From: Dyadobacter tibetensis Y620-1
GTDB lineage: Bacteria; Bacteroidota; Bacteroidia; Cytophagales; Spirosomataceae
Direction of reading: 5' to 3'
Assembly: GCF_000566685.1 (NCBI RefSeq)
Contig: NZ_AZQN01000001.1
Location: 496,001-560,000 of the forward strand
DNA: 64,000 bases
The notes under the pieces were generated by a model, which ran no database searches, was not told the origin of the DNA, and saw nothing but the letters and a program-made list of their open reading frames with translations. Of this stretch, positions 1 through 64,000 are shown piece after piece (within the stretch, counting starts at the first letter, position 1; every line of letters begins with the position of its first letter). The translations under genes were made by a program, and so were the position numbers.

Positions 1-798
1 ATCGAGGAAATCTGGAATAACAGAGAAAAATTAAAAGAGCAATCTTCAATTGACCTTATAAAAAGCATTGTAGAAGAAGTAGACAAGGGCAGAATAAGAG
101 TTGCAGAAAAACTAGAATCGGGTGAATGGCAGGTGAATGAAGCGGTAAAAAAAGCCATATTAATGTATTTCCCCATTCAGCAAATGGAGGTAAGTGAAGT
201 GGGAATATTCGAGTTTCATGACAAAATGAAGCTAAAGACTGGTTATCAGGAACTTGGCGTTAGAGTAGTTCCTCCAGCAGTAGCGCGCTACGGAGCGTAT
301 ATATCCAAGGGTGTAATCCTTATGCCTTCTTACGTAAATATTGGGGCCTATGTAGACGAAGGAACCATGGTAGACACTTGGGCAACAGTAGGTAGCTGTG
401 CACAAATAGGAAAAAATGTTCACCTTAGTGGAGGCGTGGGCATCGGAGGTGTTTTGGAGCCGGTACAAGCTGCTCCGGTAATTATAGAGGATGGAGCCTT
501 TATTGGGTCTCGCTGTATCGTAGTAGAAGGTGCCCATATTGGGCCCAGGGCCGTACTTGGGGCAGGGGTCACCATTACAGGAAGCTCGAAAATAATCGAT
601 GTTACCGGTTCAGAGCCCGTAGAGTACAAAGGTTTCGTTCCGGCTGATTCTGTAGTCATTCCCGGAACCCTTGCTAAAGAGTTTCCCGCAGGAACCTATC
701 AGGTACCCTGTGCGCTAATCATTGGTAAAAGAAAAGCAAGCACAGATCTTAAAACTTCGCTAAATGATGCATTAAGAGAAAATAACGTGACAGTTTAG
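1..798 (+). CDS. dapD: 2,3,4,5-tetrahydropyridine-2,6-dicarboxylate N-succinyltransferase, 5' end cut by window
   Basis: The reading frame is open from base 1 to the stop at 796-798, so the first few codons lie outside the window; the ATG at 133 is internal. The visible 265 residues nearly equal the usual DapD length of about 270. The N-terminal part is helical. From about residue 90 the protein is a left-handed beta-helix of hexapeptide repeats containing the family stretches RYGAYISKGVILMPSYVNIG and GTMVDTWATVGSCAQIG. DapD transfers succinyl from succinyl-CoA to tetrahydrodipicolinate in the cytoplasmic lysine and meso-diaminopimelate pathway. A strong terminator follows directly, so this is the end of a transcription unit. 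Confidence 0.95.
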   Translation: MEEIWNNREKLKEQSSIDLIKSIVEEVDKGRIRVAEKLESGEWQVNEAVKKAILMYFPIQQMEVSEVGIFEFHDKMKLKTGYQELGVRVVPPAVARYGAYISKGVILMPSYVNIGAYVDEGTMVDTWATVGSCAQIGKNVHLSGGVGIGGVLEPVQAAPVIIEDGAFIGSRCIVVEGAHIGPRAVLGAGVTITGSSKIIDVTGSEPVEYKGFVPADSVVIPGTLAKEFPAGTYQVPCALIIGKRKASTDLKTSLNDALRENNVTV

Positions 799-822
799 TA
801 TTGTAATCATACAATAATGTAA

Positions 823-858
823 ATAGAGGGCGTCAGTAGATTGCCCTCTATTTTTTTC
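823..858 (+). terminator. Rho-independent terminator after dapD
   Basis: Stem arms ATAGAGGGC (823-831) and GCCCTCTAT (843-851) surround an 11-base loop and are followed by a run of T. Confidence 0.85.
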
Positions 859-925
859 TATATTTGTAAGTTAATTTATTAAACTATTATGTTAAATAAT
901 CAATTTAATATAGTGACTTATAAAT

Positions 926-956
926 TTTGATCCATCTTGTTCATTGTTTACATTTG
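926..956 (+). promoter_or_regulatory. Consensus Bacteroidota promoter of the XRE gene
   Basis: TTTG at 926-929, then exactly 19 bases, then TACATTTG at 949-956, matching the Bacteroidota -33 TTTG / -7 TAnnTTTG consensus. Transcription would start near 963. This favours the ATG at 979 over the upstream ATG at 937, which lies before the predicted transcription start. Confidence 0.75.
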
Positions 957-978
957 TCTAAAAATATACTGTTTACAT
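945..978 (+). repeat. Direct repeat TGTTTACAT x2, possible operator
   Basis: Identical 9-mers TGTTTACAT occur at 945-953 and 970-978. The first overlaps the -7 box and the second abuts the start codon at 979. This placement is typical of an autoregulatory operator, but no binding evidence is visible. Confidence 0.5.
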
Positions 979-1431
979 ATGGAATTAAGCGATAAAATTA
1001 AACATATCTTGGCCTCCAAGAATTTGTCTCCTTCAATCTTTGCTGATGAGATTGGTGTACAACGATCGAGCATCTCTCATATTCTGGCAGGCAGAAATAA
1101 GCCAAGTTTGGATATTGTTCAGAAAATTATACGCCGATTCCCCGATTTAGGGTTAAATTGGATTTTAGATGACGAAGATTTACCCTTTGACATCCCAGAG
1201 CCAACGCCCTCAAAACCATCTGCTTATATCCCTGAAATTGAGGAAAAAGAACCCATTAGACCGATTCAGGATCGAATAGCCCATCCAGATCCCCAGGACC
1301 AAACTCTACATACGAATCTAAGCGCCCCGAAATCGTCTACTCCAGCATCGGGTCAGCCAAAGATGGTAGAGCGTATCATGATTTTTTACACAGACGGAAC
1401 CTTCCAGGATTTTACTCAGACCATAAGATAA
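979..1431 (+). CDS. XRE-family helix-turn-helix regulator with disordered linker
   Basis: This is a 150-residue protein from the ATG at 979. An in-frame ATG at 937 exists but lies upstream of the predicted transcription start. Residues 1-60 form a Cro/C1-type DNA-binding domain: MELSDKIKHILASKN, then the recognition region GVQRSSISHILAGRNKPSLD and a C-terminal extension ending LGLNWILDDED. A Pro/Ser-rich, probably disordered linker follows, and the last 20 residues (VERIMIFYTDGTFQDFTQTI) form a short beta-rich tail seen in many Bacteroidota XRE proteins. It stands alone, just upstream of the oxidation/SusCD locus, so a local regulatory role is possible but not shown. The TGTTTACAT repeats in its promoter suggest autoregulation. 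Confidence 0.85.
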   Translation: MELSDKIKHILASKNLSPSIFADEIGVQRSSISHILAGRNKPSLDIVQKIIRRFPDLGLNWILDDEDLPFDIPEPTPSKPSAYIPEIEEKEPIRPIQDRIAHPDPQDQTLHTNLSAPKSSTPASGQPKMVERIMIFYTDGTFQDFTQTIR

Positions 1432-1489
1432 TAAGAGGGGGACGGAAGGTAGCATCCTGGTCAGTGAGTCTAGCGATATTTTCCTTCCA

Positions 1490-1508
1490 CAGACAGTGCA
1501 GGATAGTT
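1490..1508 (+). promoter_or_regulatory. Shared upstream element, copy 1
   Basis: CAGACAGTGCAGGATAGTT lies 72 bases before the ATG at 1581. An 18/19 match lies at 5808-5826 before the SusC gene, and a weaker copy at 10987-11006 before the dehydrogenase gene. It is not explained by coding or a terminator. A shared operator is inferred. Confidence 0.5.
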
Positions 1509-1580
1509 TAAGGCTTATTTATATATATAATTGTATTATTCAACTATATATATTATGTTGCAGACTTTCCCTCTCTATTC

Positions 1581-3953
1581 ATGATCTCAATTTTACTTGA
1601 AGCCTTTGAAACGTTTTGGATCTGGAAATTATTAGGTCGATTTCATCCAATGATAGTTCATTTTCCGGTTAGTCTCCTCCTGATTAGCCTGGTTTTGGAA
1701 ATAATTAATTACAGTAAAAATAATATATCTCTACGACCGGCAATTCAAATAATTCTTTTGTTAGGAACGCTGTCGGCATATTTGTCTGTAATATTTGGTC
1801 TGCTTTTAGTAAAATTTGAAGGATACGAAGGGGGTGATACTGATATTCATCAATGGTTGGGCATTGCAACCATGATACTCGCAACAGTTGCCTATTTATG
1901 CCTTCAGAAAGAAAAAACCGCAGCCTTTCGGTTTTTTCTTATTCTGACGGTTTTCGGCGTCAGCTTAGCCGGACATTTTGGCGCCATGATCACTCACGGT
2001 GCTGACTATCTGAGTAGTGCCATGCCTCCTTTTGATACTGATGGATCAAAAAGCCCTGAAAGCAGCTCTTTGCAATTTGATATGGTAAGAGCGGATCAGC
2101 AACTTAATCCGGAACAACTTCTCAGCCTAAACTTGGAAGTTCGGACCATATTCGCTCATAGTTGTTATAACTGTCACAGCGAAACCAAGCAAAAAGGCGG
2201 ATTGAGACTCGACAGGAAAGAGGCTGTAATGGCAGGAGGTGATAATGGACCTATTCTTCAGGCTGGTGATTCTCGATCATCGGAGCTAATCAGGCGTGTC
2301 ACTCTACCCGCGGATCATAAAGAGGCCATGCCTTCAAAAGGAAAAAGACTGACTAAATCAGAAATAGATATCTTGCGTTTATGGATCGATAAAGGGGCAG
2401 TATGGCCTGAAGGCGATATTAAGAGTATTTTTAGAGTTGCTGAAATGGCGCCCCGATTACCAGAAATTCCACATGGAGATATTCCGTTGAACAATCCCAT
2501 TGATCGATTTGTTAATTCCTATTTTAATCAAAATGAACTGAAGTGGAAAGAACCTGTGGACGACAGAACCTATGCAAGACGAATCTATCTGGATCTGATA
2601 GGATTACTGCCGGAGCCTGAGGTGCTTCAGGCATTTCTGGCCGACTCCCGAGCTAATAAACGTGAAATTTTAGCTCAACAATTATTGAAGAGAAACGACG
2701 ACTATGCCCAGCATTGGCTTACCTTTTGGAATGATGCACTGCGAAATGACTATTCAGGAACAGGCTATATTACGAAGGGTCGGTCCGATATAACCAAATG
2801 GTTGTATGCTGCTCTTGCTGAAAATAAACCATACAATCGATTCGTTCACGAACTAATTAGCCCGAATGAAGATTCTAAAGGATTTATAAAAGGGATTAAA
2901 TGGAGAGGAACAATTAATGCCAGCCAGCGCACTGAAATGCAAGCAGCTCAAAACGTGGCTCAGGTTTTTTTAGGGCTAAATCTCAAATGTGCCTCCTGTC
3001 ATGATAGTTTCGTCAGCGACTGGAAATTGGATCAGGCATATGGCTTCGCCAACATTTTTGCAGATACCCTTTTAGAAATAAACCGGTGTGATAAACCCAC
3101 AGGTAAAATGGCCAGTACCAGAATGCTTTTTCCAGAGCTTGGCGAAATTGAAATTGATGCCAGTACTGAGAAACGCCTTCGACAATTGGCAGACAACCTT
3201 GTGAAGCCTGAGGATGGGAGGTTATACAGAACCGTAGTGAATAGAATTTGGGCTCAGCTCCTGGGGCGGGGAATAATAGAACCTGTCGATGTCATGGACA
3301 ATCTACCCTGGAGTCAAGATTTGCTTGATTGGCTGGCCTATGATTTCATGCAAAATGGATTTGATCTAAAACGATTAATGCTTCAAATCGTGACGTCCAA
3401 AGCATATCAGCTTCCTGCTAACTCCTTTGCCGAGCCAGAAGAACTTACCCATAAGGATTATAAGTTTGCGGGCATGATTAGAAAACGACTTACGGCTGAA
3501 CAATTTTCAGACGCTATTAGCAGGGCATTCATCCCTATGTATGCTGATACCTCTATCTCTGGAAAACTTCCAACCGATATTCATTCAAAGATTCCATTTG
3601 TACGAGCAAGTTTAGTCAAAAATGATCCATTTCTGACTGCATTAGGCAGACCCAACCGAGAGACGGTAAGCACCACCAGGGCTTCTCAAGCGAACTTATT
3701 ACAAGCTCTAGAACTGACCAATGGAGATCTATTGGACCAGAGCCTGAAAAGAGGAGCCCTGCATTGGAAGAAGCAATTTCCGAATTCGGAAAGACTTATC
3801 GCTCAACTCTATCTTCAAGCTTTTGGACGTAAACCCAACGAAAAAGAGTTAGCCGCTGCACAAAAAATAGTTGGTACTCATCCTAATGTAAATCATATAG
3901 CCGATTTGATATGGGCCATGGCCATGCTCCCTGAATTTCAATTAATTTACTAA
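1581..3953 (+). CDS. Membrane-anchored DUF1549/DUF1553 di-haem cytochrome-like protein
   Basis: This 790-residue protein begins with about four membrane helices (residues 15-140, DUF2231-like, starting GRFHPMIVHFPVSLLLISL). A planctomycete-type cytochrome domain (PSCyt1) follows with a haem-c motif, C195-Y-N-C198-H199. DUF1549 lies at roughly 305-480 (NNPIDRFVNSYF, RRIYLDLIGLLPE) and holds a second motif, C470-A-S-C473-H474. DUF1553 occupies about 545-790 (RTVVNRIWAQLLGRGIIEPVD). The family is common in Planctomycetes and some Bacteroidota and is usually paired with DUF1501, as it is here with the next gene. The substrate is unknown; the haem sites suggest electron transfer on the periplasmic side. 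A 134-base gap separates it from the DUF1501 gene. Confidence 0.85.
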   Translation: MISILLEAFETFWIWKLLGRFHPMIVHFPVSLLLISLVLEIINYSKNNISLRPAIQIILLLGTLSAYLSVIFGLLLVKFEGYEGGDTDIHQWLGIATMILATVAYLCLQKEKTAAFRFFLILTVFGVSLAGHFGAMITHGADYLSSAMPPFDTDGSKSPESSSLQFDMVRADQQLNPEQLLSLNLEVRTIFAHSCYNCHSETKQKGGLRLDRKEAVMAGGDNGPILQAGDSRSSELIRRVTLPADHKEAMPSKGKRLTKSEIDILRLWIDKGAVWPEGDIKSIFRVAEMAPRLPEIPHGDIPLNNPIDRFVNSYFNQNELKWKEPVDDRTYARRIYLDLIGLLPEPEVLQAFLADSRANKREILAQQLLKRNDDYAQHWLTFWNDALRNDYSGTGYITKGRSDITKWLYAALAENKPYNRFVHELISPNEDSKGFIKGIKWRGTINASQRTEMQAAQNVAQVFLGLNLKCASCHDSFVSDWKLDQAYGFANIFADTLLEINRCDKPTGKMASTRMLFPELGEIEIDASTEKRLRQLADNLVKPEDGRLYRTVVNRIWAQLLGRGIIEPVDVMDNLPWSQDLLDWLAYDFMQNGFDLKRLMLQIVTSKAYQLPANSFAEPEELTHKDYKFAGMIRKRLTAEQFSDAISRAFIPMYADTSISGKLPTDIHSKIPFVRASLVKNDPFLTALGRPNRETVSTTRASQANLLQALELTNGDLLDQSLKRGALHWKKQFPNSERLIAQLYLQAFGRKPNEKELAAAQKIVGTHPNVNHIADLIWAMAMLPEFQLIY

Positions 3954-3963
3954 TCGTACTTTA

Positions 3964-4003
3964 AATACATTTAAAATAGTTCTAATAGTACAATACATTT
4001 AAA
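3964..4003 (+). repeat. Direct repeat AATACATTTAAA x2 upstream of the DUF1501 gene
   Basis: The identical 12-mer AATACATTTAAA occurs at 3964-3975 and 3992-4003, spaced 28 bp. It lies in the very A+T-rich 134-base gap before the DUF1501 gene. Each copy contains TACATTTA, one base off the TAnnTTTG box. It could be a tandem operator or duplicated promoter, or just low-complexity sequence. Confidence 0.4.
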
Positions 4004-4087
4004 TCTTTCAATACAATATATACTATTTAAACTAACTATATTAATAGCGTAATTCCTTATTTTACAATAAGATAAGCATTCAAGATC

Positions 4088-5509
4088 ATGAATAAATATT
4101 GGAACAGAAGAGAGTTTCTACAAAGGGCTAGTGCTGCGACAATGGCTGCCTTAGCCGCAGGCCTTCCGGCGTCCTCCCTGATGTTGGGATGTAAACCAAA
4201 AGTTACAGCGTCGGCAGACACGGTAATATTACTCTGGATGGCTGGGGGCATGGCCCATACGGAGACCTTCGATCCGAAGCTTTACACGCCTTACGAAAAG
4301 GGAATGGAAGGAAACCGGGTCCTTAGTACATTTCCATCGAAACCAACGGCGCTGGACGGAATATACTTTTCGGAGGGCCTTCAGTCAATAGGTGATATTA
4401 TGGACAAAGGAACATTAATACGTTCTTATGTCGCCGCCGATATGGGTCATATTCTGCACTCCAGACACCAATATCACTGGCATACCTGTTATGAACCTCC
4501 TCAGACAGTAGCCGCACCGCATATTGGGTCGTGGATAGCCAAAGAGCTCGGCCCTAAGAACCCAGTGATACCAGCATTTATAGATATAGGTCAGCGTTTC
4601 ACTGTAGGAGAAGCAGAAGAATTAAAGGCATTTCATACGGCCGGATTTCTGGGCAACGAATATGGCCCTTTCTTTATTCCTGATCCAAGTCAAGGTCTCG
4701 AGAGTGTTCGTCCGCCAGTAGGAATGACTACCCAGCGATTTGAAAGAAGAAATGAACTCTACCAGGATCTGATTAATAATAGTCCCATCGGAGAGTTTGG
4801 AAGTGACTATCAGAGAGAATCCTTAAAACGATCACTAGAGCAAGCCTATGCCTTATTGAATTCCCCTGAATCAAAAGCATTTGACCTGAGTACGGAACCC
4901 AAAAGAAGCTACGACATTTATAATACGGGGAAATTTGGCTTAGGCTGTCTTTTAGCCCGTCGGCTTACCGAACAAGGGGCCAGGTTTATAAGTGTTACTA
5001 CCGAATACGAGCCTTTTAAGGGTTGGGATACACACGAAAACGGCAATAGCCGGCTTGTAGAAATGAAAAAACAAATTGATGCACCCATTGCTCAACTCAT
5101 CAAAGATTTGGACCAATCGGGACATCTCGATCGTACCTTAATAGTTCTGGCCAGTGAATTCAGTAGAGATATGATGGTGGAAGGTCGCCCGGATGCCACC
5201 GTAAAAGAACAGGTACAACAACCTGACATTCTTCACGATCCGAAATTTTATGGTATGCATCGCCATTTTACAGATGGATGCTCCATGCTTATGTTTGGAG
5301 GAGGTTCTAAGAAGGGATTCGTTTATGGCAAGACAGCTGATGAAAGGCCTTGTAAGACTATTGAAAATCCGGTTAAAATTGATCAGATTCATCAAAGTAT
5401 TTATCATGCCATGGGAATATCACCGGATACGCAATATGAAATAGAAAAACGCCCATTCTATACTACCCCAGATGGAAAAGGGGAAAGGATTGAGGCTATT
5501 TTTTCTTAG
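4088..5509 (+). CDS. DUF1501 family Tat-exported lipoprotein
   Basis: This 473-residue protein starts with a twin-arginine signal (NRREFLQRASAATMAALAAG) that ends in a lipobox LMLGC, so it is probably exported folded and lipid-anchored. The body is the sulfatase-like DUF1501 fold: VILLWMAGGMAHTETFDPK near residue 46, GHLDRTLIVLASEFSRD near 345, and the late DGCSMLMFGGGSKKGFVYGK block. It follows the DUF1549/DUF1553 gene; this pairing is a recurrent one of unknown biochemical role. Only its link to the cytochrome partner and the SusCD genes hints at carbohydrate or sulfate-ester metabolism. The start is the only ATG that gives an intact signal. Confidence 0.88.
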   Translation: MNKYWNRREFLQRASAATMAALAAGLPASSLMLGCKPKVTASADTVILLWMAGGMAHTETFDPKLYTPYEKGMEGNRVLSTFPSKPTALDGIYFSEGLQSIGDIMDKGTLIRSYVAADMGHILHSRHQYHWHTCYEPPQTVAAPHIGSWIAKELGPKNPVIPAFIDIGQRFTVGEAEELKAFHTAGFLGNEYGPFFIPDPSQGLESVRPPVGMTTQRFERRNELYQDLINNSPIGEFGSDYQRESLKRSLEQAYALLNSPESKAFDLSTEPKRSYDIYNTGKFGLGCLLARRLTEQGARFISVTTEYEPFKGWDTHENGNSRLVEMKKQIDAPIAQLIKDLDQSGHLDRTLIVLASEFSRDMMVEGRPDATVKEQVQQPDILHDPKFYGMHRHFTDGCSMLMFGGGSKKGFVYGKTADERPCKTIENPVKIDQIHQSIYHAMGISPDTQYEIEKRPFYTTPDGKGERIEAIFS

Positions 5510-6084
5510 GATAAAATTTGGTTAATTAAAAGTATCTGAGAAACCCTCTATTCTATTTGTAACCTCATGTTTTTGAATATACGGCTCTTACCCGGTGGCC
5601 TTAAGGCCGCATTTCAAAATGTGAAGGGAGGCAAATTAAAAGATAAAGAATAAACAACCACTGTTGCTATTTTTTTTAAATATAAGAATTTAGTTAACAA
5701 ACTGCCTGTACTGATCGCCCCTGTCAAATCACTAGGAATATTCCAAGTCATAGCCTTCTCAATATAGGACTTTCCTGCCAAATAATTTGATTAAATTAAT
5801 CAATAACCAGACAGTGCAGGACAGTTCCATTTCCCTATCCGCTTAATATTGTACAATTCTATCAATAATTAGAAAATTTATATGCATCAACCGATGGGGA
5901 TTTTCTTTTACTTTCTTTTGCTGAGATTCTCTCTTAAGCTTTAAACTTGGAACCGTTAATTCACAGATCAGTCTTATTATTCAGCAAAGGGAATAATAAT
6001 GAGTGACTAAATTCTCTTGTTTCAAACTACTCTGAATACATTAAAAAGTGTGATATAGTTTTTCAACAGTAAAAAACAAAACTT
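5510..6084 (+). other. 575-base gene-free leader region upstream of SusC gene
   Basis: No convincing gene is present. A 28-codon frame (5567-5653, MFLNIRLLPGG...) has no recognisable family. Around 5590-5630 there is an interrupted structured stretch: GGCC-TTAA-GGCC and a CATTT/AAATG hairpin. Element copy 2 is at 5808-5826. TAGTTTTT near 6055, one base off the TAnnTTTG box, is a weak candidate promoter close to the SusC start. No terminator is evident after the DUF1501 gene. Confidence 0.4.
5808..5826 (+). promoter_or_regulatory. Shared upstream element, copy 2
   Basis: CAGACAGTGCAGGACAGTT differs by one base from copy 1 at 1490-1508. It sits 259 bases before the SusC start. GACAGT occurs twice inside it, 10 bases apart. 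Confidence 0.5.
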
Positions 6085-9000
6085 ATGAAACAACCTCGAC
6101 CAAGCCAACGACCGAAACGGCGCTACGAAGCTGCACTAGCGAAAATGATGGCTGGATTAATACTCTCCAGTTCTGCTGCTGTGGCCCTTCCACATGAAGG
6201 AGAATTTTTTCTCAAACCTATTACGGGGACGTACACGTCCGCTAATATGGACCGCACTATAAAGGGTACCATCAAAGATGAAACCGGACAAGGTCTACCG
6301 GGAGTCAGTGTCCTTCTAAAAGGAACTACCCGGGGAACGGTCAGCAATGTTGACGGAACCTTTAGCTTGCAGGCTCCCGATCAAGGAGGAACCTTAGTGC
6401 TCTCTTTTGTAGGATATCTAACCAAAGAAGTCTTGATCGCAAACCGTTCATCATTCGACATTCAGATGAGCGTAGATGCCCAGGCCCTAACCGAAGTAGT
6501 AGTGGTGGGATATGGTAGTCAACTAAAAAAAGAAATAACGGGAGCCGTTCAGACGGTCAAAGCGGAAGAACTTAAGGATATTCCGGTGTCGCAGGTAACG
6601 CAAAAACTACAAGGACGACTTGCAGGCGTACAAATAAATCAGACTACAGGTAAGCCAGGTCAGGGAATGTCCGTTCGTATTCGTGGCCAGGTTTCTGTAA
6701 CGGCGGGAAGCGATCCCCTATACGTCATCGATGGGTTTCCTATTACCGGGAATATAGGAGCCATGAACCCCGATGAAATTGAAGACATCACCATCCTTAA
6801 GGATGCTGCCTCCACTTCGCTTTACGGTTCCAGAGCTGCCAACGGAGTGGTTTTGATTACGACCAAACAACCCGTTTCGGGAAAGACGACAATAGGATTA
6901 AATGTGTTCACAGGAACTCAAAAAGTTCCTCAGCGGGGACGTATTGAAATGATGAACGCCATGGAATTTGCTCAGTTCAAAAAGGAATACTATGAAGATG
7001 AAGGCAAGCCCGTTCCTGACATTTTCGCCAACCCATCAGACTACAAAGATAAAAATAATGACTGGTACGATGCACTACTGAGAAGGGCTCCACTTCAAAG
7101 CTATAATATAACCCTAACCAATAGTAACGAAAAAACCAGAACATCGGTTGTAGCCGGTGTTTTTAACCAAAAGGGTGTTGTGTTGAATAACGAGTACAAA
7201 AGATACTCGCTTCGGATGAACACCGATTACAAAATGTCCGAAAAAGTGAAGATGGGCTTCAACATTGCCCCTCAGTATGTATTTGACAATACTCCTAAAT
7301 CAGATGGAGACCGGGGCACCGGTATCCTGTTTAATGCTCTTCACACCTGGCCGGTGATGCCGATTCGCGATGCTAACGGAGAACTTACTGCTGTCAACAA
7401 TTTCCCCGGTAATACTGGAAATATCTTTAGCTATCCAAACTGGGTTAGAGCCGCCAATGAACTGGTAAACGAAACCAAACGGATGAGTTTCTTAGGGAAT
7501 ACCTATCTTTCTTACCAGCCTCTTCCGGGACTTACCTTTAAGACTACCTTTAACGTAGAATTTCTTTCAGAGAAATTTATGTATTTTAACCCCTCTACGG
7601 CAACCTACCGGATCAATGTACCCATCCCAACCTTGGCCTCATCTATACGGCAGCATACCCAGAATCTGTCTTGGTTAAATGAGAACTTGGTTACATATAA
7701 TAAAAGTTTTGGTGAACACAACTTTGAAATCCTGGGTGGGATGACACAACAAAAATTCATGCAGGAGATCGATCGGATTTCGGCTGACACTTATCCGGAT
7801 GATCGTATTGATGCAGTGCAAAGTGCCATCAACATCAATAGAGGTGGCACCTCAACGGGTATCAATCAATGGTCGTTGGCTTCTTATATTTCCAGACTTA
7901 CCTACAACTACAAAGGTAAATATCTGTTTACCGCTGCGGTCAGGGCAGATGGGTCCTCGCGTTTTGGATCAGACAACCGCTGGGGGACTTTCCCCTCTGC
8001 ATCAGTGGGCTGGGTAGTCTCAGATGAAAATTTTATGCAACAGGTTCGTCCTGTTTCGTTTGCAAAGGTAAGAGCGAGTTACGGGGTGATTGGAAATAAC
8101 AATATTGGTAATTATACCCAATATGCTTTAGTAAACAATACTGTCAATGCTGTTTTTGGCAGTAATGTGGCAGCGGGAGCTGCCATCACCTCACTGGCCA
8201 ACCCAAACCTCAGCTGGGAAACTACTAAACAATTTGACGCAGGACTTGACCTGGGCTTTTTCAATGATCGCCTTCAAGTAATTTACGACTTCTATACCAA
8301 GCGCACTACAAACCTTTTGTATAGTGTACAGATTGCGCAAGAAGCTGGTTTTACAAATTTTAACGATAATATCGGGGAAATTAAGTTCTGGGGAAACGAG
8401 TTGTCTGTCACCTCTCGAAACACAGTAGGTGAATTTAAGTGGTCCACCAATGCCAATATATCTTTTAACCGCAATAAGGTCATAGCACTGGCAGATGGAA
8501 TAGACCGTGTATATGGAAATCAACATATCACGCAGGTAGGCAAACCATTCGGTCAGTTCTATGGTATGAAAGCGATCGGTTTATATAAAAATGCCGACGA
8601 TGTGGCCAACTCGCCTATCATTCCAGGACGTTCTAAGCCAGGTACTATCAAATTGGAGGATATCAATGGCGATGGAAAAATCACATATGGAGGAGACCAG
8701 GACGACCGAACCATCATCGGAAATCCATTTCCTAAATTTACCTATGGTATTACCAACGACATAAAATATAAAAACTTTGATTTCTCTGTTACCGGCTCTG
8801 GCTCCCAGGGAAACGAATTATGGGTGCGTCATCTATATAGCACTGCGAACCTTGACGGGGTATTCAATATGGTAAAAGGAGTACAAGATCGATGGAGATC
8901 GGAAGCCAATCCAGGTAAAGGATTTTATGGCACCACTGTGGGCGGTGGAAACTATACTGGAGTTGAAAGAGACTGGAATAACAGCCGTTTTGTAGCTGAT

Positions 9001-9255
9001 GCCTCTTACTTTACCATCAAAAATGTTACATTAGGTTATCGCATTCCTGCCAAAATTAAATATATAAGCTCCGCAAGAATATACGCATCGGTTCAACAGC
9101 TCTATGTATTTACCAAATATTGGGGAGGTCCTAATCCAGAAACGAGTGCCCAAGGTAATGGGGAAGGTGACGGGGGTAACCTCAGCCAGGGGGTTGATTT
9201 GTCGAATTATCCCGTTCCACGTACCTGGTCTATCGGTATCAATTTGAACTTCTAA
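6085..9255 (+). CDS. SusC/RagA family TonB-dependent outer-membrane receptor
   Basis: This 1056-residue protein has a basic start with a hydrophobic signal segment (about residues 18-36). A carboxypeptidase-regulatory-like domain follows (IKGTIKDETGQGLPGVSVLL, about 58-130), then the SusC signature LTEVVVVGYGSQLKKEITGA and a plug domain with SDPLYVIDGFPI and DAASTSLYGSRAANGVVLIT. The rest is a 22-strand barrel ending in the aromatic NLNF, as expected for outer-membrane proteins. It imports a bulky ligand, usually an oligosaccharide, using TonB energy. It is paired with the SusD gene 32 bases downstream. The ligand cannot be told from sequence, and no glycoside hydrolase sits beside it. Confidence 0.96.
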   Translation: MKQPRPSQRPKRRYEAALAKMMAGLILSSSAAVALPHEGEFFLKPITGTYTSANMDRTIKGTIKDETGQGLPGVSVLLKGTTRGTVSNVDGTFSLQAPDQGGTLVLSFVGYLTKEVLIANRSSFDIQMSVDAQALTEVVVVGYGSQLKKEITGAVQTVKAEELKDIPVSQVTQKLQGRLAGVQINQTTGKPGQGMSVRIRGQVSVTAGSDPLYVIDGFPITGNIGAMNPDEIEDITILKDAASTSLYGSRAANGVVLITTKQPVSGKTTIGLNVFTGTQKVPQRGRIEMMNAMEFAQFKKEYYEDEGKPVPDIFANPSDYKDKNNDWYDALLRRAPLQSYNITLTNSNEKTRTSVVAGVFNQKGVVLNNEYKRYSLRMNTDYKMSEKVKMGFNIAPQYVFDNTPKSDGDRGTGILFNALHTWPVMPIRDANGELTAVNNFPGNTGNIFSYPNWVRAANELVNETKRMSFLGNTYLSYQPLPGLTFKTTFNVEFLSEKFMYFNPSTATYRINVPIPTLASSIRQHTQNLSWLNENLVTYNKSFGEHNFEILGGMTQQKFMQEIDRISADTYPDDRIDAVQSAININRGGTSTGINQWSLASYISRLTYNYKGKYLFTAAVRADGSSRFGSDNRWGTFPSASVGWVVSDENFMQQVRPVSFAKVRASYGVIGNNNIGNYTQYALVNNTVNAVFGSNVAAGAAITSLANPNLSWETTKQFDAGLDLGFFNDRLQVIYDFYTKRTTNLLYSVQIAQEAGFTNFNDNIGEIKFWGNELSVTSRNTVGEFKWSTNANISFNRNKVIALADGIDRVYGNQHITQVGKPFGQFYGMKAIGLYKNADDVANSPIIPGRSKPGTIKLEDINGDGKITYGGDQDDRTIIGNPFPKFTYGITNDIKYKNFDFSVTGSGSQGNELWVRHLYSTANLDGVFNMVKGVQDRWRSEANPGKGFYGTTVGGGNYTGVERDWNNSRFVADASYFTIKNVTLGYRIPAKIKYISSARIYASVQQLYVFTKYWGGPNPETSAQGNGEGDGGNLSQGVDLSNYPVPRTWSIGINLNF

Positions 9256-9287
9256 AACGACCAATAATTTACGGAAAATCGAAATTT

Positions 9288-10796
9288 ATGAAAAAGAAAA
9301 TTATATTGGCTTGTTTAGTTGGCTTGGCCTCTACAAGCTGTCAAGAGAATTTTTTAAGTCTCACACCAGAAACTTCCCTTAGTTCGGCGACATTTTTTAA
9401 GACCAGAACGGACTTTGAACAAGCCGTAAATGCGACATATGTGCCATTGCGGACAATATATAATGACAGAGCCTGGAAACTTGGCGAACTACATTCGGAT
9501 AATACTTACTATGCCAGAAACATCTTGTTCGGAGCCGTAGACAATACTGAAAATATAGCTGACTTTGCCGTTCCTACAGCCAATGGTGTAACTGCAAACG
9601 ATAACGTTTTGCAGCAATGGCGACAAGATTATCTCATAATTTCTCGGGCCAACCAGATTTTAGCACTTATTGATGGAGTAGAATTTGATGCAGCTATCAA
9701 GGCCAATCTGAAAGGTCAGGCACAATTCCTTCGCGCATTCGCCTATTTCGAGCTTGCACGTTACTTTGGATCTGTCCCTCTTCACCTGGAACCAGTGCCT
9801 AATAGAGATCAGGCGGCACTTCCCCTTTCCACAGTCGAAGAAGTTTATGCCCAGATCGAAAAGGATGCTAAAGATGCAGTTGCCAATTTGCTTCCTAAGT
9901 CTACACAGGAAGCAGGCCGCGCAACATCCGGAGCAGCCCGAACCTTGCTGGCCAATCTATATATTCATAAAAAACAGTGGGCCGAAGCGGAAACAGTGTT
10001 AAAGCAGGTAATTGATTCCGGAGAATATAGCCTGATGCCATCCTATGAAGATGCATTTTCAGGTACCTCCTCCAATAAAAATAATGCGGAATCGGTCTTC
10101 GAAATTCAGTATATGGAAGGTGCTTCAGGATTCCAGGGCAATCTTATTTATCAGATTATTCCCACACCGATTACCTCAGCCGAGCTGGTTGCTATAACAG
10201 GGACCAGCAATCCCCAGGGTCTGTCTGGAGAAAACAACAACATCCCTACACCGGATATTATTGAAGCATATGAACCAGGAGATGTAAGAAAAGACGCTTC
10301 CATAGGATATATTACGCTTAGCCAGAGTCTTAGAGATAATAAGGTCTATCCTTATATTAAAAAATATGCTAAAAAGCACTCCCAGCATAATAATACGGGA
10401 CAGAACCTGCCAGCCTATCGCTATGCTGAAGTGTTGCTCTTTATGGCAGAAGCGCTAAACGAACAGAACAAACCCGCACAAGCAGCCACTTACCTCAATA
10501 TGGTACGCACCCGGGCCAAGCTACCTGCCACTACAGCCACTTCACAGGTCGCTATGCGCCAGGCGATATATCAGGAAAGACGCGTTGAGCTTGCTTTTGA
10601 GAACAAACGTTGGTTCGACCTGGTACGTACCGACCGGGTTCAGGAGGTTATTTCCGCTTACGGAAAGCGGGTCAAAGCTAACCCTAAGGCCTACTACTTT
10701 CCCGATGGGGCCGTGCCTCCAGAGAACGCATTTACCGTTCTAGACAAATATTATGGTTTACCAGCAGTAGAATCTGCACTTTCTCCCTACTTTTAA
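9288..10796 (+). CDS. SusD/RagB family nutrient-binding outer-membrane lipoprotein
   Basis: This 502-residue protein has the lipoprotein signal MKKKIILACLVGLASTSC, with Cys at residue 18 as the lipid site. The fold is SusD-like. TPR-type helices are visible in QAQFLRAFAYFELARYFGSV and AARTLLANLYIHKKQWAEAE, and the C-terminal signature is YRYAEVLLFMAEALNEQNK followed by IYQERRVELAFENKRWFDLV. It caps the SusC barrel on the cell surface and binds the imported ligand. It is co-transcribed with the SusC gene (32-base gap) and closed by a terminator. Confidence 0.96.
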   Translation: MKKKIILACLVGLASTSCQENFLSLTPETSLSSATFFKTRTDFEQAVNATYVPLRTIYNDRAWKLGELHSDNTYYARNILFGAVDNTENIADFAVPTANGVTANDNVLQQWRQDYLIISRANQILALIDGVEFDAAIKANLKGQAQFLRAFAYFELARYFGSVPLHLEPVPNRDQAALPLSTVEEVYAQIEKDAKDAVANLLPKSTQEAGRATSGAARTLLANLYIHKKQWAEAETVLKQVIDSGEYSLMPSYEDAFSGTSSNKNNAESVFEIQYMEGASGFQGNLIYQIIPTPITSAELVAITGTSNPQGLSGENNNIPTPDIIEAYEPGDVRKDASIGYITLSQSLRDNKVYPYIKKYAKKHSQHNNTGQNLPAYRYAEVLLFMAEALNEQNKPAQAATYLNMVRTRAKLPATTATSQVAMRQAIYQERRVELAFENKRWFDLVRTDRVQEVISAYGKRVKANPKAYYFPDGAVPPENAFTVLDKYYGLPAVESALSPYF

Positions 10797-10830
10797 TTAG
10801 AGGGTAGAGTTCTAAGAAGTTCAAATAAAA

Positions 10831-10865
10831 GCAGCCCTCGCACGTATGTTGGGGCTGTTTTTAGC
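10831..10865 (+). terminator. Rho-independent terminator after the SusD gene
   Basis: Arms CAGCCC (10832-10837) and GGGCTG (10852-10857) are followed by TTTTT. Confidence 0.75.
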
Positions 10866-10986
10866 ATTCCAACCAATTTAGAATAATTTTATACTGGCCA
10901 AATTCTATGTAATGTATTCATATATTGGCATTTGGTTAATCCTAAAAAAGCGTTAATAAGAGAAACAACATGAAACCACGAAAACC

Positions 10987-11006
10987 CCGATAGCACAGGA
11001 TAGTCC
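10987..11006 (+). promoter_or_regulatory. Shared upstream element, weak copy 3
   Basis: CCGATAGCACAGGATAGTCC matches copy 1 at 14 of 20 positions and keeps the core CAGGATAGT. It lies 112 bases before the ATG at 11118, on the same strand as copies 1 and 2. The rest of the 321-base gap from 10797 holds only the SusD terminator and an A+T-rich leader. Confidence 0.3.
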
Positions 11007-11117
11007 ATTGCAAGCAAAGAATTAAACTTGTAGTTATTGGATGTAAATATGTTTAATTGAAAATAAAACAAGACCAAAATTAATTTCCAAATCACGTACT
11101 AACCTTTAAATCTTAAT

Positions 11118-13802
11118 ATGTTCAAAAAAAACAAATGGTTGAAAATACCAACTGGCGTAACAGCACTTTTGGCTGTAACGGTATCCTGCGGACTATTGCT
11201 CAGTAACCGCAGTGCCCAGACCATGGCGCCCTCCGACGACAAAGTGGGCAAACTCAAACTTGCCGAAGGGTTCCAGGCCGAACACCTTTATAGCCCTTCC
11301 GAAAATAACGAGGGTTCTTGGGTGTCTATGACCTTTGACGACAAGGGTAGAATGATTGCTTCAGATCAGTATGGCTTTCTATATCGCCTTAAACTGCCGG
11401 AAATCGGCTCAAATGAAGCTCCGCAGGTAGAGAAACTGGGCATCAAGGGTGATACCAGCAAGATTCAAATGGGATTTTCACATGGATTGTTGTATGCTTT
11501 CAACAGCCTGTATGTCATGGTAAATAACCGGTCGAATCCTAAATTTTCCAATCAAAGTGGATTATACCGTTTACAAGACACGGATCATGACGATCAATAC
11601 GACAAAATTACCTTATTAAAGGAGATGAAAGGAGAGGGAGAACACGGACCTCACAGTATTATCCTTTCTCCAGACAAAAAATCACTTTATGTAGTGGCTG
11701 GTAATCACACCGATCTGCCTGAGATGGATATTTACCGCCTGCCTAAGAATTGGGGAGATGACAATCTATTCCCATTGATCAAAGATCCACGGGGACATGC
11801 TAATGACCGTCATGCTCCGGGAGGGTGGATTGCTCATACCGATCCAGATGGTAAAAAGTGGGAGTTAATCAGCGCTGGATACCGTAACCCCTTCGATATT
11901 GCATTTAATGAGGCGGGTGACTTGTTTACCTATGACTCCGATATGGAATGGGATTTCGGTACGCCTTGGTACAGACCAACCCGTGTTTGCCATACAACAA
12001 GTGCCAGCGAATTTGGTTGGAGAACCGGAGATGCCAAATGGGCTCCATCATATCCAGACAATATGCCCGCTCTAATGAATATAGGACAAGGTTCGCCGAC
12101 CAACCTTATTTACCTCAAAGATGCCAAGTTCCCGGCCCGTTATAAAAATACGCTTCTGGCATTCGACTGGAGCTTTGGTATCGTTCATGGACTTCACCTT
12201 AAACCCAGCGGCAGCACCTATTCGGCAGAACATGAAGAGTTTCTTTCTGGCTCACCACTTCCACTGACTGATGGAGCTATTGGTCCCGATGGTGCCTTAT
12301 ACTTCTTAACCGGAGGGCGTCGCCTGGAGTCGGATCTATATAGAGTGTATTATAAGGATTATAAAAAACTGCCTGCCAACTCAGCTCTTGCTAAGGCCGT
12401 AATCACGCCAGAAAATAAACTGCGTCGTGAACTTGAGGAATTCCATAAAGGACCTAATGCCAAAGCAATCGCAACAGCATGGCCACATCTGAATCACCCC
12501 GATCGCTTTGTTCGCTATGCTGCAAGACTCGCTGTGGAAAATCAACCTGTGAATGAATGGAAAGAAAAGGCATTGGCAGAAACCAATCCACAGATAAAAA
12601 TATATGCACTGCTGGCACTCAGTCGTCATGCTTCTTCGTCAGATAAGGCAAAGCTCTATAAAGCCTTGAGCGAAATCAATTTAAAAAACCTAACTGAAGA
12701 CAAACAGCGGGATTTACTCAGAACAATTGAGGTAGCCCTATTCCGTTATGGCCAGCCTGACGCCACTGTAAAGGCGAAATTTATAAGTCAGATCAGTCCC
12801 AATTTCCCATCGGCCTCTCCATTAGCCAATCGTCTGTACAGCAAAGTTTTAATTTATCTGGAAGCACCGATGGCCGTAGAAAAAACATTGGCACTTCTCA
12901 CAAATAATGAAAAATTTGTCGATGTAGACAACGAAACGGCAACGGCCTCTTCCGACCTCATACTCAGAAATCCTCAGTACGGCCTCGATATTGCAGGCAT
13001 GCTAGAAAAAATGCCGCCCATGCAACAAACCTTTTATGCATTTGTGCTTAGCTCGGCGAAGTCAGGCTGGAATGATCAGCTCAGAGAAAATTATTTCAAA
13101 TGGTTCGATAAAGCCTTTAGTTATCAAGGGGGTAGGAGCTATATAGGTTTTATTGACAAGGCCCGAAACCTTGCCCTGAATAACGTTCCTAAAGACAAAA
13201 AAGAATTTTACAATAAAATGTCTGGTGCTAAAAAACTTAATACCAGCGGAAATTCTCTCACGCAAATGTATAATCCGAAGGGACCTGGTCGGGGTTGGAA
13301 TGTAGAAGAAGCGGTTAACCTGGTAGCGGATAGCCTTAGCAATAGAGACTTCGAAAAAGGTAAGATGATCTATTCAGCGGTGATGTGTAATCGTTGTCAT
13401 ATGATGGGAGGCGAAGGTTCTGATGTAGGCCCCGATCTTACTCAACTCGGCAATAGATTCTCAGTGAAGGATATGATGGAAGCAATTATTCTTCCCAACA
13501 AAACTATTTCAGATCAGTACGCTTCTTTTATTTACGAACTAAAGGATGGTGAATCTGTATTGGGACGTCAATTGAACGAGGATGCATCGCATTACTTTAT
13601 TTCTCAAAATCCATTCGATCCAAAAATGGTGCGGAAAATCCCGAAGAAATCAGTCAAATCTGTTAAAGTATCAACGGTTTCCGTAATGCTACCTGGGTTA
13701 ATAAACGGATTGAACCCTGAAGAATTAAGAGACCTCACTGCCTATTTGATGTCAGGAGGAAACGAAAAAAATCCCATATATAGTGCTGCTAAAAACAAAT
13801 AA
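11118..13802 (+). CDS. Sugar-dehydrogenase-like beta-propeller with C-terminal haem-c domain
   Basis: This 894-residue protein has a hydrophobic export signal and a possible lipobox (TVSC, Cys 24). Residues about 45-420 form a beta-propeller of the PQQ-type/L-sorbosone dehydrogenase-like class, with HGPHSIILSPDKKSLYVVAG, YRNPFDIAFNEAGDLFTYD and GPDGALYFLTGG. A HEAT-like helical region spans about 430-720. The C-terminal domain has the haem motif C757-N-R-C760-H761 and GSDVGPDLTQLG, with PNKTISDQY after it. This is the 'Pirellula/Verrucomicrobium-type' haem-binding arrangement. It probably oxidises a sugar in the periplasm and passes electrons to its own haem. Cofactor and substrate are not provable here. 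Confidence 0.88.
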   Translation: MFKKNKWLKIPTGVTALLAVTVSCGLLLSNRSAQTMAPSDDKVGKLKLAEGFQAEHLYSPSENNEGSWVSMTFDDKGRMIASDQYGFLYRLKLPEIGSNEAPQVEKLGIKGDTSKIQMGFSHGLLYAFNSLYVMVNNRSNPKFSNQSGLYRLQDTDHDDQYDKITLLKEMKGEGEHGPHSIILSPDKKSLYVVAGNHTDLPEMDIYRLPKNWGDDNLFPLIKDPRGHANDRHAPGGWIAHTDPDGKKWELISAGYRNPFDIAFNEAGDLFTYDSDMEWDFGTPWYRPTRVCHTTSASEFGWRTGDAKWAPSYPDNMPALMNIGQGSPTNLIYLKDAKFPARYKNTLLAFDWSFGIVHGLHLKPSGSTYSAEHEEFLSGSPLPLTDGAIGPDGALYFLTGGRRLESDLYRVYYKDYKKLPANSALAKAVITPENKLRRELEEFHKGPNAKAIATAWPHLNHPDRFVRYAARLAVENQPVNEWKEKALAETNPQIKIYALLALSRHASSSDKAKLYKALSEINLKNLTEDKQRDLLRTIEVALFRYGQPDATVKAKFISQISPNFPSASPLANRLYSKVLIYLEAPMAVEKTLALLTNNEKFVDVDNETATASSDLILRNPQYGLDIAGMLEKMPPMQQTFYAFVLSSAKSGWNDQLRENYFKWFDKAFSYQGGRSYIGFIDKARNLALNNVPKDKKEFYNKMSGAKKLNTSGNSLTQMYNPKGPGRGWNVEEAVNLVADSLSNRDFEKGKMIYSAVMCNRCHMMGGEGSDVGPDLTQLGNRFSVKDMMEAIILPNKTISDQYASFIYELKDGESVLGRQLNEDASHYFISQNPFDPKMVRKIPKKSVKSVKVSTVSVMLPGLINGLNPEELRDLTAYLMSGGNEKNPIYSAAKNK

Positions 13803-13833
13803 TAGGGTATAAATAATAACAGAATGTCTTTGT

Positions 13834-13874
13834 AAAGGGTAGTTCGATAATCTCGAATTACCCTTTATTTTTTG
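13834..13874 (+). terminator. Rho-independent terminator after the dehydrogenase gene
   Basis: Arms AAAGGGTAGTTCGA (13834-13847) and TCGAATTACCCTTT (13853-13866), with one mismatch, are followed by ATTTTTTG. Confidence 0.85.
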
Positions 13875-13994
13875 ATTATATATAAGAATAATACAAAAAA
13901 AATGGGGTAGGAGACCTCTTACTAAATCCTCCAAGAAACTAACGGATAAGTTTAACAAATCATTTAAGATATAATTGTACCAAAAACATTCAAT

Positions 13995-14864
13995 ATGAAC
14001 CGTCGAACGACATTAAAAAAAGTACTTGGAGGAGGCGCCGCATTGTCTCTTGCCGGATCAGTTCCTCTTTTCGCGGACTCAGATCGACTTAAACCATTAG
14101 CGCTAAAAGGAAATATTAACCATTCCGTATGTAAATGGTGCTATGGAAAAATTCCATTGGACACCTTTGCTCAGGACTGTGTCAAAATTGGAATTAAATC
14201 CATTGAGTTATTAGGCCCGGAAGATTGGCCAACTTTACAAAAATATGGATTAAAGTGTGCTTTACCCAGTGGTGCAGGTATGGGTATTGAGAAAGGCTTT
14301 AATGATCTAAAACTTCATGATGAACTCGTGGCCAGTTACGAAGCCTTGTTTCCAAAACTGAAAGCCGCCGGTCATACATCCGTAATTTGCTTTTCCGGAA
14401 ATCGTCGTGGAATGTCTGATCTGGACGGAATGCGTAACTGTGCGATTGGACTCAGAAGATTGATGCCCATGGCAGAGAAATATAATGTTACCATGATCAT
14501 GGAATTGCTAAATAGTAAAGTGAATCATAAGGATTATATGTGTGATCATACTGCCTGGGGAGCTGGACTTTGCGAAATGGTTGGATCTGAAAAATTCAAA
14601 CTACTATATGACATCTACCATATGCAAATTATGGAAGGCGACGTAATTGCTACCATTAAACAGTATCACCAGTATATCGGCCACTATCATACGGGTGGCG
14701 TTCCCGGTCGTAATGAAATCGACGATAGTCAGGAATTGTATTACCCGGCCATTATGAAAGCAATTATGGCCACAGGTTTTAAAGGTTACGTTGCTCAGGA
14801 GTTTATTCCCACAGCTGATCCAATTACTTCCTTACGCCAAGGAGTTCAGATCTGTGATATTTGA
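13995..14864 (+). CDS. Exported TIM-barrel isomerase, hydroxypyruvate isomerase-like
   Basis: This 289-residue protein has the start MNRRTTLKKVLGGGAALSLA, a Tat-like signal, which implies periplasmic export in folded form. The body is a xylose-isomerase-like TIM barrel. VCKWCYGKIPLDTFAQDCVK near the start, a metal-ligand Glu in MIMELLNSKVNHKDY, an Asp/His pair in KLLYDIYHMQIMEGD, and HYHTGGVPGRNEID resemble hydroxypyruvate isomerase. It likely isomerises a sugar or sugar acid released by the upstream oxidation genes. It lies 192 bases after the dehydrogenase gene, beyond that gene's terminator, so it probably has its own promoter. Confidence 0.85.
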   Translation: MNRRTTLKKVLGGGAALSLAGSVPLFADSDRLKPLALKGNINHSVCKWCYGKIPLDTFAQDCVKIGIKSIELLGPEDWPTLQKYGLKCALPSGAGMGIEKGFNDLKLHDELVASYEALFPKLKAAGHTSVICFSGNRRGMSDLDGMRNCAIGLRRLMPMAEKYNVTMIMELLNSKVNHKDYMCDHTAWGAGLCEMVGSEKFKLLYDIYHMQIMEGDVIATIKQYHQYIGHYHTGGVPGRNEIDDSQELYYPAIMKAIMATGFKGYVAQEFIPTADPITSLRQGVQICDI

Positions 14865-14901
14865 TACTTTCTGAGTCTTTTTGAACAAAAAACGACAATT
14901 T

Positions 14902-14936
14902 AAATGCGTGGCCATTATTTTTGGCCACGCATTTTT
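14902..14936 (+). terminator. Rho-independent terminator after the isomerase gene
   Basis: Arms AATGCGTGGCC and GGCCACGCATT are separated by ATTATTTTT and followed by TTTTT. This is a perfect 11-bp stem. Confidence 0.92.
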
Positions 14937-15834
14937 TCGCGATAGCTATTTGATTTTCTGTCAATTATGAACGCTAAAACGGAATATTCAAGCCTTGAGA
15001 TTTCGATATATGAATACATTCCGCATCACAGGCCATTCAACCAAATCTAATCAAACCTAATTCAAGCCAAAATATGGAATTTACAGACCATATAGCTCTA
15101 ACAACAGAGATATATTTGTTATATAATTTATATTATGTTAAATAGAATACCTCTTTTGCTTCAGTTTTTCCTTTTCCTAGAATTAATATACTTTATCCAA
15201 CTAAAGAATTGAGGGAATTCTTAGGGTCAATAAGTATTTGCTTCCATATCATCTGACAGGAGTTCTGAATCCCAAATTGAGTTTTCAGTAATCGCAACTG
15301 ATCGGCTGGTTCAGGAATTTGTAAGAATTTAAATCTACAACTATAATAACCCTAATAGACGTGGATCATTCGCCTGTCAGTCGATCTCAACTGATTCTTA
15401 AACCACCTATCACCTACCCGACCATAAACCTAACTAAGTTCTTAGTTTAATAATTGATTTCTTTGATATTCCAGTCGTATTTCCATTCTCGCCCAATTTT
15501 CCAGTGTCGACTCTTTAATTTATACCAGGAAGCAGTTCGTAAAGGGTCTCACCTACCCAATCCTAATTCCTGTTTAGAATAACTAAATAATTAGTTCTAC
15601 CCTACTATCTCTATTAAACAGCTCCCTATAACTAACTATTTAGTTGTTGCGAATATATTGATCTAATCCCTTCTTAAATCCGGTTACCATTCCGAATACC
15701 TTGGTGTAAATAATGGAAATCCAGTTTTAGTATCCTCCACTCAAGGCTGTGGCGATTTCTTATAATGATATAATTCCAGAAGTCAGTTCCGAATATGAAT
15801 GTTGGAACTCGCTTTAGGAAGAATTGCAGACACA
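14937..15834. other. Gene-free convergent gap with a palindrome array
   Basis: About 900 bases lie between two terminators at the 3' ends of two convergent genes, so neither neighbour needs a promoter here. No frame of useful length shows coding character. No tRNA or known structured RNA is recognised. The one notable content is three 16-bp palindromes and the associated CTACCC repeats at 15410-15645. Confidence 0.6.
15432..15645. repeat. Three 16-bp palindromes AACTAA-N4-TTAGTT
   Basis: Perfect copies lie at 15432-15447 (spacer GTTC), 15581-15596 (ATAA) and 15630-15645 (CTAT). All have exactly four spacer bases. Each is preceded within 30 bases by CTACCC; for the first two this is extended to TCACCTACCC (15410-15419, 15549-15558). 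I found no other full copy in the window. The form is typical of a dimeric regulator's operator. Confidence 0.7.
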
Positions 15835-15876
15835 CAAAAAAAATTGCCCGACAGAGCAAACTCTGCCGGGCAATCC
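15835..15876 (-). terminator. Rho-independent terminator of the TPR gene
   Basis: On the minus strand, ATTGCCCGGCAGAG and CTCTGTCGGGCAAT pair with one mismatch and are followed by eight T. Confidence 0.92.
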
Positions 15877-15902
15877 CTTTTCATTAATATACTGCTAACA
15901 AA

Positions 15903-17360
15903 TTACTCTTCTACACATGCAATTCCTTTACCTTCTAACTGAGCAATAATATTGGTCGCGTTTTCCAAAGCTTCTTTCGCTTCATCTTCATCTTTAACCT
16001 GTACTGCTTTTTCGAAATAAGGTTTTGCCTTCTTAAAGCGTCCACAAACTCTTGCTTCAATTTCTTTGCCACGCTTTTGGTAATCCGTCATATTCATATT
16101 ATCTACCTCACCTTTCAATTGAACGGCCTCATTGAAATAGAATGCCCCAAGGTTATACAAGGCATCATAATTATTTGGATCCAGAGCAAGCGCTTTTTTG
16201 TAGCTCGCAACCGCTTCGTTTACCGCTGATTTTTGCTTCGCTTTCAGTTCAGCCAATTCCTTTTCCAAGGCCGCTGTATCATTCCCTTTAGATGACTCCT
16301 TGGCATCAGCGATAGTTTTCTCAATTTTAGCTACTTCCTGAGTGGCTTCTTTCTGCTTCTCAGTAACGTCTGCCAACTGGCGTTTTAGATCTGCGCTTTT
16401 AGGTTGCTTTTTCAACAGACCGGTAATACGCTTTACCTCGCCATTATACACTTCGATCTTTCCTTTTTCTGTTTCAAGATCCTTATTTAGGTTATCTATT
16501 TTAGAAGTTCCTTCAGAAAGTTTCCCTTGAACCTCTCTAATCTTCTGATTCATTTTACTACTGGTGTTATCATATAGAATAGCCAGATTTAAAATATTTT
16601 GAAGATTTTCAGGATCCTTTTCTGTCAAGGCCTTCAATTCACTGATCGCCTGATCTTCCTTGCCTGAAGCAAGATAAATATTAACAATTTCAGCCTTCAA
16701 ATCTTTATTATCAGGAGAACGTTCCAATCCTTTATTAAGCGAGGCTAGAGCTTGATCAAATTTATCTTCGGCCCGATAGAGCTGACTAAGGCCATAGAAT
16801 ACACTTGGATCCTTACCACCATTTTCGGCATATTTCTCAAACTGAGTGATAGCCTCTGCTTTTTGGTCCAGAGACTGAGCAGCAATACCACCATAAAGAG
16901 ATGCCAATGTGTCCTTCTTATTAATCTCTTGAGCCATCTTAAACATTTCAAGAGCTCCTTGAAGGTTTTGGTTCTGATATTTCTCCGCACCCTGTTTAAC
17001 AAATGCATTGAATAGCTGAGTACCTTCTTCTCCAGCAAGAATGGATTCGGCCTCTTTAGAGGATTTGCCAGGTTGGCCTTTCTTATTAACATCCAGCTCT
17101 ATCACTTTTTTGTAAGCTTCATAGGCCGTTTTTGCTGCACTGGAGTCCAACTCGGAGGCCTGCATGGCGATGCTCTCATAAGTTTTTGCACGATCCATCC
17201 AGAAAGAAGCTTTAGCGCTCGCCTTCTCGTCCGTTATACTTTTATCGCTTTTCTCCTTTTCTTTCTGGTATTGCTCTACGATGAGCTTATTTGCCGCATC
17301 TTGACCAAAAGCCGTTGCGCTAAATAGTCCGAGTGCTGAAACAAAGAGTAATCTTTTCAT
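15903..17360 (-). CDS. Exported tetratricopeptide-repeat protein with coiled coil
   Basis: This 485-residue protein starts with a cleavable signal (MKRLLFVSALGLFSATAFGQ). TPR units cover about residues 35-260, for example KDPSVFYGLSQLYRAEDKFD and DQALASLNKGLERSPDNKDL. A charged coiled coil spans about 265-385 (EVQGKLSEGTSKIDNLNKDL), and further TPR-like helices run to the C-terminus (VASYKKALALDPNNYDALYN). It is probably a periplasmic scaffold or chaperone-like adaptor; no catalytic motif is visible. It lies 71 bases downstream of gyrA on the same strand, a common order in Cytophagales as far as I recall. A near-consensus TATATTTA lies in that gap, so it may have its own promoter. Confidence 0.85.
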   Translation of the reverse strand: MKRLLFVSALGLFSATAFGQDAANKLIVEQYQKEKEKSDKSITDEKASAKASFWMDRAKTYESIAMQASELDSSAAKTAYEAYKKVIELDVNKKGQPGKSSKEAESILAGEEGTQLFNAFVKQGAEKYQNQNLQGALEMFKMAQEINKKDTLASLYGGIAAQSLDQKAEAITQFEKYAENGGKDPSVFYGLSQLYRAEDKFDQALASLNKGLERSPDNKDLKAEIVNIYLASGKEDQAISELKALTEKDPENLQNILNLAILYDNTSSKMNQKIREVQGKLSEGTSKIDNLNKDLETEKGKIEVYNGEVKRITGLLKKQPKSADLKRQLADVTEKQKEATQEVAKIEKTIADAKESSKGNDTAALEKELAELKAKQKSAVNEAVASYKKALALDPNNYDALYNLGAFYFNEAVQLKGEVDNMNMTDYQKRGKEIEARVCGRFKKAKPYFEKAVQVKDEDEAKEALENATNIIAQLEGKGIACVEE

Positions 17361-17431
17361 AAATCTAAACTTTTGTGTTGGTTTGGTTTTCTGTCGTAAA
17401 TATATGTTTAATCTTTATTTTTTTACAATAA

Positions 17432-20044
17432 TCATACCGCTGCATCATTATCGTTATCTTCGGCATCATCATCTTCCTCTGCATCCAAATCATCTACCAC
17501 GTCTTCATCGGTTAAGTCCTCCGACGCATCCGTCACAATAAGATCATTCTTCACAAGTGGGTTGCCGTCTTCATCCAACTCAATTTCTTCCTTCTCGTCA
17601 GGATCTTTTAATATTCTGGTTACAGAAGTAATCTCATCGGCACTATTCAGACGAATCAGTTTAACGCCCTGAGTATTTCTCCCGGCCTGACGAACATTAG
17701 CAACGCTCATACGAATTGCAATACCATTTCGGGTGATGATCATTAGGTCGTCCTGTTCGGTCACTTCACAAATCGCCACAAGCTTACCTACTTTTTCGGT
17801 AGCATTCATTGTAGAGACACCCTTACCGCCGCGTTTTGTAATTCGATAATCATCGATAGCAGAACGTTTTCCGAAAGCATTTTCGGAAACTACCAGAAGT
17901 TGCGCATCTTCTCGACTGATACAAACCATGCCAATAACCTTATTGCCATCTCCCAGATTAATACCTCTTACTCCGGCAGCTGTACGTCCCATTGGGCGAA
18001 CTCCGGTTTCATTAAAACGAACGGCACGGCCTGCACTTGAAGCAATGACAATATCATTATCACCATTGGTCAGGGCTACATTCAACAAGCGATCTCCTTC
18101 ATGAATAGATATGGCAATAATACCATTGGTCCGTGGACGCGAATAAGCTTCAAGTAATGTTTTCTTAATGGTACCTTGTTCGGTACACATAATCAGATAA
18201 TTATTATTGATATAATCATCATCTGACAACGTTTTTACATTAATCACAGAGCGTATCGAATCTCCCTTCTCAAGACTAATCAAATTTTGTATTGGTCTGC
18301 CTTTTGAAGTCTTGCTTCCTTCCGGTACTTCATATACCTTCATCCAGAACAGTTTACCATATTCTGTGAAGATCAGCAAGTAATTGAGCATGGTAGCCGA
18401 AAACAAATGTTCGGTAAAGTCCGTATCCTTGGTTTTAACCCCACGTGAACCTGTTCCTCCCCGGGTTTGGGTACGATATTCTGCTAAAGGGGTACGTTTG
18501 ATATACCCTTCATGTGAAATGGTGATAAGCATTTCGTCGTCGGGAATCATGTCTTCGTCACTGAACTGCTCAGCGGCAAATTCTATTTCTGTGCGACGGG
18601 CATCACCATAACGTTCTTTTATTTCGCTAAGCTCGGATTTAATAATTTCGAATTTCCTGAATTCATTGGCCAGAATATCCTTAAGATCGGTTATCAATAG
18701 CATGATTTCCTCATACTCCTTGATAATTTTGTCGCGTTCCAGACCTGTTAAACGCTGTAAGCGTAGATCCAAAATAGCTTTAGCCTGAATTTCCGAGAGT
18801 TCGAATCGCTCAATCAAGCCTGTCTTGGCAATTTCCGGGTCCCGGGCATTACGGATCAAAGCAATCACCTCATCGAGATGGTCTAGCGCAATTAGTAATC
18901 CTTGAAGGATATGAGCACGCTTTTCTGCTTCACGTAACTCGTATTCGGTACGGCGGGTAATGACCACCACACGGTGATCAACATAATGCTTAATGAGGTC
19001 CTTAAGGTTTAGCTGAACCGGCCTGCCCTTCACCAGGGCAACATTATTCACTCCAAAAGAGGTTTGTAATGGAGTGTATTTGTATAGATGGTTAAGCACG
19101 ATATTAGGAATGGCATCCTTCTTAAGATCGAAGACAATCCGCATTCCATCTCTATCCGATTCATCGCGGATGTCAGAAATCCCGTCGAGCTTTTTATCAT
19201 TAATCAAACCAGCAATTCTTTCGATCATGCTAGCTTTATTAGTCATATAAGGGATCTCGGTAATTATAATCTGCTCCCTTCCAGTTTTGTTCACATCGAA
19301 ATGTGCCTTGGCCCGGATAATAATACTTCCACGTCCCGTTTCCAGAGCCGAACGTACCCCTTGGTATCCGTAAATGATACCACCAGTGGGAAAATCAGGA
19401 GCCTTTATATGTTCCATCAATTCCGGAATGGTGATATCGGAATTATCGATATAAGCCAAGGTACCATCAATCACTTCGCTCAAATTATGCGGAGCCATAT
19501 TGGTTGCCATACCTACCGCAATTCCCGAGGACCCATTTACCAATAGGTTTGGGAATTTACAAGGAAGGACTGAAGGCTCCGAAAGTGAATCATCGAAGTT
19601 GGGGACAAAGTCAACAGTATCTTTACCCAAATCGGCTAGAAGTTCCTCAGCGAGTCGCTTCAGCCTGGCTTCGGTATAACGCATCGCTGCAGGATTGTCA
19701 CCATCTACGGATCCAAAATTACCCTGACCGTCTACAAGTGGATATCGAAGGGACCAGGGCTGAGCCATACGTACCATGGTACCATATACAGAAGAGTCAC
19801 CATGAGGGTGATATTTACCCAACACTTCTCCTACTATACGTGCAGATTTTTTATGAGCCCTATTATAGTTAACACCTAAATCAGACATCCCGTAAAGCAC
19901 CCGGCGATGAACAGGCTTCAAACCGTCTCGTACATCTGGTAGGGCACGGGAAATAATAACCGACATCGAGTAATCGATGTACGCACCTCGCATTTCCTCC
20001 TCAATATTAATGGGGATAATGTTTTCTTCAGAAGATTCTGCCAT
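17432..20044 (-). CDS. gyrA: DNA gyrase subunit A
   Basis: This 870-residue protein is the breakage-reunion subunit of type II topoisomerase, acting with GyrB in the cytoplasm to introduce negative supercoils. The catalytic tyrosine is Y123 ([10 protein letters not shown]). The quinolone-determining region reads [10 protein letters not shown], with Ser84 kept but Gly88 where E. coli has Asp87. The GyrA-box is QTRGGTG at 526-532 instead of QRRGGKG, still pointing to GyrA rather than ParC. The six-bladed C-terminal pinwheel follows, with the repeated GI.AI..HEGD-type blades. The tail (about 840-870) is strongly acidic. The start [19 protein letters not shown] fits the family. Confidence 0.95.
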
Positions 20045-20318
20045 AAAGAATTAGAAAAGAATCAAAAATTTAATGTGGGGCCTATAAAATACAAACCTTC
20101 ACGAAAATAATACAAATAGAACGCTTATAAAGTATCAAATTTCGTCATTTTAAGCCACTCAAACAAGCTATATTTTATCATTACAGGCCAATTTCAAGGG
20201 ATAAGCCGATTAGGGGTCTTACTGGTACTTTAACAGCATAAAAATGATTTTTTTACAGTATGATAATTTGCTCTTTGCCTTCTCTAACTATCCAAGTTCC
20301 ATATCAAACTTCCTGAAT

Positions 20319-21623
20319 ATGCCTATTATTTTAACCCTAATTGCCATCTTGTTTCTAGTCCTGCTTATTGCCTGGCTCAAAATTGACACCTTCATTTCTT
20401 TTTTGCTTGTTTCAATTGGCCTAGGTCTGGCCAGTGGGCTCGACGTAGCTACTATCAGCGCAGCCATACAAAAAGGGGTAGGAAATACACTTGGAGATTT
20501 AGTATTAATTGTGGGCTTCGGAGCGATGCTGGGAAAGCTCGTTGCGGATAGCGGCGCTGCCCAGCGGATTACAGACGCCTTAATAGGAATTTTCGGTCAA
20601 GGCAAAATCCAATGGGGTATGGCTTTGGCAGGTTTTGTAATCGGCATACCTTTATTTTATAATGCCGGCTTTGTGATTGTAATCCCACTCATATTTATGA
20701 TCAGCACTACGGCACGTCTCCCCCTATTATATGTAGGCATTCCCATGTTATCTGCCCTATCTGTAGCCCATGGCTACCTTCCGCCTCACCCCTCTCCTGC
20801 TGCTATAGCCAGTCAGTTAAATGCCGATCTGGGACAGACCTTACTCTTTGGGATAATTGTTTCAATACCTGCTATAGCGGTTGCCGGACCCATATTCGGC
20901 AGTACCCTGAAAAGATTTAAACCCAAACCGGATGAAGCCCTATTTAACGTTCAACCACGACCGGCTCATGAGCTACCTGGCTTGGGCATTAGTATTGCCA
21001 CAGCACTACTACCCGTATTTTTATTAACCAGTATGTCTGCTGTTAAAACTGCATTTCCTGACAACAAACTAGTAGGACTATTGGCTGAACCTTATTTTGG
21101 CATGCTATTATCTGTTCTGGTGGCTGCATATGCATTAGGAATACGACGGGGAATGGCCATGCCCACCATTACCAAATCCATGGAGGAGGCTTTTAAAGGC
21201 GTAGCCGTGATACTTCTGATCATCGCAGGAGCAGGTGTTTTCAAAGAAATCATGACTGCAGGTGGCGTAAGTACTTATATTGCTGAAGGATTGAAAGGCA
21301 TAGATATCTCCCCGTTGATCCTAAGTTGGGGTATCGCTGCCATCATACGTGTATGCGTGGGTTCAGCCACCGTTGCCGGCCTGACTACCGTGGGTATCCT
21401 CGGTCCCCTTCTGGCCAATACCGCTGTCAGACCCGAACTCATCGTCCTCTCCATAGGCTCGGGAAGTCTAATGTTCTCTCATCTTAACGATGGAGGATTC
21501 TGGCTTTTTAAGGAATATTTCAACCTGAGCATCAAGGACACTTTACTCACTTGGTCTATTATGGAAACTATTGTTTCCATCATGGGATTATTAGGGGTAT
21601 TACTCCTAAATTTGTTTTTATAA
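20319..21623 (+). CDS. GntP-family gluconate/organic-acid:H+ symporter
   Basis: This is a 434-residue integral membrane protein with about 12-14 helices. The GntP family signature is visible: LVLIVGFGAMLGKLVADSGA near residue 60, GIPLFYNAGFVIVIPLIFMI, and HGYLPPHPSPAAIASQLNAD. I chose the ATG at 20319 (MPIILTLIAILFLVLLIAWL), matching the usual start. An upstream in-frame ATG at 20244 would add 25 atypical residues. GntP proteins import gluconate or related sugar acids with protons; some homologues carry D-amino or hydroxy acids. It heads a three-gene unit with RidA-like and D-threonine-aldolase-like proteins, which suggests an amino/hydroxy acid substrate here. Confidence 0.9.
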   Translation: MPIILTLIAILFLVLLIAWLKIDTFISFLLVSIGLGLASGLDVATISAAIQKGVGNTLGDLVLIVGFGAMLGKLVADSGAAQRITDALIGIFGQGKIQWGMALAGFVIGIPLFYNAGFVIVIPLIFMISTTARLPLLYVGIPMLSALSVAHGYLPPHPSPAAIASQLNADLGQTLLFGIIVSIPAIAVAGPIFGSTLKRFKPKPDEALFNVQPRPAHELPGLGISIATALLPVFLLTSMSAVKTAFPDNKLVGLLAEPYFGMLLSVLVAAYALGIRRGMAMPTITKSMEEAFKGVAVILLIIAGAGVFKEIMTAGGVSTYIAEGLKGIDISPLILSWGIAAIIRVCVGSATVAGLTTVGILGPLLANTAVRPELIVLSIGSGSLMFSHLNDGGFWLFKEYFNLSIKDTLLTWSIMETIVSIMGLLGVLLLNLFL

Positions 21624-21656
21624 AATTCCTGAACAAATATTAAACAAGTATTATCT

Positions 21657-22139
21657 ATGATACAAGAACATACCCCACAAGCTAATTTCGATAAGTTAGG
21701 ATTAATCCTTCCACCGGCTCCCAAACCTATGGGCGTTTACAGGCCGCTATTAATTGTGGACAATCGCTGGGTATATGTGTCGGGACATGGCCCTGTCATG
21801 AAAGATGGCTCCTTAATTGAAGGCCGTATTGGAAAAAACCTTGATGAAGCTGCAGGCAAAATCGCCGCTCAACAAGTAGGCCTAGCCATCCTGGCTACGC
21901 TGCATGAAAACCTTGGCAGTCTTAACAGAATCAAAAGGGTGGTTAAAGTACTAGGAATGGTCAATTGCAATGAAGATTTCCTCAACCATCCTTTTATCCT
22001 TAACGGCTGCAGCGAATTGTTCGCAAAGGTCTGGGGCGACGAAAATGGAATTGGCGTTAGAAGTGCGGTAGGCATGGGCTCGCTGCCAGGTAACATCCCT
22101 GTCGAAATAGAGGCCATGTTCGAGCTAGAGGTAGTCTAA
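21657..22139 (+). CDS. RidA family (YjgF-like) deaminase
   Basis: This 160-residue protein belongs to the longer RidA subgroup. Its core runs from WVYVSGHGPVMKDGSLIEGR through LNRIKRVVKVLGMVNCNEDF to RSAVGMGSLPGNIPVEIEAM. RidA hydrolyses reactive enamine/imine intermediates released by PLP enzymes, and the arginine in RSAVG corresponds to the conserved substrate-carboxylate site. It lies between the transporter (34-base gap) and a PLP-dependent aldolase-like gene. This fits a role in cleaning up intermediates made by that enzyme. Confidence 0.88.
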   Translation: MIQEHTPQANFDKLGLILPPAPKPMGVYRPLLIVDNRWVYVSGHGPVMKDGSLIEGRIGKNLDEAAGKIAAQQVGLAILATLHENLGSLNRIKRVVKVLGMVNCNEDFLNHPFILNGCSELFAKVWGDENGIGVRSAVGMGSLPGNIPVEIEAMFELEVV

Positions 22140-22194
22140 TCTGAGCCACCATACTCCAATCTTAGTGTTTAGTCCGTATTTTCCAACTCCATTT

Positions 22195-23301
22195 ATGTGG
22201 TACCAATTACAAAATGAAAGTGAAATAGCCTCACCAGGCCTGCTATTTTATCATGATCGCATTCGTGAAAACATAAGCCGGATGATTAAGATGGCCGGAA
22301 GTCCCGAGCGCCTTGTGCCACATATAAAAACGCATAAGACCCGGGAAATTGTCCTGCTTCAAATGGAACAAGGCATAAGAAAATTTAAATGTGCCACCAT
22401 AGCCGAAGCTGAAATGCTGGCTTCTACCGGAGCCAAATGGATCCTGATTGCTTACCAGTTGGTAGGCCCCAATATCGATCGGTTAATCCAGCTAAAAGAG
22501 AAATTTCCAGATGTATATTTTGCTTCACTTCTGGATGATCTGGCTACCGCACAGACATTAAGTGATTTCTGTAACCAAAAGAAGCTGGAGGGTTCAGTCT
22601 TCCTTGATGTAAATGTAGGAATGAATCGTAGCGGCGCCACCGCAGCCTTTCTTACGGAAATCATCGACTCAATAAAGACTCTTCCTAATATTCAAATAGA
22701 CGGGCTACATATTTATGACGGTCATATTCACACAGTGGATTTTGACCAGCGCAAAAAAGAAGTTGACAGGGGTTTCAACCAGGCTCAGAAATTGATAGAA
22801 GTCTTCATAGAGAAAATTGGAAAGGAGCCGGTCATCATAGCCGGTGGCTCACCTTCCTTCAATGTACATACTTTTCGCCCTGGCGTTCTGCTGAGTCCTG
22901 GAACCAATGTACTCTGGGATGCTGGCTACGGGGAAAAATTTAAAGATCAGGACTTTTTAGGTGCCGCTATAATCTTATCTAGAATTATCAGCAAACCTTC
23001 CGTAGGGTTAATCACGCTGGATTTAGGCCATAAAGCCATAGCGGCAGAGAATCCTATTGAGCGCCGGATCAAAATTTTAAACCTGGACAACTATCAACTC
23101 CTTAGTCAGAGTGAAGAACATGGGGTAATTCAAGTCCCAGACGATATTTGGCATCTGGCTCAGGTTGGCGATGTATATTATATACAACCCTACCATATCT
23201 GCCCAACCGTAGCCCTCCATGAATATGCCCATATCGTGAAAAATGGCTGGGCCCAAGAAGAGTGGCAAATCATAGCCCGGAAACGCCGTATAAATATTTA
23301 A
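22195..23301 (+). CDS. D-threonine aldolase-like PLP enzyme (alanine racemase fold)
   Basis: This 368-residue protein starts at the ATG at 22195 (MWYQLQNESEIASPGLLFYH), the usual start of the D-TA family. A GTG at 22165 gives a less likely 10-residue extension. The N-terminal alanine-racemase-like barrel has the PLP lysine in LVPHIKTHKTREIV. FLDVNVGMNRSGA, DGLHIYDGHIH and the C-terminal metal site HEYAHIV follow. D-threonine aldolases cleave D-beta-hydroxy-amino acids to glycine and an aldehyde using PLP and a divalent metal. It is last in the GntP-RidA operon and ends at a bidirectional terminator. The exact substrate is not known. Confidence 0.87.
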   Translation: MWYQLQNESEIASPGLLFYHDRIRENISRMIKMAGSPERLVPHIKTHKTREIVLLQMEQGIRKFKCATIAEAEMLASTGAKWILIAYQLVGPNIDRLIQLKEKFPDVYFASLLDDLATAQTLSDFCNQKKLEGSVFLDVNVGMNRSGATAAFLTEIIDSIKTLPNIQIDGLHIYDGHIHTVDFDQRKKEVDRGFNQAQKLIEVFIEKIGKEPVIIAGGSPSFNVHTFRPGVLLSPGTNVLWDAGYGEKFKDQDFLGAAIILSRIISKPSVGLITLDLGHKAIAAENPIERRIKILNLDNYQLLSQSEEHGVIQVPDDIWHLAQVGDVYYIQPYHICPTVALHEYAHIVKNGWAQEEWQIIARKRRINI

Positions 23302-23317
23302 AACGCTACATAAAATG

Positions 23318-23353
23318 AAAACGGAGTGCCTCTTTATCAGAGCACTCCGTTTT
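23318..23353. terminator. Bidirectional terminator between convergent genes
   Basis: Perfect arms AAAACGGAGTGC (23318-23329) and GCACTCCGTTTT (23342-23353) serve both the D-TA gene (+) and the otsAB-like gene (-). Confidence 0.9.
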
Positions 23354-23377
23354 GGTATAAGCCTTATCTGTATCAAT

Positions 23378-25621
23378 TTAGTCCTTGATCTTGCTCAAAA
23401 AACTAAAGACCTCTTCTTGACTTCGCAAGTGGGCACGTGCTGCGGAGAGCATGTCTCCTACTTTAATGGTATATGCTGTATCAGGCAATTCGATAAACAT
23501 GTCTTCGTCGGTTTTATCGTCACCCATAGCCATAATAAAGTCGTAGGATCCTGTTTCCACCAAGTCCTTGGCCGCTGTTCCTTTATTAAAGGCTGTCTTT
23601 TTAACTTCCACCACTTTATTTCCATCGATTATCTGGAGGTTAAGTTCAGGTTGTATATAGTTTTTCAACTGCCATACCAATTCCTGAGCCCGACGGGTGG
23701 CATATTCGCGATCTTCAGCAGTACGATAATGCCAGGCAAGGGAGGTTTCTTTCTCTTCTACCACCGCACCCGGACAACGTTTGGCGTACAGATCCATAAT
23801 GGGTTGAATGGATTCTTTCCAGTTCTCTTCATAGCTTTCGTTCAGTACCCATTCGGAGCTTCCCTTCGCCTTGATGAGCGCTCCATGCTCCGCAATAATA
23901 TGTACGGGTAGATCTAAAAATAATTCGCTTAAAAAATGACGATCACGCCCGCTTATAATCACTACTGTATCACTTTCAGCAAAAGTAGAGATCAATTGCT
24001 TCACCTCTCTACTGACAATAGCCTTTGCCGGGTCGGCAACAATCGGGGCCAGGGTACCATCATAATCAAAAAACAATATTCTGTTTTTTGACGCCCGATA
24101 CGCATCTCTGATTTCTCCGATTCCCTGATCAGTTAGGAATACTTGTTTTAGCTTTTCGTGTTCTTGTTCTATCATGGTAATTTGTGTAAAGAAGTCATTT
24201 GTCCATGCAAAGACATCATATTCACGTATTCTGGAACGCATGACTTTCATGCGCTTTTCTTGCTCTTCAATTGGCATATCCAGGGCCAATTTAATAGAAT
24301 CAGCAATATTTTGTTTATCGAGGGGATTAATAATGAGGGCTTCTCCTAGCTCTGCAGCAGCCCCGGCCATTTCACTAAGAATCAATACGCCGTGCTTATC
24401 CTGCCTGCTAGCCACATATTCCTTGCATACCAGGTTCATCCCGTCCCGTACAGGCGTAATCAGCGCCACATCGCTGGTGGAATACATTCCCACCAGTTCA
24501 GCAAAGGTCATAGAACGATACTGATATATAATTGGCTGCCAGTTTATATTTCCATAATCGGCATTGATCCTACCAACGGTCTGATCAATTTCTGATTTCA
24601 TCTGCTGATAGCGATCGATGGTGTCACGAGATGGTACTACCACCATAACAAATGCCACCCGGCCATGCCAATTCGGATTTTCCTCCAGGAACCGCTCAAA
24701 GCCGTACAGCCGATGCAAAATTCCTTTAGAGTAGTCCAGCCGGTCCACAGAAAATATAATCTTCTCCTTGAGCATATCCCGAGCGAGCTCTCTTTCCTTA
24801 ACCACCTCCGGATCTGTATAGGCGTCGTTGAATTTATTAAAATCTATGCTTATAGGGAAAGAGTCAATTTTAACAATTCTATTGCTAAGGTTAATGTAGT
24901 GGAGCTTATTCCCGTGACCCAGCACCATCCGGACTGCTTTCAGAAAATATTCTACATAATCATTGGTATGAAAACCGACCAAATCCGCCCCTATAATCCC
25001 CTCGACAATGGCCTTACGCCACTGTACCGGAAGCATTCTAAACAATTCATAGGAAGGAAAGGGAATATGAAAAAAGAAACCAACCTTTACGTCGGGATGC
25101 TTTTTCCGGATCATTTGGGGTAATAGCATCAACTGATAATCCTGAACCCAGACAATATCACCTGGCTGGATGATCTCATCGAGTTTTTCAAAAAATAATT
25201 CATTGGCTTGTTGATATGCCTGAAAATAGGCATCGTCAAATCGTGCATGTGTAGGAAAGTAATGACATAAAGGCCAAATCAGATCATTGCAAAATCCTTC
25301 ATAATAATTTTCATTTACATCGTCGGGAATAAAAACAGGATGCGCTTTGAAACTGTCATTCTCCAGAGATAGTCCTTCCAGTTCTTCCGGACTATTATCA
25401 GCATAACCGATCCACTGTATTTTATCTCCCGAGACGATGGGATTTTGAGCTCCATCTCCTACCAGAGAAAGAACCGCTGAAACCAATCCCCCTGAATTCT
25501 GAAAAAGGTTAACTCCCTCTCCTTCTCTGACAATTTTAAAAGGTAGCCTATAGGCTACGATGACTAACCGACCTATCTGTTTATTTTCTTGAGTATTTTT
25601 CATAAAAGGCTTAAGGTCCAA
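23378..25621 (-). CDS. Bifunctional trehalose-6-phosphate synthase/phosphatase
   Basis: This 747-residue fusion has an N-terminal GT20 synthase (about 16-485). The start is VIVAYRLPFKIV and the nucleotide-sugar site includes FSVDRLDYSKGILHRLYGFE and ITPVRDGMNLVCKEYVASR. The C-terminal HAD phosphatase (about 510-740) has the nucleophile motif FFDYDGTLAPIV and the late MAMGDDKTDEDMF. Together they make trehalose from UDP-glucose and glucose-6-phosphate in the cytoplasm, an osmo- and stress protectant. It is a single gene between a tRNA-Thr gene and a convergent operon. The first ATG is used; an ATG six codons in is equally possible. Confidence 0.95.
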   Translation of the reverse strand: MDLKPFMKNTQENKQIGRLVIVAYRLPFKIVREGEGVNLFQNSGGLVSAVLSLVGDGAQNPIVSGDKIQWIGYADNSPEELEGLSLENDSFKAHPVFIPDDVNENYYEGFCNDLIWPLCHYFPTHARFDDAYFQAYQQANELFFEKLDEIIQPGDIVWVQDYQLMLLPQMIRKKHPDVKVGFFFHIPFPSYELFRMLPVQWRKAIVEGIIGADLVGFHTNDYVEYFLKAVRMVLGHGNKLHYINLSNRIVKIDSFPISIDFNKFNDAYTDPEVVKERELARDMLKEKIIFSVDRLDYSKGILHRLYGFERFLEENPNWHGRVAFVMVVVPSRDTIDRYQQMKSEIDQTVGRINADYGNINWQPIIYQYRSMTFAELVGMYSTSDVALITPVRDGMNLVCKEYVASRQDKHGVLILSEMAGAAAELGEALIINPLDKQNIADSIKLALDMPIEEQEKRMKVMRSRIREYDVFAWTNDFFTQITMIEQEHEKLKQVFLTDQGIGEIRDAYRASKNRILFFDYDGTLAPIVADPAKAIVSREVKQLISTFAESDTVVIISGRDRHFLSELFLDLPVHIIAEHGALIKAKGSSEWVLNESYEENWKESIQPIMDLYAKRCPGAVVEEKETSLAWHYRTAEDREYATRRAQELVWQLKNYIQPELNLQIIDGNKVVEVKKTAFNKGTAAKDLVETGSYDFIMAMGDDKTDEDMFIELPDTAYTIKVGDMLSAARAHLRSQEEVFSFLSKIKD

Positions 25622-25872
25622 AAATGCAGGACCAGTTATTGGTAAGATGATCTAGTTGCGTATAATATACAACAACTATGCCGTAAATCCACATGACTGA
25701 GGGTTTACGGTAAAAATTGCATAAAAAAACGCCCGAATTTTAACAATTCGAATATAGTATGTAAATATAAGCTTGGTCTCCGAAGTTCGTTTGGAACTTG
25801 TAACAGCCTTAAAAAAGATATGTAGAAAATAATGCCCGAATAGGCCTTGGAACCTCTTAAAACAGGTAAAAA

Positions 25873-25902
25873 CAAAAAAGCATCTGAAATCAGATGCTTT
25901 TT
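25873..25902 (-). terminator. Terminator of tRNA-Thr
   Basis: On the minus strand AAAAAGCATCTGA and TCAGATGCTTTTT form a perfect hairpin with a 2-base loop, just downstream of the tRNA. Confidence 0.85.
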
Positions 25903-25905
25903 GTG

Positions 25906-25978
<73 letters not shown>

Positions 25979-26089
25979 TTTTATTTCCCGGCGACCGTTT
26001 GTCATTCCGTTATTGTGGTGCAAAAGTAGCGGGAAATATTTTTCTATGCAAGCATTGAGCGAAAAAAAAATCTACTTTTTTTCGCACTC

Positions 26090-27994
26090 TTATATAGCTT
26101 CCTGAATAATAGCGAGTTGGTGCTTGAGATCTTCTAACTGGGATTGAGCGGAGCTAATTTTTTTGTCAAACTCAGCTTTTAAACGATCCGATGTTTTGGA
26201 CTTCGCGAAAAACTCAATATTGTTTTGCCATAGGGCAATATCATTTTCCAGTTGTGTAACCTTTCTACGGATATCACTCTCCTTACGGTAAAGGCCTCGA
26301 CTATTCTCTCCGTCACGGACGAGCTCTACTTCACTTTCCAAAACCGCCTGCTCTTTCTCCTTACTGGAAAGCTGGGCAATAGCGCTTACATAGGAATTGA
26401 TCGCTGCAATGTAACGTTTCTGAATAGATTGCATGTCTTTTTTAGGGACGAAGCCTATGGAAGACCATTCCGATTTGAACGCTGACAAAAGATTGAGGGT
26501 AGACTCATCCTGACTCGTGGCAGCAGCCTCAATTCTGGTAATAAGGTCCACCTTTTTGGCGAGATTTTCCTCGAATTCCTTTTCTACCTCCTGATTTTTC
26601 GATCGCTTATTGTTAAAATATGCGTCGCAACTCTTCTTAAACCGATCATAAATGGAATCCTTATATTTCTCCGGAACCTGCCCTACACCTTTCCATTTTT
26701 TCTGAAGTTCTATAATCTTCTGTGTATTTGAGGGTGTATCTTCCCCAGAATTCAAAATCGCTTCTGCCTCTTCGCACATTTGTGTTTTCAGCTCGAGATT
26801 CTGCTCTCTTTTCGCCTCTAGCTGACGGAAAAAATCTCCCTTATTATTGAAAAAGGTTTTCAGGGCTGCCCAAAACTTTTTACTTAAGTCCTTTCCTTCT
26901 TCCCGGGGCATCATTCCTTTATGAGCGACCCATTGATCCTGGAAGGCCATCAACTCTTTGGTTTTGGCATTCCATTCCTTGATGCTGCTGGAATTAAAGG
27001 TAGTAAAGGGAAGAATCTGATTGTAAATATTAAGCTTAAAGTCATAATGTTCCTTCATAGACTTTTTCTGCTCAGCAAAAGAGGCTCGCTGCGCATCATA
27101 CAGCACATCCAAGCCTTGCTTAAAGCGCTGCCATAATAATTCCTGATCTTCCTTAGGCGCAGGTCCTAGATGCTTGTATTCTTCAAAAATCTGATTGGCC
27201 TCTGCCAGAATCTCTCTGGTCATAGGTCGGGTTTCCAAAGATTTACCAAGCTCTTCAACTTTTTCACAAAGCTCCATTTTAAGCTCAGCATTCCTTCTGC
27301 GATCTAATTCCTTCAGTTCAAAGTAAATATGTCGGTTGCTAAAATAACGGTCAATCAGGGCATTATAAGTCGCCCATAGCGTACCATTATGAGGGGATGC
27401 AATATTCCCAGCCGCCTTCCACTCATCTTGAATTTTCTTAAACTCTTCCCAACTGCTTTTGAGATCGGTAGCATCTGTCTCACGACCTTCTTCCTCGTCC
27501 AGCAATAGGCGTAATCTTTGAAGCAGTTCTGTCTTAGTATTAAAATTCTTTTCTTTGTCCTTATCCATTTTCTGGAAAAAGGCATTTTTAAGACCTCTGA
27601 TTTCCTTGGTAAGTGCCTCGATGCGCTGGGTTTCCACATCCGACTTGTATTCAAAACCTTCTTCACCGCCCGTCTCTTCGACAAAGGTCTTAAAGGCCGC
27701 TTCCCGATCCTGTTTTTTTGCCTGATCCGAAATATTCCGAATCTCCTTGACCATTGCGTCTACCTGGCGAAACATGCCAGGTTTAAAATCGGGCTGTTGG
27801 ACCTGGGTCAACGCAGCCTCTAATGTCTTTATAAGATCTTCCTTTGACAACAGGCTGTAATCAACATCCGGGGTATCTTCTTCATGCTCTTCTTCAAGAC
27901 CATTCTGAAGATCAATATCAAGGGAATCCATTGTGTTTGTTGTCAGGTCCTCCTGCTCATTGCTACCGACCCCTTTGTTTTCTTCCTGTGCCAT
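26090..27994 (-). CDS. DUF349 domain-containing protein
   Basis: This 634-residue, highly charged, almost wholly helical cytoplasmic protein has several DUF349 units. Each is marked by a Trp-Lys/Trp-x-x-x-G core followed by an Arg-Phe-lys block, as in QKKWKGVGQVPEKYKDSIYD then RFKKSCDAYF. Other units contain QDEWKAAGNIASPHNGTLWA and FKSEWSSIGFVPKKDM. The N-terminal 60 residues are acidic and probably disordered. DUF349 proteins are conserved in Bacteroidota without a settled function; RNA or ribosome association has been suggested for relatives. It is monocistronic, divergent from pdxH, and ends close to the tRNA-Thr gene. Confidence 0.9.
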   Translation of the reverse strand: MAQEENKGVGSNEQEDLTTNTMDSLDIDLQNGLEEEHEEDTPDVDYSLLSKEDLIKTLEAALTQVQQPDFKPGMFRQVDAMVKEIRNISDQAKKQDREAAFKTFVEETGGEEGFEYKSDVETQRIEALTKEIRGLKNAFFQKMDKDKEKNFNTKTELLQRLRLLLDEEEGRETDATDLKSSWEEFKKIQDEWKAAGNIASPHNGTLWATYNALIDRYFSNRHIYFELKELDRRRNAELKMELCEKVEELGKSLETRPMTREILAEANQIFEEYKHLGPAPKEDQELLWQRFKQGLDVLYDAQRASFAEQKKSMKEHYDFKLNIYNQILPFTTFNSSSIKEWNAKTKELMAFQDQWVAHKGMMPREEGKDLSKKFWAALKTFFNNKGDFFRQLEAKREQNLELKTQMCEEAEAILNSGEDTPSNTQKIIELQKKWKGVGQVPEKYKDSIYDRFKKSCDAYFNNKRSKNQEVEKEFEENLAKKVDLITRIEAAATSQDESTLNLLSAFKSEWSSIGFVPKKDMQSIQKRYIAAINSYVSAIAQLSSKEKEQAVLESEVELVRDGENSRGLYRKESDIRRKVTQLENDIALWQNNIEFFAKSKTSDRLKAEFDKKISSAQSQLEDLKHQLAIIQEAI

Positions 27995-28031
27995 CGTATT
28001 AAATATTTCGTAAGTACGTTCTTCTGAACTA

Positions 28032-28069
28032 CAAATCTAACAATCTTTCCATTGAAATGGCTATTTTTG
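28032..28069. promoter_or_regulatory. Divergent -7 boxes for DUF349 gene and pdxH
   Basis: TAGATTTG on the minus strand (28032-28039) and TATTTTTG on the plus strand (28062-28069) both fit TAnnTTTG. Neither has a good TTTG at the -33 distance, so both are tentative. Confidence 0.35.
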
Positions 28070-28100
28070 GCCTTCTAACATTACAACATAATTTCAGGTA

Positions 28101-28742
28101 ATGAAAATTGACCTCGCAAAAATCAGAAATGATTATACCCTAAATGGCCTTCAAAGGGCCGATTTGAGCCAGAATCCTCTAGATCAATTTCAGAAATGGT
28201 TCTCGGAGGTTCTTTCGGCCGAAATTACCGAAGCCAATGCTATGGTGCTCAGCACCTCAGTAAATCATCGCCCATCAGGCCGTATCGTATTGCTGAAAGG
28301 CCTGGATGCTTACGGCTTCGTATTCTTTACCAACTACCTGAGTCAAAAAGGGACTGCTATCGCCCATAACCCGCTCGTATCACTAACCTTTTTTTGGAAG
28401 GAATTGGAGCGCCAAGTACGTATTGAAGGCAAAGTGGAGAAGCTAAGTGAATCCGATTCTGATGAATATTTTCACAGTCGGCCCCGAGGAAGCCAACTTG
28501 GTGCGTGGGTTTCACACCAGAGTGAGGTTATTGATAGTCGTGAAGTTTTAGATCGTAAACTAGTTGAAATTGAAAAACGTTTTGAGGGTCAACCCATTCC
28601 CCGTCCATCTCACTGGGGAGGATACCGGCTACTACCTGACTATGCGGAATTCTGGCAGGGACGGCCAAGTCGACTTCATGACCGATTTGCCTATGAATTA
28701 GATAAAAATGGCAACTGGAGCATTAGTAGACTTAGTCCTTGA
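28101..28742 (+). CDS. pdxH: Pyridoxamine 5'-phosphate oxidase
   Basis: This 213-residue protein has the usual PdxH length. The start MKIDLAKIRNDY, the FMN-binding GRIVLLKGLDAYGFVFFTNY, the family SRPRGSQLGAWVSHQSEVI and the C-terminal signature EFWQGRPSRLHDRF are all present. It oxidises pyridoxamine or pyridoxine 5'-phosphate to PLP with FMN and oxygen in the cytoplasm. It is a single-gene unit, converging with citrate synthase across a shared terminator. Confidence 0.97.
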   Translation: MKIDLAKIRNDYTLNGLQRADLSQNPLDQFQKWFSEVLSAEITEANAMVLSTSVNHRPSGRIVLLKGLDAYGFVFFTNYLSQKGTAIAHNPLVSLTFFWKELERQVRIEGKVEKLSESDSDEYFHSRPRGSQLGAWVSHQSEVIDSREVLDRKLVEIEKRFEGQPIPRPSHWGGYRLLPDYAEFWQGRPSRLHDRFAYELDKNGNWSISRLSP

Positions 28743-28842
28743 TCATCTGGTGATATTCGATGATGAAACAAATTCACCAGTCAATTTTTCTACCTGGGTA
28801 ATATTGCATCTTTACTTCGGACAGGTCAATAATGCTGTAGAC

Positions 28843-28892
28843 AAAAAAAAGTGTGTCCCGATTTCATAGAGAATCAGAACACACTTTTTTTT
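28843..28892. terminator. Bidirectional terminator between pdxH and gltA
   Basis: AAAAAAAAGTGTGT (28843-28856) pairs perfectly with ACACACTTTTTTTT (28879-28892). T tracts are present in both directions. Confidence 0.88.
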
Positions 28893-28906
28893 CACTTCCA
28901 CGTATC

Positions 28907-30184
28907 TTAGCGATCACTCATGGCTACATAGTCCCGTTTTGCTGGGCCTACATATACCTGACGCGGCCGTCCAATAGGTTCTTTGTTGGTACGCATTTCT
29001 TTCCACTGAGCTATCCAACCTGGCAGTCGTCCTATCGCAAACATAACCGTAAACATATTAGTCGGTATACCCAAGGCACGGTAAATGATTCCTGAATAAA
29101 AATCAACGTTTGGATAAAGCTTTCTTTTTACGAAGTATTCATCTTCTAAGGCGGCTTTTTCAAGCTTTTGGGCAATTTCCAAAACAGGATCTTTAATACC
29201 CAGCTTGTTCAGAACGTCATCTGCAGCCTTCTTAATAATCCGGGCTCTTGGATCAAAATTCTTATAAACCCTATGTCCAAATCCGAATAAGCGGAATCCA
29301 CTCGACTTATCTTTGGCCATGTCAATATATTTCTGGATATCCCCTCCGTCATTTTTGATGGCCTCCAGCATTTCTATCACTTCCTGATTGGCACCTCCGT
29401 GTAACGGTCCCCAAAGAGCACTAATACCAGCGGAAATGGAAGAATAGATATTGGCATGCGACGATCCTACTAAACGTACCGTTGAAGTTGAGCAATTTTG
29501 TTCATGATCAGCATGCAGAATCAGCAATTTATTTAGAGCTTTTGCAACTACGGGATCTACATCGTATGCACCTACCGGAAGGGCAAACATCATATTCAGG
29601 AAGTTGGAGCAATAATCCAGATCATTCTGAGGATAGTTTACCGGATGCCCCTGCGATTTTTTATAAGACCAAGTCGCAATGGTAGGTAACTTAGCCAAAA
29701 GTCTAATTATATGCAGACTAGTGAGATCGGGTGAGTCCTGAGTGTCAGGATAAAATGCACTCATGGCCGATACCAGGGAAGACAGTACTCCCATAGGATG
29801 GGCGTTGACCGGAAAACCTTCGAAGATCTTGCGCATGTCCTCATTGACGAGGGTGTGCGTCCGTATTTCGTATTCAAAATCGGCATATTCCTTCTCCGTA
29901 GGCAACTCCCCGAAGATCAATAAATAAGCAACCTCTAGGAAGGATGCTTTCTCGGCTAAGTCTTCAATCGAATAACCCCGATAATTCAGAACACCGTTTT
30001 CGCCATCCAAAAATGTAATGGCACTTTGCGTAGCACCAGTATTTTTATAACCAGCATCTATGGTAATATAACTAGTCTGATCTCGCAATTTCGCAATATC
30101 TATCGCTTTTTCCTTTTCACTACCTTCTATTACTGGAAATTGGTAAGATTTACCATCAAGGGTCAATTCAGCTACTTGAGACAT
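28907..30184 (-). CDS. gltA: Citrate synthase (type II)
   Basis: This 425-residue protein condenses acetyl-CoA and oxaloacetate in the TCA cycle. It has a short N-terminal domain (VAELTLDGKSYQFPVIEG), the NYRGYSIEDLAEK block, and catalytic regions LHADHEQNCSTSTVRLVGSS and WGPLHGGANQEV. The Asp-containing loop and GFGHRVYKNFDPRA near residue 310 are also intact. The length and start match hexameric-type bacterial enzymes. It is monocistronic with about 340 bases of upstream non-coding sequence. Confidence 0.97.
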   Translation of the reverse strand: MSQVAELTLDGKSYQFPVIEGSEKEKAIDIAKLRDQTSYITIDAGYKNTGATQSAITFLDGENGVLNYRGYSIEDLAEKASFLEVAYLLIFGELPTEKEYADFEYEIRTHTLVNEDMRKIFEGFPVNAHPMGVLSSLVSAMSAFYPDTQDSPDLTSLHIIRLLAKLPTIATWSYKKSQGHPVNYPQNDLDYCSNFLNMMFALPVGAYDVDPVVAKALNKLLILHADHEQNCSTSTVRLVGSSHANIYSSISAGISALWGPLHGGANQEVIEMLEAIKNDGGDIQKYIDMAKDKSSGFRLFGFGHRVYKNFDPRARIIKKAADDVLNKLGIKDPVLEIAQKLEKAALEDEYFVKRKLYPNVDFYSGIIYRALGIPTNMFTVMFAIGRLPGWIAQWKEMRTNKEPIGRPRQVYVGPAKRDYVAMSDR

Positions 30185-30527
30185 ATAAACTAAAATAAAA
30201 TTATTAAAAGGTTAGTACTAATATGTGTTGGCTAGGTACGCAAGGACAAAATTACGTTGAGATCAAATTTTAACATAGAAACAAAGTTATCATTCCGTTA
30301 AATTGATCTATATACTATCAAAATAGGGCGCAAACACAAGGTGCAATATCTTAAAAATCCCGGTACTTTCTATTACTATCTCTGTTTTATTTGTGAAAAT
30401 TCAACTTTACCTTAATAAGATTTCACAATTTGAACTTTTTATTCCATTTTTCCATGGTTAACTCTTGTAACAGGGTTACAGTCGCCACACCAAACATCTA
30501 TGATGCATTGTACCTCATCATGACGAC
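30185..30527. other. 343-base gap upstream of gltA
   Basis: It holds a minus-strand TAATTTTG box (30247-30254) that fits TAnnTTTG and could drive gltA, though no TTTG lies at the right distance. A 15-bp palindrome TGTAAC-AGG-GTTACA occupies 30466-30480, just past the end of the membrane-protein gene. No gene or terminator-like T tract is seen. Confidence 0.4.
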
Positions 30528-30947
30528 TTACAGCTTCTCCTCCCCTGACCGTAACCATGACTTTATCAGGTAACGAAGGAAAATACCCAAGACTATCATT
30601 GGTAATAAATGTGCCCCATAAATGAAAGACTTGCCAGTCATTCTGTACGAAAATCCAGAAAAACTCTGATAAATATAAACAAACCAAAAGAGGGCTAACA
30701 GGGATAGTAGAGCCATCACCGCTCGCTTTACTGGCTTACTTGCCCAAAAATTCAGGGCTTCAGATATGGCAATAGCCACTAGTAAAACCATGGAAACCGT
30801 TAGTAAAGCACGGGGGAAGGTCCTAATATAATCGTAGCGATAGACTATTATCCCTACCTTCCCGATAAGATTGGGGTGAGACAATAGATAGGCATTGGTT
30901 ATGCCCAATATTGAAAGTAAAATTGCGATGGATATTCTCTGGTTCAT
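30528..30947 (-). CDS. Small membrane protein of unknown function
   Basis: The protein has 139 residues from the ATG at 30947 (MNQRISIAILLSILGITNAY); a TTG at 30980 would add 11 residues. Four hydrophobic segments are visible: about 4-22, 45-65 (LLTVSMVLLVAIAISEALNF), 72-92 (ALLSLLALFWFVYIYQSF) and 105-125 (HLLPMIVLGIFLRYLI). I do not recognise the family. It follows miaA by 35 bases on the same strand and is likely co-transcribed with it. No catalytic motif is visible. Confidence 0.65.
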   Translation of the reverse strand: MNQRISIAILLSILGITNAYLLSHPNLIGKVGIIVYRYDYIRTFPRALLTVSMVLLVAIAISEALNFWASKPVKRAVMALLSLLALFWFVYIYQSFSGFSYRMTGKSFIYGAHLLPMIVLGIFLRYLIKSWLRSGEEKL

Positions 30948-30982
30948 GAATAAAGGAGATTTATAAATTAATTCATTCAATA

Positions 30983-31924
30983 TTATTTGCTATAGGCCTG
31001 AACAATATAGCTTAGCTGGCCCTCTAAGGTAAGTTCCGATGGAAGCCAGTCAATAAGAATACCATCCTTCTCCATCTTTCTAAAAAATGTCATTTGGCGT
31101 TTGGCGAAGCGATGAATTTCGGTCTCCAGTCGATCCACCATTTCTGTATACTGTATATCGCCCCGTAGATACATCGTGACGTACTTGTATTCCAGACCAT
31201 AATAAATTAAATCTTCTGCTGAGATTCCATTTTGCAACAAACCTTGTACCTCCTCTACCAGTCCATCATTTAATCTACTGCGAAGCCTGTTAGAAATTCT
31301 ATTTCTTCTCAGTGATACTTCTGGATTCAGTCCAAATACTTTTGCTGTATATTTTATCCTTGGGGAAAATTCCCTTTCTTCAGGGGGCAGCTGCATGAGG
31401 TATTTAACCACTTCTATGGCGCGAACTATCCGTTTCTGAGTAGACAGGTCGGCGTTGGGATGTAGGTCAGTCGGCAAGCCCAACCATTGCTTTATCAAGG
31501 AATCTTTAGACATCTCCAGTAAATTCCCTCTCAATTGAAGATCGACAGGCACATTAACCAACTGATGCCCCCGCAACAAGGTATTAAGATACATGCCCGT
31601 ACCGCCGCAAAGAATAGGTAGATTGCCCCGGCTCAATATTTGCGGATAGATACGATCTACATCTTCGACAAATCGGCTCACGTTATACTTCTCTCCAGCT
31701 GGCAAAATATCGATTAAATGATAAGGTACGGCTGCTTCACCCAGACCGTACTCCTCTATATCTTTTCCAGTTCCTATATCCATTCCTCGGTATACCTGTC
31801 GAGAATCTGCACTGATTATTTCACCTTTCAACTGCTGAGCCAGCTTCACCGCAAGCCGCGTTTTTCCCGAAGCTGTAGGCCCTAGTATAATCAGTAGCGT
31901 TTTTTTCTCTGTTGTTGTTTTCAA
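30983..31924 (-). CDS. miaA: tRNA dimethylallyltransferase
   Basis: This 313-residue protein transfers a dimethylallyl group to A37 of tRNAs reading UNN codons. The P-loop GPTASGKT is at 15-22. EIISADSRQVYRGMDIGTGK, the substrate loop VPYHLIDILPAGEKYNVSRF, CGGTGMYLNTLLRG and the C-terminal FAKRQMTFFRK are all typical. The start at 31924 gives the normal N-terminus right before the P-loop. It is followed by a small membrane protein gene and preceded by the GNAT-like unknown. Confidence 0.96.
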   Translation of the reverse strand: MKTTTEKKTLLIILGPTASGKTRLAVKLAQQLKGEIISADSRQVYRGMDIGTGKDIEEYGLGEAAVPYHLIDILPAGEKYNVSRFVEDVDRIYPQILSRGNLPILCGGTGMYLNTLLRGHQLVNVPVDLQLRGNLLEMSKDSLIKQWLGLPTDLHPNADLSTQKRIVRAIEVVKYLMQLPPEEREFSPRIKYTAKVFGLNPEVSLRRNRISNRLRSRLNDGLVEEVQGLLQNGISAEDLIYYGLEYKYVTMYLRGDIQYTEMVDRLETEIHRFAKRQMTFFRKMEKDGILIDWLPSELTLEGQLSYIVQAYSK

Positions 31925-32024
31925 GTGGTCTTCTGGTTTTGCTTGCTTTGGATTGGCTATAGCTCCCTTGTAGTTAAATGAGATTACCTATTTAAACATT
32001 CCCTCAGAACGATTCAGTTCATGT

Positions 32025-32999
32025 CTAACAGGATTTTACAAGTTTCAGACTCCCCGCATTCCATACTACCCCCTCTTCCTCCACCTCTCCTTTCGTATCT
32101 GTATTATCTGCCAACCTTAATCTCCGTTTACCTGACTCTGGCACTAAATCAAATGCCATCGGAGGAGTCTGGGCATGGGGTTCAAAGCCCAATGCTAAAT
32201 AACTCTTTCCATCAGACCAGTCCAGATCGGCATAGGTCATGATATCATCACATCCTACATCACGCTGAAATGCCTTCAGGAGCTTTCCTAGACCACCCAC
32301 GATGGTAAATTCCATCAGGTTAGCAAATCGAATCAATTCGAAGGAGCGATGTGGTTTATTAGCTCTGTTAAATACACGCACATGACTAAACGTAGCAACT
32401 GCCAAAATCAACTCCGAAAGGCCTGAAGTAAGGTCCTTCCAATTATCCGGCAAAACTCTAAAATAGGATTCCGGCAAAAATAAACCAAACTGATATTTGG
32501 AAACGGTAGAACCCTGTAAATGATGGTCTTCCAAGAATTTTCGGGCCATAGCTTTATCTATTCTTCTTGCTTTGGTTAACCGGGCCGGAACCCTATGGCT
32601 AATGCCCATAAGTGCCAGAATCCTGGACTGAATTATCCAAGAATTATACAGCCATTGGTCCTCCCAAATTAAGACAGCGGATTGGCCTGATTGGCGTATC
32701 CGGAACAGGTATGGGTGTATATGATCCACGAGCTGATTACGTCCAAAAGGGCTATTTTCCCATTTGGCTTGCTCTATCCATCCCACCACCATCGATTGGG
32801 AATACCTCGTCTCTATCCGATACCATGAAACCGGGCCATCATCTGCAAGCTGCACGGTAGTCCATAGCGTGGCAGATGCCAACCATTCCGAAAATTCTAA
32901 CTTCAAAACTTTGCAGTCTTTATTATATGCGTCTATTAATTCCGATCTACCAATACGACAGAAGGCAGCATCATTTTGGTGCTGCCTTCCAAGTGCCAT
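32025..32999 (-). CDS. Unknown protein with phage-type GNAT-like domain
   Basis: This 324-residue protein has an N-terminal half of unknown type (IHPYLFRIRQSGQSAVLIWE). Its C-terminal half has the pattern FLEDHHLQG...FGLFLP...SELILAVATFS, then FELIRFANL, TIVGGLGKLLKAF and IMTYADLDWSDGKSYLALGF. From memory, that spacing resembles an acetyltransferase-fold domain found in phage endonuclease-associated proteins; this is recognition, not a search. The annotated ATG at 32999 overlaps the stop of the small gene as TAATG. A perfect 10-bp hairpin (32961-32989) falls within the first 13 codons, so a later start (for example TTG at 32906) is possible. Confidence 0.6.
   Translation of the reverse strand: MALGRQHQNDAAFCRIGRSELIDAYNKDCKVLKLEFSEWLASATLWTTVQLADDGPVSWYRIETRYSQSMVVGWIEQAKWENSPFGRNQLVDHIHPYLFRIRQSGQSAVLIWEDQWLYNSWIIQSRILALMGISHRVPARLTKARRIDKAMARKFLEDHHLQGSTVSKYQFGLFLPESYFRVLPDNWKDLTSGLSELILAVATFSHVRVFNRANKPHRSFELIRFANLMEFTIVGGLGKLLKAFQRDVGCDDIMTYADLDWSDGKSYLALGFEPHAQTPPMAFDLVPESGKRRLRLADNTDTKGEVEEEGVVWNAGSLKLVKSC
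32961..32989 (-). promoter_or_regulatory. Hairpin at the 5' end of the GNAT-like gene
   Basis: GAAGGCAGCA and TGCTGCCTTC form a perfect 10-bp stem around a 9-base loop. It lies just after the Lys-rich gene. The following T tract is weak (TTCTGT), so it may be a poor terminator or attenuator. Confidence 0.5.
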
Positions 33000-33112
33000 T
33001 AGTAATCTTTTTTACTATCTTTTTTTGCCTTCTTCTCAGCCCGTTTCTCCTTTAGATTCTTTTCTGGCTCTTTTTTGGTACTTCCTTTGTCAAGATTCTT
33101 TCCTTTTGCCAT
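32999..33112 (-). CDS. Very small Lys-rich protein
   Basis: This is a 37-residue frame beginning MAKGKNLDKGSTKKEPEK and ending KKDSKKDY; it contains no hydrophobic segment and about 40% lysine. Composition, a clean ATG and a one-base overlap of its stop with the next ATG (TAATG) support it being real. Similar tiny Lys-rich proteins occur in Bacteroidota, as far as I recall, and have no known role. Nucleic-acid binding is a guess from charge only. Confidence 0.6.
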   Translation of the reverse strand: MAKGKNLDKGSTKKEPEKNLKEKRAEKKAKKDSKKDY

Positions 33113-33247
33113 GACCTTAATGTTTTAAAAACTGTATTGCACTATTTGCTCTGGAACAAGTTTCGATCAAATCGAATCTGGGAAGCCAGTTTCCAACAAA
33201 TTTAGTTACAAATCGTCAATATATCGCATCCGTCATTCAAAGAAATC

Positions 33248-34225
33248 CTATTTGGTAATCCAATCCAAAATAAGGTTGGCTCTCAGTCCAGAAACCCCGG
33301 TACTTGGCGAAGATCCTTCCCCCCTAAGGTCTTTGACAATTTGGTCAATAAGAGGCTGCTGAACATGCTCAGGATACGGGATGGTGTATTTTTCTTCCAA
33401 TTCTCCTGTTTGAAGAATTATATCATATTTTTCAAAAAATGAGAATTTCACCTGACCCTTGCTGCCCACTATTAGCGCCGAATCTTCACGCTGAGCCTTG
33501 TCAACAGTATAACACCAGCTTCCCTTACCTAAGGCTCCGGAGGCAAATTCAAAATTGGCCACTACTATGTCATCGGCCTTATAAAGGCCAGCCTGGTTAC
33601 GAGCAAACCCCTTTGCCTGGGAGATAGGTCCTAATACATATTCCAAAAAATCGAATTGATGGGAAGCCAGGTCATGGAAATGCCCCCCGCCCGAAATTTC
33701 AGGATCCACCCGCCAACGGGGTTTGGCCCCTTCGCCAACTTCTTCTTCATAGGGTTGCCACTGGAGCTTAATATCGACATACCGAATTTCTCCCAAAACA
33801 CCCGAATCGACAATTTCCTTTATTTTCCTGAAATATGGTAAAGACCTCCGGTAATAGGCCACGAATAAGGGCACTTGTGTTTCCTGGCTGACAGCAACCA
33901 TACGGGCACATTCCTCAGCATTTCGGGCCATAGGTTTTTCAACATACACAGGTTTACCTGCCCTTAAAGCTTTTTCTGTATATTCCTCATGAACATCGGG
34001 TGGCGTGGCAATATAAATTGCATTCACTTCAGGGTCATTAATGAGATCGTCGACCTGGTCGTACCAGCGAGGCACACCATGCCTGGTCGCATAATCTGCT
34101 GCCAGCGCACCATCTCTACGCATGACGGCCACCAATGTGGAATTCTCTACTTTATTAAATGCCGGGCCGCTTTTGACCTCTGTAACATTTCCGCAACCAA
34201 TTATACCCCATTTAATCTGATCCAT
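33248..34225 (-). CDS. Gfo/Idh/MocA family NAD(P)-dependent oxidoreductase
   Basis: This 325-residue cytoplasmic protein has an N-terminal Rossmann fold (KWGIIGCGNVTEVKSGPAF; cofactor-binding G-x-G-x-x-x) with AIYIATPPDVHEEYTEKALR and the catalytic-lysine motif GKPVYVEKPMARNAEEC. The C-terminal dimerisation sheet has SGGGHFHDLASHQFDFLEYV. The family oxidises or reduces sugars and sugar derivatives; the substrate is not apparent. It has no signal peptide, unlike the relative at 63152. It is divergent from the VF530 gene with a 71-base gap. Confidence 0.92.
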   Translation of the reverse strand: MDQIKWGIIGCGNVTEVKSGPAFNKVENSTLVAVMRRDGALAADYATRHGVPRWYDQVDDLINDPEVNAIYIATPPDVHEEYTEKALRAGKPVYVEKPMARNAEECARMVAVSQETQVPLFVAYYRRSLPYFRKIKEIVDSGVLGEIRYVDIKLQWQPYEEEVGEGAKPRWRVDPEISGGGHFHDLASHQFDFLEYVLGPISQAKGFARNQAGLYKADDIVVANFEFASGALGKGSWCYTVDKAQREDSALIVGSKGQVKFSFFEKYDIILQTGELEEKYTIPYPEHVQQPLIDQIVKDLRGEGSSPSTGVSGLRANLILDWITK

Positions 34226-34296
34226 TCCTATCTTTGTATTTTTTCTGTAAAAGAGTAAATCTCAGTCCAACTACTTACATTATTTTTTAAATCGCT

Positions 34297-34527
34297 ATGT
34301 CCGAATTAGAACCTCAACCCAACAACCCACTTCACGGCATTACTTTGGAAAGTATGCTTAAAGAACTATTGGATTACTATGGCTGGGAGGAATTGGGCCA
34401 ACATATCAACATCAATTGTTTCAAAAAAGACCCGTCTATTTCCAGTAGTTTAAAGTTTCTGAGAAAAACCCCTTGGGCACGCACCAAAGTAGAACTATTG
34501 TTTAAAAAAATGTTAGAACGTCGTTAA
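34297..34527 (+). CDS. VF530/DUF2132 family small DNA-binding protein
   Basis: This 76-residue protein matches the family closely. [20 protein letters not shown] leads into [20 protein letters not shown] and [19 protein letters not shown]530 proteins are compact helical proteins annotated as DNA-binding from structure-based work. The in vivo function is not settled. It is a single gene between a divergent oxidoreductase and a convergent small membrane protein. Confidence 0.92.
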
Positions 34528-34540
34528 ACACTTCATAGCA

Positions 34541-34840
34541 CTAGTCGAGGGTATTGTCGTTGGTCGCAGATTCGATTTTGTCGACCTTCCTTTTTGCCAT
34601 CTCCCAGTGCCACTGTTCTTCCATTTCTTGTAATTTTCGGGACCATACTGCATCCCTTTCCGCCAAATCATCAATATGCCCTTTCTTTACTTCACGCAAA
34701 ATATAAAGTGTTAAAATGAAAAGTCCTGCTATAAGAAATTGGAAAAAGCCATCACGAAATGTTCCTGCTGCTATATAACAAAGTATAAAAACAACAAAGC
34801 TAATTATAAACCGTGCTATAGAATATTGTCGAAAAACCAT
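34541..34840 (-). CDS. Small two-helix membrane protein, unknown
   Basis: This 99-residue protein has two hydrophobic helices (about 9-27, FIISFVVFILCYIAAGTF, and 32-48, FFQFLIAGLFILTLYIL), then a charged, Trp-containing cytoplasmic tail (ERDAVWSRKLQEMEEQWHWE). No family is recognised. It lies 17 bases downstream of the YchJ-like gene on the same strand, suggesting co-transcription. Confidence 0.6.
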   Translation of the reverse strand: MVFRQYSIARFIISFVVFILCYIAAGTFRDGFFQFLIAGLFILTLYILREVKKGHIDDLAERDAVWSRKLQEMEEQWHWEMAKRKVDKIESATNDNTLD

Positions 34841-34857
34841 AATTTAATTCTAAACTA

Positions 34858-35235
34858 TTAATAAAAATCTCCGTCTTGGTAAAACCAACGTCCTGCTTCG
34901 TAAATGAATCGGGAGCGCTCATGATGAACAACAAGCTTACCGTTACGATCGCGATAATGGGCCTTAAACTCTACTTCATTACCTTCAGCACTTAAAACTT
35001 CTAACATCTTCCAGGTATTCTCCCGGGCCCATTTTTGAATTTCCACGATGTTTAGTGCTCCCTGTAACTCTGGGGCAGTAGTCTGAACCAGATATTCTAT
35101 GGCACCAGTCACGTAAGCGGAATACCGCGACCTCATAAGAATTTCTGGACTTTCAGCGAGAAGTTCGCCCCTGATATAAGAGGCACAACAGGCCGAAAAA
35201 GGTTTTAATTGCCCACAATAACATTTTTTACCCAT
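34858..35235 (-). CDS. YchJ-like (SEC-C zinc-motif) protein
   Basis: This 125-residue protein starts with a Cys-rich zinc motif (C5-Y-C7-G...C15-C16), resembling SEC-C. ILMRSRYSAYVTGAIEYLVQ and the NTF2-like tail VEFKAHYRDRNGKLVVHHE with FIYEAGRWFYQDGDF follow, all typical of YchJ. Function is unknown; the fold suggests small-molecule or zinc binding. It sits before a small membrane protein gene. Confidence 0.87.
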   Translation of the reverse strand: MGKKCYCGQLKPFSACCASYIRGELLAESPEILMRSRYSAYVTGAIEYLVQTTAPELQGALNIVEIQKWARENTWKMLEVLSAEGNEVEFKAHYRDRNGKLVVHHERSRFIYEAGRWFYQDGDFY

Positions 35236-35396
35236 GGTGATGGTATTAAAAAGAATGTAATTCTAATTTTTTTGGGTACATATACACTGAAAATAGGTTA
35301 GGCAATTTAACTGACAAATTCATGAGTAACAAATGCTCTGTGAGATGCAGGACATTTAGGGCTGACTAGAATAGCCCAATATATGGCCTAAGGTTT

Positions 35397-35404
35397 TATC
35401 TTTG
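35397..35404 (+). promoter_or_regulatory. Candidate -7 box for the DEAD-box gene
   Basis: TATCTTTG matches TAnnTTTG and places transcription start about 50 bases before the ATG at 35459. No TTTG is at the -33 position. The leader contains a small AAATCC/GGGATTT-type hairpin. Confidence 0.35.
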
Positions 35405-35458
35405 TACAATACCAATCCATAAATCCTATCGACGGGATTTGTTTTAGATAAGCGACCT

Positions 35459-36694
35459 ATGAAATTTGACGATTACCGAATTGCTGACGAAATAAAATTA
35501 AACTTGGCAGATGCGGGATTTAAGAAACCTACCGACATACAATATAAGGCCATCCCAGCTATATTGAAGGGAGAAGATGTCCTGGCCATAGCCCAGACAG
35601 GCACGGGTAAAACTGCAGCCTTTGCCATACCTGTTATTGATATGATTCTTAAACAGAAGCATTCCACCAGGTCAGAAGGAATCAAATGTCTGGTGATGGT
35701 TCCCACCAGAGAGCTTGCCACGCAAATCACGCAGGTCTTTCAGCAAATCTCCAAACATACCAAGGTCCGAGCCTTCGGAATAGTGGGTGGGGTGGAACAG
35801 GATCCTCAGATTTTCAAGTTGGAAAAAGGGATTGACATATTAATTGCCACCCCAGGGCGTCTGTTCGACTTAATCAACCAAGGGCACCTGCGGCTCACTT
35901 CCGTACAAACGCTTATTTTAGATGAGGCCGATCATATGTTAAAATTAGGCTTTTTAAAGGATATTCAAGATGTAATCAAATATCTTCCTAAGAAACACCA
36001 AACCCTATTCTTTTCGGCAACAATTGACGAAGAGATTAAGAAAGTCGCCTACTCTTTGGTAACAAGAGCGATTCGAATTCAAATCTCCCCCAACGATCGG
36101 GTAGCAAAGAACATCAATCACTCTGTCACCTATATCGATATGGACGACAAACGTTATTTCTTAGAAAGAATGGCTAAGGAGAATGCTGAGAAAAAAATAT
36201 TGGTATTTGTCCGAACGAAAGTACGGGCCGAACGCGTCTTCAAGGCCTTAGAACGCGTAGGAGTAGCCTCCCTTACTCTGCACGGAGACAAAGATCAACA
36301 AGATCGTTTTCAAGCTCTGGAACAGTTTCGTCAGGGGGAAGTCAACGTTCTGGTAGCAACTGACGTGTCGGCACGGGGAATTGATATTGCAGAAGTTGAT
36401 TTCGTAGTTAATTACGATTTACCTGAGCAAGTCGAAAATTATGTTCACCGGGTTGGGCGAACGGGACGGGGCACCAAAAAAGGCCTTGCGGTGTCCTTCT
36501 GCAGTCCTGAAGAGAAGCCTTTACTCGCAGAAATTCAGGCCTACTTAGGAAAACCCATCAATGTCGTTGATATGAGCAAGGAAGAGTATCGCGAAACTAT
36601 CGACTTCACTGAAGATACTAATTTGGATCTTACAAGTCTTATGAAAGAAGTAGAGGAGTTCGAAAGTAAAAAGAAGAAGCAAAAGAAGAGATAA
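35459..36694 (+). CDS. DEAD-box RNA helicase (RhlE-like)
   Basis: This 411-residue ATP-dependent RNA helicase has a complete motif set: the Q motif KKPTDIQYKAIP, motif I AQTGTGKT, PTRELATQ, TPGRLFDL, motif II DEAD (LDEADHML), SAT (FSATIDEE), and motif VI HRVGRTGRG. The tail is short and Lys-rich (VEEFESKKKKQKKR). Such proteins unwind structured RNA in ribosome assembly, mRNA decay or cold adaptation. It forms a single-gene unit with its own terminator. Confidence 0.95.
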   Translation: MKFDDYRIADEIKLNLADAGFKKPTDIQYKAIPAILKGEDVLAIAQTGTGKTAAFAIPVIDMILKQKHSTRSEGIKCLVMVPTRELATQITQVFQQISKHTKVRAFGIVGGVEQDPQIFKLEKGIDILIATPGRLFDLINQGHLRLTSVQTLILDEADHMLKLGFLKDIQDVIKYLPKKHQTLFFSATIDEEIKKVAYSLVTRAIRIQISPNDRVAKNINHSVTYIDMDDKRYFLERMAKENAEKKILVFVRTKVRAERVFKALERVGVASLTLHGDKDQQDRFQALEQFRQGEVNVLVATDVSARGIDIAEVDFVVNYDLPEQVENYVHRVGRTGRGTKKGLAVSFCSPEEKPLLAEIQAYLGKPINVVDMSKEEYRETIDFTEDTNLDLTSLMKEVEEFESKKKKQKKR

Positions 36695-36734
36695 GAAAAA
36701 GGCCTGAAATCAAATGATTTCAGGCCTTTTTCTT
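36693..36734 (+). terminator. Terminator after the DEAD-box gene
   Basis: AAGAAAAAGGCCTGAAATCA pairs perfectly with TGATTTCAGGCCTTTTTCTT. It is symmetrical and could also serve the convergent CHRD gene. Confidence 0.92.
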
Positions 36735-36755
36735 ATCCATATGGAAACAGAATCA

Positions 36756-37217
36756 CTACTCTACCTTATCGGCTATTATTTGCCCTCTAAGCTCGCCATA
36801 CACGTTTTCGGCGGTCGGTATATTGATATACAGCCCCCCAAGAATTAATGCAGTTTGCAATTCAGTACTAAGGGTCACCGCCCCTTGTACCTGTCCACCT
36901 GTTGGCTTATCCGCTAAAATGAACTGAATAGGTCCAGCTTCCCAGGCAGGAGAAGCATTGTTAAGAGTAATTGAAGTTGGTGTTACGTTCTGATAAGTAA
37001 TATTGTATTTCAGACTCTTAGTAACTTTGTTATATTCAAAAACACCTGAACCTTTGCCAGCCGCCGACACACGGGGTACCGTTTGGTCGCTATTGATAAC
37101 GGCCGAAAACTTAATAATATCATCCTTATGTGGACCCTCTTCTTTACAAGAGAACATTACTCCTGTAACCAGGACCGCTGTAAATAACAGTAAAATACGT
37201 TTCATTGGCTTTTTCAT
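36756..37217 (-). CDS. CHRD-domain lipoprotein
   Basis: This 153-residue protein has the lipoprotein signal MKKPMKRILLLFTAVLVTG followed by VMFSC (lipid Cys near residue 24). A CHRD domain follows, with FSAVINSDQTVPRVSAAGKG, SGVFEYNKVTKSLKYNITY and the end VYGELRGQIIADKVE. CHRD domains are named from chordin; in bacteria they are exported and of unknown function. It probably sits in the outer or cytoplasmic membrane facing the periplasm. It is monocistronic. Confidence 0.88.
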   Translation of the reverse strand: MKKPMKRILLLFTAVLVTGVMFSCKEEGPHKDDIIKFSAVINSDQTVPRVSAAGKGSGVFEYNKVTKSLKYNITYQNVTPTSITLNNASPAWEAGPIQFILADKPTGGQVQGAVTLSTELQTALILGGLYINIPTAENVYGELRGQIIADKVE

Positions 37218-37262
37218 ACAACTTCAATTAATTAAACTAAACATAGGTGTTAAATATACATA

Positions 37263-37294
37263 CAAACATAGCAGCTTACAAAAATGATACCAAC
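37263..37294 (-). promoter_or_regulatory. Candidate promoter of the CHRD gene
   Basis: On the minus strand TATGTTTG (37263-37270) fits TAnnTTTG. GTTG lies 20 bases upstream (37291-37294), one base off TTTG. Confidence 0.4.
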
Positions 37295-37303
37295 AGTTCC
37301 GCA

Positions 37304-38038
37304 TTATATATTTCTGACGTCTGATTTACGAATATATACGATAGAATGATCCCATATGGTCCGATACCAGTGATCAACCGAGCCTAGTATGGTGATCCTG
37401 TGCCCCTTGCCTACCCCTTTAACCACTCCGGAAGCACCTGACGGATCCGTTCTCAAGAAGGTTTTAGGGTTAATAATGATTGCTGTTTGATATAAGGAGG
37501 GTAAGTTTATTATAGCCGCTACCAGCCCTAGATATACAATAATAGAAAGCTTATGAATCATTTGAATCCCTTGCCCTTTTCGGGTTTTGGTTACCATGAT
37601 GTATACGATATAGGTTGCAAATACCAATAAAATAAGGGGAATATACGCTCCATAACGCCGATAAAAAATGATGAAGTAACTGTAGTCATCCAGTGCATAG
37701 CCCTGGAGGTCGTGCTCCTGAGCCAAATTTTCCATCTTTTCAAAGAGAGTCCGGGACGGATTGGTTTGAGCCAGATTACTTAAATAATACAGTCCATCGG
37801 TATAATTTCCTGCTCTTTCCGACAAAAAACTGAGCTTTAAAAGCAGGGGTTGGTTATTTTTTTCGCTTTCCGTAAAATTTTTTTTGTACAATTCTATCGC
37901 TTCACTATAATGAGCGATAGCAAACAGAGAATCAGCCGTTTTTAACTCATTTTTATCGCCCGAAATGGCCCAATTCGGGCCTAGAATCGAACCTATAAAC
38001 ATACAAATTTTCAGGTATTTTGTCAACAGTACTTGCAT
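37304..38038 (-). CDS. TPR/SH3-domain membrane protein
   Basis: The protein has 244 residues from the ATG at 38038 (MQVLLTKYLKICMFIGSILG); 11 more residues are possible upstream. A signal segment is followed by TPR-like helices (KTADSLFAIAHYSEAIELYK). Two membrane helices follow (YIPLILLVFATYIVYIMV and LSIIVYLGLVAAIINLPSLY), then a C-terminal SH3-like domain (SGVVKGVGKGHRITILGSVD). The layout recalls BatE, but no bat genes adjoin it. It may be an envelope adaptor. Confidence 0.7.
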   Translation of the reverse strand: MQVLLTKYLKICMFIGSILGPNWAISGDKNELKTADSLFAIAHYSEAIELYKKNFTESEKNNQPLLLKLSFLSERAGNYTDGLYYLSNLAQTNPSRTLFEKMENLAQEHDLQGYALDDYSYFIIFYRRYGAYIPLILLVFATYIVYIMVTKTRKGQGIQMIHKLSIIVYLGLVAAIINLPSLYQTAIIINPKTFLRTDPSGASGVVKGVGKGHRITILGSVDHWYRTIWDHSIVYIRKSDVRNI

Positions 38039-38109
38039 TATACTTTCAATAATTCTACTTTTGCATCGCAATTACGGAAAACGCTTCGGCTAATCCAATA
38101 GAAATAATC

Positions 38110-38182
38110 GATTCTGTAGCTCAGCTGGTAGAGCAATACACTTTTAATGTATGGGTCCTGGGTTCGAATCCCAGCGGAATCA
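38110..38182 (+). tRNA. tRNA-Lys (anticodon TTT)
   Basis: The 73-base sequence begins GATTCTGTAGCTCAGCTGG. The acceptor stem GATTCTG/CGGAATC pairs with one G-T. The anticodon stem ATACA/TGTAT holds the loop CTTTTAA, giving TTT. The T-arm reads GGTTCGAATCC and the discriminator is A. Confidence 0.95.
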
Positions 38183-38183
38183 C

Positions 38184-38215
38184 AAAGAGGCTGTCCCAAA
38201 AGGATAGCCTCTTTT
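38184..38215 (+). terminator. Terminator of tRNA-Lys
   Basis: AAAGAGGCTGTCC and GGATAGCCTCTTT pair with a G-T wobble around a short loop and are followed by TT. Confidence 0.82.
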
Positions 38216-38535
38216 TAATAAGTATATCATTTATTTTTTTCCGAAATCTTCCCGGCATTCTGCTTCATGTCCTCTGTAAGTACAATTGTGAAGCTGCCCG
38301 ACCGGTGAGAAAGTCATATAGTTTTCTCCGTCTATTTAGCCTTGCCCGTATACCACCTTACAAAACGCAGCCGGATATATGGCTATTATTAATGAATTTA
38401 CAAAATTGATTTTTGCGGTCCCGGGTAAAACCATTATAATCTGAAGGCCGGAAGCTAATCGAAATAAATTCTATAAATATACGCATCACTCCTAAAATAT
38501 TCACAAGCCTGTTATTACCCATGCTATGTCTTAAC

Positions 38536-38840
38536 ACAGATGGAGCATAATGTGAATGAGGCTTGCATGGCACATGCCCGTGGAAATCGTAGCGGCGGAC
38601 CGCTTTAATGAACCCAATAAGAATGTAACACAAAGAGCCAAGTAGATTTTAGATGGCCCCAAAGCCCGCCCATTTCAAATGAGATAAGATAAATCAGGAA
38701 TATTGGAAAGTGTTTCCATTAGTGAATTAAATATAGAAATGTAATATTCCAGAGAGAATGGGGATGCTTTAAGGGCCTACCTTCATAAAGTAAATCTGGA
38801 GTTAGATAATAATTTCATAGAGAGCGGAAAAGGTCAATAG
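38536..38840 (+). pseudogene. Decayed IS66-family transposase remnant
   Basis: Fragments in three frames line up in the order expected for an IS66 TnpC transposase. TDGA is at 38536-38547, EACMAHARG around 38558-38584 (family: TDGY then C-x-AHARR) and ENGDALRAYLHKVNLELDNN then FIES at 38754-38825 (family: W-x-x-L-x-x-Y-x-x-DGRLEIDNN-x-x-EN). Stops and frameshifts separate them and the stretch between is shorter than in intact copies. No terminal inverted repeats are recognised. The wider gap 38216-38878 holds nothing else supportable; a 91-codon minus-strand frame there is a shadow. Confidence 0.55.
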
Positions 38841-38878
38841 CGTCAGATTGTAGAAACCGTAAGATGGCAGAATGGATA

Positions 38879-39865
38879 TCAAAACTTTATTTTGCGATCC
38901 GATATATAAGGTACTATTGGATAAATAAATTGATGCATATCAACTCCGAGCTGTTCAGGACTAGACCCAACAAAAACGGTATGCCTCCCTTGTACCATTA
39001 TCTCTCCCTTGCTATTTATCTCAATTATTGCCCAAATGGGGTCTTTATATGGAACCGTATTTTTTAACCAGGGAAAAGATTTGTCAACTTCGGCAGAATA
39101 TCGGATTTCCTGATACTCTTCTCCTAACCATTGATAAGATGCACTATTGATTTGAAGATAGTGGATTCCATTGATGATATTATGATAATCCTGATGATGG
39201 TGACCACTAATCACCAAAATAACTTTCGACCCGCCGTTTTTATTCGAATTTTCTAAGGTATACCGCAATAGCGTCCCATTCTCCAACCCACCTGCGTCAT
39301 TGTCCATCCCTTGATGGCAAAAAACAACGGTGGGAAGATTCGTACTGGACAAATCGGCTTTAAGCCATTCAACCTGCTTGGGAGAAATATATCGGGCATA
39401 CCCCTTCGGCCGGTTAGGGTCCTCATTATGCTCATTACCATCTAGTATTACAAAATGATAATCTTTCAGATCAAAAGAGTAATACCGGCCTTCTGCATTC
39501 CAGAATTTCAGTACCTGCTCTTTACTATATCCCCCGTCTGTATCGTGATTTCCTAAAACGTGATGTTTAGGACCACTAAACTCATTCCAAATATTCATTA
39601 AAACTTGATTCTCCTTTTTAGGAACACAAAAATCTCCACCTTGTATAATAAATTCTGGGGACTCTTTCTTCATAGAATTAATAAATGCGCGCATTCGGTC
39701 CGCGCCATCATGCATTAAATCAAAGTGTAAATCCGTTATGATTCCAAATCGAACGGATTTCACACCCATATTTTTAGGAATAAGTTCAGAAGTCATCAAG
39801 AGCCCCCCGGCCAGACCGGAGCGTTTGAGGAATGCTTTTCTATCCATTTTTAATGAACTCGACAT
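38879..39865 (-). CDS. Tat-type exported metallophosphoesterase
   Basis: This 328-residue protein starts with an export signal (KMDRKAFLKRSGLAGGLLMT), Tat-like but with RK in place of RR. The ATG at 39847 would begin at that motif. The calcineurin-like phosphoesterase motifs are complete: GIITDLHFDLMH, IIQGGDFCV, HHVLGNHDTDGG, and the C-terminal HQGMDND with VISGHHHQDYH. It is a two-metal phosphomonoesterase or phosphodiesterase acting in the periplasm. The substrate is unknown. It is monocistronic, with a decayed transposase at its 3' side. Confidence 0.87.
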   Translation of the reverse strand: MSSSLKMDRKAFLKRSGLAGGLLMTSELIPKNMGVKSVRFGIITDLHFDLMHDGADRMRAFINSMKKESPEFIIQGGDFCVPKKENQVLMNIWNEFSGPKHHVLGNHDTDGGYSKEQVLKFWNAEGRYYSFDLKDYHFVILDGNEHNEDPNRPKGYARYISPKQVEWLKADLSSTNLPTVVFCHQGMDNDAGGLENGTLLRYTLENSNKNGGSKVILVISGHHHQDYHNIINGIHYLQINSASYQWLGEEYQEIRYSAEVDKSFPWLKNTVPYKDPIWAIIEINSKGEIMVQGRHTVFVGSSPEQLGVDMHQFIYPIVPYISDRKIKF

Positions 39866-40018
39866 GTTGACAGGTTTAGAAATGACACTATATTTTCAAC
39901 CTGCAAATAAAGTCAAAACATTCTCAAAAGGTAAACTTATACTTTACTTTATAATTAAATTTTATACTTTTCTATGTGAAAAGGAAAATTAAGCTGATGT
40001 AATAGATGCATGACGGCG

Positions 40019-40051
40019 GGAGAGTTTCCTATCAATAGGACAGGGCTCTCC
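40019..40051. other. Nested hairpin in intergenic gap
   Basis: GGAGAG and CTCTCC flank an inner perfect TCCTAT-CA-ATAGGA stem. It lies just past the 3' end of the 40057 gene (minus strand) and lacks a T tract. It may stabilise a 3' end. Confidence 0.35.
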
Positions 40052-40056
40052 AATGA

Positions 40057-40971
40057 TTATTTCAGACTATTTAACCATGCCTGAGCGTTTCGCCGAGCTG
40101 CCTCCGTTGGCTCCGGCCCCATACGGTAACAGAATTTCCATATTTCATGTTTTTGCTCATAGGAGGGATTAATAAATTTCTTGCGATTATTTACTAACTT
40201 GGTCTGAGCTTTGAAATCGATATTTTTGCTGTTTTCCAAAAAATATAGCAAACGACTTTTGATCAATTGATTAGGATCCTTTAGTCGACTTAGGGCCTGA
40301 GCGTTTTCGAGATTATTTGTTTCAATTCGTCCCTTTTCGCTTTCTATATCCCGCTCTGCCTGATGCCTTGCATATTTGGCTTTAAAAGTTTCAAAATCTG
40401 ACTTTAGCAAAGGTTTAAGTGACTTGTAAAACAGAGCCTCCTTTTTGGCATCGTCTATTTGCTTTTTCATTTCCACCCTATCTTTCGGTGGAAGGCTGGA
40501 AAGCATCCCTTCCATTCCTGAGAATGTCTCTCCATTTTGTATGAGGATATCCAAGGTAGGAGTAAAGTCGGCCGGTTGCATATTTTGGGTATTACGAAGA
40601 TGGCGCTTATACTTTTCTTCTATATCACCCTCCAGTGTCTTCAAGTCTATTTGCGGATACTGTTTATCCAGCCAAGCGGCATAGCGCTCCTTAAAGTCTT
40701 TAGAAGCCGAATAGCCTTTCGCCCAGGTTGCCAAAAAATCGATAGCCTGGGTTTGTCGGCTGGGATCCAAAGTTTGAGCTGCCTTTTTCATATTGCTACT
40801 CCATCCGTAAAGTTGAAATTGCTTTTGTTTTAGATTGGAAAAAAACCGATCACGGAGTTCCATTTCACTCGTATTTAAATCTGTCAATACATCCGATACC
40901 TTCCAGGCAACCTGGAAAAGACATACAAGGATAAGGGCAATACAAATGGATACAATTCTAAATTTTTTCAT
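40057..40971 (-). CDS. Exported helical protein of unknown function
   Basis: The protein has 304 residues from the ATG at 40971 (MKKFRIVSICIALILVCLFQ); an upstream in-frame ATG at 41031 gives a poorer N-terminus. One hydrophobic segment acts as signal or anchor. The rest is charged and mostly helical, with blocks such as DRVEMKKQIDDAKKEALFYK and ERDIESEKGRIETNNLENAQ. No family is recognised and no catalytic motif is visible. It might be a periplasmic coiled-coil protein. Confidence 0.65.
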   Translation of the reverse strand: MKKFRIVSICIALILVCLFQVAWKVSDVLTDLNTSEMELRDRFFSNLKQKQFQLYGWSSNMKKAAQTLDPSRQTQAIDFLATWAKGYSASKDFKERYAAWLDKQYPQIDLKTLEGDIEEKYKRHLRNTQNMQPADFTPTLDILIQNGETFSGMEGMLSSLPPKDRVEMKKQIDDAKKEALFYKSLKPLLKSDFETFKAKYARHQAERDIESEKGRIETNNLENAQALSRLKDPNQLIKSRLLYFLENSKNIDFKAQTKLVNNRKKFINPSYEQKHEIWKFCYRMGPEPTEAARRNAQAWLNSLK

Positions 40972-41032
40972 GGCTAATAATGTAAAGTAAATGGCCTTCT
41001 TAGAGGCGTTATAAGAATTAAATATGGGCATA

Positions 41033-41260
41033 TCAGGCTGCCCAGCAGAGCGGCTCGAATTGGGCTGATGCTTGACCCTTTTCTATAGATATCACTACTT
41101 TCCAACCGGTCCGATCACATTCGCTCAACCTTAGACTGGCGGGTATTGGCAGGCATAAGGCCCCGACTAGCCTTATATTAAGAAACTGGTAAAGAATAGC
41201 TTTCCTATGGCAGCACAGGATAAGCATCGTCATTAATAGACTGTATTTTAAAGATTTCAT
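41033..41260 (-). CDS. Small hypothetical protein, doubtful
   Basis: This is a 75-codon frame with a hydrophobic start (MKSLKYSLLMTMLILCC) and no recognised family. Its stop is just before the preceding gene's extended frame, and it lies downstream of the DUF1501 terminator. The composition is odd for the genome (many Cys and Leu). It could be a chance frame in the leader of the 40057 gene. The rest of the gap to 41510 shows nothing I can name. Confidence 0.25.
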   Translation of the reverse strand: MKSLKYSLLMTMLILCCHRKAILYQFLNIRLVGALCLPIPASLRLSECDRTGWKVVISIEKGQASAQFEPLCWAA

Positions 41261-41510
41261 GATGATTGATTTTAACGGGGGGCGATATTTTAAAGTAATT
41301 AAACCTAACTTATAGAAGCCGCAACATAACCCTAATCATCAGATTATCTTGCAGTTATCTTATACAAAGCTACATGGACCATATGGCTTGTCCAACAGCT
41401 TTCGACAGATGACTAGGTTTGGTCGATAAAATACTAAGAACTGAATATGCACGGCCTATATCTTTTAACGGATTTATAACTGAATCGACATGATGCTTGC
41501 CACAGGCGCA

Positions 41511-41553
41511 AAAAAAGACCTGTCTGGTCCTAACATTGGATCAGACAGGTCTT
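41511..41553 (-). terminator. Terminator of the DUF1800-DUF1501 operon
   Basis: On the minus strand AAGACCTGTCTG and CAGACAGGTCTT form a perfect 12-bp stem followed by TTTTT. Confidence 0.9.
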
Positions 41554-41572
41554 CATCATAAAGCCCTTATTT

Positions 41573-42841
41573 TCATCGCTTCATCAATCCCAAATATTGA
41601 CCTTCCCAATCCGGGAAAATATTCGAAATATTGTCTATTCCTAATTGTCGTCCAGCCACTTCGGCGAAGACCGCTCTGTAATCCGTTGTCACCTTCAAGT
41701 CACGACCATCTTCCAAATTCTCCGGAGCAAGCGGACTTACCGTCCCATAGACCCTCCCTCCTACTACATTATGGCCTAATATAAAATTGCAGGACGCTCG
41801 CCCATGGTCAGTCCCTCCGGTACCATTCTGTTTCACTGTGCGTCCAAATTCGGTCATACTCATGACGGTCACCTGATCTTGAAAGGCACCAAGATCCTCC
41901 CAAAAAGCGCAGATACTATCGTTGAAATCAAGTAGGTTTCTGGCAAAAACCCCTGCCACTGTTCCCTGATTAAAATGGGTATCCCAACCATTAGATTCGG
42001 CAAATCCGATTTCGAGTCCTACTTCCATTTTTATAAGTTGAGCAATTTGCTTCAACGAGTTACCTAGAGCTGAATTAGGGTACCTAACCCCTGCCTCAGG
42101 TTTATAGCCTTTAAGGTCGGTCTTTTGTAATAAGGACATTGCTTCAAAACTATCTTTTCCGGTGTGTTGCAGGAGTCCCTGAGCCGTTTGATCATAGAGA
42201 TCCTCCAGCCTTTCCGATGCCGCTTGAGCGGCACCTGGATTGCCTTTCAGTTGAATGGCAAAATCCTGCAAATTGCTGATTGCGATGGCTGGCTCCTTCC
42301 CATATAAAGATCGGGGAAGGGCCGAGGTGAGGCTTACTGCCGAGAAAGGGGTATCAACATGAGTTTTTTTTCGGTTAGATAAGGATCGATTGAGCCATCC
42401 TGAATCGGTACCTTTACGAAATGGGGTACCAGTCTCCATATAATCCTGGGCGTCAAAATGGGAGCGAGTGGCATTGGGCGACCCGATTCCCTGAACGATG
42501 GCGAGCCGCCCCTGACCAAATAAACCTTGAAAACCTTTTAATGCCGGATGAAGGCCAAATGTACCATCCAGGTCAATAAGCCCCGTCCCGCTGGTTCCAG
42601 GTTTTATAAACAGAGAAGGTCGTGCCTGCTTGAGAAAAGGGTCGTTGAAAGGGCTGACAGCCATCAATCCGTCCATTGCACCTCTTTGAAAGATACATAC
42701 CAATGTATTTTGCTTTTGGAAAGGGGAATTCGCAGTCTGTGAAACAGCTGCCTGGAATACATAATCCGGAATATTCCCCATAATGCTAGCGCCAAAGATC
42801 GACAATCCACTGGCTTTTATAAATGCTCTCCTTGTGGCCAT
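41573..42841 (-). CDS. DUF1501 family exported protein
   Basis: This 422-residue protein has a Tat-like signal (MATRRAFIKASGLSIFGASI). The DUF1501 core shows TLVCIFQRGAMDGLMAVSPF, GIGSPNATRSHFDAQDYMET, SNGWDTHFNQGTVAGVFARN and MTEFGRTVKQNGTGGTDHGR. The family has a sulfatase-like fold but no proven reaction. It follows the DUF1800 gene by 19 bases. This DUF1800-DUF1501 pairing is very common in bacteria, and both are thought to act outside the cytoplasm. It is distinct from the DUF1501 copy at 4088, which goes with DUF1553. Confidence 0.9.
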   Translation of the reverse strand: MATRRAFIKASGLSIFGASIMGNIPDYVFQAAVSQTANSPFQKQNTLVCIFQRGAMDGLMAVSPFNDPFLKQARPSLFIKPGTSGTGLIDLDGTFGLHPALKGFQGLFGQGRLAIVQGIGSPNATRSHFDAQDYMETGTPFRKGTDSGWLNRSLSNRKKTHVDTPFSAVSLTSALPRSLYGKEPAIAISNLQDFAIQLKGNPGAAQAASERLEDLYDQTAQGLLQHTGKDSFEAMSLLQKTDLKGYKPEAGVRYPNSALGNSLKQIAQLIKMEVGLEIGFAESNGWDTHFNQGTVAGVFARNLLDFNDSICAFWEDLGAFQDQVTVMSMTEFGRTVKQNGTGGTDHGRASCNFILGHNVVGGRVYGTVSPLAPENLEDGRDLKVTTDYRAVFAEVAGRQLGIDNISNIFPDWEGQYLGLMKR

Positions 42842-42860
42842 AGTTCTTAAGATTTTTGAT

Positions 42861-44735
42861 TTACCGTTTTTGATATTCCGGAGATCCTAGTATTAGACCT
42901 ACTACCTGCGCAAGCGTGGTAGAGTTACTTCCCCTTTGACTCTTTTTATCGTTCTGCAACTTATTGTACGATTCATCCCTGGGATTATCGCCGGGAAGAT
43001 TGTGTTGTTTGCTGGCATGCTCTAATTTTTCGCCCAAGGTCGGGTCGGTGAGAAGCGGAGCCAAACGCTGCAATGTTGCCGACAAGTCACGAGAAGGAAG
43101 CAAAAGCTCCGAATAAATTTGCAAAGCTTCTTTGGAACTCCCGGGTTCGTGCCCTTTATTTAGCCCAAGCAAATTGACACGCACACCAGGCAGTCTACCC
43201 GAAGCCATGGCCAATCCAAAATTCATTCTATTGAGAAGGGATCCGGTGTTGATCCAAAAATTACCATTATCTGGAAATCCCGTTGGCGCCTGATAACTAT
43301 ACATTTTTTCACCCATTCTGCTAATCCATCCGTAGAGTGCATATGGCTGTGTCAGATCGGCATCCAGATTACGGACAGACCCAATGGCCAGCTCAAATGG
43401 GGATTTAATTTTCTCCCCCGCTTTAATCTCTTCCCAAAACTCTTCGGTCTGCACCATCGCTCGTAATACAGATGGAATATCTCCCTTCTCTTTAACAAAC
43501 ACAGTCGCCATTTTGCCTACCAGTTCGGCTGATGGATTGTCACTCACAAATCGAATGGCTATTTTTCTACTAATAAAATTGGCTGTAGCCCGATGTGCAG
43601 CCAAGAGCTCAATAAGTGCAACCCCTTCTTCATAACCGCTATTTTCTGGAAAGTTTACCCCAAGCACTACTTTACTTCCCTGGTCATGCCTGGCGGGAGT
43701 AAACACGAAATCACCGTCCATTACTGTCCCATGTCCATTAACTTTACCACCTTGCTTCCGTCTGCTGCTGGCCTGGGTGTTCACAAATCTTCCCATAGGC
43801 CTTACAGTCCAGCCTGTTAAAACCCGGGCAGCCTCCGTCACATCCAGCTGGGTGAAACCCCCATCGACACCCATGGTATGTAGTTCCATTAGCTCCCGAG
43901 CATAATTCTCATTGAGTCCATTAACTTTTCGTTTGAGTTTTATCTTCATATCCATCTCTTTCCGAGAACCTTCTTTAACCGAAGCTTGTCTTCTGGAAAT
44001 AGTATTACTATCGGAGGCACTACTAAAATTATCCAAATAGTATAACATGGCAGGCGATTTGGCAGTTTGTAAAAGCAAGTCATTAAAATTTCCAAGCGCA
44101 TGTGGCCTTATCACATCTCTTTCGAAGGATGGTATAAACAGCGCGCTTCTGTTATTGGTCATCGAGACATTGAAATGGTTAAACCAGAAACTGGTCATCA
44201 CTTCTTGAAGTTGATATTTACTGTAGGCGGCTCTGATAATTTTTTGAGATACCAATTGTTTCTGCAATTCTATAGGTCTACGTAAACCTTGCTCCCGCAT
44301 ATAATCGCTTAAGGCTTGTTGGTAAGCTATGCTGCCTTTCTGGAGGGAGTCATTTGGAATGACTCCTTTAGAGATAGCCTCCCGGAGAACAGCACCGGGA
44401 TTGGGGAATTTCTCAGCAATCTGCTCATTGCTCATCGCCAAAATATCGAAATCTTCCAAGCGGCTATGAAGCTGATCATCCACTGTAGATATTAATTGAG
44501 ATTCGAACCAGTTTTCTAATCCTAACTCCTGGATTTCTTCAACCTGACCAGGCCGAGGCCCAAATGTAAATCGGTTTAATAACAAGGCAGCTGCGGCTTT
44601 TTTGGAAAAGCCAGCCCTTTCGTAGGGCATTTTCCAGTTGGCCCTGACAGAGCTACTCCCTGTGGATACCAAAAATATACTAATAAACAGACAGGAGGTA
44701 AGCAGTAATTCTCGCCAATATTTTTTACTTTCCAT
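42861..44735 (-). CDS. DUF1800 family exported protein
   Basis: This 624-residue protein has an N-terminal signal (LLLTSCLFISIFLVSTGSSS). The DUF1800 start LLNRFTFGPRPGQVEEIQEL is followed by FWFNHFNVSMTNNRS. The central LNENYARELMELHTMGVDGG leads to FTQLDVTEAARVLTGWTVRP, and AIRFVSDNPSAELVGKMA lies further on. The C-terminal region carries QAPTGFPDNGNFWINTGSLL. DUF1800 proteins have no known activity and nearly always partner DUF1501, as here. Transcription runs away from the LytS/LytR pair, 180-odd bases upstream. Confidence 0.92.
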   Translation of the reverse strand: MESKKYWRELLLTSCLFISIFLVSTGSSSVRANWKMPYERAGFSKKAAAALLLNRFTFGPRPGQVEEIQELGLENWFESQLISTVDDQLHSRLEDFDILAMSNEQIAEKFPNPGAVLREAISKGVIPNDSLQKGSIAYQQALSDYMREQGLRRPIELQKQLVSQKIIRAAYSKYQLQEVMTSFWFNHFNVSMTNNRSALFIPSFERDVIRPHALGNFNDLLLQTAKSPAMLYYLDNFSSASDSNTISRRQASVKEGSRKEMDMKIKLKRKVNGLNENYARELMELHTMGVDGGFTQLDVTEAARVLTGWTVRPMGRFVNTQASSRRKQGGKVNGHGTVMDGDFVFTPARHDQGSKVVLGVNFPENSGYEEGVALIELLAAHRATANFISRKIAIRFVSDNPSAELVGKMATVFVKEKGDIPSVLRAMVQTEEFWEEIKAGEKIKSPFELAIGSVRNLDADLTQPYALYGWISRMGEKMYSYQAPTGFPDNGNFWINTGSLLNRMNFGLAMASGRLPGVRVNLLGLNKGHEPGSSKEALQIYSELLLPSRDLSATLQRLAPLLTDPTLGEKLEHASKQHNLPGDNPRDESYNKLQNDKKSQRGSNSTTLAQVVGLILGSPEYQKR

Positions 44736-44869
44736 ATCAGATTACGGTAAGGTTGCGGAGTCTTTGACCATATTCATAGACTAGGTTTAAAATAGTTTAC
44801 TAATATTTTTATTCCACCCCAGCGATCACGGCATTTAGTCGACTGAATCAGGGCTTATGTCGATAAGAA

Positions 44870-44900
44870 TTTGATGGTGTATCTCATGATTATAAATTTG
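44870..44900 (+). promoter_or_regulatory. Consensus Bacteroidota promoter of the lytS-lytR pair
   Basis: TTTG at 44870-44873, 19 bases, then TAAATTTG at 44893-44900: a perfect match to the consensus. Transcription should start near 44907, only 8 bases before the ATG at 44915. This favours the ATG at 44945. Confidence 0.78.
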
Positions 44901-44944
44901 TTTATTCTAAGTCCATGACCCTTAAGGCTAGTCAGCTCAACCCT

Positions 44945-46048
44945 ATGAATATTCCACCGGTACCATTGCATATCGGTTTCTGGATAGGTGTAACCCTATT
45001 CTTAACAGTTGTATATGGTACCGCATTGCCTGGTTTTTGGCTCACACTCGGCATCATGTGCCTGTTTGTGCCTATCCATGCAGCATATTATTATAGTTTG
45101 GCAAACTTCATTTTCCCGAAATACCTTTTTAAGGGAAGATATGTACATTTTCTTATTGGGCTATTATGCAGTTTTGCATTATCAACTTTGCTTTTCCGGG
45201 CTATGGAAATATGGATAGCCAACCCGATTATATATGCAAAACTTAAGTCACAAGACCCAGGACTGATCATTGATAAACTTGAACTAGCTCCCTGGGATCA
45301 ATTTAAGAGCAGTTCTGCAATGTTAAATGCTTTCGAGCAAGTCAACTTTATCGTATGGATTACGCTTGCCATAAAATTCTTTAATATGTGGTATCAAAAA
45401 CAAAAGGCGGCATTGGAGGCAGAACTTAACTTGTTAAAGGGGCAATTACACCCTCATTTTCTTTTTAACACCCTGAATAATTTATATTCACTCACTCTTT
45501 CACAGTCTCCACAGTCCCCAGCCGTGGTGATGGGACTTTCTGAAATTCTTCGGTATATGCTTTATGAGGCCAGCCACGATGTTGTCCTATTAAAACGAGA
45601 TATAGAGATATTAGAAAACTATATTACCTTGGAAAAAATCAGGTATCAAGACCGACTCCAACTTCAATTTAGTATTAATGGGTTAGAAGCAAATCAGGAA
45701 ATAGTACCCTTGCTCCTACTCCCACTTGTAGAGAATGCATTTAAGCATGGTGTCAGTGAGAAGGTAGGAGAAGCCTGGATTAATATTGATCTAAAAGTGA
45801 AGGACTCGAGGCTTAAATTCAAAATCTCTAATAACAAAGGAGAAAAAAAGACGCTCAAAAGTGAAATCGATAGTTTAGCTAAGGATTCTGGTAAACAAAT
45901 CGGCCATATAGGCTTGGCTAACATACGTAAGCGACTAGAGATATTGTACCCTTCCGCCTTTCAATTTAAAATTATTGATGAGGAAGAACTATATGCCGTT
46001 ATTCTGGAAATAGAATTGTCGAAACGTCTTAATATTGAGGTAATATGA
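44945..46048 (+). CDS. LytS-like sensor histidine kinase
   Basis: The protein has 367 residues from the ATG at 44945; the ATG at 44915 lies almost at the predicted transcription start. Four membrane helices occupy about the first 140 residues (GFWIGVTLFLTVVYGTALPG onward). A His_kinase domain follows with the phosphoacceptor in LHPHFLFNTLNNLYSLTL (His 169 from this start) and the ATPase N-box PLVENAFKHGVSE. The late motif is GHIGLANIRKRLEILYPSAF. It has no recognisable extracellular sensor. Its stop overlaps the response regulator start by 4 bases (ATGA), so the two are translationally coupled. Confidence 0.92.
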   Translation: MNIPPVPLHIGFWIGVTLFLTVVYGTALPGFWLTLGIMCLFVPIHAAYYYSLANFIFPKYLFKGRYVHFLIGLLCSFALSTLLFRAMEIWIANPIIYAKLKSQDPGLIIDKLELAPWDQFKSSSAMLNAFEQVNFIVWITLAIKFFNMWYQKQKAALEAELNLLKGQLHPHFLFNTLNNLYSLTLSQSPQSPAVVMGLSEILRYMLYEASHDVVLLKRDIEILENYITLEKIRYQDRLQLQFSINGLEANQEIVPLLLLPLVENAFKHGVSEKVGEAWINIDLKVKDSRLKFKISNNKGEKKTLKSEIDSLAKDSGKQIGHIGLANIRKRLEILYPSAFQFKIIDEEELYAVILEIELSKRLNIEVI

Positions 46049-46767
46049 AAATCAGGACTTTACTTGTTGATGACGAACCTCACGCTCTGGAGGTACTATC
46101 CAATTATTTACAAAACTTTCCGGATATTATTGTGGCTGGAAAATGTTCTACAGCCATTCAGGCCTTTCAACTTCTTCAGCAAGAAAAGATAGACTTAATG
46201 TTTCTAGACATTAAAATGCCAGGCCTTACCGGAACCGAGTTGATAAGAAGCCTAAAAAATCCTCCCAAGGTGATTTTTACTACCGCATACCAGGACTATG
46301 CGCTGGATGGTTTCGAACTGAATGCAGTGGATTACTTGTTAAAGCCAATTCCCTTCGATCGCTTTTTAAGAGCTATCGATAAAGTATTTCATATTCTACA
46401 GATTGCTACTCCGGCAACAGAAACTACAGATATCCCTAAGTCGCAGGATAGAGATATTTTTTTATACCTAAAAGTTGACAGAAAATTAGTGAAAGTGAAT
46501 GTAAAAGAAATTTACTGGATCGAAAGTATTAGAGACTATGTTAAAGTCATTACCAAAGAAAAGGTTCTCATTACCAAACAGAAAATCAGTGTATTAGAGG
46601 CCCTTTTGCCCGAGGATGACTTTATCAGAGTGCATCGTTCATTCATCGTCTCCATTTCCAAGATACAAGCTTATCATTCTCATGCGGTGGATATTTTGGG
46701 ACAAGAAATTCCCATTGGCCGAAATTATAAAGCAGACTGTCAACGTCGGTTAAAACTTGCCTATTAG
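46045..46767 (+). CDS. LytR/AlgR-type response regulator
   Basis: This 240-residue protein has a receiver domain at 1-120 with the acidic pair DDEPHALE, the phosphorylation site Asp55 (MFLDIKMPG), IFTTAYQDYA and the lysine in DYLLKPIPFDRFLRA. A LytTR DNA-binding domain occupies about 140-240 (IYWIESIRDYVKVITKEK, IRVHRSFIVSISKI, IPIGRNYK). It acts as the partner of the overlapping kinase. LytTR proteins bind paired direct repeats and activate transcription. Targets are unknown; the divergent DUF1800-DUF1501 operon and the lipoprotein genes downstream are candidates. Confidence 0.94.
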   Translation: MKIRTLLVDDEPHALEVLSNYLQNFPDIIVAGKCSTAIQAFQLLQQEKIDLMFLDIKMPGLTGTELIRSLKNPPKVIFTTAYQDYALDGFELNAVDYLLKPIPFDRFLRAIDKVFHILQIATPATETTDIPKSQDRDIFLYLKVDRKLVKVNVKEIYWIESIRDYVKVITKEKVLITKQKISVLEALLPEDDFIRVHRSFIVSISKIQAYHSHAVDILGQEIPIGRNYKADCQRRLKLAY

Positions 46768-47090
46768 GATAATAGGCTACTACATCTGTGATTCCCCCCA
46801 CCCTTCCTGGCCTCGCTTAGTCGGTATTCTACCATCATACGGCGAGGGTAAGCAAGACCCCCTTTCCGGAATGGGGCCAGAATAAAACTGCGCAATTCCT
46901 CCCGTTTACCCAATTCGGAACATCTCCATTTATCGTTTAAAGAGAGTCGTTTGTCGATATATGCTGCCTTCGGTCTACACCCTGAATATCAGCGATACGC
47001 AATTAAAAATTTCCATTTAAACTTGCAACATCATTTCAAATGGACAAATAATTATTACCCATCAGTCCGATGGCATTTACTGATACAGTC
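46768..47090. other. Gap between LytR gene and lipoprotein gene
   Basis: A minus-strand frame of about 75 codons (46775-47000) is open but has no ATG near its 5' end, so I do not call it. No terminator or promoter with both boxes is seen. TAAACTTG, one base off the -7 box, lies near 47018. Confidence 0.35.
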
Positions 47091-48545
47091 ATGAAAAACC
47101 ATATCATCTTCTCTGGAATACTACTCCTCTTGGTCTCTATACTTTCCTGTAAAACAAATAAAGAAATAGGCCCATCAGGATCGTTAAAAGCCGATGCCGG
47201 AATCGATCGCACTAGCCTGGTAGGTGATACGGTTTTTTTGGATGGTACTAAGACCAAAGGGCCAGACGATCAGCCCATAACATTTGCATGGGAATTGCTC
47301 ACTCAACCTAACGCAAGTAAAGCGGTGATTGTTAATTCTCAGACTGCCAAGGCTTATTTTATACCCGACCTAATGGGGGTATATGAAATAAAGTTGAAGG
47401 CCTCTACTTCGAAACTAACCGATTCGGCCGTAACAAAGATCACGGCCAATTTGGCTAAAGAACCAATTCCATTAACCCAAGACATCGCCCAGCCAATGAA
47501 TTTAACGGATAGAAATGGGGAGTCCGATCAACCTGATTACCTTATTGATGGCAATATTTCCCTACTGGCTGAGCTAACGATACAACCGGGTGTCGTGGTA
47601 GCTTTTACCGAGAACTCTTTTATGGATGTTAAGTCAAATGGGGGGTTAAAGGCCTTAGGCACAGCCGATGCTCATATAACCTTCAGAGGAGTGGAATCGA
47701 AAGAAAATTTCTGGGGAGGAATACGGCTAAACACTGAAAACAACCAACTTAAGTATGTAGATATATTTAACGCAGGAGCCGCCGATCCACTTTCAAAAAA
47801 TCAGGCCGCCATACATCTGACAACCACGGGTAAAGCCAGCGTAGAAATCGAAAACTGCTCGATTACAGGCAATTCAGGATACGGATTGCTCGTAGAACAA
47901 GGAAATACCCTTAAGAAATTTTCCAATAATACTTTGAGAGGATATCGCAATGCTGCCATACGAATCGACGCAACCAACGCCCAAAGACTCGATAAGGCCT
48001 CTTTATATGCCAGTAATGTTATTGAAATAGGACCTTCAGAAATTTTGGATACCGAATCAGCAGAAGTAGTATGGCCCGAACTTAATAAAGGAATTGTATT
48101 CAGAATACTATCTGAAGTATCGGTTAATGCCGGCTGGAAAATTGCCCCAGGAACTGTCATTGAAATGGGATCAGATGTCGCTATTATGGTTCATAAAGGC
48201 TATTTTCTTGCAGAAGGCACTCCCGAAAACCCGATTACTATCAGGGGACAACAAAATCAGGCTGGCTATTGGAGAGGTATATTATTCCAGACCAATAATA
48301 GTCAAAACGCTCTAGTACATACCATCATCCAAGATGGGGGGAGCTCCAATCTGGTTGCAGGCACCAAGGCCTCGCTGGCCGTTTTTGGAAGGGCTCTCAT
48401 GCAAGTGACACATTCCCGCATAGAAAATAGTGCCGGCTGGGGAATATTCGCAGGGGTAGGTACCGAAACCAACACTGACATCCTGGAAAGTAACCAGTTC
48501 AAAGATAACCTTCTGGGCGATGTTAAAAGACAAAATATCTTTTAA
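47091..48545 (+). CDS. Exported lipoprotein with beta-helix repeats
   Basis: The protein has 484 residues from the ATG at 47091 (MKNHIIFSGILLLLVSILSC, lipid Cys 20); an ATG at 47070 is upstream in frame. Residues about 30-135 form an Ig/PKD-like domain (DAGIDRTSLVGDTVFLDGTK, ITFAWELLTQ). From about 150 a right-handed parallel beta-helix follows, with repeated segments such as LTIQPGVVVAFTENSFMDVK and ITFRGVESKENFWGGIRLN; a similar turn recurs at PITIRGQQNQAGYWRGILFQ. Parallel beta-helix proteins often bind or cleave polysaccharides, but no active-site residues stand out. It is probably on the cell surface and may be controlled by the upstream LytS/LytR pair. Confidence 0.8.
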   Translation: MKNHIIFSGILLLLVSILSCKTNKEIGPSGSLKADAGIDRTSLVGDTVFLDGTKTKGPDDQPITFAWELLTQPNASKAVIVNSQTAKAYFIPDLMGVYEIKLKASTSKLTDSAVTKITANLAKEPIPLTQDIAQPMNLTDRNGESDQPDYLIDGNISLLAELTIQPGVVVAFTENSFMDVKSNGGLKALGTADAHITFRGVESKENFWGGIRLNTENNQLKYVDIFNAGAADPLSKNQAAIHLTTTGKASVEIENCSITGNSGYGLLVEQGNTLKKFSNNTLRGYRNAAIRIDATNAQRLDKASLYASNVIEIGPSEILDTESAEVVWPELNKGIVFRILSEVSVNAGWKIAPGTVIEMGSDVAIMVHKGYFLAEGTPENPITIRGQQNQAGYWRGILFQTNNSQNALVHTIIQDGGSSNLVAGTKASLAVFGRALMQVTHSRIENSAGWGIFAGVGTETNTDILESNQFKDNLLGDVKRQNIF

Positions 48546-48598
48546 CTCCCTTCACACGTATATTATTCTTCGTTTATATATTTTTTCCAATTCAAGCC

Positions 48599-49423
48599 AT
48601 GTTAAATAAAATGAAAAATTTCAATTTCAAACAAAACAGCCGTAAAGCAATTTTTGGCATTCTTGCTGCCTCATCTGTATTCTTTCAAACGGGTTGTAAG
48701 GATGATGAGGGCTCTAATCCTACCCCTGGCACACCGAATGAGAGCACTGCCTTTATTCCCTCCAAGGACAAAAAGTATACCTACAAAATCGTCGAAGAGG
48801 ATGGAAGTACCACAATGGAATACTTAAGAGTTAAAAGTGTGAAAGATTCCTCGGGACTAGCTGTGTCCTATTTGGAGTCGAAACTAATCGCAGATGAAGA
48901 TACTGTTATACTGGACTGGAAGGCCTATAGTACGGCAGCAGTCACTACCTATGAAATATCCTACGCAAATACCTTACTAGAGGTCCAGGATCTGCTTTCT
49001 CAGATGGGAGAAGTATTAGAGTTTAATATTACAGGCTTTCCTAATCGACGATTAATGGAAAATAAGATTCAGGAAGGCAGCAAACTCACCTTCCAAGGAG
49101 ACCCCATTAAATTGACAGCTAAAATTAAATCGGAAGACAATGATGAGCCGGTGATAGTCGAAATGGAGGCAACTGTTACCTATAAGAATGGAACAGTAAC
49201 CAAGGTGGAAAATATTACCACTCCTGCAGGGACCTTCAAGTGTAGCAAATGGAGCTATGGATATACATCTATAGTTAAATTCTTTATTAATGGACAACTC
49301 TTCGACACGAGTACCGACGTGTACACCATAGAAGAATGGACCAGTCCAGGAATAGGTAGAGTAAAAACAGAAGAAACCTTCGGAGATATATTTAGCAAAT
49401 CGGAACTCCAAAAGATAGAATAA
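48599..49423 (+). CDS. Secreted lipoprotein of unknown function
   Basis: This 274-residue protein has a lipoprotein signal (FGILAASSVFFQTGC, Cys about 34), then a Gly/Asn/Pro-rich linker and a beta-rich domain (YTYKIVEEDGSTTMEYLRVK; ETFGDIFSKSELQKIE at the end). No family is recognised, although the late stretch TTPAGTFKCSKWSYGYTSIV resembles DUF3108/TapB-like lipoprotein folds. It lies between the beta-helix lipoprotein and a LytTR gene. Secretion and clustering suggest an envelope or surface role. Confidence 0.7.
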   Translation: MLNKMKNFNFKQNSRKAIFGILAASSVFFQTGCKDDEGSNPTPGTPNESTAFIPSKDKKYTYKIVEEDGSTTMEYLRVKSVKDSSGLAVSYLESKLIADEDTVILDWKAYSTAAVTTYEISYANTLLEVQDLLSQMGEVLEFNITGFPNRRLMENKIQEGSKLTFQGDPIKLTAKIKSEDNDEPVIVEMEATVTYKNGTVTKVENITTPAGTFKCSKWSYGYTSIVKFFINGQLFDTSTDVYTIEEWTSPGIGRVKTEETFGDIFSKSELQKIE

Positions 49424-49521
49424 TATAGAAAACATGTCTATCCGGAGAATAAAATCAGGTATTGCAAATATCGATCTAGAAATCCTTCATAAATTTTCCT
49501 GCATCCCTAAATAAAATTTTT

Positions 49522-49917
49522 ATGTACAGTCTGAATCCTCATAAATTATACCCCATAGCCCCCATCGTTCCCCGATCTAGTCACTATGTTGAATATTTCC
49601 AGAACGGTAGAATGCTTGAAATATATGCTAAAGACATCACCTACCTTAAGGGTGAAGGCAATTATACGCTGGTCTACACGACGAATGGAAATCAGTACCT
49701 TATTTCCAAAACTATAAAATTCCTGCGTAGAAGACTCACCGATCATTTTGTGCGGGTCCATAAATCCTTTCTGGTGAATGCAAATCATGTCATTTCCTGG
49801 CCTGAACCATACAAATTAATGTTAGCCGATGGTCGACAGGTCCCTGTGGCCCGGAGACGGCTCAAATATACCCAGATAGGATTACGAAATTCGAATACCG
49901 AGAAAAGCAGTATATAA
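49522..49917 (+). CDS. Receiver-less LytTR DNA-binding protein
   Basis: This 131-residue protein is almost only a LytTR domain: MLEIYAKDITYLKGEGNYTL, then KFLRRRLTDHFVRVHKSFLV and ADGRQVPVARRRLKYTQ. It lacks a receiver domain, so it cannot take a phosphoryl group itself. The N-terminal 30 residues are unremarkable. It sits between the lipoprotein gene and a TPR-histidine kinase gene about 195 bases downstream. It may be constitutive or controlled by protein contact. Confidence 0.88.
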   Translation: MYSLNPHKLYPIAPIVPRSSHYVEYFQNGRMLEIYAKDITYLKGEGNYTLVYTTNGNQYLISKTIKFLRRRLTDHFVRVHKSFLVNANHVISWPEPYKLMLADGRQVPVARRRLKYTQIGLRNSNTEKSSI

Positions 49918-49928
49918 TAGGGTTAACT

Positions 49929-49962
49929 GAAAAGGCTCCGGACATTGTCGGGAGTCTTTTTT
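49929..49962 (+). terminator. Terminator after the LytTR gene
   Basis: AAGGCTCCGGA and TCGGGAGTCTT form an imperfect stem around CATTG and are followed by TTTTT. Confidence 0.7.
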
Positions 49963-50112
49963 CTTATTAACACTGGTTCAACTGGTCGTTCGTCTACAAA
50001 TATTAGCCATTGATCGACGAAACCATTTTTAATTCGCTACAAATGAGCATAATAAGTAAATTAGTAGCAAAATTCCGCCCCTATAATACTGTTTCGATCC
50101 TCTTAATAAGCC

Positions 50113-51969
50113 ATGCTCAACAGTTGGAAGACTTTAAAGGTCTGCATTATACTTATCGTCCATGGGTTAATACCAAATGGGACACTAGCCTACGCGCCCG
50201 AGCGATCCTCACGTGGATCTGATAATATCCTCAGTGATCAATTTCTTACAAAAGCAGAAAATTTTGCCAGAATTTATCAGAACGATTCCGCCGAATATTA
50301 CTATAGAAAGACATATCAAATAGCCGCTAAAAAAGCAGACAGCTCTTCATTATTTAAATATTTCAGTAGTCACTCCAAGTTTTTGTATAATATCGGTCAG
50401 TATGAAAAAGCGTTAAAAATCTGTCAAATGCAACTGGAGTTGAGTCTGAAGGCCGGAGACAAGAAAAAAATAGCCGCTGCTTACAATAATCTTGGGCTTC
50501 AACATCAGGCTATAGGACAACTTTCCAAGGCAGCAGAGTATATGATATTGGCCTTAAAAATGTCCGAATCTTTGGATGATAAAGTAAATCAGCAGAAATA
50601 TTATTCGAATATTTCATCCATATTTTTAGATCTTAAAGATAAAAAGAATAGTCTGCTATATGCTCAAAAAGGGTACGAGCTAGCAAAGACCATTTCAAAC
50701 AAACAAGCTGCGCGAAGCCTGATTAATCTCGCAGCGAGCGAAGCCCTGAACAATCAGCCAAAGAAATGTATTGCCCACCTGAAGGAGGTAGTAGCTATAG
50801 CTCACGAATCCAAAGATAGTTTGCTGCAAGTACACGCTTTTATCAATCTGGGAGATATTGAAAATCGAGAACACAAATACCAGAATGCACTCGATTATTA
50901 TCTACAGGCCGAAGCCATACTGGGTTCGACGCCCATGCCGGAATACCGCATGTATATTGAATACGGTCTCGCCAATTCATTAAAGAATCTCAAGGAGTTT
51001 AAAAAGGCATATCCCTATTTGAATAGGACCTTAAACAAGGCAGAAAACTTAATGCCCAAAAATGACCTTAAGGAAGTGTATCTTCTCGCCGCTGATATTT
51101 ATGAAGAGATTAACAGACCCGCTTTGGCGCTTGCTGTACTGAAGAAATACACCTTACTCAATGACTCTCTGACCAGCATTACAACGCAACGGGCCATTCA
51201 TGAAATTGAAACCAAATATCAAATTTCAAAAAGAGACCAGAAATTAACCGACCAGAAGTTGCAATTAACTAAAAACGAAATAGAAATAGAAAAGAAAAAT
51301 AAATGGATTTTAATGATAATGGTCCTATTATCCCTGGTTATGGCGCTTTCCATCATTGTTTATCTCATCTATCGCAACAAAACCCAGTATATACAGTTAA
51401 GTCTGCTAAAGGCTCAGATTCATCCGCATTTTTTATTCAATACGTTAAATAATCTGTATGCCTTATCCCTGAAAAAATCAGATCAGGCCCCGAATTTGGT
51501 CCTTGGGCTTTCAGAGATTCTACGTTACATTCTTTATGAATGCAATCAACCAGAAATCAGTCTTGAAAAGGAAATCACTATGATTCAACGATATATCGAG
51601 TTGGAGGCTATAAGATATACCAATCGACTCGAAGTGAATCTGAATATAGATCATCCTACTGGCAATCAACTGAAGATAGCTCCCCTTTTATTGCTTCCTC
51701 TAGTCGAAAATGCATTTAAGCATGGTATTAATAAACTTAGTGATCAGGGCTGGATTAATATAGAATCCAGAGTAAGCAAGAATACCTATATATTCAAAGT
51801 CAGTAATAATACCTCGGCATTACCGGTTTCACATGTTAGTAAACAAAAGGGCCATATTGGCCTTATCAATATTCGCAAACGGCTACAACTGTTGTATCCA
51901 TCCCGCCATCAACTTAAAATTGTGGAAGATTCTGATGTCTTCATTGTAACTATGAGTATTAAGGTATAA
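50113..51969 (+). CDS. TPR-containing LytS-type histidine kinase
   Basis: This 618-residue protein has an N-terminal signal or anchor (about 1-27), TPR repeats at about 50-370 (KIAAAYNNLGLQHQAIGQLS, HAFINLGDIENREHKYQNAL) and a coiled-coil segment. One membrane helix lies near 397-417 (MIMVLLSLVMALSIIVYLIY). The kinase domain has phosphoacceptor His437 in IHPHFLFNTLNNLYALSL, the N-box PLVENAFKHGINKL and GHIGLINIRKRLQLLYPSRH. Periplasmic TPRs likely sense a peptide or protein. No response regulator gene follows it; its partner may be the LytR at 46045 or lie elsewhere. Confidence 0.88.
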   Translation: MLNSWKTLKVCIILIVHGLIPNGTLAYAPERSSRGSDNILSDQFLTKAENFARIYQNDSAEYYYRKTYQIAAKKADSSSLFKYFSSHSKFLYNIGQYEKALKICQMQLELSLKAGDKKKIAAAYNNLGLQHQAIGQLSKAAEYMILALKMSESLDDKVNQQKYYSNISSIFLDLKDKKNSLLYAQKGYELAKTISNKQAARSLINLAASEALNNQPKKCIAHLKEVVAIAHESKDSLLQVHAFINLGDIENREHKYQNALDYYLQAEAILGSTPMPEYRMYIEYGLANSLKNLKEFKKAYPYLNRTLNKAENLMPKNDLKEVYLLAADIYEEINRPALALAVLKKYTLLNDSLTSITTQRAIHEIETKYQISKRDQKLTDQKLQLTKNEIEIEKKNKWILMIMVLLSLVMALSIIVYLIYRNKTQYIQLSLLKAQIHPHFLFNTLNNLYALSLKKSDQAPNLVLGLSEILRYILYECNQPEISLEKEITMIQRYIELEAIRYTNRLEVNLNIDHPTGNQLKIAPLLLLPLVENAFKHGINKLSDQGWINIESRVSKNTYIFKVSNNTSALPVSHVSKQKGHIGLINIRKRLQLLYPSRHQLKIVEDSDVFIVTMSIKV

Positions 51970-52132
51970 AATCCTTCTCTTCTTATGCGTATAACAGCCC
52001 CAATTGACACCGTACAGAAACGACCTCTCTTAACAAGGCAATAAAGATTCAACAATTGTATTTCGCATTGATGTCAAAAGGCCGTAAATTGGCTTCACAA
52101 TATTAATATTCGTTCTTATTCGAAGTCTGATA

Positions 52133-52140
52133 TAGTTTTG
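52133..52140 (+). promoter_or_regulatory. Candidate -7 box for cupin/anti-sigma gene
   Basis: TAGTTTTG fits TAnnTTTG and gives a leader of about 60 bases before the ATG at 52205. No clear TTTG lies at -33. Confidence 0.3.
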
Positions 52141-52204
52141 AATGAATGTCTTGTGACTTGCAAAATAACCCCACACCCGTTTAGAATAAAGCGATTTATA
52201 ACGA

Positions 52205-52816
52205 ATGAATGAGATTCAGAAATTCCTTGAAGGAGGACTATTGGAGCTTTATGTTTTAGGTGAAGCCAGTTCCGAAGAAATGGAACGGGTAGAGCAGATG
52301 GCTCTAGAATTTCCTGAAATTCGGGCTGAGCTGCATGCTATAGAGAAAGGGCTAGAAAATTATGCTTTAACCCAGTCCAAAACGGTAGACCCAAAAGTTA
52401 AACCCTTTCTTATGGCAACTATCGATTTCATGGATCGGATGGAGAATGGTGAAATAATGTCGACTCCCCCGTTGCTGAATCCGGAGTCAGAGCAAGCGGA
52501 TTACGAAACATGGCTCAACAGACCAGATTTGGACCTGCCTGCGCCCGATACGGGCATACAAGCCAAAATTATCTGTGCCAACCCCGGTTTCTTAATGGCA
52601 ATTGTCTGGATAAGGGAGGGGTCCCCGGTTGAAACCCATACCAATGAACTGGAAAGCTTTTTAATATTAGAAGGCAGTTGCAATATTATTATAGCGGGCA
52701 AAGACCATCATCTGCACAAGGGCGATTTTTTGACTATTCCCCTACACCAGCCGCACGAGGTGGTTATCACTTCGGCTATGGCCTGTAAACTAATACTGCA
52801 AAGAGTGGCAGCCTAA
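52205..52816 (+). CDS. Anti-sigma-like protein with C-terminal cupin domain
   Basis: This 203-residue cytoplasmic protein has an N-terminal helical region (FLEGGLLELYVLGEASSEEM, ERVEQMALEFPEIRAELHAI) typical of Bacteroidota anti-sigma factor N-termini. The C-terminal cupin (about 110-200) has VETHTNELESFLILEG and GDFLTIPLHQPHEV, giving His, Glu and His as possible metal ligands; the first motif has Asn where a second His is usual. The layout resembles ChrR. The HxxxCxxC zinc motif of classical anti-sigma proteins is absent. No sigma factor gene lies nearby, so its partner must be elsewhere or lost. Confidence 0.75.
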   Translation: MNEIQKFLEGGLLELYVLGEASSEEMERVEQMALEFPEIRAELHAIEKGLENYALTQSKTVDPKVKPFLMATIDFMDRMENGEIMSTPPLLNPESEQADYETWLNRPDLDLPAPDTGIQAKIICANPGFLMAIVWIREGSPVETHTNELESFLILEGSCNIIIAGKDHHLHKGDFLTIPLHQPHEVVITSAMACKLILQRVAA

Positions 52817-53008
52817 AGGCATAAATACATCTATGAGCTAAAAAATATGCCGCATTGTTCTATTGATTTTCTATATGTAACCCTCTCTTTGCCATACGAT
52901 TGAAAAATACAATTAAAAATAGCACTAAAATTTATACTTTGTTTGATTGTTAAATTTCCATTAAATAGTAGTTTTGCAGCAAAATAGGGCTAATTGCTAC
53001 TATAAGAA

Positions 53009-53092
53009 GGCCAGGTGGTGGAATTGGTAGACACGCTACTTTGAGGGGGTAGTGCTCGTAAGGGCTTGGGAGTTCGACTCTCCTCCTGGTCA
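53009..53092 (+). tRNA. tRNA-Leu (anticodon GAG)
   Basis: The 84-base sequence begins GGCCAGGTGGTGGAATTGGT. The acceptor GGCCAGG/CCTGGTC has one G-T pair. The anticodon stem CTACT/GGTAG holds loop TTGAGGG, giving GAG. A long variable arm (TGCTCGTAAGGGCT) marks it as class II. The discriminator is A. Confidence 0.93.
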
Positions 53093-53132
53093 CAAAAAAG
53101 AGGTTGTAGACAATGTTTACAACCTCTTTTTA
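53093..53132. terminator. Bidirectional terminator between tRNA-Leu and dNK gene
   Basis: AAAAAGAGGTTGTA and TACAACCTCTTTTT are perfect arms with T tracts on both sides. Confidence 0.88.
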
Positions 53133-53134
53133 TG

Positions 53135-53749
53135 TTAGCTGTAGAATAGCTCCCGGTCCAATAAATCGGTGATAAATCTGAAATCCTCATCAACATGAGC
53201 GAAGTCCAAGTGATTGACATCGATTTCTAAAATTTTGCCATGATCGTAAGTCTGAGCGAATAAATCGTACTGCTTGTTGAGGTTTACTAGATATTCCTGA
53301 GAAATACCCGATTCAAAATCTCTTCCGCGTTTCTTTATTTGCGCTTGCAACTTTGGTAGATCAGCTTTCAGATAGATTAATAAATCTGGAGGACGTACCG
53401 AATTTAGAATGGAATTGAATAATAGCAGATACGTTTCGTAATCCCGGGCAGTCAGAAGGTCACTTTCGAATAAATTTTTTGCAAAAATATAGGCATCTTC
53501 ATAAATGGTTCGATCCTGAATGATGGTCGTGTAGGTGGCCGATTGGATTTTTTGAATTTGCGCAAATCGGCTATTCAGAAAATATATTTGAAGATTAAAG
53601 GCCCATCGAGGCATATCCTGATAAAAGTCAGCCAAATATGGATTTCCGTCCACGGCCTCATACATGACTTCCCAGCCGTAATGTGCTCCAAGTTTTTGTG
53701 TTAGCGTCGTTTTTCCAGCACCAATGTTGCCAACAATAGCGATATGCAT
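53135..53749 (-). CDS. Deoxynucleoside kinase
   Basis: This 204-residue protein phosphorylates a deoxynucleoside with ATP in the salvage pathway. The P-loop GNIGAGKT is at residues 7-14, then EAVDGNPYLADFY (Glu substrate contact) and FLNSRFAQI. The catalytic DRTIYEDAYIFA and the lid-type IKKRGRDFESGIS follow. The family includes dGK/dAK types; the substrate is not readable. It sits alone, converging with tRNA-Leu. Confidence 0.92.
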   Translation of the reverse strand: MHIAIVGNIGAGKTTLTQKLGAHYGWEVMYEAVDGNPYLADFYQDMPRWAFNLQIYFLNSRFAQIQKIQSATYTTIIQDRTIYEDAYIFAKNLFESDLLTARDYETYLLLFNSILNSVRPPDLLIYLKADLPKLQAQIKKRGRDFESGISQEYLVNLNKQYDLFAQTYDHGKILEIDVNHLDFAHVDEDFRFITDLLDRELFYS

Positions 53750-53833
53750 AAGTTATATAGTAATTATAAAATCATAAAGATAACCATTACTATTTATGCC
53801 AAGCAAGATTACTGAGCACAGTCCAATTCAGCA

Positions 53834-53865
53834 TTTCAAAAAAACTATGATTATTCGTATATTTG
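53834..53865 (+). promoter_or_regulatory. Candidate promoter of trhO
   Basis: TTTC at 53834-53837, 20 bases, then TATATTTG at 53858-53865. The -7 box is perfect and the -33 box one base off. Transcription should start near 53872, which places the leader hairpin at the 5' end of the mRNA. Confidence 0.5.
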
Positions 53866-53873
53866 CACAAAAT

Positions 53874-53910
53874 GCGAAAGTGTGCCTCCTTAACTAAAGG
53901 GCCCTTTCGC
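53874..53910 (+). promoter_or_regulatory. Leader hairpin of trhO
   Basis: GCGAAAG (53874-53880) pairs with CTTTCGC (53904-53910) in the predicted 5' leader, 13 bases before the ATG. There is no T tract. It could influence translation or mRNA stability. Confidence 0.45.
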
Positions 53911-53923
53911 CTGATATCCAAGC

Positions 53924-54922
53924 ATGAAGACCATGAAGCCATATAACGTAATTCTTTATTATTGCTACGCTCCTATCGAAGACACGGAGACCTATCGAGA
54001 CGAACATCATTTATTTTGTGTTGAAAACAACTTACTGGGCAGGATCATTATCGCGCCAGAAGGCTTGAATGGGACCGTTTCCGGGACACCTGAAGATTGC
54101 AAGGCCTATATGGAATATGTCCGCTCAGACCCTCGCTTTGCCCATGTCGCCTTTAAAATTGAAGCCCACGATCGGCCTGCCTTTCAGAAGCTTCATGTAC
54201 GGGTCAAAGATGAAATAGTTAACTCTGATCTTCCGGTAAATCCCTTGGAACAAACTGGCAAGCACTTAGAACCTTCCGAGTTCAAAGCCCTTTTGAATGA
54301 CCCCGATGTTGTTCTGGTAGATATGCGTTCGGACTATGAGCATGAAGTTGGTAAGTTTAAAGGTGCTATTACCTTCGATATGCACAACCTAAGGGAACTT
54401 CCTGAGCACATTCATGAAATTGAACACCTTAAGGATAAAAAAATTATAACCTATTGTACTGGGGGAATTAAATGTGAAAAGGCCAGTGCCTATCTTATAC
54501 ATCAAGGGTTTTCTGATGTCTATCAGCTTCATGGAGGCATTATTCGATATGGACTGGAGGAGGGTGGTGAAAATTTCGACGGGAAATGTTATGTATTCGA
54601 CAATCGCATTACGGTCGATGTGAATCGTGTTAACCCCGTAGTAATTTCTAAATGTCACATATGTGGCACTCCCTCTGACCGCATGGTCAACTGCGCCAAT
54701 GCAGCTTGCAATGAACATGTTCCGATCTGTGAAGACTGTGGATGGAAAATGGAAGGTGCCTGCTCTCAATCCTGTAAAGAAAAACCGGATAAGCGTCCAT
54801 ATGATGGGACCGGATACTATGTCAGCAAAAGCAATCACTACCAGCCTATCCAGGGGTTGAAAAGTCAAAAAAGAAATTTGATTAAGATGAAGCTAGCGGA
54901 AAGAGCGGCGCAAAAATCCTAA
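53924..54922 (+). CDS. trhO: tRNA uridine(34) hydroxylase (rhodanese-type)
   Basis: This 332-residue protein belongs to the TrhO/YceA family, which makes 5-hydroxyuridine at tRNA position 34 using oxygen. The N-terminal ferredoxin-like part has IIAPEGLNGTVSGTPEDCKA. The rhodanese domain has VLVDMRSDYEHEVGKFKGAI and the active-site loop YCTGGIKCEKASAYL with Cys178. A Cys-rich C-terminal segment (CHICGT, CANAAC, CEDCG, CSQSC) probably binds zinc. An ATG at 53933 is an alternative start. Its 3' end overlaps the convergent GNAT gene by 4 bases. Confidence 0.93.
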   Translation: MKTMKPYNVILYYCYAPIEDTETYRDEHHLFCVENNLLGRIIIAPEGLNGTVSGTPEDCKAYMEYVRSDPRFAHVAFKIEAHDRPAFQKLHVRVKDEIVNSDLPVNPLEQTGKHLEPSEFKALLNDPDVVLVDMRSDYEHEVGKFKGAITFDMHNLRELPEHIHEIEHLKDKKIITYCTGGIKCEKASAYLIHQGFSDVYQLHGGIIRYGLEEGGENFDGKCYVFDNRITVDVNRVNPVVISKCHICGTPSDRMVNCANAACNEHVPICEDCGWKMEGACSQSCKEKPDKRPYDGTGYYVSKSNHYQPIQGLKSQKRNLIKMKLAERAAQKS

Positions 54923-55419
54923 ACGAATGATTTCTCTAATACAAAATCATTCATCCAGTAGGGACCTATCGCAATGTCTTCTTCCCGAATGACCTGGTAA
55001 CCCATACGCTCATAAAAACCCTTGGCTTTATTAAATCGGTTAACATTAAGAATCAAACAATTGCCGCCCAAATCCTTCACCAGTGTTTCAACGGCCTCTA
55101 GCAGGTATTTTCCGGCACCCGTCCCTTGAACACTGGGAAGAACATAAATTTTATGTAATTTGTAAATATGAGCAGCCAACCAGGCCACCGATGCAAATCC
55201 TATAGGCTCATTATTCTGGAGAAGTAGGTAAAATTCTTGACCATCCTGCATCTGTCTGGAAAGTGATTCTGGACTGTAGAGCAGATCGAACATATAATTA
55301 ATCTGAGCACTGCTAAGGATTTCCCTATAGGTGGGCTCCCATATTTTCTGTTGTAAAGAAATAATTAGGCCTATATCAGCTGTGGATGCAGCTTTTAGGG
55401 TAAAATCTGCCATGCTCAT
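54919..55419 (-). CDS. GNAT family N-acetyltransferase
   Basis: This 166-residue protein has the GNAT fold: an N-terminal DFTLKAASTADIGLIISLQQ, the acetyl-CoA loop YVLPSVQGTGAGKYLLEAVE (Q/R-x-x-G-x-G/A) and the late NRFNKAKGFYERMGYQVIRE. The bound acceptor cannot be named. It overlaps the trhO stop by 4 bases on the opposite strand. The first or third codon may be the start (MSMADFTL). Confidence 0.9.
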   Translation of the reverse strand: MSMADFTLKAASTADIGLIISLQQKIWEPTYREILSSAQINYMFDLLYSPESLSRQMQDGQEFYLLLQNNEPIGFASVAWLAAHIYKLHKIYVLPSVQGTGAGKYLLEAVETLVKDLGGNCLILNVNRFNKAKGFYERMGYQVIREEDIAIGPYWMNDFVLEKSFV

Positions 55420-55523
55420 AAAAATTCATTAAGTTTGTCGAAAAAATTAGCCACAAATATAAATAAAATAACAGCTATAGTAAATAGGAATATAGCTCAG
55501 TCCTCATAGGTAAAACGTACATA

Positions 55524-56294
55524 ATGACCAAGCCCCTAATTTTAGTAACGAACGACGACGGTATCACCTCCAAAGGTATCCGTACCTTAGTAGAAATAAT
55601 GAAAAAAATTGGAGATGTAGTGGTAGTAGCCCCCAATAGTCCTCAGTCAGGAAAGGGCCATGCCATTACCATAGGTGAACCTCTTCGCTTGTATAGTACA
55701 GAAATCTTCGCAGACGTCGACGAATATGAATGTTCGGGTACTCCCGCCGATTGTGTCAAACTTGCCAAACACTATATCTTAAAGGATCGCAAACCCGATC
55801 TAGTTGTCAGTGGCATCAATCATGGCAGCAATAGCTCCATCAGTATTCTTTATTCTGGTACTATGTCCGCCGCAATTGAAGGCGCTATTGAGGGAATTCC
55901 TGCCATTGGATTCTCTCTCTGTGACTTTAAAGAAGACGCCATATTCGACCACGCACTTACATTTATAGAACAAATCACCAGAGAGGCCCTGGAAAAAGGT
56001 ATACCCAAGGGGGTGGCCCTAAATGTGAATATACCTGCCAAAACAGTAGAACCGATAAAAGGTACAATAGTCTGTCGGCAAGCAAGAGCCAAATGGCTTG
56101 AAAAATTTGACTATCGCGTAGATCCTAATGGCAGAGGGTATTTCTGGATGGCAGGCGACTTTATTAACTTTGATACCGAAAAAGAAGATACGGATGTCTG
56201 GGCCCTGGACAATAATTATATTTCCATCGTTCCCAGTCAGTTCGACCTCACCGAACATGAGGCAGTTAAGCAGCTGAAGACATGGAACTTGTAA
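55524..56294 (+). CDS. surE: 5'/3'-nucleotidase SurE
   Basis: This 256-residue protein has the SurE metal site in LVTNDDGITSKGIRTLVEIM (Asp-Asp near residue 10), PNSPQSGKGHAITIGEPLRL, the NH-rich VSGINHGSNSSISILYSGT and SAAIEGAIEGIPAIGFS. SurE removes phosphate from nucleoside 5'- and 3'-monophosphates and helps stationary-phase survival. It is followed after 19 bases by the GH3 gene, likely in one operon. Confidence 0.95.
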   Translation: MTKPLILVTNDDGITSKGIRTLVEIMKKIGDVVVVAPNSPQSGKGHAITIGEPLRLYSTEIFADVDEYECSGTPADCVKLAKHYILKDRKPDLVVSGINHGSNSSISILYSGTMSAAIEGAIEGIPAIGFSLCDFKEDAIFDHALTFIEQITREALEKGIPKGVALNVNIPAKTVEPIKGTIVCRQARAKWLEKFDYRVDPNGRGYFWMAGDFINFDTEKEDTDVWALDNNYISIVPSQFDLTEHEAVKQLKTWNL

Positions 56295-56313
56295 TATCTT
56301 AACGCATTTTTGA

Positions 56314-57879
56314 ATGGCACTCGTAGGTAGCTTATTAAAAAAAGGTATTCGATTTGGCAACCTGGTAGCCAATCGAAAAAAGAAGAGCATAGCATTACAG
56401 CAAAAAAAAACGCTGGCTAAACTTTTAGCCCGTGCTCGATATACAGAATTCGGTGAATATTACAATTTTGACGATATTCTTTCCAAGATAATTTTTGGGA
56501 AAGATGATACGTATTATGAACATTATAAGGCCACGGTTCCCATTTTTGACTATAATAAAATATATAATGAATGGTGGAAGAAATCGGTAGAAGGACAAAA
56601 GGATATTTGCTGGCCCGGTCATATTAAGTACTACGCCCTGAGTTCGGGAACATCGGAGGCAGCCTCTAAATATATACCGGTTACAAAAGCCATGTCCAAG
56701 GCCATTCAAAGAACGAGTATAAGACAAATTTTATCTCTTGGGCATTATAAAGATCTGCCAGACGACCTCTATGAAAAAGGGTTTCTGATGTTAGGGGGGA
56801 GTACCAATCTGAATAACCAGGACAAGCATTTTGAAGGAGATCTCAGTGGCATTACTGCCAAGCAAATCCCCTACTGGTTCCGCCCATATTACAAACCTGG
56901 GCAAAAAATAGCTGCCGAAAAAGATTGGGGTCTTAAGTTAGAAGAAATTACCCTTCAAGCGCACGAATGGGATATTGGCTTTATTGTGGGTGTTCCCGCA
57001 TGGATACAGCTGCTAATGGAAAAAATTATTGCCCATTATCAGGTGGACACGATCCATGACATCTGGCCGAACCTAAGGGTATTTGCCCATGGTGGGGTAT
57101 CCTTTGAGCCTTATCGGAAGGGTTTCGAAAAGCTACTCGCCCGCCCCTTGTCCTATATTAATACCTATCTTGCCTCAGAAGGATTTATAGCCTACCAAGC
57201 CCGACCAGAAGCTACCGGAATGGAACTGGTATGCGATAATGGCATTTTCTTCGAATTTATTCCTTTTAATGAGCAAAACTTCGACTCTGAAGGCAGTTTA
57301 AAGGCTAACCCACAAACCTTCAAAATAGATGAGGTTGAGGAGCATGTAGAATATGCCTTGCTGATGTCTACCTGTTCGGGAGCTTGGCGCTATTTGATTG
57401 GTGATACGGTAAAGTTTAACGATAAAAGTAGAGGAGAAATCAACATTACTGGTCGCACCAAACACTATTTAAGCCTTTGTGGAGAACATTTATCTGTCGA
57501 CAACATGAATAAGGCGATCGATTTGGTATCCGACGAAATGGGGATTACGGTGAAGGAATTTACCGTTTGTGGCGTGAAGCACGACAACCTGTTCGCTCAT
57601 CATTGGTACATTGGCATAGAGGAAAATGAACAGATTGATACGGCAGCCTTACGCAGTAAACTAGACGCAAAACTTGCCGAGCTCAATGATGATTATGCGG
57701 TAGAACGAAAGCATGCCCTTAAGGATGTTATCGTAACGATCTTACCTAACCGTGCATTCTACGGCTGGATGGAGTCAAAAGGAAAAATGGGGGGACAAAA
57801 TAAATTCCCTAGAGTATTCAAGAACTTCTTAATCGACGATTGGGTCGATTACTTATCCAAAAATAACTTCGCTTCTTAA
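56314..57879 (+). CDS. GH3-family acyl-amido synthetase-like protein
   Basis: This 521-residue member of the ANL/GH3 adenylating family has YYALSSGTSEAASKYIPVTK (the serine/threonine-rich ATP loop) near residue 110. LRVFAHGGVSFEPYRKGFE and INTYLASEGFIAYQARPE follow, with RYLIGDTVKFND and GRTKHYLSLCGEHLSVDNMN near 370-400. Plant GH3 enzymes join hormones to amino acids; bacterial homologues are of unknown substrate. It has no signal and is probably cytoplasmic. It sits directly after surE. Confidence 0.9.
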   Translation: MALVGSLLKKGIRFGNLVANRKKKSIALQQKKTLAKLLARARYTEFGEYYNFDDILSKIIFGKDDTYYEHYKATVPIFDYNKIYNEWWKKSVEGQKDICWPGHIKYYALSSGTSEAASKYIPVTKAMSKAIQRTSIRQILSLGHYKDLPDDLYEKGFLMLGGSTNLNNQDKHFEGDLSGITAKQIPYWFRPYYKPGQKIAAEKDWGLKLEEITLQAHEWDIGFIVGVPAWIQLLMEKIIAHYQVDTIHDIWPNLRVFAHGGVSFEPYRKGFEKLLARPLSYINTYLASEGFIAYQARPEATGMELVCDNGIFFEFIPFNEQNFDSEGSLKANPQTFKIDEVEEHVEYALLMSTCSGAWRYLIGDTVKFNDKSRGEINITGRTKHYLSLCGEHLSVDNMNKAIDLVSDEMGITVKEFTVCGVKHDNLFAHHWYIGIEENEQIDTAALRSKLDAKLAELNDDYAVERKHALKDVIVTILPNRAFYGWMESKGKMGGQNKFPRVFKNFLIDDWVDYLSKNNFAS

Positions 57880-57956
57880 TTGTATTCTTCCCGTATGGCA
57901 ACGTCTATTTGGTAATCATTCCGGTAGGACGTGCTGGACGGGAAGGTTCATAAGGC

Positions 57957-58571
57957 CTACTTAATGAAGCTAATATAGGCAAGATGCATAGCTATACCCA
58001 CAAAAACTATCCCTGTAATTTTGTTGAACACCGATAGGAATGTAGGTGTAAACCATTTTTTCAGCTTATGTGCGGATAAGGCGATGGCACATTCTACTAA
58101 AAAAACCATAATAACACTGGCGCTGAAAAAGAGTATGACCTGTCCCATATCATATAGGAGGGTTTTGCGGAGATAGGAAGCTATGGTCACCCAGCTAATA
58201 AAATTAATAGGATTAAGGCCATTAAGTAAGAAGCCTGTAGAAAAGTAAAAGATAAAGCCACCCAGTCTGGTTTTGGGATACGCTACCACCGGTTGACCTC
58301 GAACGATATTGCTCAACCCCATAACGGTAAGAAAAATAACGCCAATCCCAGCCGTCCACTGCTGAAAATTAGGGATATCGGGCAATAATGATGTTCCAAA
58401 AATGGCAAAAAAGACGAAAATAAGGTCACATATAAAGACCCCAAAGGCTATTTTAAAACCTGCACGGTAACCATTGTCTACACTATTTTGCACCAGGAAA
58501 AAAAAAACGGTCCCGAAGGTCAGACATAGACCAACACCCGTAAGTAAACCATACAATAGAGCCTCCCACAT
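57957..58571 (-). CDS. LysE-type translocator
   Basis: This is a 204-residue, six-helix membrane protein of the LysE/RhtB exporter family. I chose the ATG at 58571 (MWEALLYGLLTGVGLCLTFG); the ATG at 58595 would overlap the Nudix stop by 23 bases. Features are the first helix VGLCLTFGTVFFFLVQNSVD, the loop YRAGFKIAFGVFICDLIFVF and GGFIFYFSTGFLLNGLNPIN FISW. Such proteins export amino acids or small metabolites. It starts 2 bases after the Nudix gene's stop, so the two are probably coupled. Confidence 0.88.
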   Translation of the reverse strand: MWEALLYGLLTGVGLCLTFGTVFFFLVQNSVDNGYRAGFKIAFGVFICDLIFVFFAIFGTSLLPDIPNFQQWTAGIGVIFLTVMGLSNIVRGQPVVAYPKTRLGGFIFYFSTGFLLNGLNPINFISWVTIASYLRKTLLYDMGQVILFFSASVIMVFLVECAIALSAHKLKKWFTPTFLSVFNKITGIVFVGIAMHLAYISFIK

Positions 58572-58572
58572 A

Positions 58573-59118
58573 TCAAACTCCTTTGATCCGGGCAACCATT
58601 AAGATTGCCGCTACCGAAAGGGAATCCGTAATCTCTGAACGCATAACCATCTCTACTGCTTCCTGCAAGGGTAATCTTCGTACCTCCAGCTTTTCCGTTT
58701 CTTCTGGCTCCGGTTCTCCCTGCTGAAGCCCTTCTGCTAAGAATAAAAACCCTTCCTCATCAGTTGCAGAGTTAGAAGTATGGATTCGACCGATAGTTGA
58801 CCATTGCGCCGCCACCAACCCAGTCTCCTCGCGCAGCTCCCTTTGGGCGGCCGATAATGGATCAGTGCCTCGCATACCTCCACCTTCTGGTATTTCCCAA
58901 GAGTATTCCTCGATGGCATACCGATACTGCCCTACCAAATATATATTGCCGGCCTCATCGATGGGTACTATGCCAATGGCCTTATTTTTGAACTTTACAA
59001 GTCCATATATTCCGTTATTACCAGAGGGGTTGATAACCTCTCTATGACTAATTTCAATCCATGCATTATCATAAACTGTCTTCTCAGAAAGTGTCTGCCA
59101 GTTATTTTCTTTCGACAT
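58573..59118 (-). CDS. Nudix hydrolase, ADP-ribose pyrophosphatase-like
   Basis: This 181-residue protein has an N-terminal beta domain (EISHREVINPSGNNGIYGLV), then the Nudix box region GGGMRGTDPLSAAQRELREE TGL. The catalytic R-E-L-x-E-E-x-G-L is intact. The first Glu of the textbook GX5E part is Thr, a variant seen in Bacteroidota as I recall. It hydrolyses a nucleotide-sugar diphosphate such as ADP-ribose. It is first in an operon with the LysE translocator and divergent from the CDF gene. Confidence 0.9.
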   Translation of the reverse strand: MSKENNWQTLSEKTVYDNAWIEISHREVINPSGNNGIYGLVKFKNKAIGIVPIDEAGNIYLVGQYRYAIEEYSWEIPEGGGMRGTDPLSAAQRELREETGLVAAQWSTIGRIHTSNSATDEEGFLFLAEGLQQGEPEPEETEKLEVRRLPLQEAVEMVMRSEITDSLSVAAILMVARIKGV

Positions 59119-59142
59119 AAAGCGTATTTCTTAGTAAATTTG
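59110..59142 (+). promoter_or_regulatory. Candidate promoter of the CDF gene
   Basis: TTTC at 59110-59113 and TAAATTTG at 59135-59142 are separated by 21 bases. The -7 box is perfect. Transcription would begin about 14 bases before the ATG at 59163. Confidence 0.45.
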
Positions 59143-59162
59143 TCGTTTACCTTGGTTCATCG

Positions 59163-60176
59163 ATGCAAATTAATCAAAATAAGCGCAAACAACGGCTCAT
59201 TCTCCTATCTTTTCTGACAAGCATCGTCTTATCGGTTTTAAAATTTGGCGCTTATTATCTTACCGACTCCAATGCTATTTTAAGTGATGCCCTTGAGTCC
59301 ATCATTAATGTTATCGCTAGTGGTTTCGCATTTTATAGCATTTACCTATCTTCCCAACCCAAAGATAGTAATCATCCATATGGTCATGGAAAAATAGAAT
59401 TTTTTTCCGCAGGATTCGAAGGAGCCCTGATCATCATTGCTTCATGCTTCATCATATATGAGGCCATAAGCCGTCTACTAAATCCCCAACCTATCGAGAA
59501 CCTAGGTTTAGGATCCATTATTATCTTATTCACCGTTTTGGCAAATGGGGGTATCGGTTATCTTCTAATTCACGAAGGACGTAAGTCTAATTCCCTCGCT
59601 TTAGTAGCAGATGGCAAGCATCTCCTCTCGGACAGCGTGAGCAGTATCATCTTAATTCTGAGCGTGGGATTGATTTTGATAACTGGCTATAGTTGGCTGG
59701 ACAGTGTGGCATCTCTCCTTTTCGGTGCCTTTTTAATCTATAGTGGAAGCCGCCTGGTTACCACATCGGTGGCACTACTGATGGACGCCACCGACCCACA
59801 GATGCTTGACCGAACAGTGGACCTGCTTTGGAGAAATAAAAAGGAGCATTGGATCGACATTCATAACCTTAGAGTTCAACAATATGGATCCGATTTGCAT
59901 ATCGATTGCCACCTGACTCTGCCTTACTACTGGGAGCTAACCGAAGTCCATGAAGCTATTCATGATTTTGAAAATATACTCAAAGGAGATAGTAAAGGGG
60001 AAACCGAAATATTCGTCCATGCCGATCCTTGCTTACCTGAATGTTGTAGTTTTTGCAGAATGTCTTCCTGTCCTGTCCGCCAGGAGAAATTTGTTCAGGA
60101 CATCATCTGGACCCAGGAAAAATTAGTAAAAAATGAGAAGTTATATCGAGAAGTTAAAAATGGATTTAATAAATAA
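59163..60176 (+). CDS. Cation diffusion facilitator with Cys-rich tail
   Basis: This 337-residue CDF transporter has six membrane helices. Helix 2 has NAILSDALESIINVIASG and helix 5 has ADGKHLLSDSVSSIILIL (His/Asp site). The loop motif SNHPYGHGKIEFFSAGFEGA is typical. In helix 2 the usual H-x-x-x-D is replaced by D-x-x-x-S-type residues (SDALESI). The cytoplasmic domain ends with a Cys cluster, C290, C294, C295, C298 and C303 (CSFCRMSSCPVR), absent from most CDFs. It likely exports zinc, iron or manganese; the tail may bind metal. Confidence 0.9.
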   Translation: MQINQNKRKQRLILLSFLTSIVLSVLKFGAYYLTDSNAILSDALESIINVIASGFAFYSIYLSSQPKDSNHPYGHGKIEFFSAGFEGALIIIASCFIIYEAISRLLNPQPIENLGLGSIIILFTVLANGGIGYLLIHEGRKSNSLALVADGKHLLSDSVSSIILILSVGLILITGYSWLDSVASLLFGAFLIYSGSRLVTTSVALLMDATDPQMLDRTVDLLWRNKKEHWIDIHNLRVQQYGSDLHIDCHLTLPYYWELTEVHEAIHDFENILKGDSKGETEIFVHADPCLPECCSFCRMSSCPVRQEKFVQDIIWTQEKLVKNEKLYREVKNGFNK

Positions 60177-60181
60177 CCCTT

Positions 60182-60189
60182 TATATTTG
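60182..60189 (+). promoter_or_regulatory. Candidate -7 box of the isomerase gene at 60241
   Basis: TATATTTG fits TAnnTTTG, with the start of transcription about 45 bases before the ATG. No TTTG is found at -33. Confidence 0.35.
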
Positions 60190-60240
60190 AAAAATTAATA
60201 TTCTCAATTTCCACATATCAAGTTAAAACTAACCTTAACC

Positions 60241-61164
60241 ATGCAAGCATCAAGACGTGATTTCTTAAAACAAGCTAGCCTGGCAGCACTGGCTGCTACC
60301 TCATTTGGAGACCTCCTGGCAAGTCCTGCCAAAAAACTCTGGTTCGACATTTCTCTAGCAGAATGGTCGCTGCACAAGGAGCTTCACGCCAAAAAAATCA
60401 CTAATTTAGATTTCCCCGAAATTGCCAAAAAAGAATTTGGGATATCCATAGTAGAGTACGTAAATCAATTTTTCAAGGATAAGGCTGAAGATACGGCATA
60501 CCTTAATCAGCTATTGACCCGTTGCAAGGATAATGGTGTAAAAAACCATTTAATTATGATTGATGGTGAGGGAGGTATGGGTGAACTGGATGCTGCCGTG
60601 CGTAATAAAGCAGTAGAAAACCATTACAAGTGGGTAGAGGCCGCCAAATATCTCGGATGTAAAACGATCCGTGTCAATGCTTATGGTAAAGGCGACGATC
60701 AGGAGATTGCCAAAGCGGCCATCGAAAGCTTGAGTAAATTGGGTGAATTTGCCTCTAAAACTGGAATTAACATCATTGTAGAAAATCATGGTGGCTCATC
60801 TTCCAACGGACAATGGTTGGCAGGTGTTATGAAAGAGGTGAATATGAAGAATGTGGGCACCTTGCCTGATTTTGGTAATTTTTGCATCAAAAGAGGCAAG
60901 AATGGCTGTGAAGAATCATATGACCGTTATCAAGGTACAAAAGAACTTATGCCATATGCCAAGGGTGTGAGTGCTAAAACTTACGATTTCGATGAAAATG
61001 GCAACTGTATTGAAACCGATTACAGCAAAATCCTAAAGATTGTTAAGGACAGCGGCTTTAAAGGAATCGCCGGCATAGAGTATGAAGGAAGCAAACTTTC
61101 AGAACGTGACGGCATTAAGGCAACCAAAGCGCTATTGGAGCGGGTAGGCCCAACGATTCGATAA
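60241..61164 (+). CDS. Exported TIM-barrel sugar isomerase/epimerase
   Basis: This 307-residue protein has a Tat-like start ([20 protein letters not shown]), so it acts in the periplasm. The barrel of the xylose-isomerase-like family has [55 protein letters not shown] (metal Glu), [11 protein letters not shown] (Asp) and a terminal GIAGIEYEG (Glu). It isomerises or epimerises a sugar derivative of unknown identity. It is related in type but not close in sequence to the exported isomerase at 13995. It is monocistronic with its own terminator. Confidence 0.88.
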
Positions 61165-61179
61165 TTATTTTTTAATAAG

Positions 61180-61212
61180 AAAAAAAGGCTCGTCGGTTTC
61201 GAGCCTTTTTTT
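61180..61212 (+). terminator. Terminator after the isomerase gene
   Basis: AAAAAAAGGCTCG and CGAGCCTTTTTTT form a perfect stem around TCGGTTT, followed by T. Confidence 0.9.
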
Positions 61213-61413
61213 GTGCCCATCTATTAGGACGGCTATTCTTAAGTAAGGCTATTGGAGATAGCCCCCTCAAATACTGTTCGACTATCCGAAGCTATTTCTC
61301 AAGCCGGGAAGACGTGGGGCAATTCAAATGCCGTGCCATCAACAGCTTACAAAACAGATTGGAATACCCCTCCTATTCGAATAATCTAGAAAGCAGATTC
61401 GATGGAAAGCCTC

Positions 61414-61444
61414 TTTTGCATTAATGGTCGGGATTTTGCATTAA
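61414..61444 (+). repeat. Direct repeat TTTTGCATTAA x2
   Basis: Identical 11-mers at 61414-61424 and 61434-61444 lie exactly 20 bp apart (about two helical turns). The flanks are also similar (TTTTGCATTAATGGTC and TTTTGCATTAAAGTTC). They lie 108 bases before the small signal-like frame. Confidence 0.45.
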
Positions 61445-61551
61445 AGTTCTGGATATGTATCCAGGTTATACTTGAAAAACTGACCCCTAAATATCAGCCT
61501 GATCCTTTTATTTAAGAGTCACGGCCTAGTAATTTTAAATTGTCGATAATA

Positions 61552-61647
61552 ATGATAGTCCTTTTTCCCATTTTGAGCGTATTGTCTAATAAGGTATTGC
61601 TGGCGCAACCTGGATTAAAAGAAAAAGTTCGCTCCAGTCAATGCTAG
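61552..61647 (+). pseudogene. Possible truncated exported-protein gene
   Basis: A 31-residue frame begins MIVLFPILSVLSNKVLLAQP, ending GLKEKVRSSQC before a stop. The hydrophobic core ending in L-A-Q is what a cleavable signal peptide looks like. The stop follows after only about 13 mature residues. It could be the remains of a gene for an exported protein, or a chance frame. Confidence 0.3.
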
Positions 61648-61730
61648 TAAAAGAGAAGACCTGTATATCATGACGCAAACTTTTATATAAATACGCAACC
61701 CCTCCTCTAAAATCAGATTGCCAAAAATTT

Positions 61731-61767
61731 AAAAGCCCTATTAATCATAAAGATCTATAGGGCTTTT
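61731..61767 (-). terminator. Terminator of the PTPS-folE operon
   Basis: AAAAGCCCTAT and ATAGGGCTTTT form a perfect stem around a 15-base loop; on the minus strand T-rich sequence follows. Confidence 0.8.
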
Positions 61768-61799
61768 GGTATTACTATCCTAAGAAAAGGAAACCGTCA

Positions 61800-62489
61800 C
61801 TACATATCAAGGTACCTTAAGAACTCATTCCGGGTAGACTCTTCCTCAAACTTACCACTATATGCAGAAGTGATGGTAGAACTCCCCGTATCTTTAATTC
61901 CTCGTGAGTGCACACACATATGCTGGGCGTCTATTACCACAGCTACATCATCCGTAGACAAAGCCTGTTTAAGTTCATTGGCTATCTGCATAGTAAGTCG
62001 CTCCTGAACCTGAGGCCGTTTGGCATAAAAATCGACGATGCGGTTAAGCTTGGAAAGCCCGATAACTTTGCCACTGGAAATATAGGCGACATGCGCCTTT
62101 CCATAAATGGGGACAAAATGATGTTCACAATTAGAAAATAAGGTAATATCCTTTTCTACCAACATTTGATTATATTGATAGCGATTTTCGAACAGGGTAA
62201 CGGCAGGTTTATTGACTGGATTTAACCCACTAAAAACTTCTTCAATATACATTTTAGCCACCCTTTTCGGTGTTCCTTTCAGGCTGTCATCGTTAAGGTC
62301 CAGGCCCATAATTTCCATGATATGCCGAAAATGTTTTTCTATTAATTCAATTTTCTCGGAATCCTCCAACGCAAATGCATCCGCTCTAAGCGGAGTTTCT
62401 AACGATGTAAGAAAATGTTCATCCCCCATATCATGAAGCGTTAAATCATTATTAGACGGGATATTCAACGAAGTTCCGTTCTGTTTCAT
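61800..62489 (-). CDS. folE: GTP cyclohydrolase I
   Basis: This 229-residue protein converts GTP to dihydroneopterin triphosphate. The conserved stretches [40 protein letters not shown] (zinc Cys and catalytic His), [20 protein letters not shown] and [20 protein letters not shown] are complete. The start at 62489 overlaps the upstream PTPS gene by 38 bases; an ATG at 62429 ([10 protein letters not shown]) is an alternative. Its neighbour uses its product. Confidence 0.96.
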
Positions 62490-62865
62490 ATAAACGTATT
62501 TTCAGAGCAAGCTCTGGATCAATTAAATTTCTTAAAATATTATAAATCACCACCGTGATATTTTCAGCTGTGGGATTTAGATTGAGAAACTCCGGAACGT
62601 CTAAATTCAAATTCTTATGATCGAAACGTTTCAAAATATGCTCTTTAACGAGATCACTCAGGATTTTCATATCAATTACATATCCTGTTTCCGGATTGAT
62701 ATAACCGGTGACCTGCACTATCAGTTCGTAATTATGCCCATGAAAGTTCGGGTTGTTACATTTACCAAAAACATCCGCATTTTTCCGATCCGACCATTCC
62801 CTATGATGCAGCCTGTGTGCGGCATTAAAATGTTCCTTGCGGAACACCGTAACTTTATGATTCAT
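62452..62865 (-). CDS. 6-pyruvoyl-tetrahydropterin synthase / QueD family
   Basis: The protein has 137 residues from the ATG at 62865 ([20 protein letters not shown]); a frame from 62928 adds 21 residues of poor character. The metal ligands are in HFNAAHRL and FHGHNY. The catalytic Cys is in [12 protein letters not shown], giving C-x5-HGH, the spacing of eukaryotic-type 6-pyruvoyl-tetrahydropterin synthase; bacterial QueD usually has C-x3-[31 protein letters not shown] and [12 protein letters not shown] are also close to the animal enzyme. It makes a pterin from the FolE product, either for tetrahydrobiopterin-like cofactors or for queuosine. It is overlapped by folE, so the two are coupled. 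Confidence 0.9.
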
Positions 62866-63151
62866 CTGATGATCAGTTCGTTGTAAATATTTATCCCCTA
62901 ATGTCGTAACAAAGTTTGTGTCCAACACATTAAAAAATAAGCAGGGAGACCTTTCTTAGAAAGCATCTTTTCCCCTGACTTGGATAAACGCATGAAGTAA
63001 TCAAATTGTTCCTTCCTAAATTATTTAAAATTCCTTATTCTAAATGCATTGTTAAATTATAATTAATAAAAAAATTTAAAAATTACATATATGCTCGTAA
63101 ATTGTGGCAAATTAGCGGATACTTCGCATTCCTAACCCATACTTAAAAGAT

Positions 63152-64000
63152 ATGAATAGACGGGATTTTATTCAAAAAACTTCTTTAGCAGCCACAGTCA
63201 CCGGAATTCTTCCAAAGGTGCAGGCTCCGACACAAAAGCCAGCGAGTCGAGTACGTTTAGGCTTTATCGGTGTAGGACTCAGAGGTCAAAGCCATTTGCA
63301 GCAGGCACTTTATCGGAAAGATGTAGATGTTACAGCAATCTGTGATATTGACCCCTCAGCAGTTAATACGGCAAGAAAAATGATTACTCAGGCAGGGAAA
63401 AAGGAACCAGCTGTATATGCCAAAGGTCCAGAAGATTTTGCCAATATGGTAAAACGCGATGACCTGGACGGAGTTATCATTGCTACTCCATGGGAATGGC
63501 ATGTTCCCATGACCATTGCCACGATGAAGGCAGGCAAATACGCCGCTGTAGAAGTGTCCGCTACGGTAACTTTGCAAGAATCCTGGGATTTGGTAGACAC
63601 CTTCGAGCAAACAGGTTCGCATTGCATGATTCTGGAAAATGTCTGCTATCGTCGCGACGTAATGGCCATTATGAATATGGTGCGTCAGGGTATATTTGGA
63701 GAAATGTTATATGCTCATTGCGGTTATCAGCACGATTTACGTGGTATCAAATTGAATAATGGAAAGAGCAATGCCCTTGGTGTGGAATTTGGTGAGAAAG
63801 GCTACTCTGAGGCCAAATGGCGCACCCAACATTCTGTCGATCGAAACGGAGATATTTACCCTACTCATGGTTTAGGGCCAGTAGCCCACTGGCTGGATAT
63901 CAATCGAGGTAACCGAATGATGTATCTGACTTCCATGTCAACAAAATCCAGAGGTCTTCATAAATATATAGTCGATCATGGCGGCCAGAATCACCCCAAT
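63152..64000 (+). CDS. GH109-like Gfo/Idh/MocA protein, 3' end cut by window
   Basis: The frame is open from the ATG at 63152 through base 64000 (283 residues shown). It begins with a Tat-like signal (MNRRDFIQKTSLAATVTG). The Rossmann fold follows (VRLGFIGVGLRGQSHLQQAL), with VIIATPWEWHVPMTIATMKA. The region KWRTQHSVDRNGDIYPTHGL then GPVAHWLDINRGNRM, with Y236 and H239, resembles GH109 alpha-N-acetylgalactosaminidases, which use NAD in an oxidation-elimination mechanism. It would act in the periplasm on alpha-linked N-acetylgalactosamine. The C-terminus cannot be judged. Confidence 0.88.
   Translation, partial: MNRRDFIQKTSLAATVTGILPKVQAPTQKPASRVRLGFIGVGLRGQSHLQQALYRKDVDVTAICDIDPSAVNTARKMITQAGKKEPAVYAKGPEDFANMVKRDDLDGVIIATPWEWHVPMTIATMKAGKYAAVEVSATVTLQESWDLVDTFEQTGSHCMILENVCYRRDVMAIMNMVRQGIFGEMLYAHCGYQHDLRGIKLNNGKSNALGVEFGEKGYSEAKWRTQHSVDRNGDIYPTHGLGPVAHWLDINRGNRMMYLTSMSTKSRGLHKYIVDHGGQNHPN

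Follow-up and report, generated by a model that had tools for sequence, protein, structure and literature searches.

A gene-less array of predicted BlaI-type operators beside the dif site of Dyadobacter tibetensis Y620-1

Why should three palindromes of identical form lie close together in a stretch of DNA that offers them no gene to regulate? This question is raised by the pattern AACTAA-N4-TTAGTT in Dyadobacter tibetensis Y620-1, which is found at positions 15432-15447, 15581-15596 and 15630-15645 of the window, i.e. the whole stretch of 64,000 nucleotides that was analysed. The three sites, to which no strand is assigned, are exact matches with the spacers GTTC, ATAA and CTAT, respectively, and all 36 of their 36 arm bases are intact. 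As had been described in the original prediction, they fall within 214 bases (with spacings of 149 and 49 bp between them), have spacers of four bases throughout and are joined by no fourth exact copy in the 64-kb window. Each is preceded by CTACCC (twice as TCACCTACCC), which stands 12, 22 and 27 bp ahead of palindromes 1, 2 and 3, and palindromes 2 and 3 together constitute a 22-bp inverted repeat of 86%.

The gap that harbors them separates convergent genes. To its left, on the plus strand, lies an ORF (13995-14864) in a flank conserved among relatives, which we take from its own sequence to be hydroxypyruvate-isomerase-like; to its right, on the minus strand, lies a gene (15903-17360) for a TPR-repeat protein recognized by Pfam TPR families. 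Both are followed by terminator-like hairpins: the inverted repeat 3' of the isomerase gene (14902-14934, plus strand) forms 13/13 pairs and is absent from the predicted terminator-like sites, and that 3' of the TPR gene (15836-15881, minus strand) is also among those predicted sites. The gap had been called gene-free, and among the listed ORFs the only one there to reach 50 aa has 61 aa and a TTG start (15674-15859). Outside the gap, a one-mismatch palindrome (AACTAACGGATAAGTT) is present at 13937-13952 of the window, with its first base 58 bp from the start of the isomerase gene; it could be due to chance.

The claim that the array exceeds chance was borne out. In 2000 dinucleotide shuffles of the 898-bp gap no 6-bp palindrome of whatever arm sequence occurred three times with its arms and spacer length kept, and even a single AACTAA-N4-TTAGTT was present in just one of the 2000. 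Across the surrounding 400 kb the array is the sole triple of any palindrome with 6-bp arms (spacers 0-10) within 300 bp. When up to two mismatches are allowed, the 64-kb window contains eight sites, an ordinary number (shuffle mean 5.6; 18 of 100 shuffles reach 8). The array is a genuine, non-random feature, built from a known type of element, in an unusual gene-less position.

The identity of the palindrome is suggested by its distribution. We scanned genome contigs for two copies of AACTAA-N4-TTAGTT 47-77 bp apart (31-61 bases between them), which yielded at least 119 loci; the same pair pattern had no match in viral contigs. Among the matches listed, 72 of the 80 titled pair loci are Bacteroidota by their titles, and the other eight come from four cyanobacteria, a Clostridium, Chlorobiota, Ignavibacteriae and a Pseudomonadales MAG. 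A BlaI homologue, as detected by phmmer with the C6 BlaI of D. tibetensis itself as the query, has its start no more than 200 bp from a palindrome in 99 of the 119 pair loci among the matches listed (66 of the 80 titled and 33 of the 39 remaining loci), and is found anywhere in the locus in 105 of these 119. In 20 of the 119 listed there is no BlaI homologue within 200 bp, and some of the non-Bacteroidota pair loci adjoin genes that by eye are TetR-like. Three sampled BlaI homologues of the pair loci belong to PF03965, and a long ORF follows the BlaI homologue on the same strand in 57 of the 66 titled loci among the matches listed, by eye mostly an M56-like membrane protein. In the pair loci the operators often come in threes, with 18+31 bp and similar spacings, and in 49 of 70 among the matches listed an operator is accompanied by TAnnTTTG, which we take to be the -7 box of Bacteroidota promoters. 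An arrangement that recurs often in Flavobacteriia is that of two operators 18 bp apart, the TAnnTTTG box, and a third operator 31 bp further.

The array sequence equals this palindrome found ahead of BlaI-type genes in the phylum; judged from sequence, AACTAA-N4-TTAGTT is the predicted operator of a Bacteroidota BlaI-type repressor. The array resembles the systems of the BlaI/MecI/CopY family (PF03965) in being a small cluster of inverted-repeat operators, in the exact form that precedes Bacteroidota blaI genes, but differs from them in having no adjoining repressor, M56 gene, other gene or promoter. The operators of the family in Firmicutes are of the form TACA-N2-TGTA, unlike AACTAA-N4-TTAGTT.

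The blaI genes of D. tibetensis and its genus point in the same direction. The genome contains two PF03965 genes, on contigs C6 and C5, neither of which is the contig of the array. Ahead of the one on C6, which encodes a BlaI of 124 aa, two operators with one mismatch each and a spacing of 20 bp stand immediately before TACATTTG (the sequence ahead of the gene being ATAACTAAAAAAATAGTTGTAGAACTAAAATAATAGTTATACATTTG); the gene is followed by a gene for an M56-TonB_C protein, the one partner ORF on which Pfam was run, which passes the M56 cut-off narrowly (31.9 vs 31 bits). The C5 gene is of another type and lacks such an operator. Taking the best match per genome in 30 fetched loci together with the two genes of D. 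tibetensis, 31 of 32 genus PF03965 loci have an operator at no more than one mismatch within the 265 bp that surround the start, as compared to 12 of 5000 random windows of the D. tibetensis genome. In 30 of these 31 the operator reads ATAGTT where the array has TTAGTT, the exact form occurring there in genome G005 alone; the exact TTAGTT form was also found in genome G064. The TTAGTT arm of the array is a minority form for the BlaI type of this genome. The spacing ahead of blaI in the genus is 20 bp, versus 149 and 49 bp in the array.

Further support comes from 20 additional PF03965 loci, picked from those listed. All seven BlaI paralogues of the 'AEAEIM...AYTTVAT' type (L320-L325 and L328), in six of which the AYTTVAT helix is visible, have TACTAA-N4-TTAGTA, and the 'AYNTVST' and 'AYNTIST' types have AACTA-N6-TAGTT operators; four of the 20 have no site at up to two mismatches. 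We take the 'AYTTVAT'-type segment to be the predicted recognition helix of the family, and the change of the operator arms with this helix is the strongest sequence indication that BlaI reads the operator. A Dyadobacter genome with three BlaI/MecI/CopY-family regulators has been reported (PMC12584681), with no operator named in the accessible part of that source.

Copies of the palindrome elsewhere in the genome and genus present a more varied picture. The pattern had been expected to be uncommon genome-wide, and it is rare, with six exact copies in 5.31 Mb versus two for the reversed control, but not confined to the array, three of the six lying outside it. At up to one mismatch the whole genome has 19 palindrome sites versus 51 for the reversed control, so that there is no genome-wide excess, and in the 48 genus genomes (D. 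tibetensis included) 114 exact sites versus 86 for the control amount to a small general excess only. On contig C1 the exact sites are the array and one other. An exact copy in the D. tibetensis genome (G000:C1:289763; L001 1501-1516) has a transposase-like gene on one side and a MazE-like remnant on the other, in a segment that resembles the palindrome-MazEF segment of L077 and L079 (named by eye). We examined 40 exact genus sites, picked from the listed part of the 114, and viewed thirteen further stretches, mostly on small contigs, separately. Four of the 40 precede blaI, 17 are of the outer-membrane-like/YfcE-like kind, eight precede FtsX-like permeases and 11 lie elsewhere (names by eye). 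As the 17 represent one conserved position, flanked by a YfcE-like phosphoesterase gene and a divergent outer-membrane-like gene (e.g. L290, L301 and L305), it is very probable that the palindrome serves as an operator in Dyadobacter, where another regulator, or a wider BlaI regulon, may make use of it.

On plasmid-like Dyadobacter contigs the palindrome was also observed in the vicinity of Rep3 replication genes, ParA-like genes or iterons, in three cases as pairs 74-76 bp apart (L071 6662/6738, L072 6402/6478 and L073 6017/6091). L071 and L072 share the arms and differ in the spacers. These neighbors prompted us to consider a mobile-element origin of the array; the gap shows no mobile gene, and the genome has just one dif. 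In L074, L075, L076, L081, L082 and L083 the palindrome lies with a changing N4 at the conserved end of a Tn3-like transposase gene (by eye), and these ends, which probably share it by common descent, were not counted as support.

The array is not the sole feature of its gap. At 15116-15143 on the plus strand lies dif, the 28-bp XerCD chromosome dimer resolution site (TTGTTATATAATTTATATTATGTTAAAT), recognizable by its position, uniqueness and conservation and absent from the original prediction. It is single in the genome at up to three mismatches, and GC skew switches sign at it, and within the 400 kb examined the cumulative maximum is 5.8 kb away. By BLAST, dif was detected in 36 of 36 other genomes of the genus and in 10 of 11 further ones (G061 was missed), i.e. 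46 of 47; the 22-bp core, changed at one position or none, occurs in the loci of all 47. Most of these loci were fetched for such a match, so that the BLAST counts are the fairer measure of conservation. Outside the genus, four loci chosen by match retain the core, two unchanged, one with one mismatch and one with three. The genome also encodes an FtsK gamma domain. A dif site had been predicted in 19 of 19 Bacteroidetes (PMC3025954; on dif see also PMC3091885). Second dif-like sites were seen away from the main dif in several relatives (G010:C17:39896, G013:C2:1768503, G027:C3:127873, G035:C2:41847 and G008:C1:48120), and possibly belong to plasmids or integrated elements using XerCD. The array, which sits 289-502 bp to the right of dif, is a neighbor of the dif/XerCD system in one gap and no part of it.

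The CTACCC repeats may be understood from this neighborhood. KOPS is the motif that orients FtsK, with the consensus GGGNAGGG. The first TCACCTACCC (15410-15419) reads GGGTAGGTGA on the minus strand, pointing at dif and near this consensus, and the second (15549-15558) and the CTACCC between palindromes 2 and 3 (15597-15602) have the same minus-strand polarity. The array's repeats resemble KOPS in reading GGGTAG towards dif in a genome with an FtsK gamma domain, but, being GGGTAGGT (twice) and GGGTAGAA, are at least one base off the consensus. Within 200 kb of dif on either side (400 kb of the D. tibetensis genome) the consensus itself occurs 34 times towards dif versus 8 away, and GGGTAGGG 15 times towards versus once away. 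GGGTAGG is found 45 times towards versus 16 away in the same 400 kb, and 45 versus 2 in the 589 kb that flank dif in 37 genus genomes, G-rich leading-strand words being biased generally. TCACCTACCC has nine copies in the genome, two of them in the gap. On these counts the repeats are best interpreted as ordinary KOPS-like words, polar and close to dif, and not as a part of the operator. Across the 37 genomes AGGGGAG near dif is directed 72 times towards it and never away.

What, then, are predicted BlaI operators doing here? No gene stands beside the array, and neither a blaI nor an M56 neighbor is present in the gap. TAnnTTTG is absent near the array, its nearest occurrences being at 15111 (plus strand) and at 15059 and 15049 (minus strand). 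The tandem phasing of 18-20 or 31-36 bp is not seen in the array, with its 149 and 49 bp; the 49 bp equal the 18+31 bp seen elsewhere, minus the middle site. A DNA search with 15150-15835 found no relative in 47 other genus genomes, plasmids or phages, and among relatives the gap is unconserved apart from about 40 bases near 15110-15150, which are dif. The original prediction had counted a gap unconserved even in sister strains against itself, and at the species level this is what the 47 other genus genomes (one per species) show. As far as one genome per species tells, the array appears restricted to its species.

The space that separates dif from the TPR gene, here called the slot, is itself variable. 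In 32 of 47 relatives the TPR gene ends within about 210 bp after dif, and in 15 of 47 other genes stand in between (both by eye); in D. tibetensis the slot measures 692 bp. G064, the closest relative by its flanks (80-84% identity), has a phosphotransferase-like and a ScyD-like gene there (named by eye) and no exact palindrome. In G064 (L235) a one-mismatch palindrome, AATTAACCTATTAGTT, lies 32 bp to the left of the dif core. The 692-bp slot is probably either the remainder after gene loss with the operators intact or a recent acquisition. A tblastn search of the gap with 3173 ORF queries brought up no recognizable gene remnant, whether of BlaI, M56, TonB or anything else. Four of the queries gave matches with E of 0.9-2.2e-4 per query, which is the chance level for so many queries and which we dismissed: three represent one related permease N-terminus (by eye) whose alignment crosses stops, and the fourth is on the other strand. 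A control with reversed sequences gave no matches.

Our preferred reading, to which we give roughly even credence, is that the array consists of BlaI/MecI-family operators, which would be all that survives of the control region of a unit, regulated by BlaI, that has been lost from the dif-TPR slot. In such a unit AACTA(A)-N4-(T)TAGTT would be occupied by a dimer of BlaI, which would cover the promoter and block it, and the partner M56 peptidase, BlaR1-like and here fused to TonB_C, would inactivate BlaI. Inactivation of the repressor by an M56 partner is known from the staphylococcal family. The unit would once have stood between dif and the TPR gene and then been lost, while its operators stayed. 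We infer both the binding of BlaI to the array and the loss of a gene. The original prediction had itself offered the control region of a lost gene as one of its readings; this is the one that fits best, given the variable slot and the genes in the G064 slot, although no remnant was recognized. Against a relic stands the perfect retention of 36 of 36 arm bases, which is odd for decaying DNA; against one of BlaI in particular stand the minority TTAGTT arm, a spacing unlike that of genus blaI genes, and the small share (4 of 40) of examined genus sites that precede blaI.

The perfectly kept arms would also accord with an operator still in use: a small RNA, the unseen RNA of the original prediction, or a short peptide may be encoded and transcribed inside the gap under repression by a BlaI-type protein. 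For 15520-15660, 197 of 200 shuffles fold less well than the minus strand (z -2.6), which owes this mostly to pairing of palindromes 2 and 3, but the plus strand is weaker (z -1.75) and 15400-15530 folds worse than shuffles on both strands. The want of a nearby TAnnTTTG, three sigma-70-like promoter matches versus a shuffle mean of 4.2, three Rfam matches (E 0.12-0.95) all far below the gathering score, and the absence of similar sequence from the 47 other genus genomes make such a gene rather unlikely. Alternatively, a second dimeric regulator that shares the half-site could bind the palindromes, for instance that of the outer-membrane/YfcE and FtsX-permease promoters, in keeping with the 36 of 40 examined exact genus sites that do not precede blaI and with the TetR-like genes (by eye) at some non-Bacteroidota pair loci. 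The outer-membrane/YfcE and FtsX genes could, however, also be regulated by BlaI, and the phylum-wide link to BlaI (99 of 119 among the matches listed) and the covariation of operator and helix speak for BlaI as the reader of the palindrome, so that we hold a different regulator to be unlikely. That the array is merely a chance cluster in AT-rich spacer DNA gains something from the incidental appearance of the three other exact sites of the genome, but is extremely unlikely in view of the shuffles and of its being the sole such triple in 400 kb.

Other readings assign the array a role at its present location. It might be a cluster of strong operators kept as a sink to titrate a BlaI-type repressor, as it has three perfect sites without a promoter and the genome's own blaI operators are imperfect; yet three sites are few for titrating a dimer, the array is species-restricted, and no comparable cluster was found near dif in the relatives examined, which renders a sink very improbable. 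We would say the same of the related idea that gene-less operators by dif hold a BlaI-type repressor at the terminus, be it as a sink or as a link of envelope-stress sensing (through M56-TonB) to the terminus or division. The original prediction had also entertained a protein-binding site that shapes the chromosome, of which the binding site stands, as a predicted BlaI-type operator, and the shaping has next to no support. An accessory dif/XerCD site, or an element of replication fork arrest or terminus folding, would accord with the location 289-502 bp right of dif, with the KOPS-like reading of the CTACCC repeats towards it, and with the one-mismatch palindrome near the dif core of G064. Nevertheless, the dif loci of other genomes, 47 of 47 in the genus and 4 of 4 outside it, lack the exact palindrome, and 40 of 40 loci show no palindrome recurring with the same arms near dif. 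At up to one mismatch, the 47 relatives have the G064 copy alone in the roughly 700 bp next to dif, where 0.4 are expected from their own density of such sites. Moreover, a symmetrical palindrome is not polar in the manner of a fork-arrest site, and the array has neither property of MatP/matS-type sites, which occur in many copies over the terminus and are conserved in relatives; its exact sites are not spread over the terminus. We consider a terminus element highly unlikely and have rejected it.

A relic of a BlaI-regulated unit, the reading that we favor, would make the array itself probably a minor, species-specific remnant; should it be bound and have a function, it would be an unusual case of operators clustered without a gene. 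A clean dif site for the genus Dyadobacter also comes from this gap. A thin literature search found no AACTAA-N4-TTAGTT operator in print. The palindrome provides a candidate sequence identity for the operator that marks BlaI-type operons across Bacteroidota, by which the regulon would become searchable by sequence.
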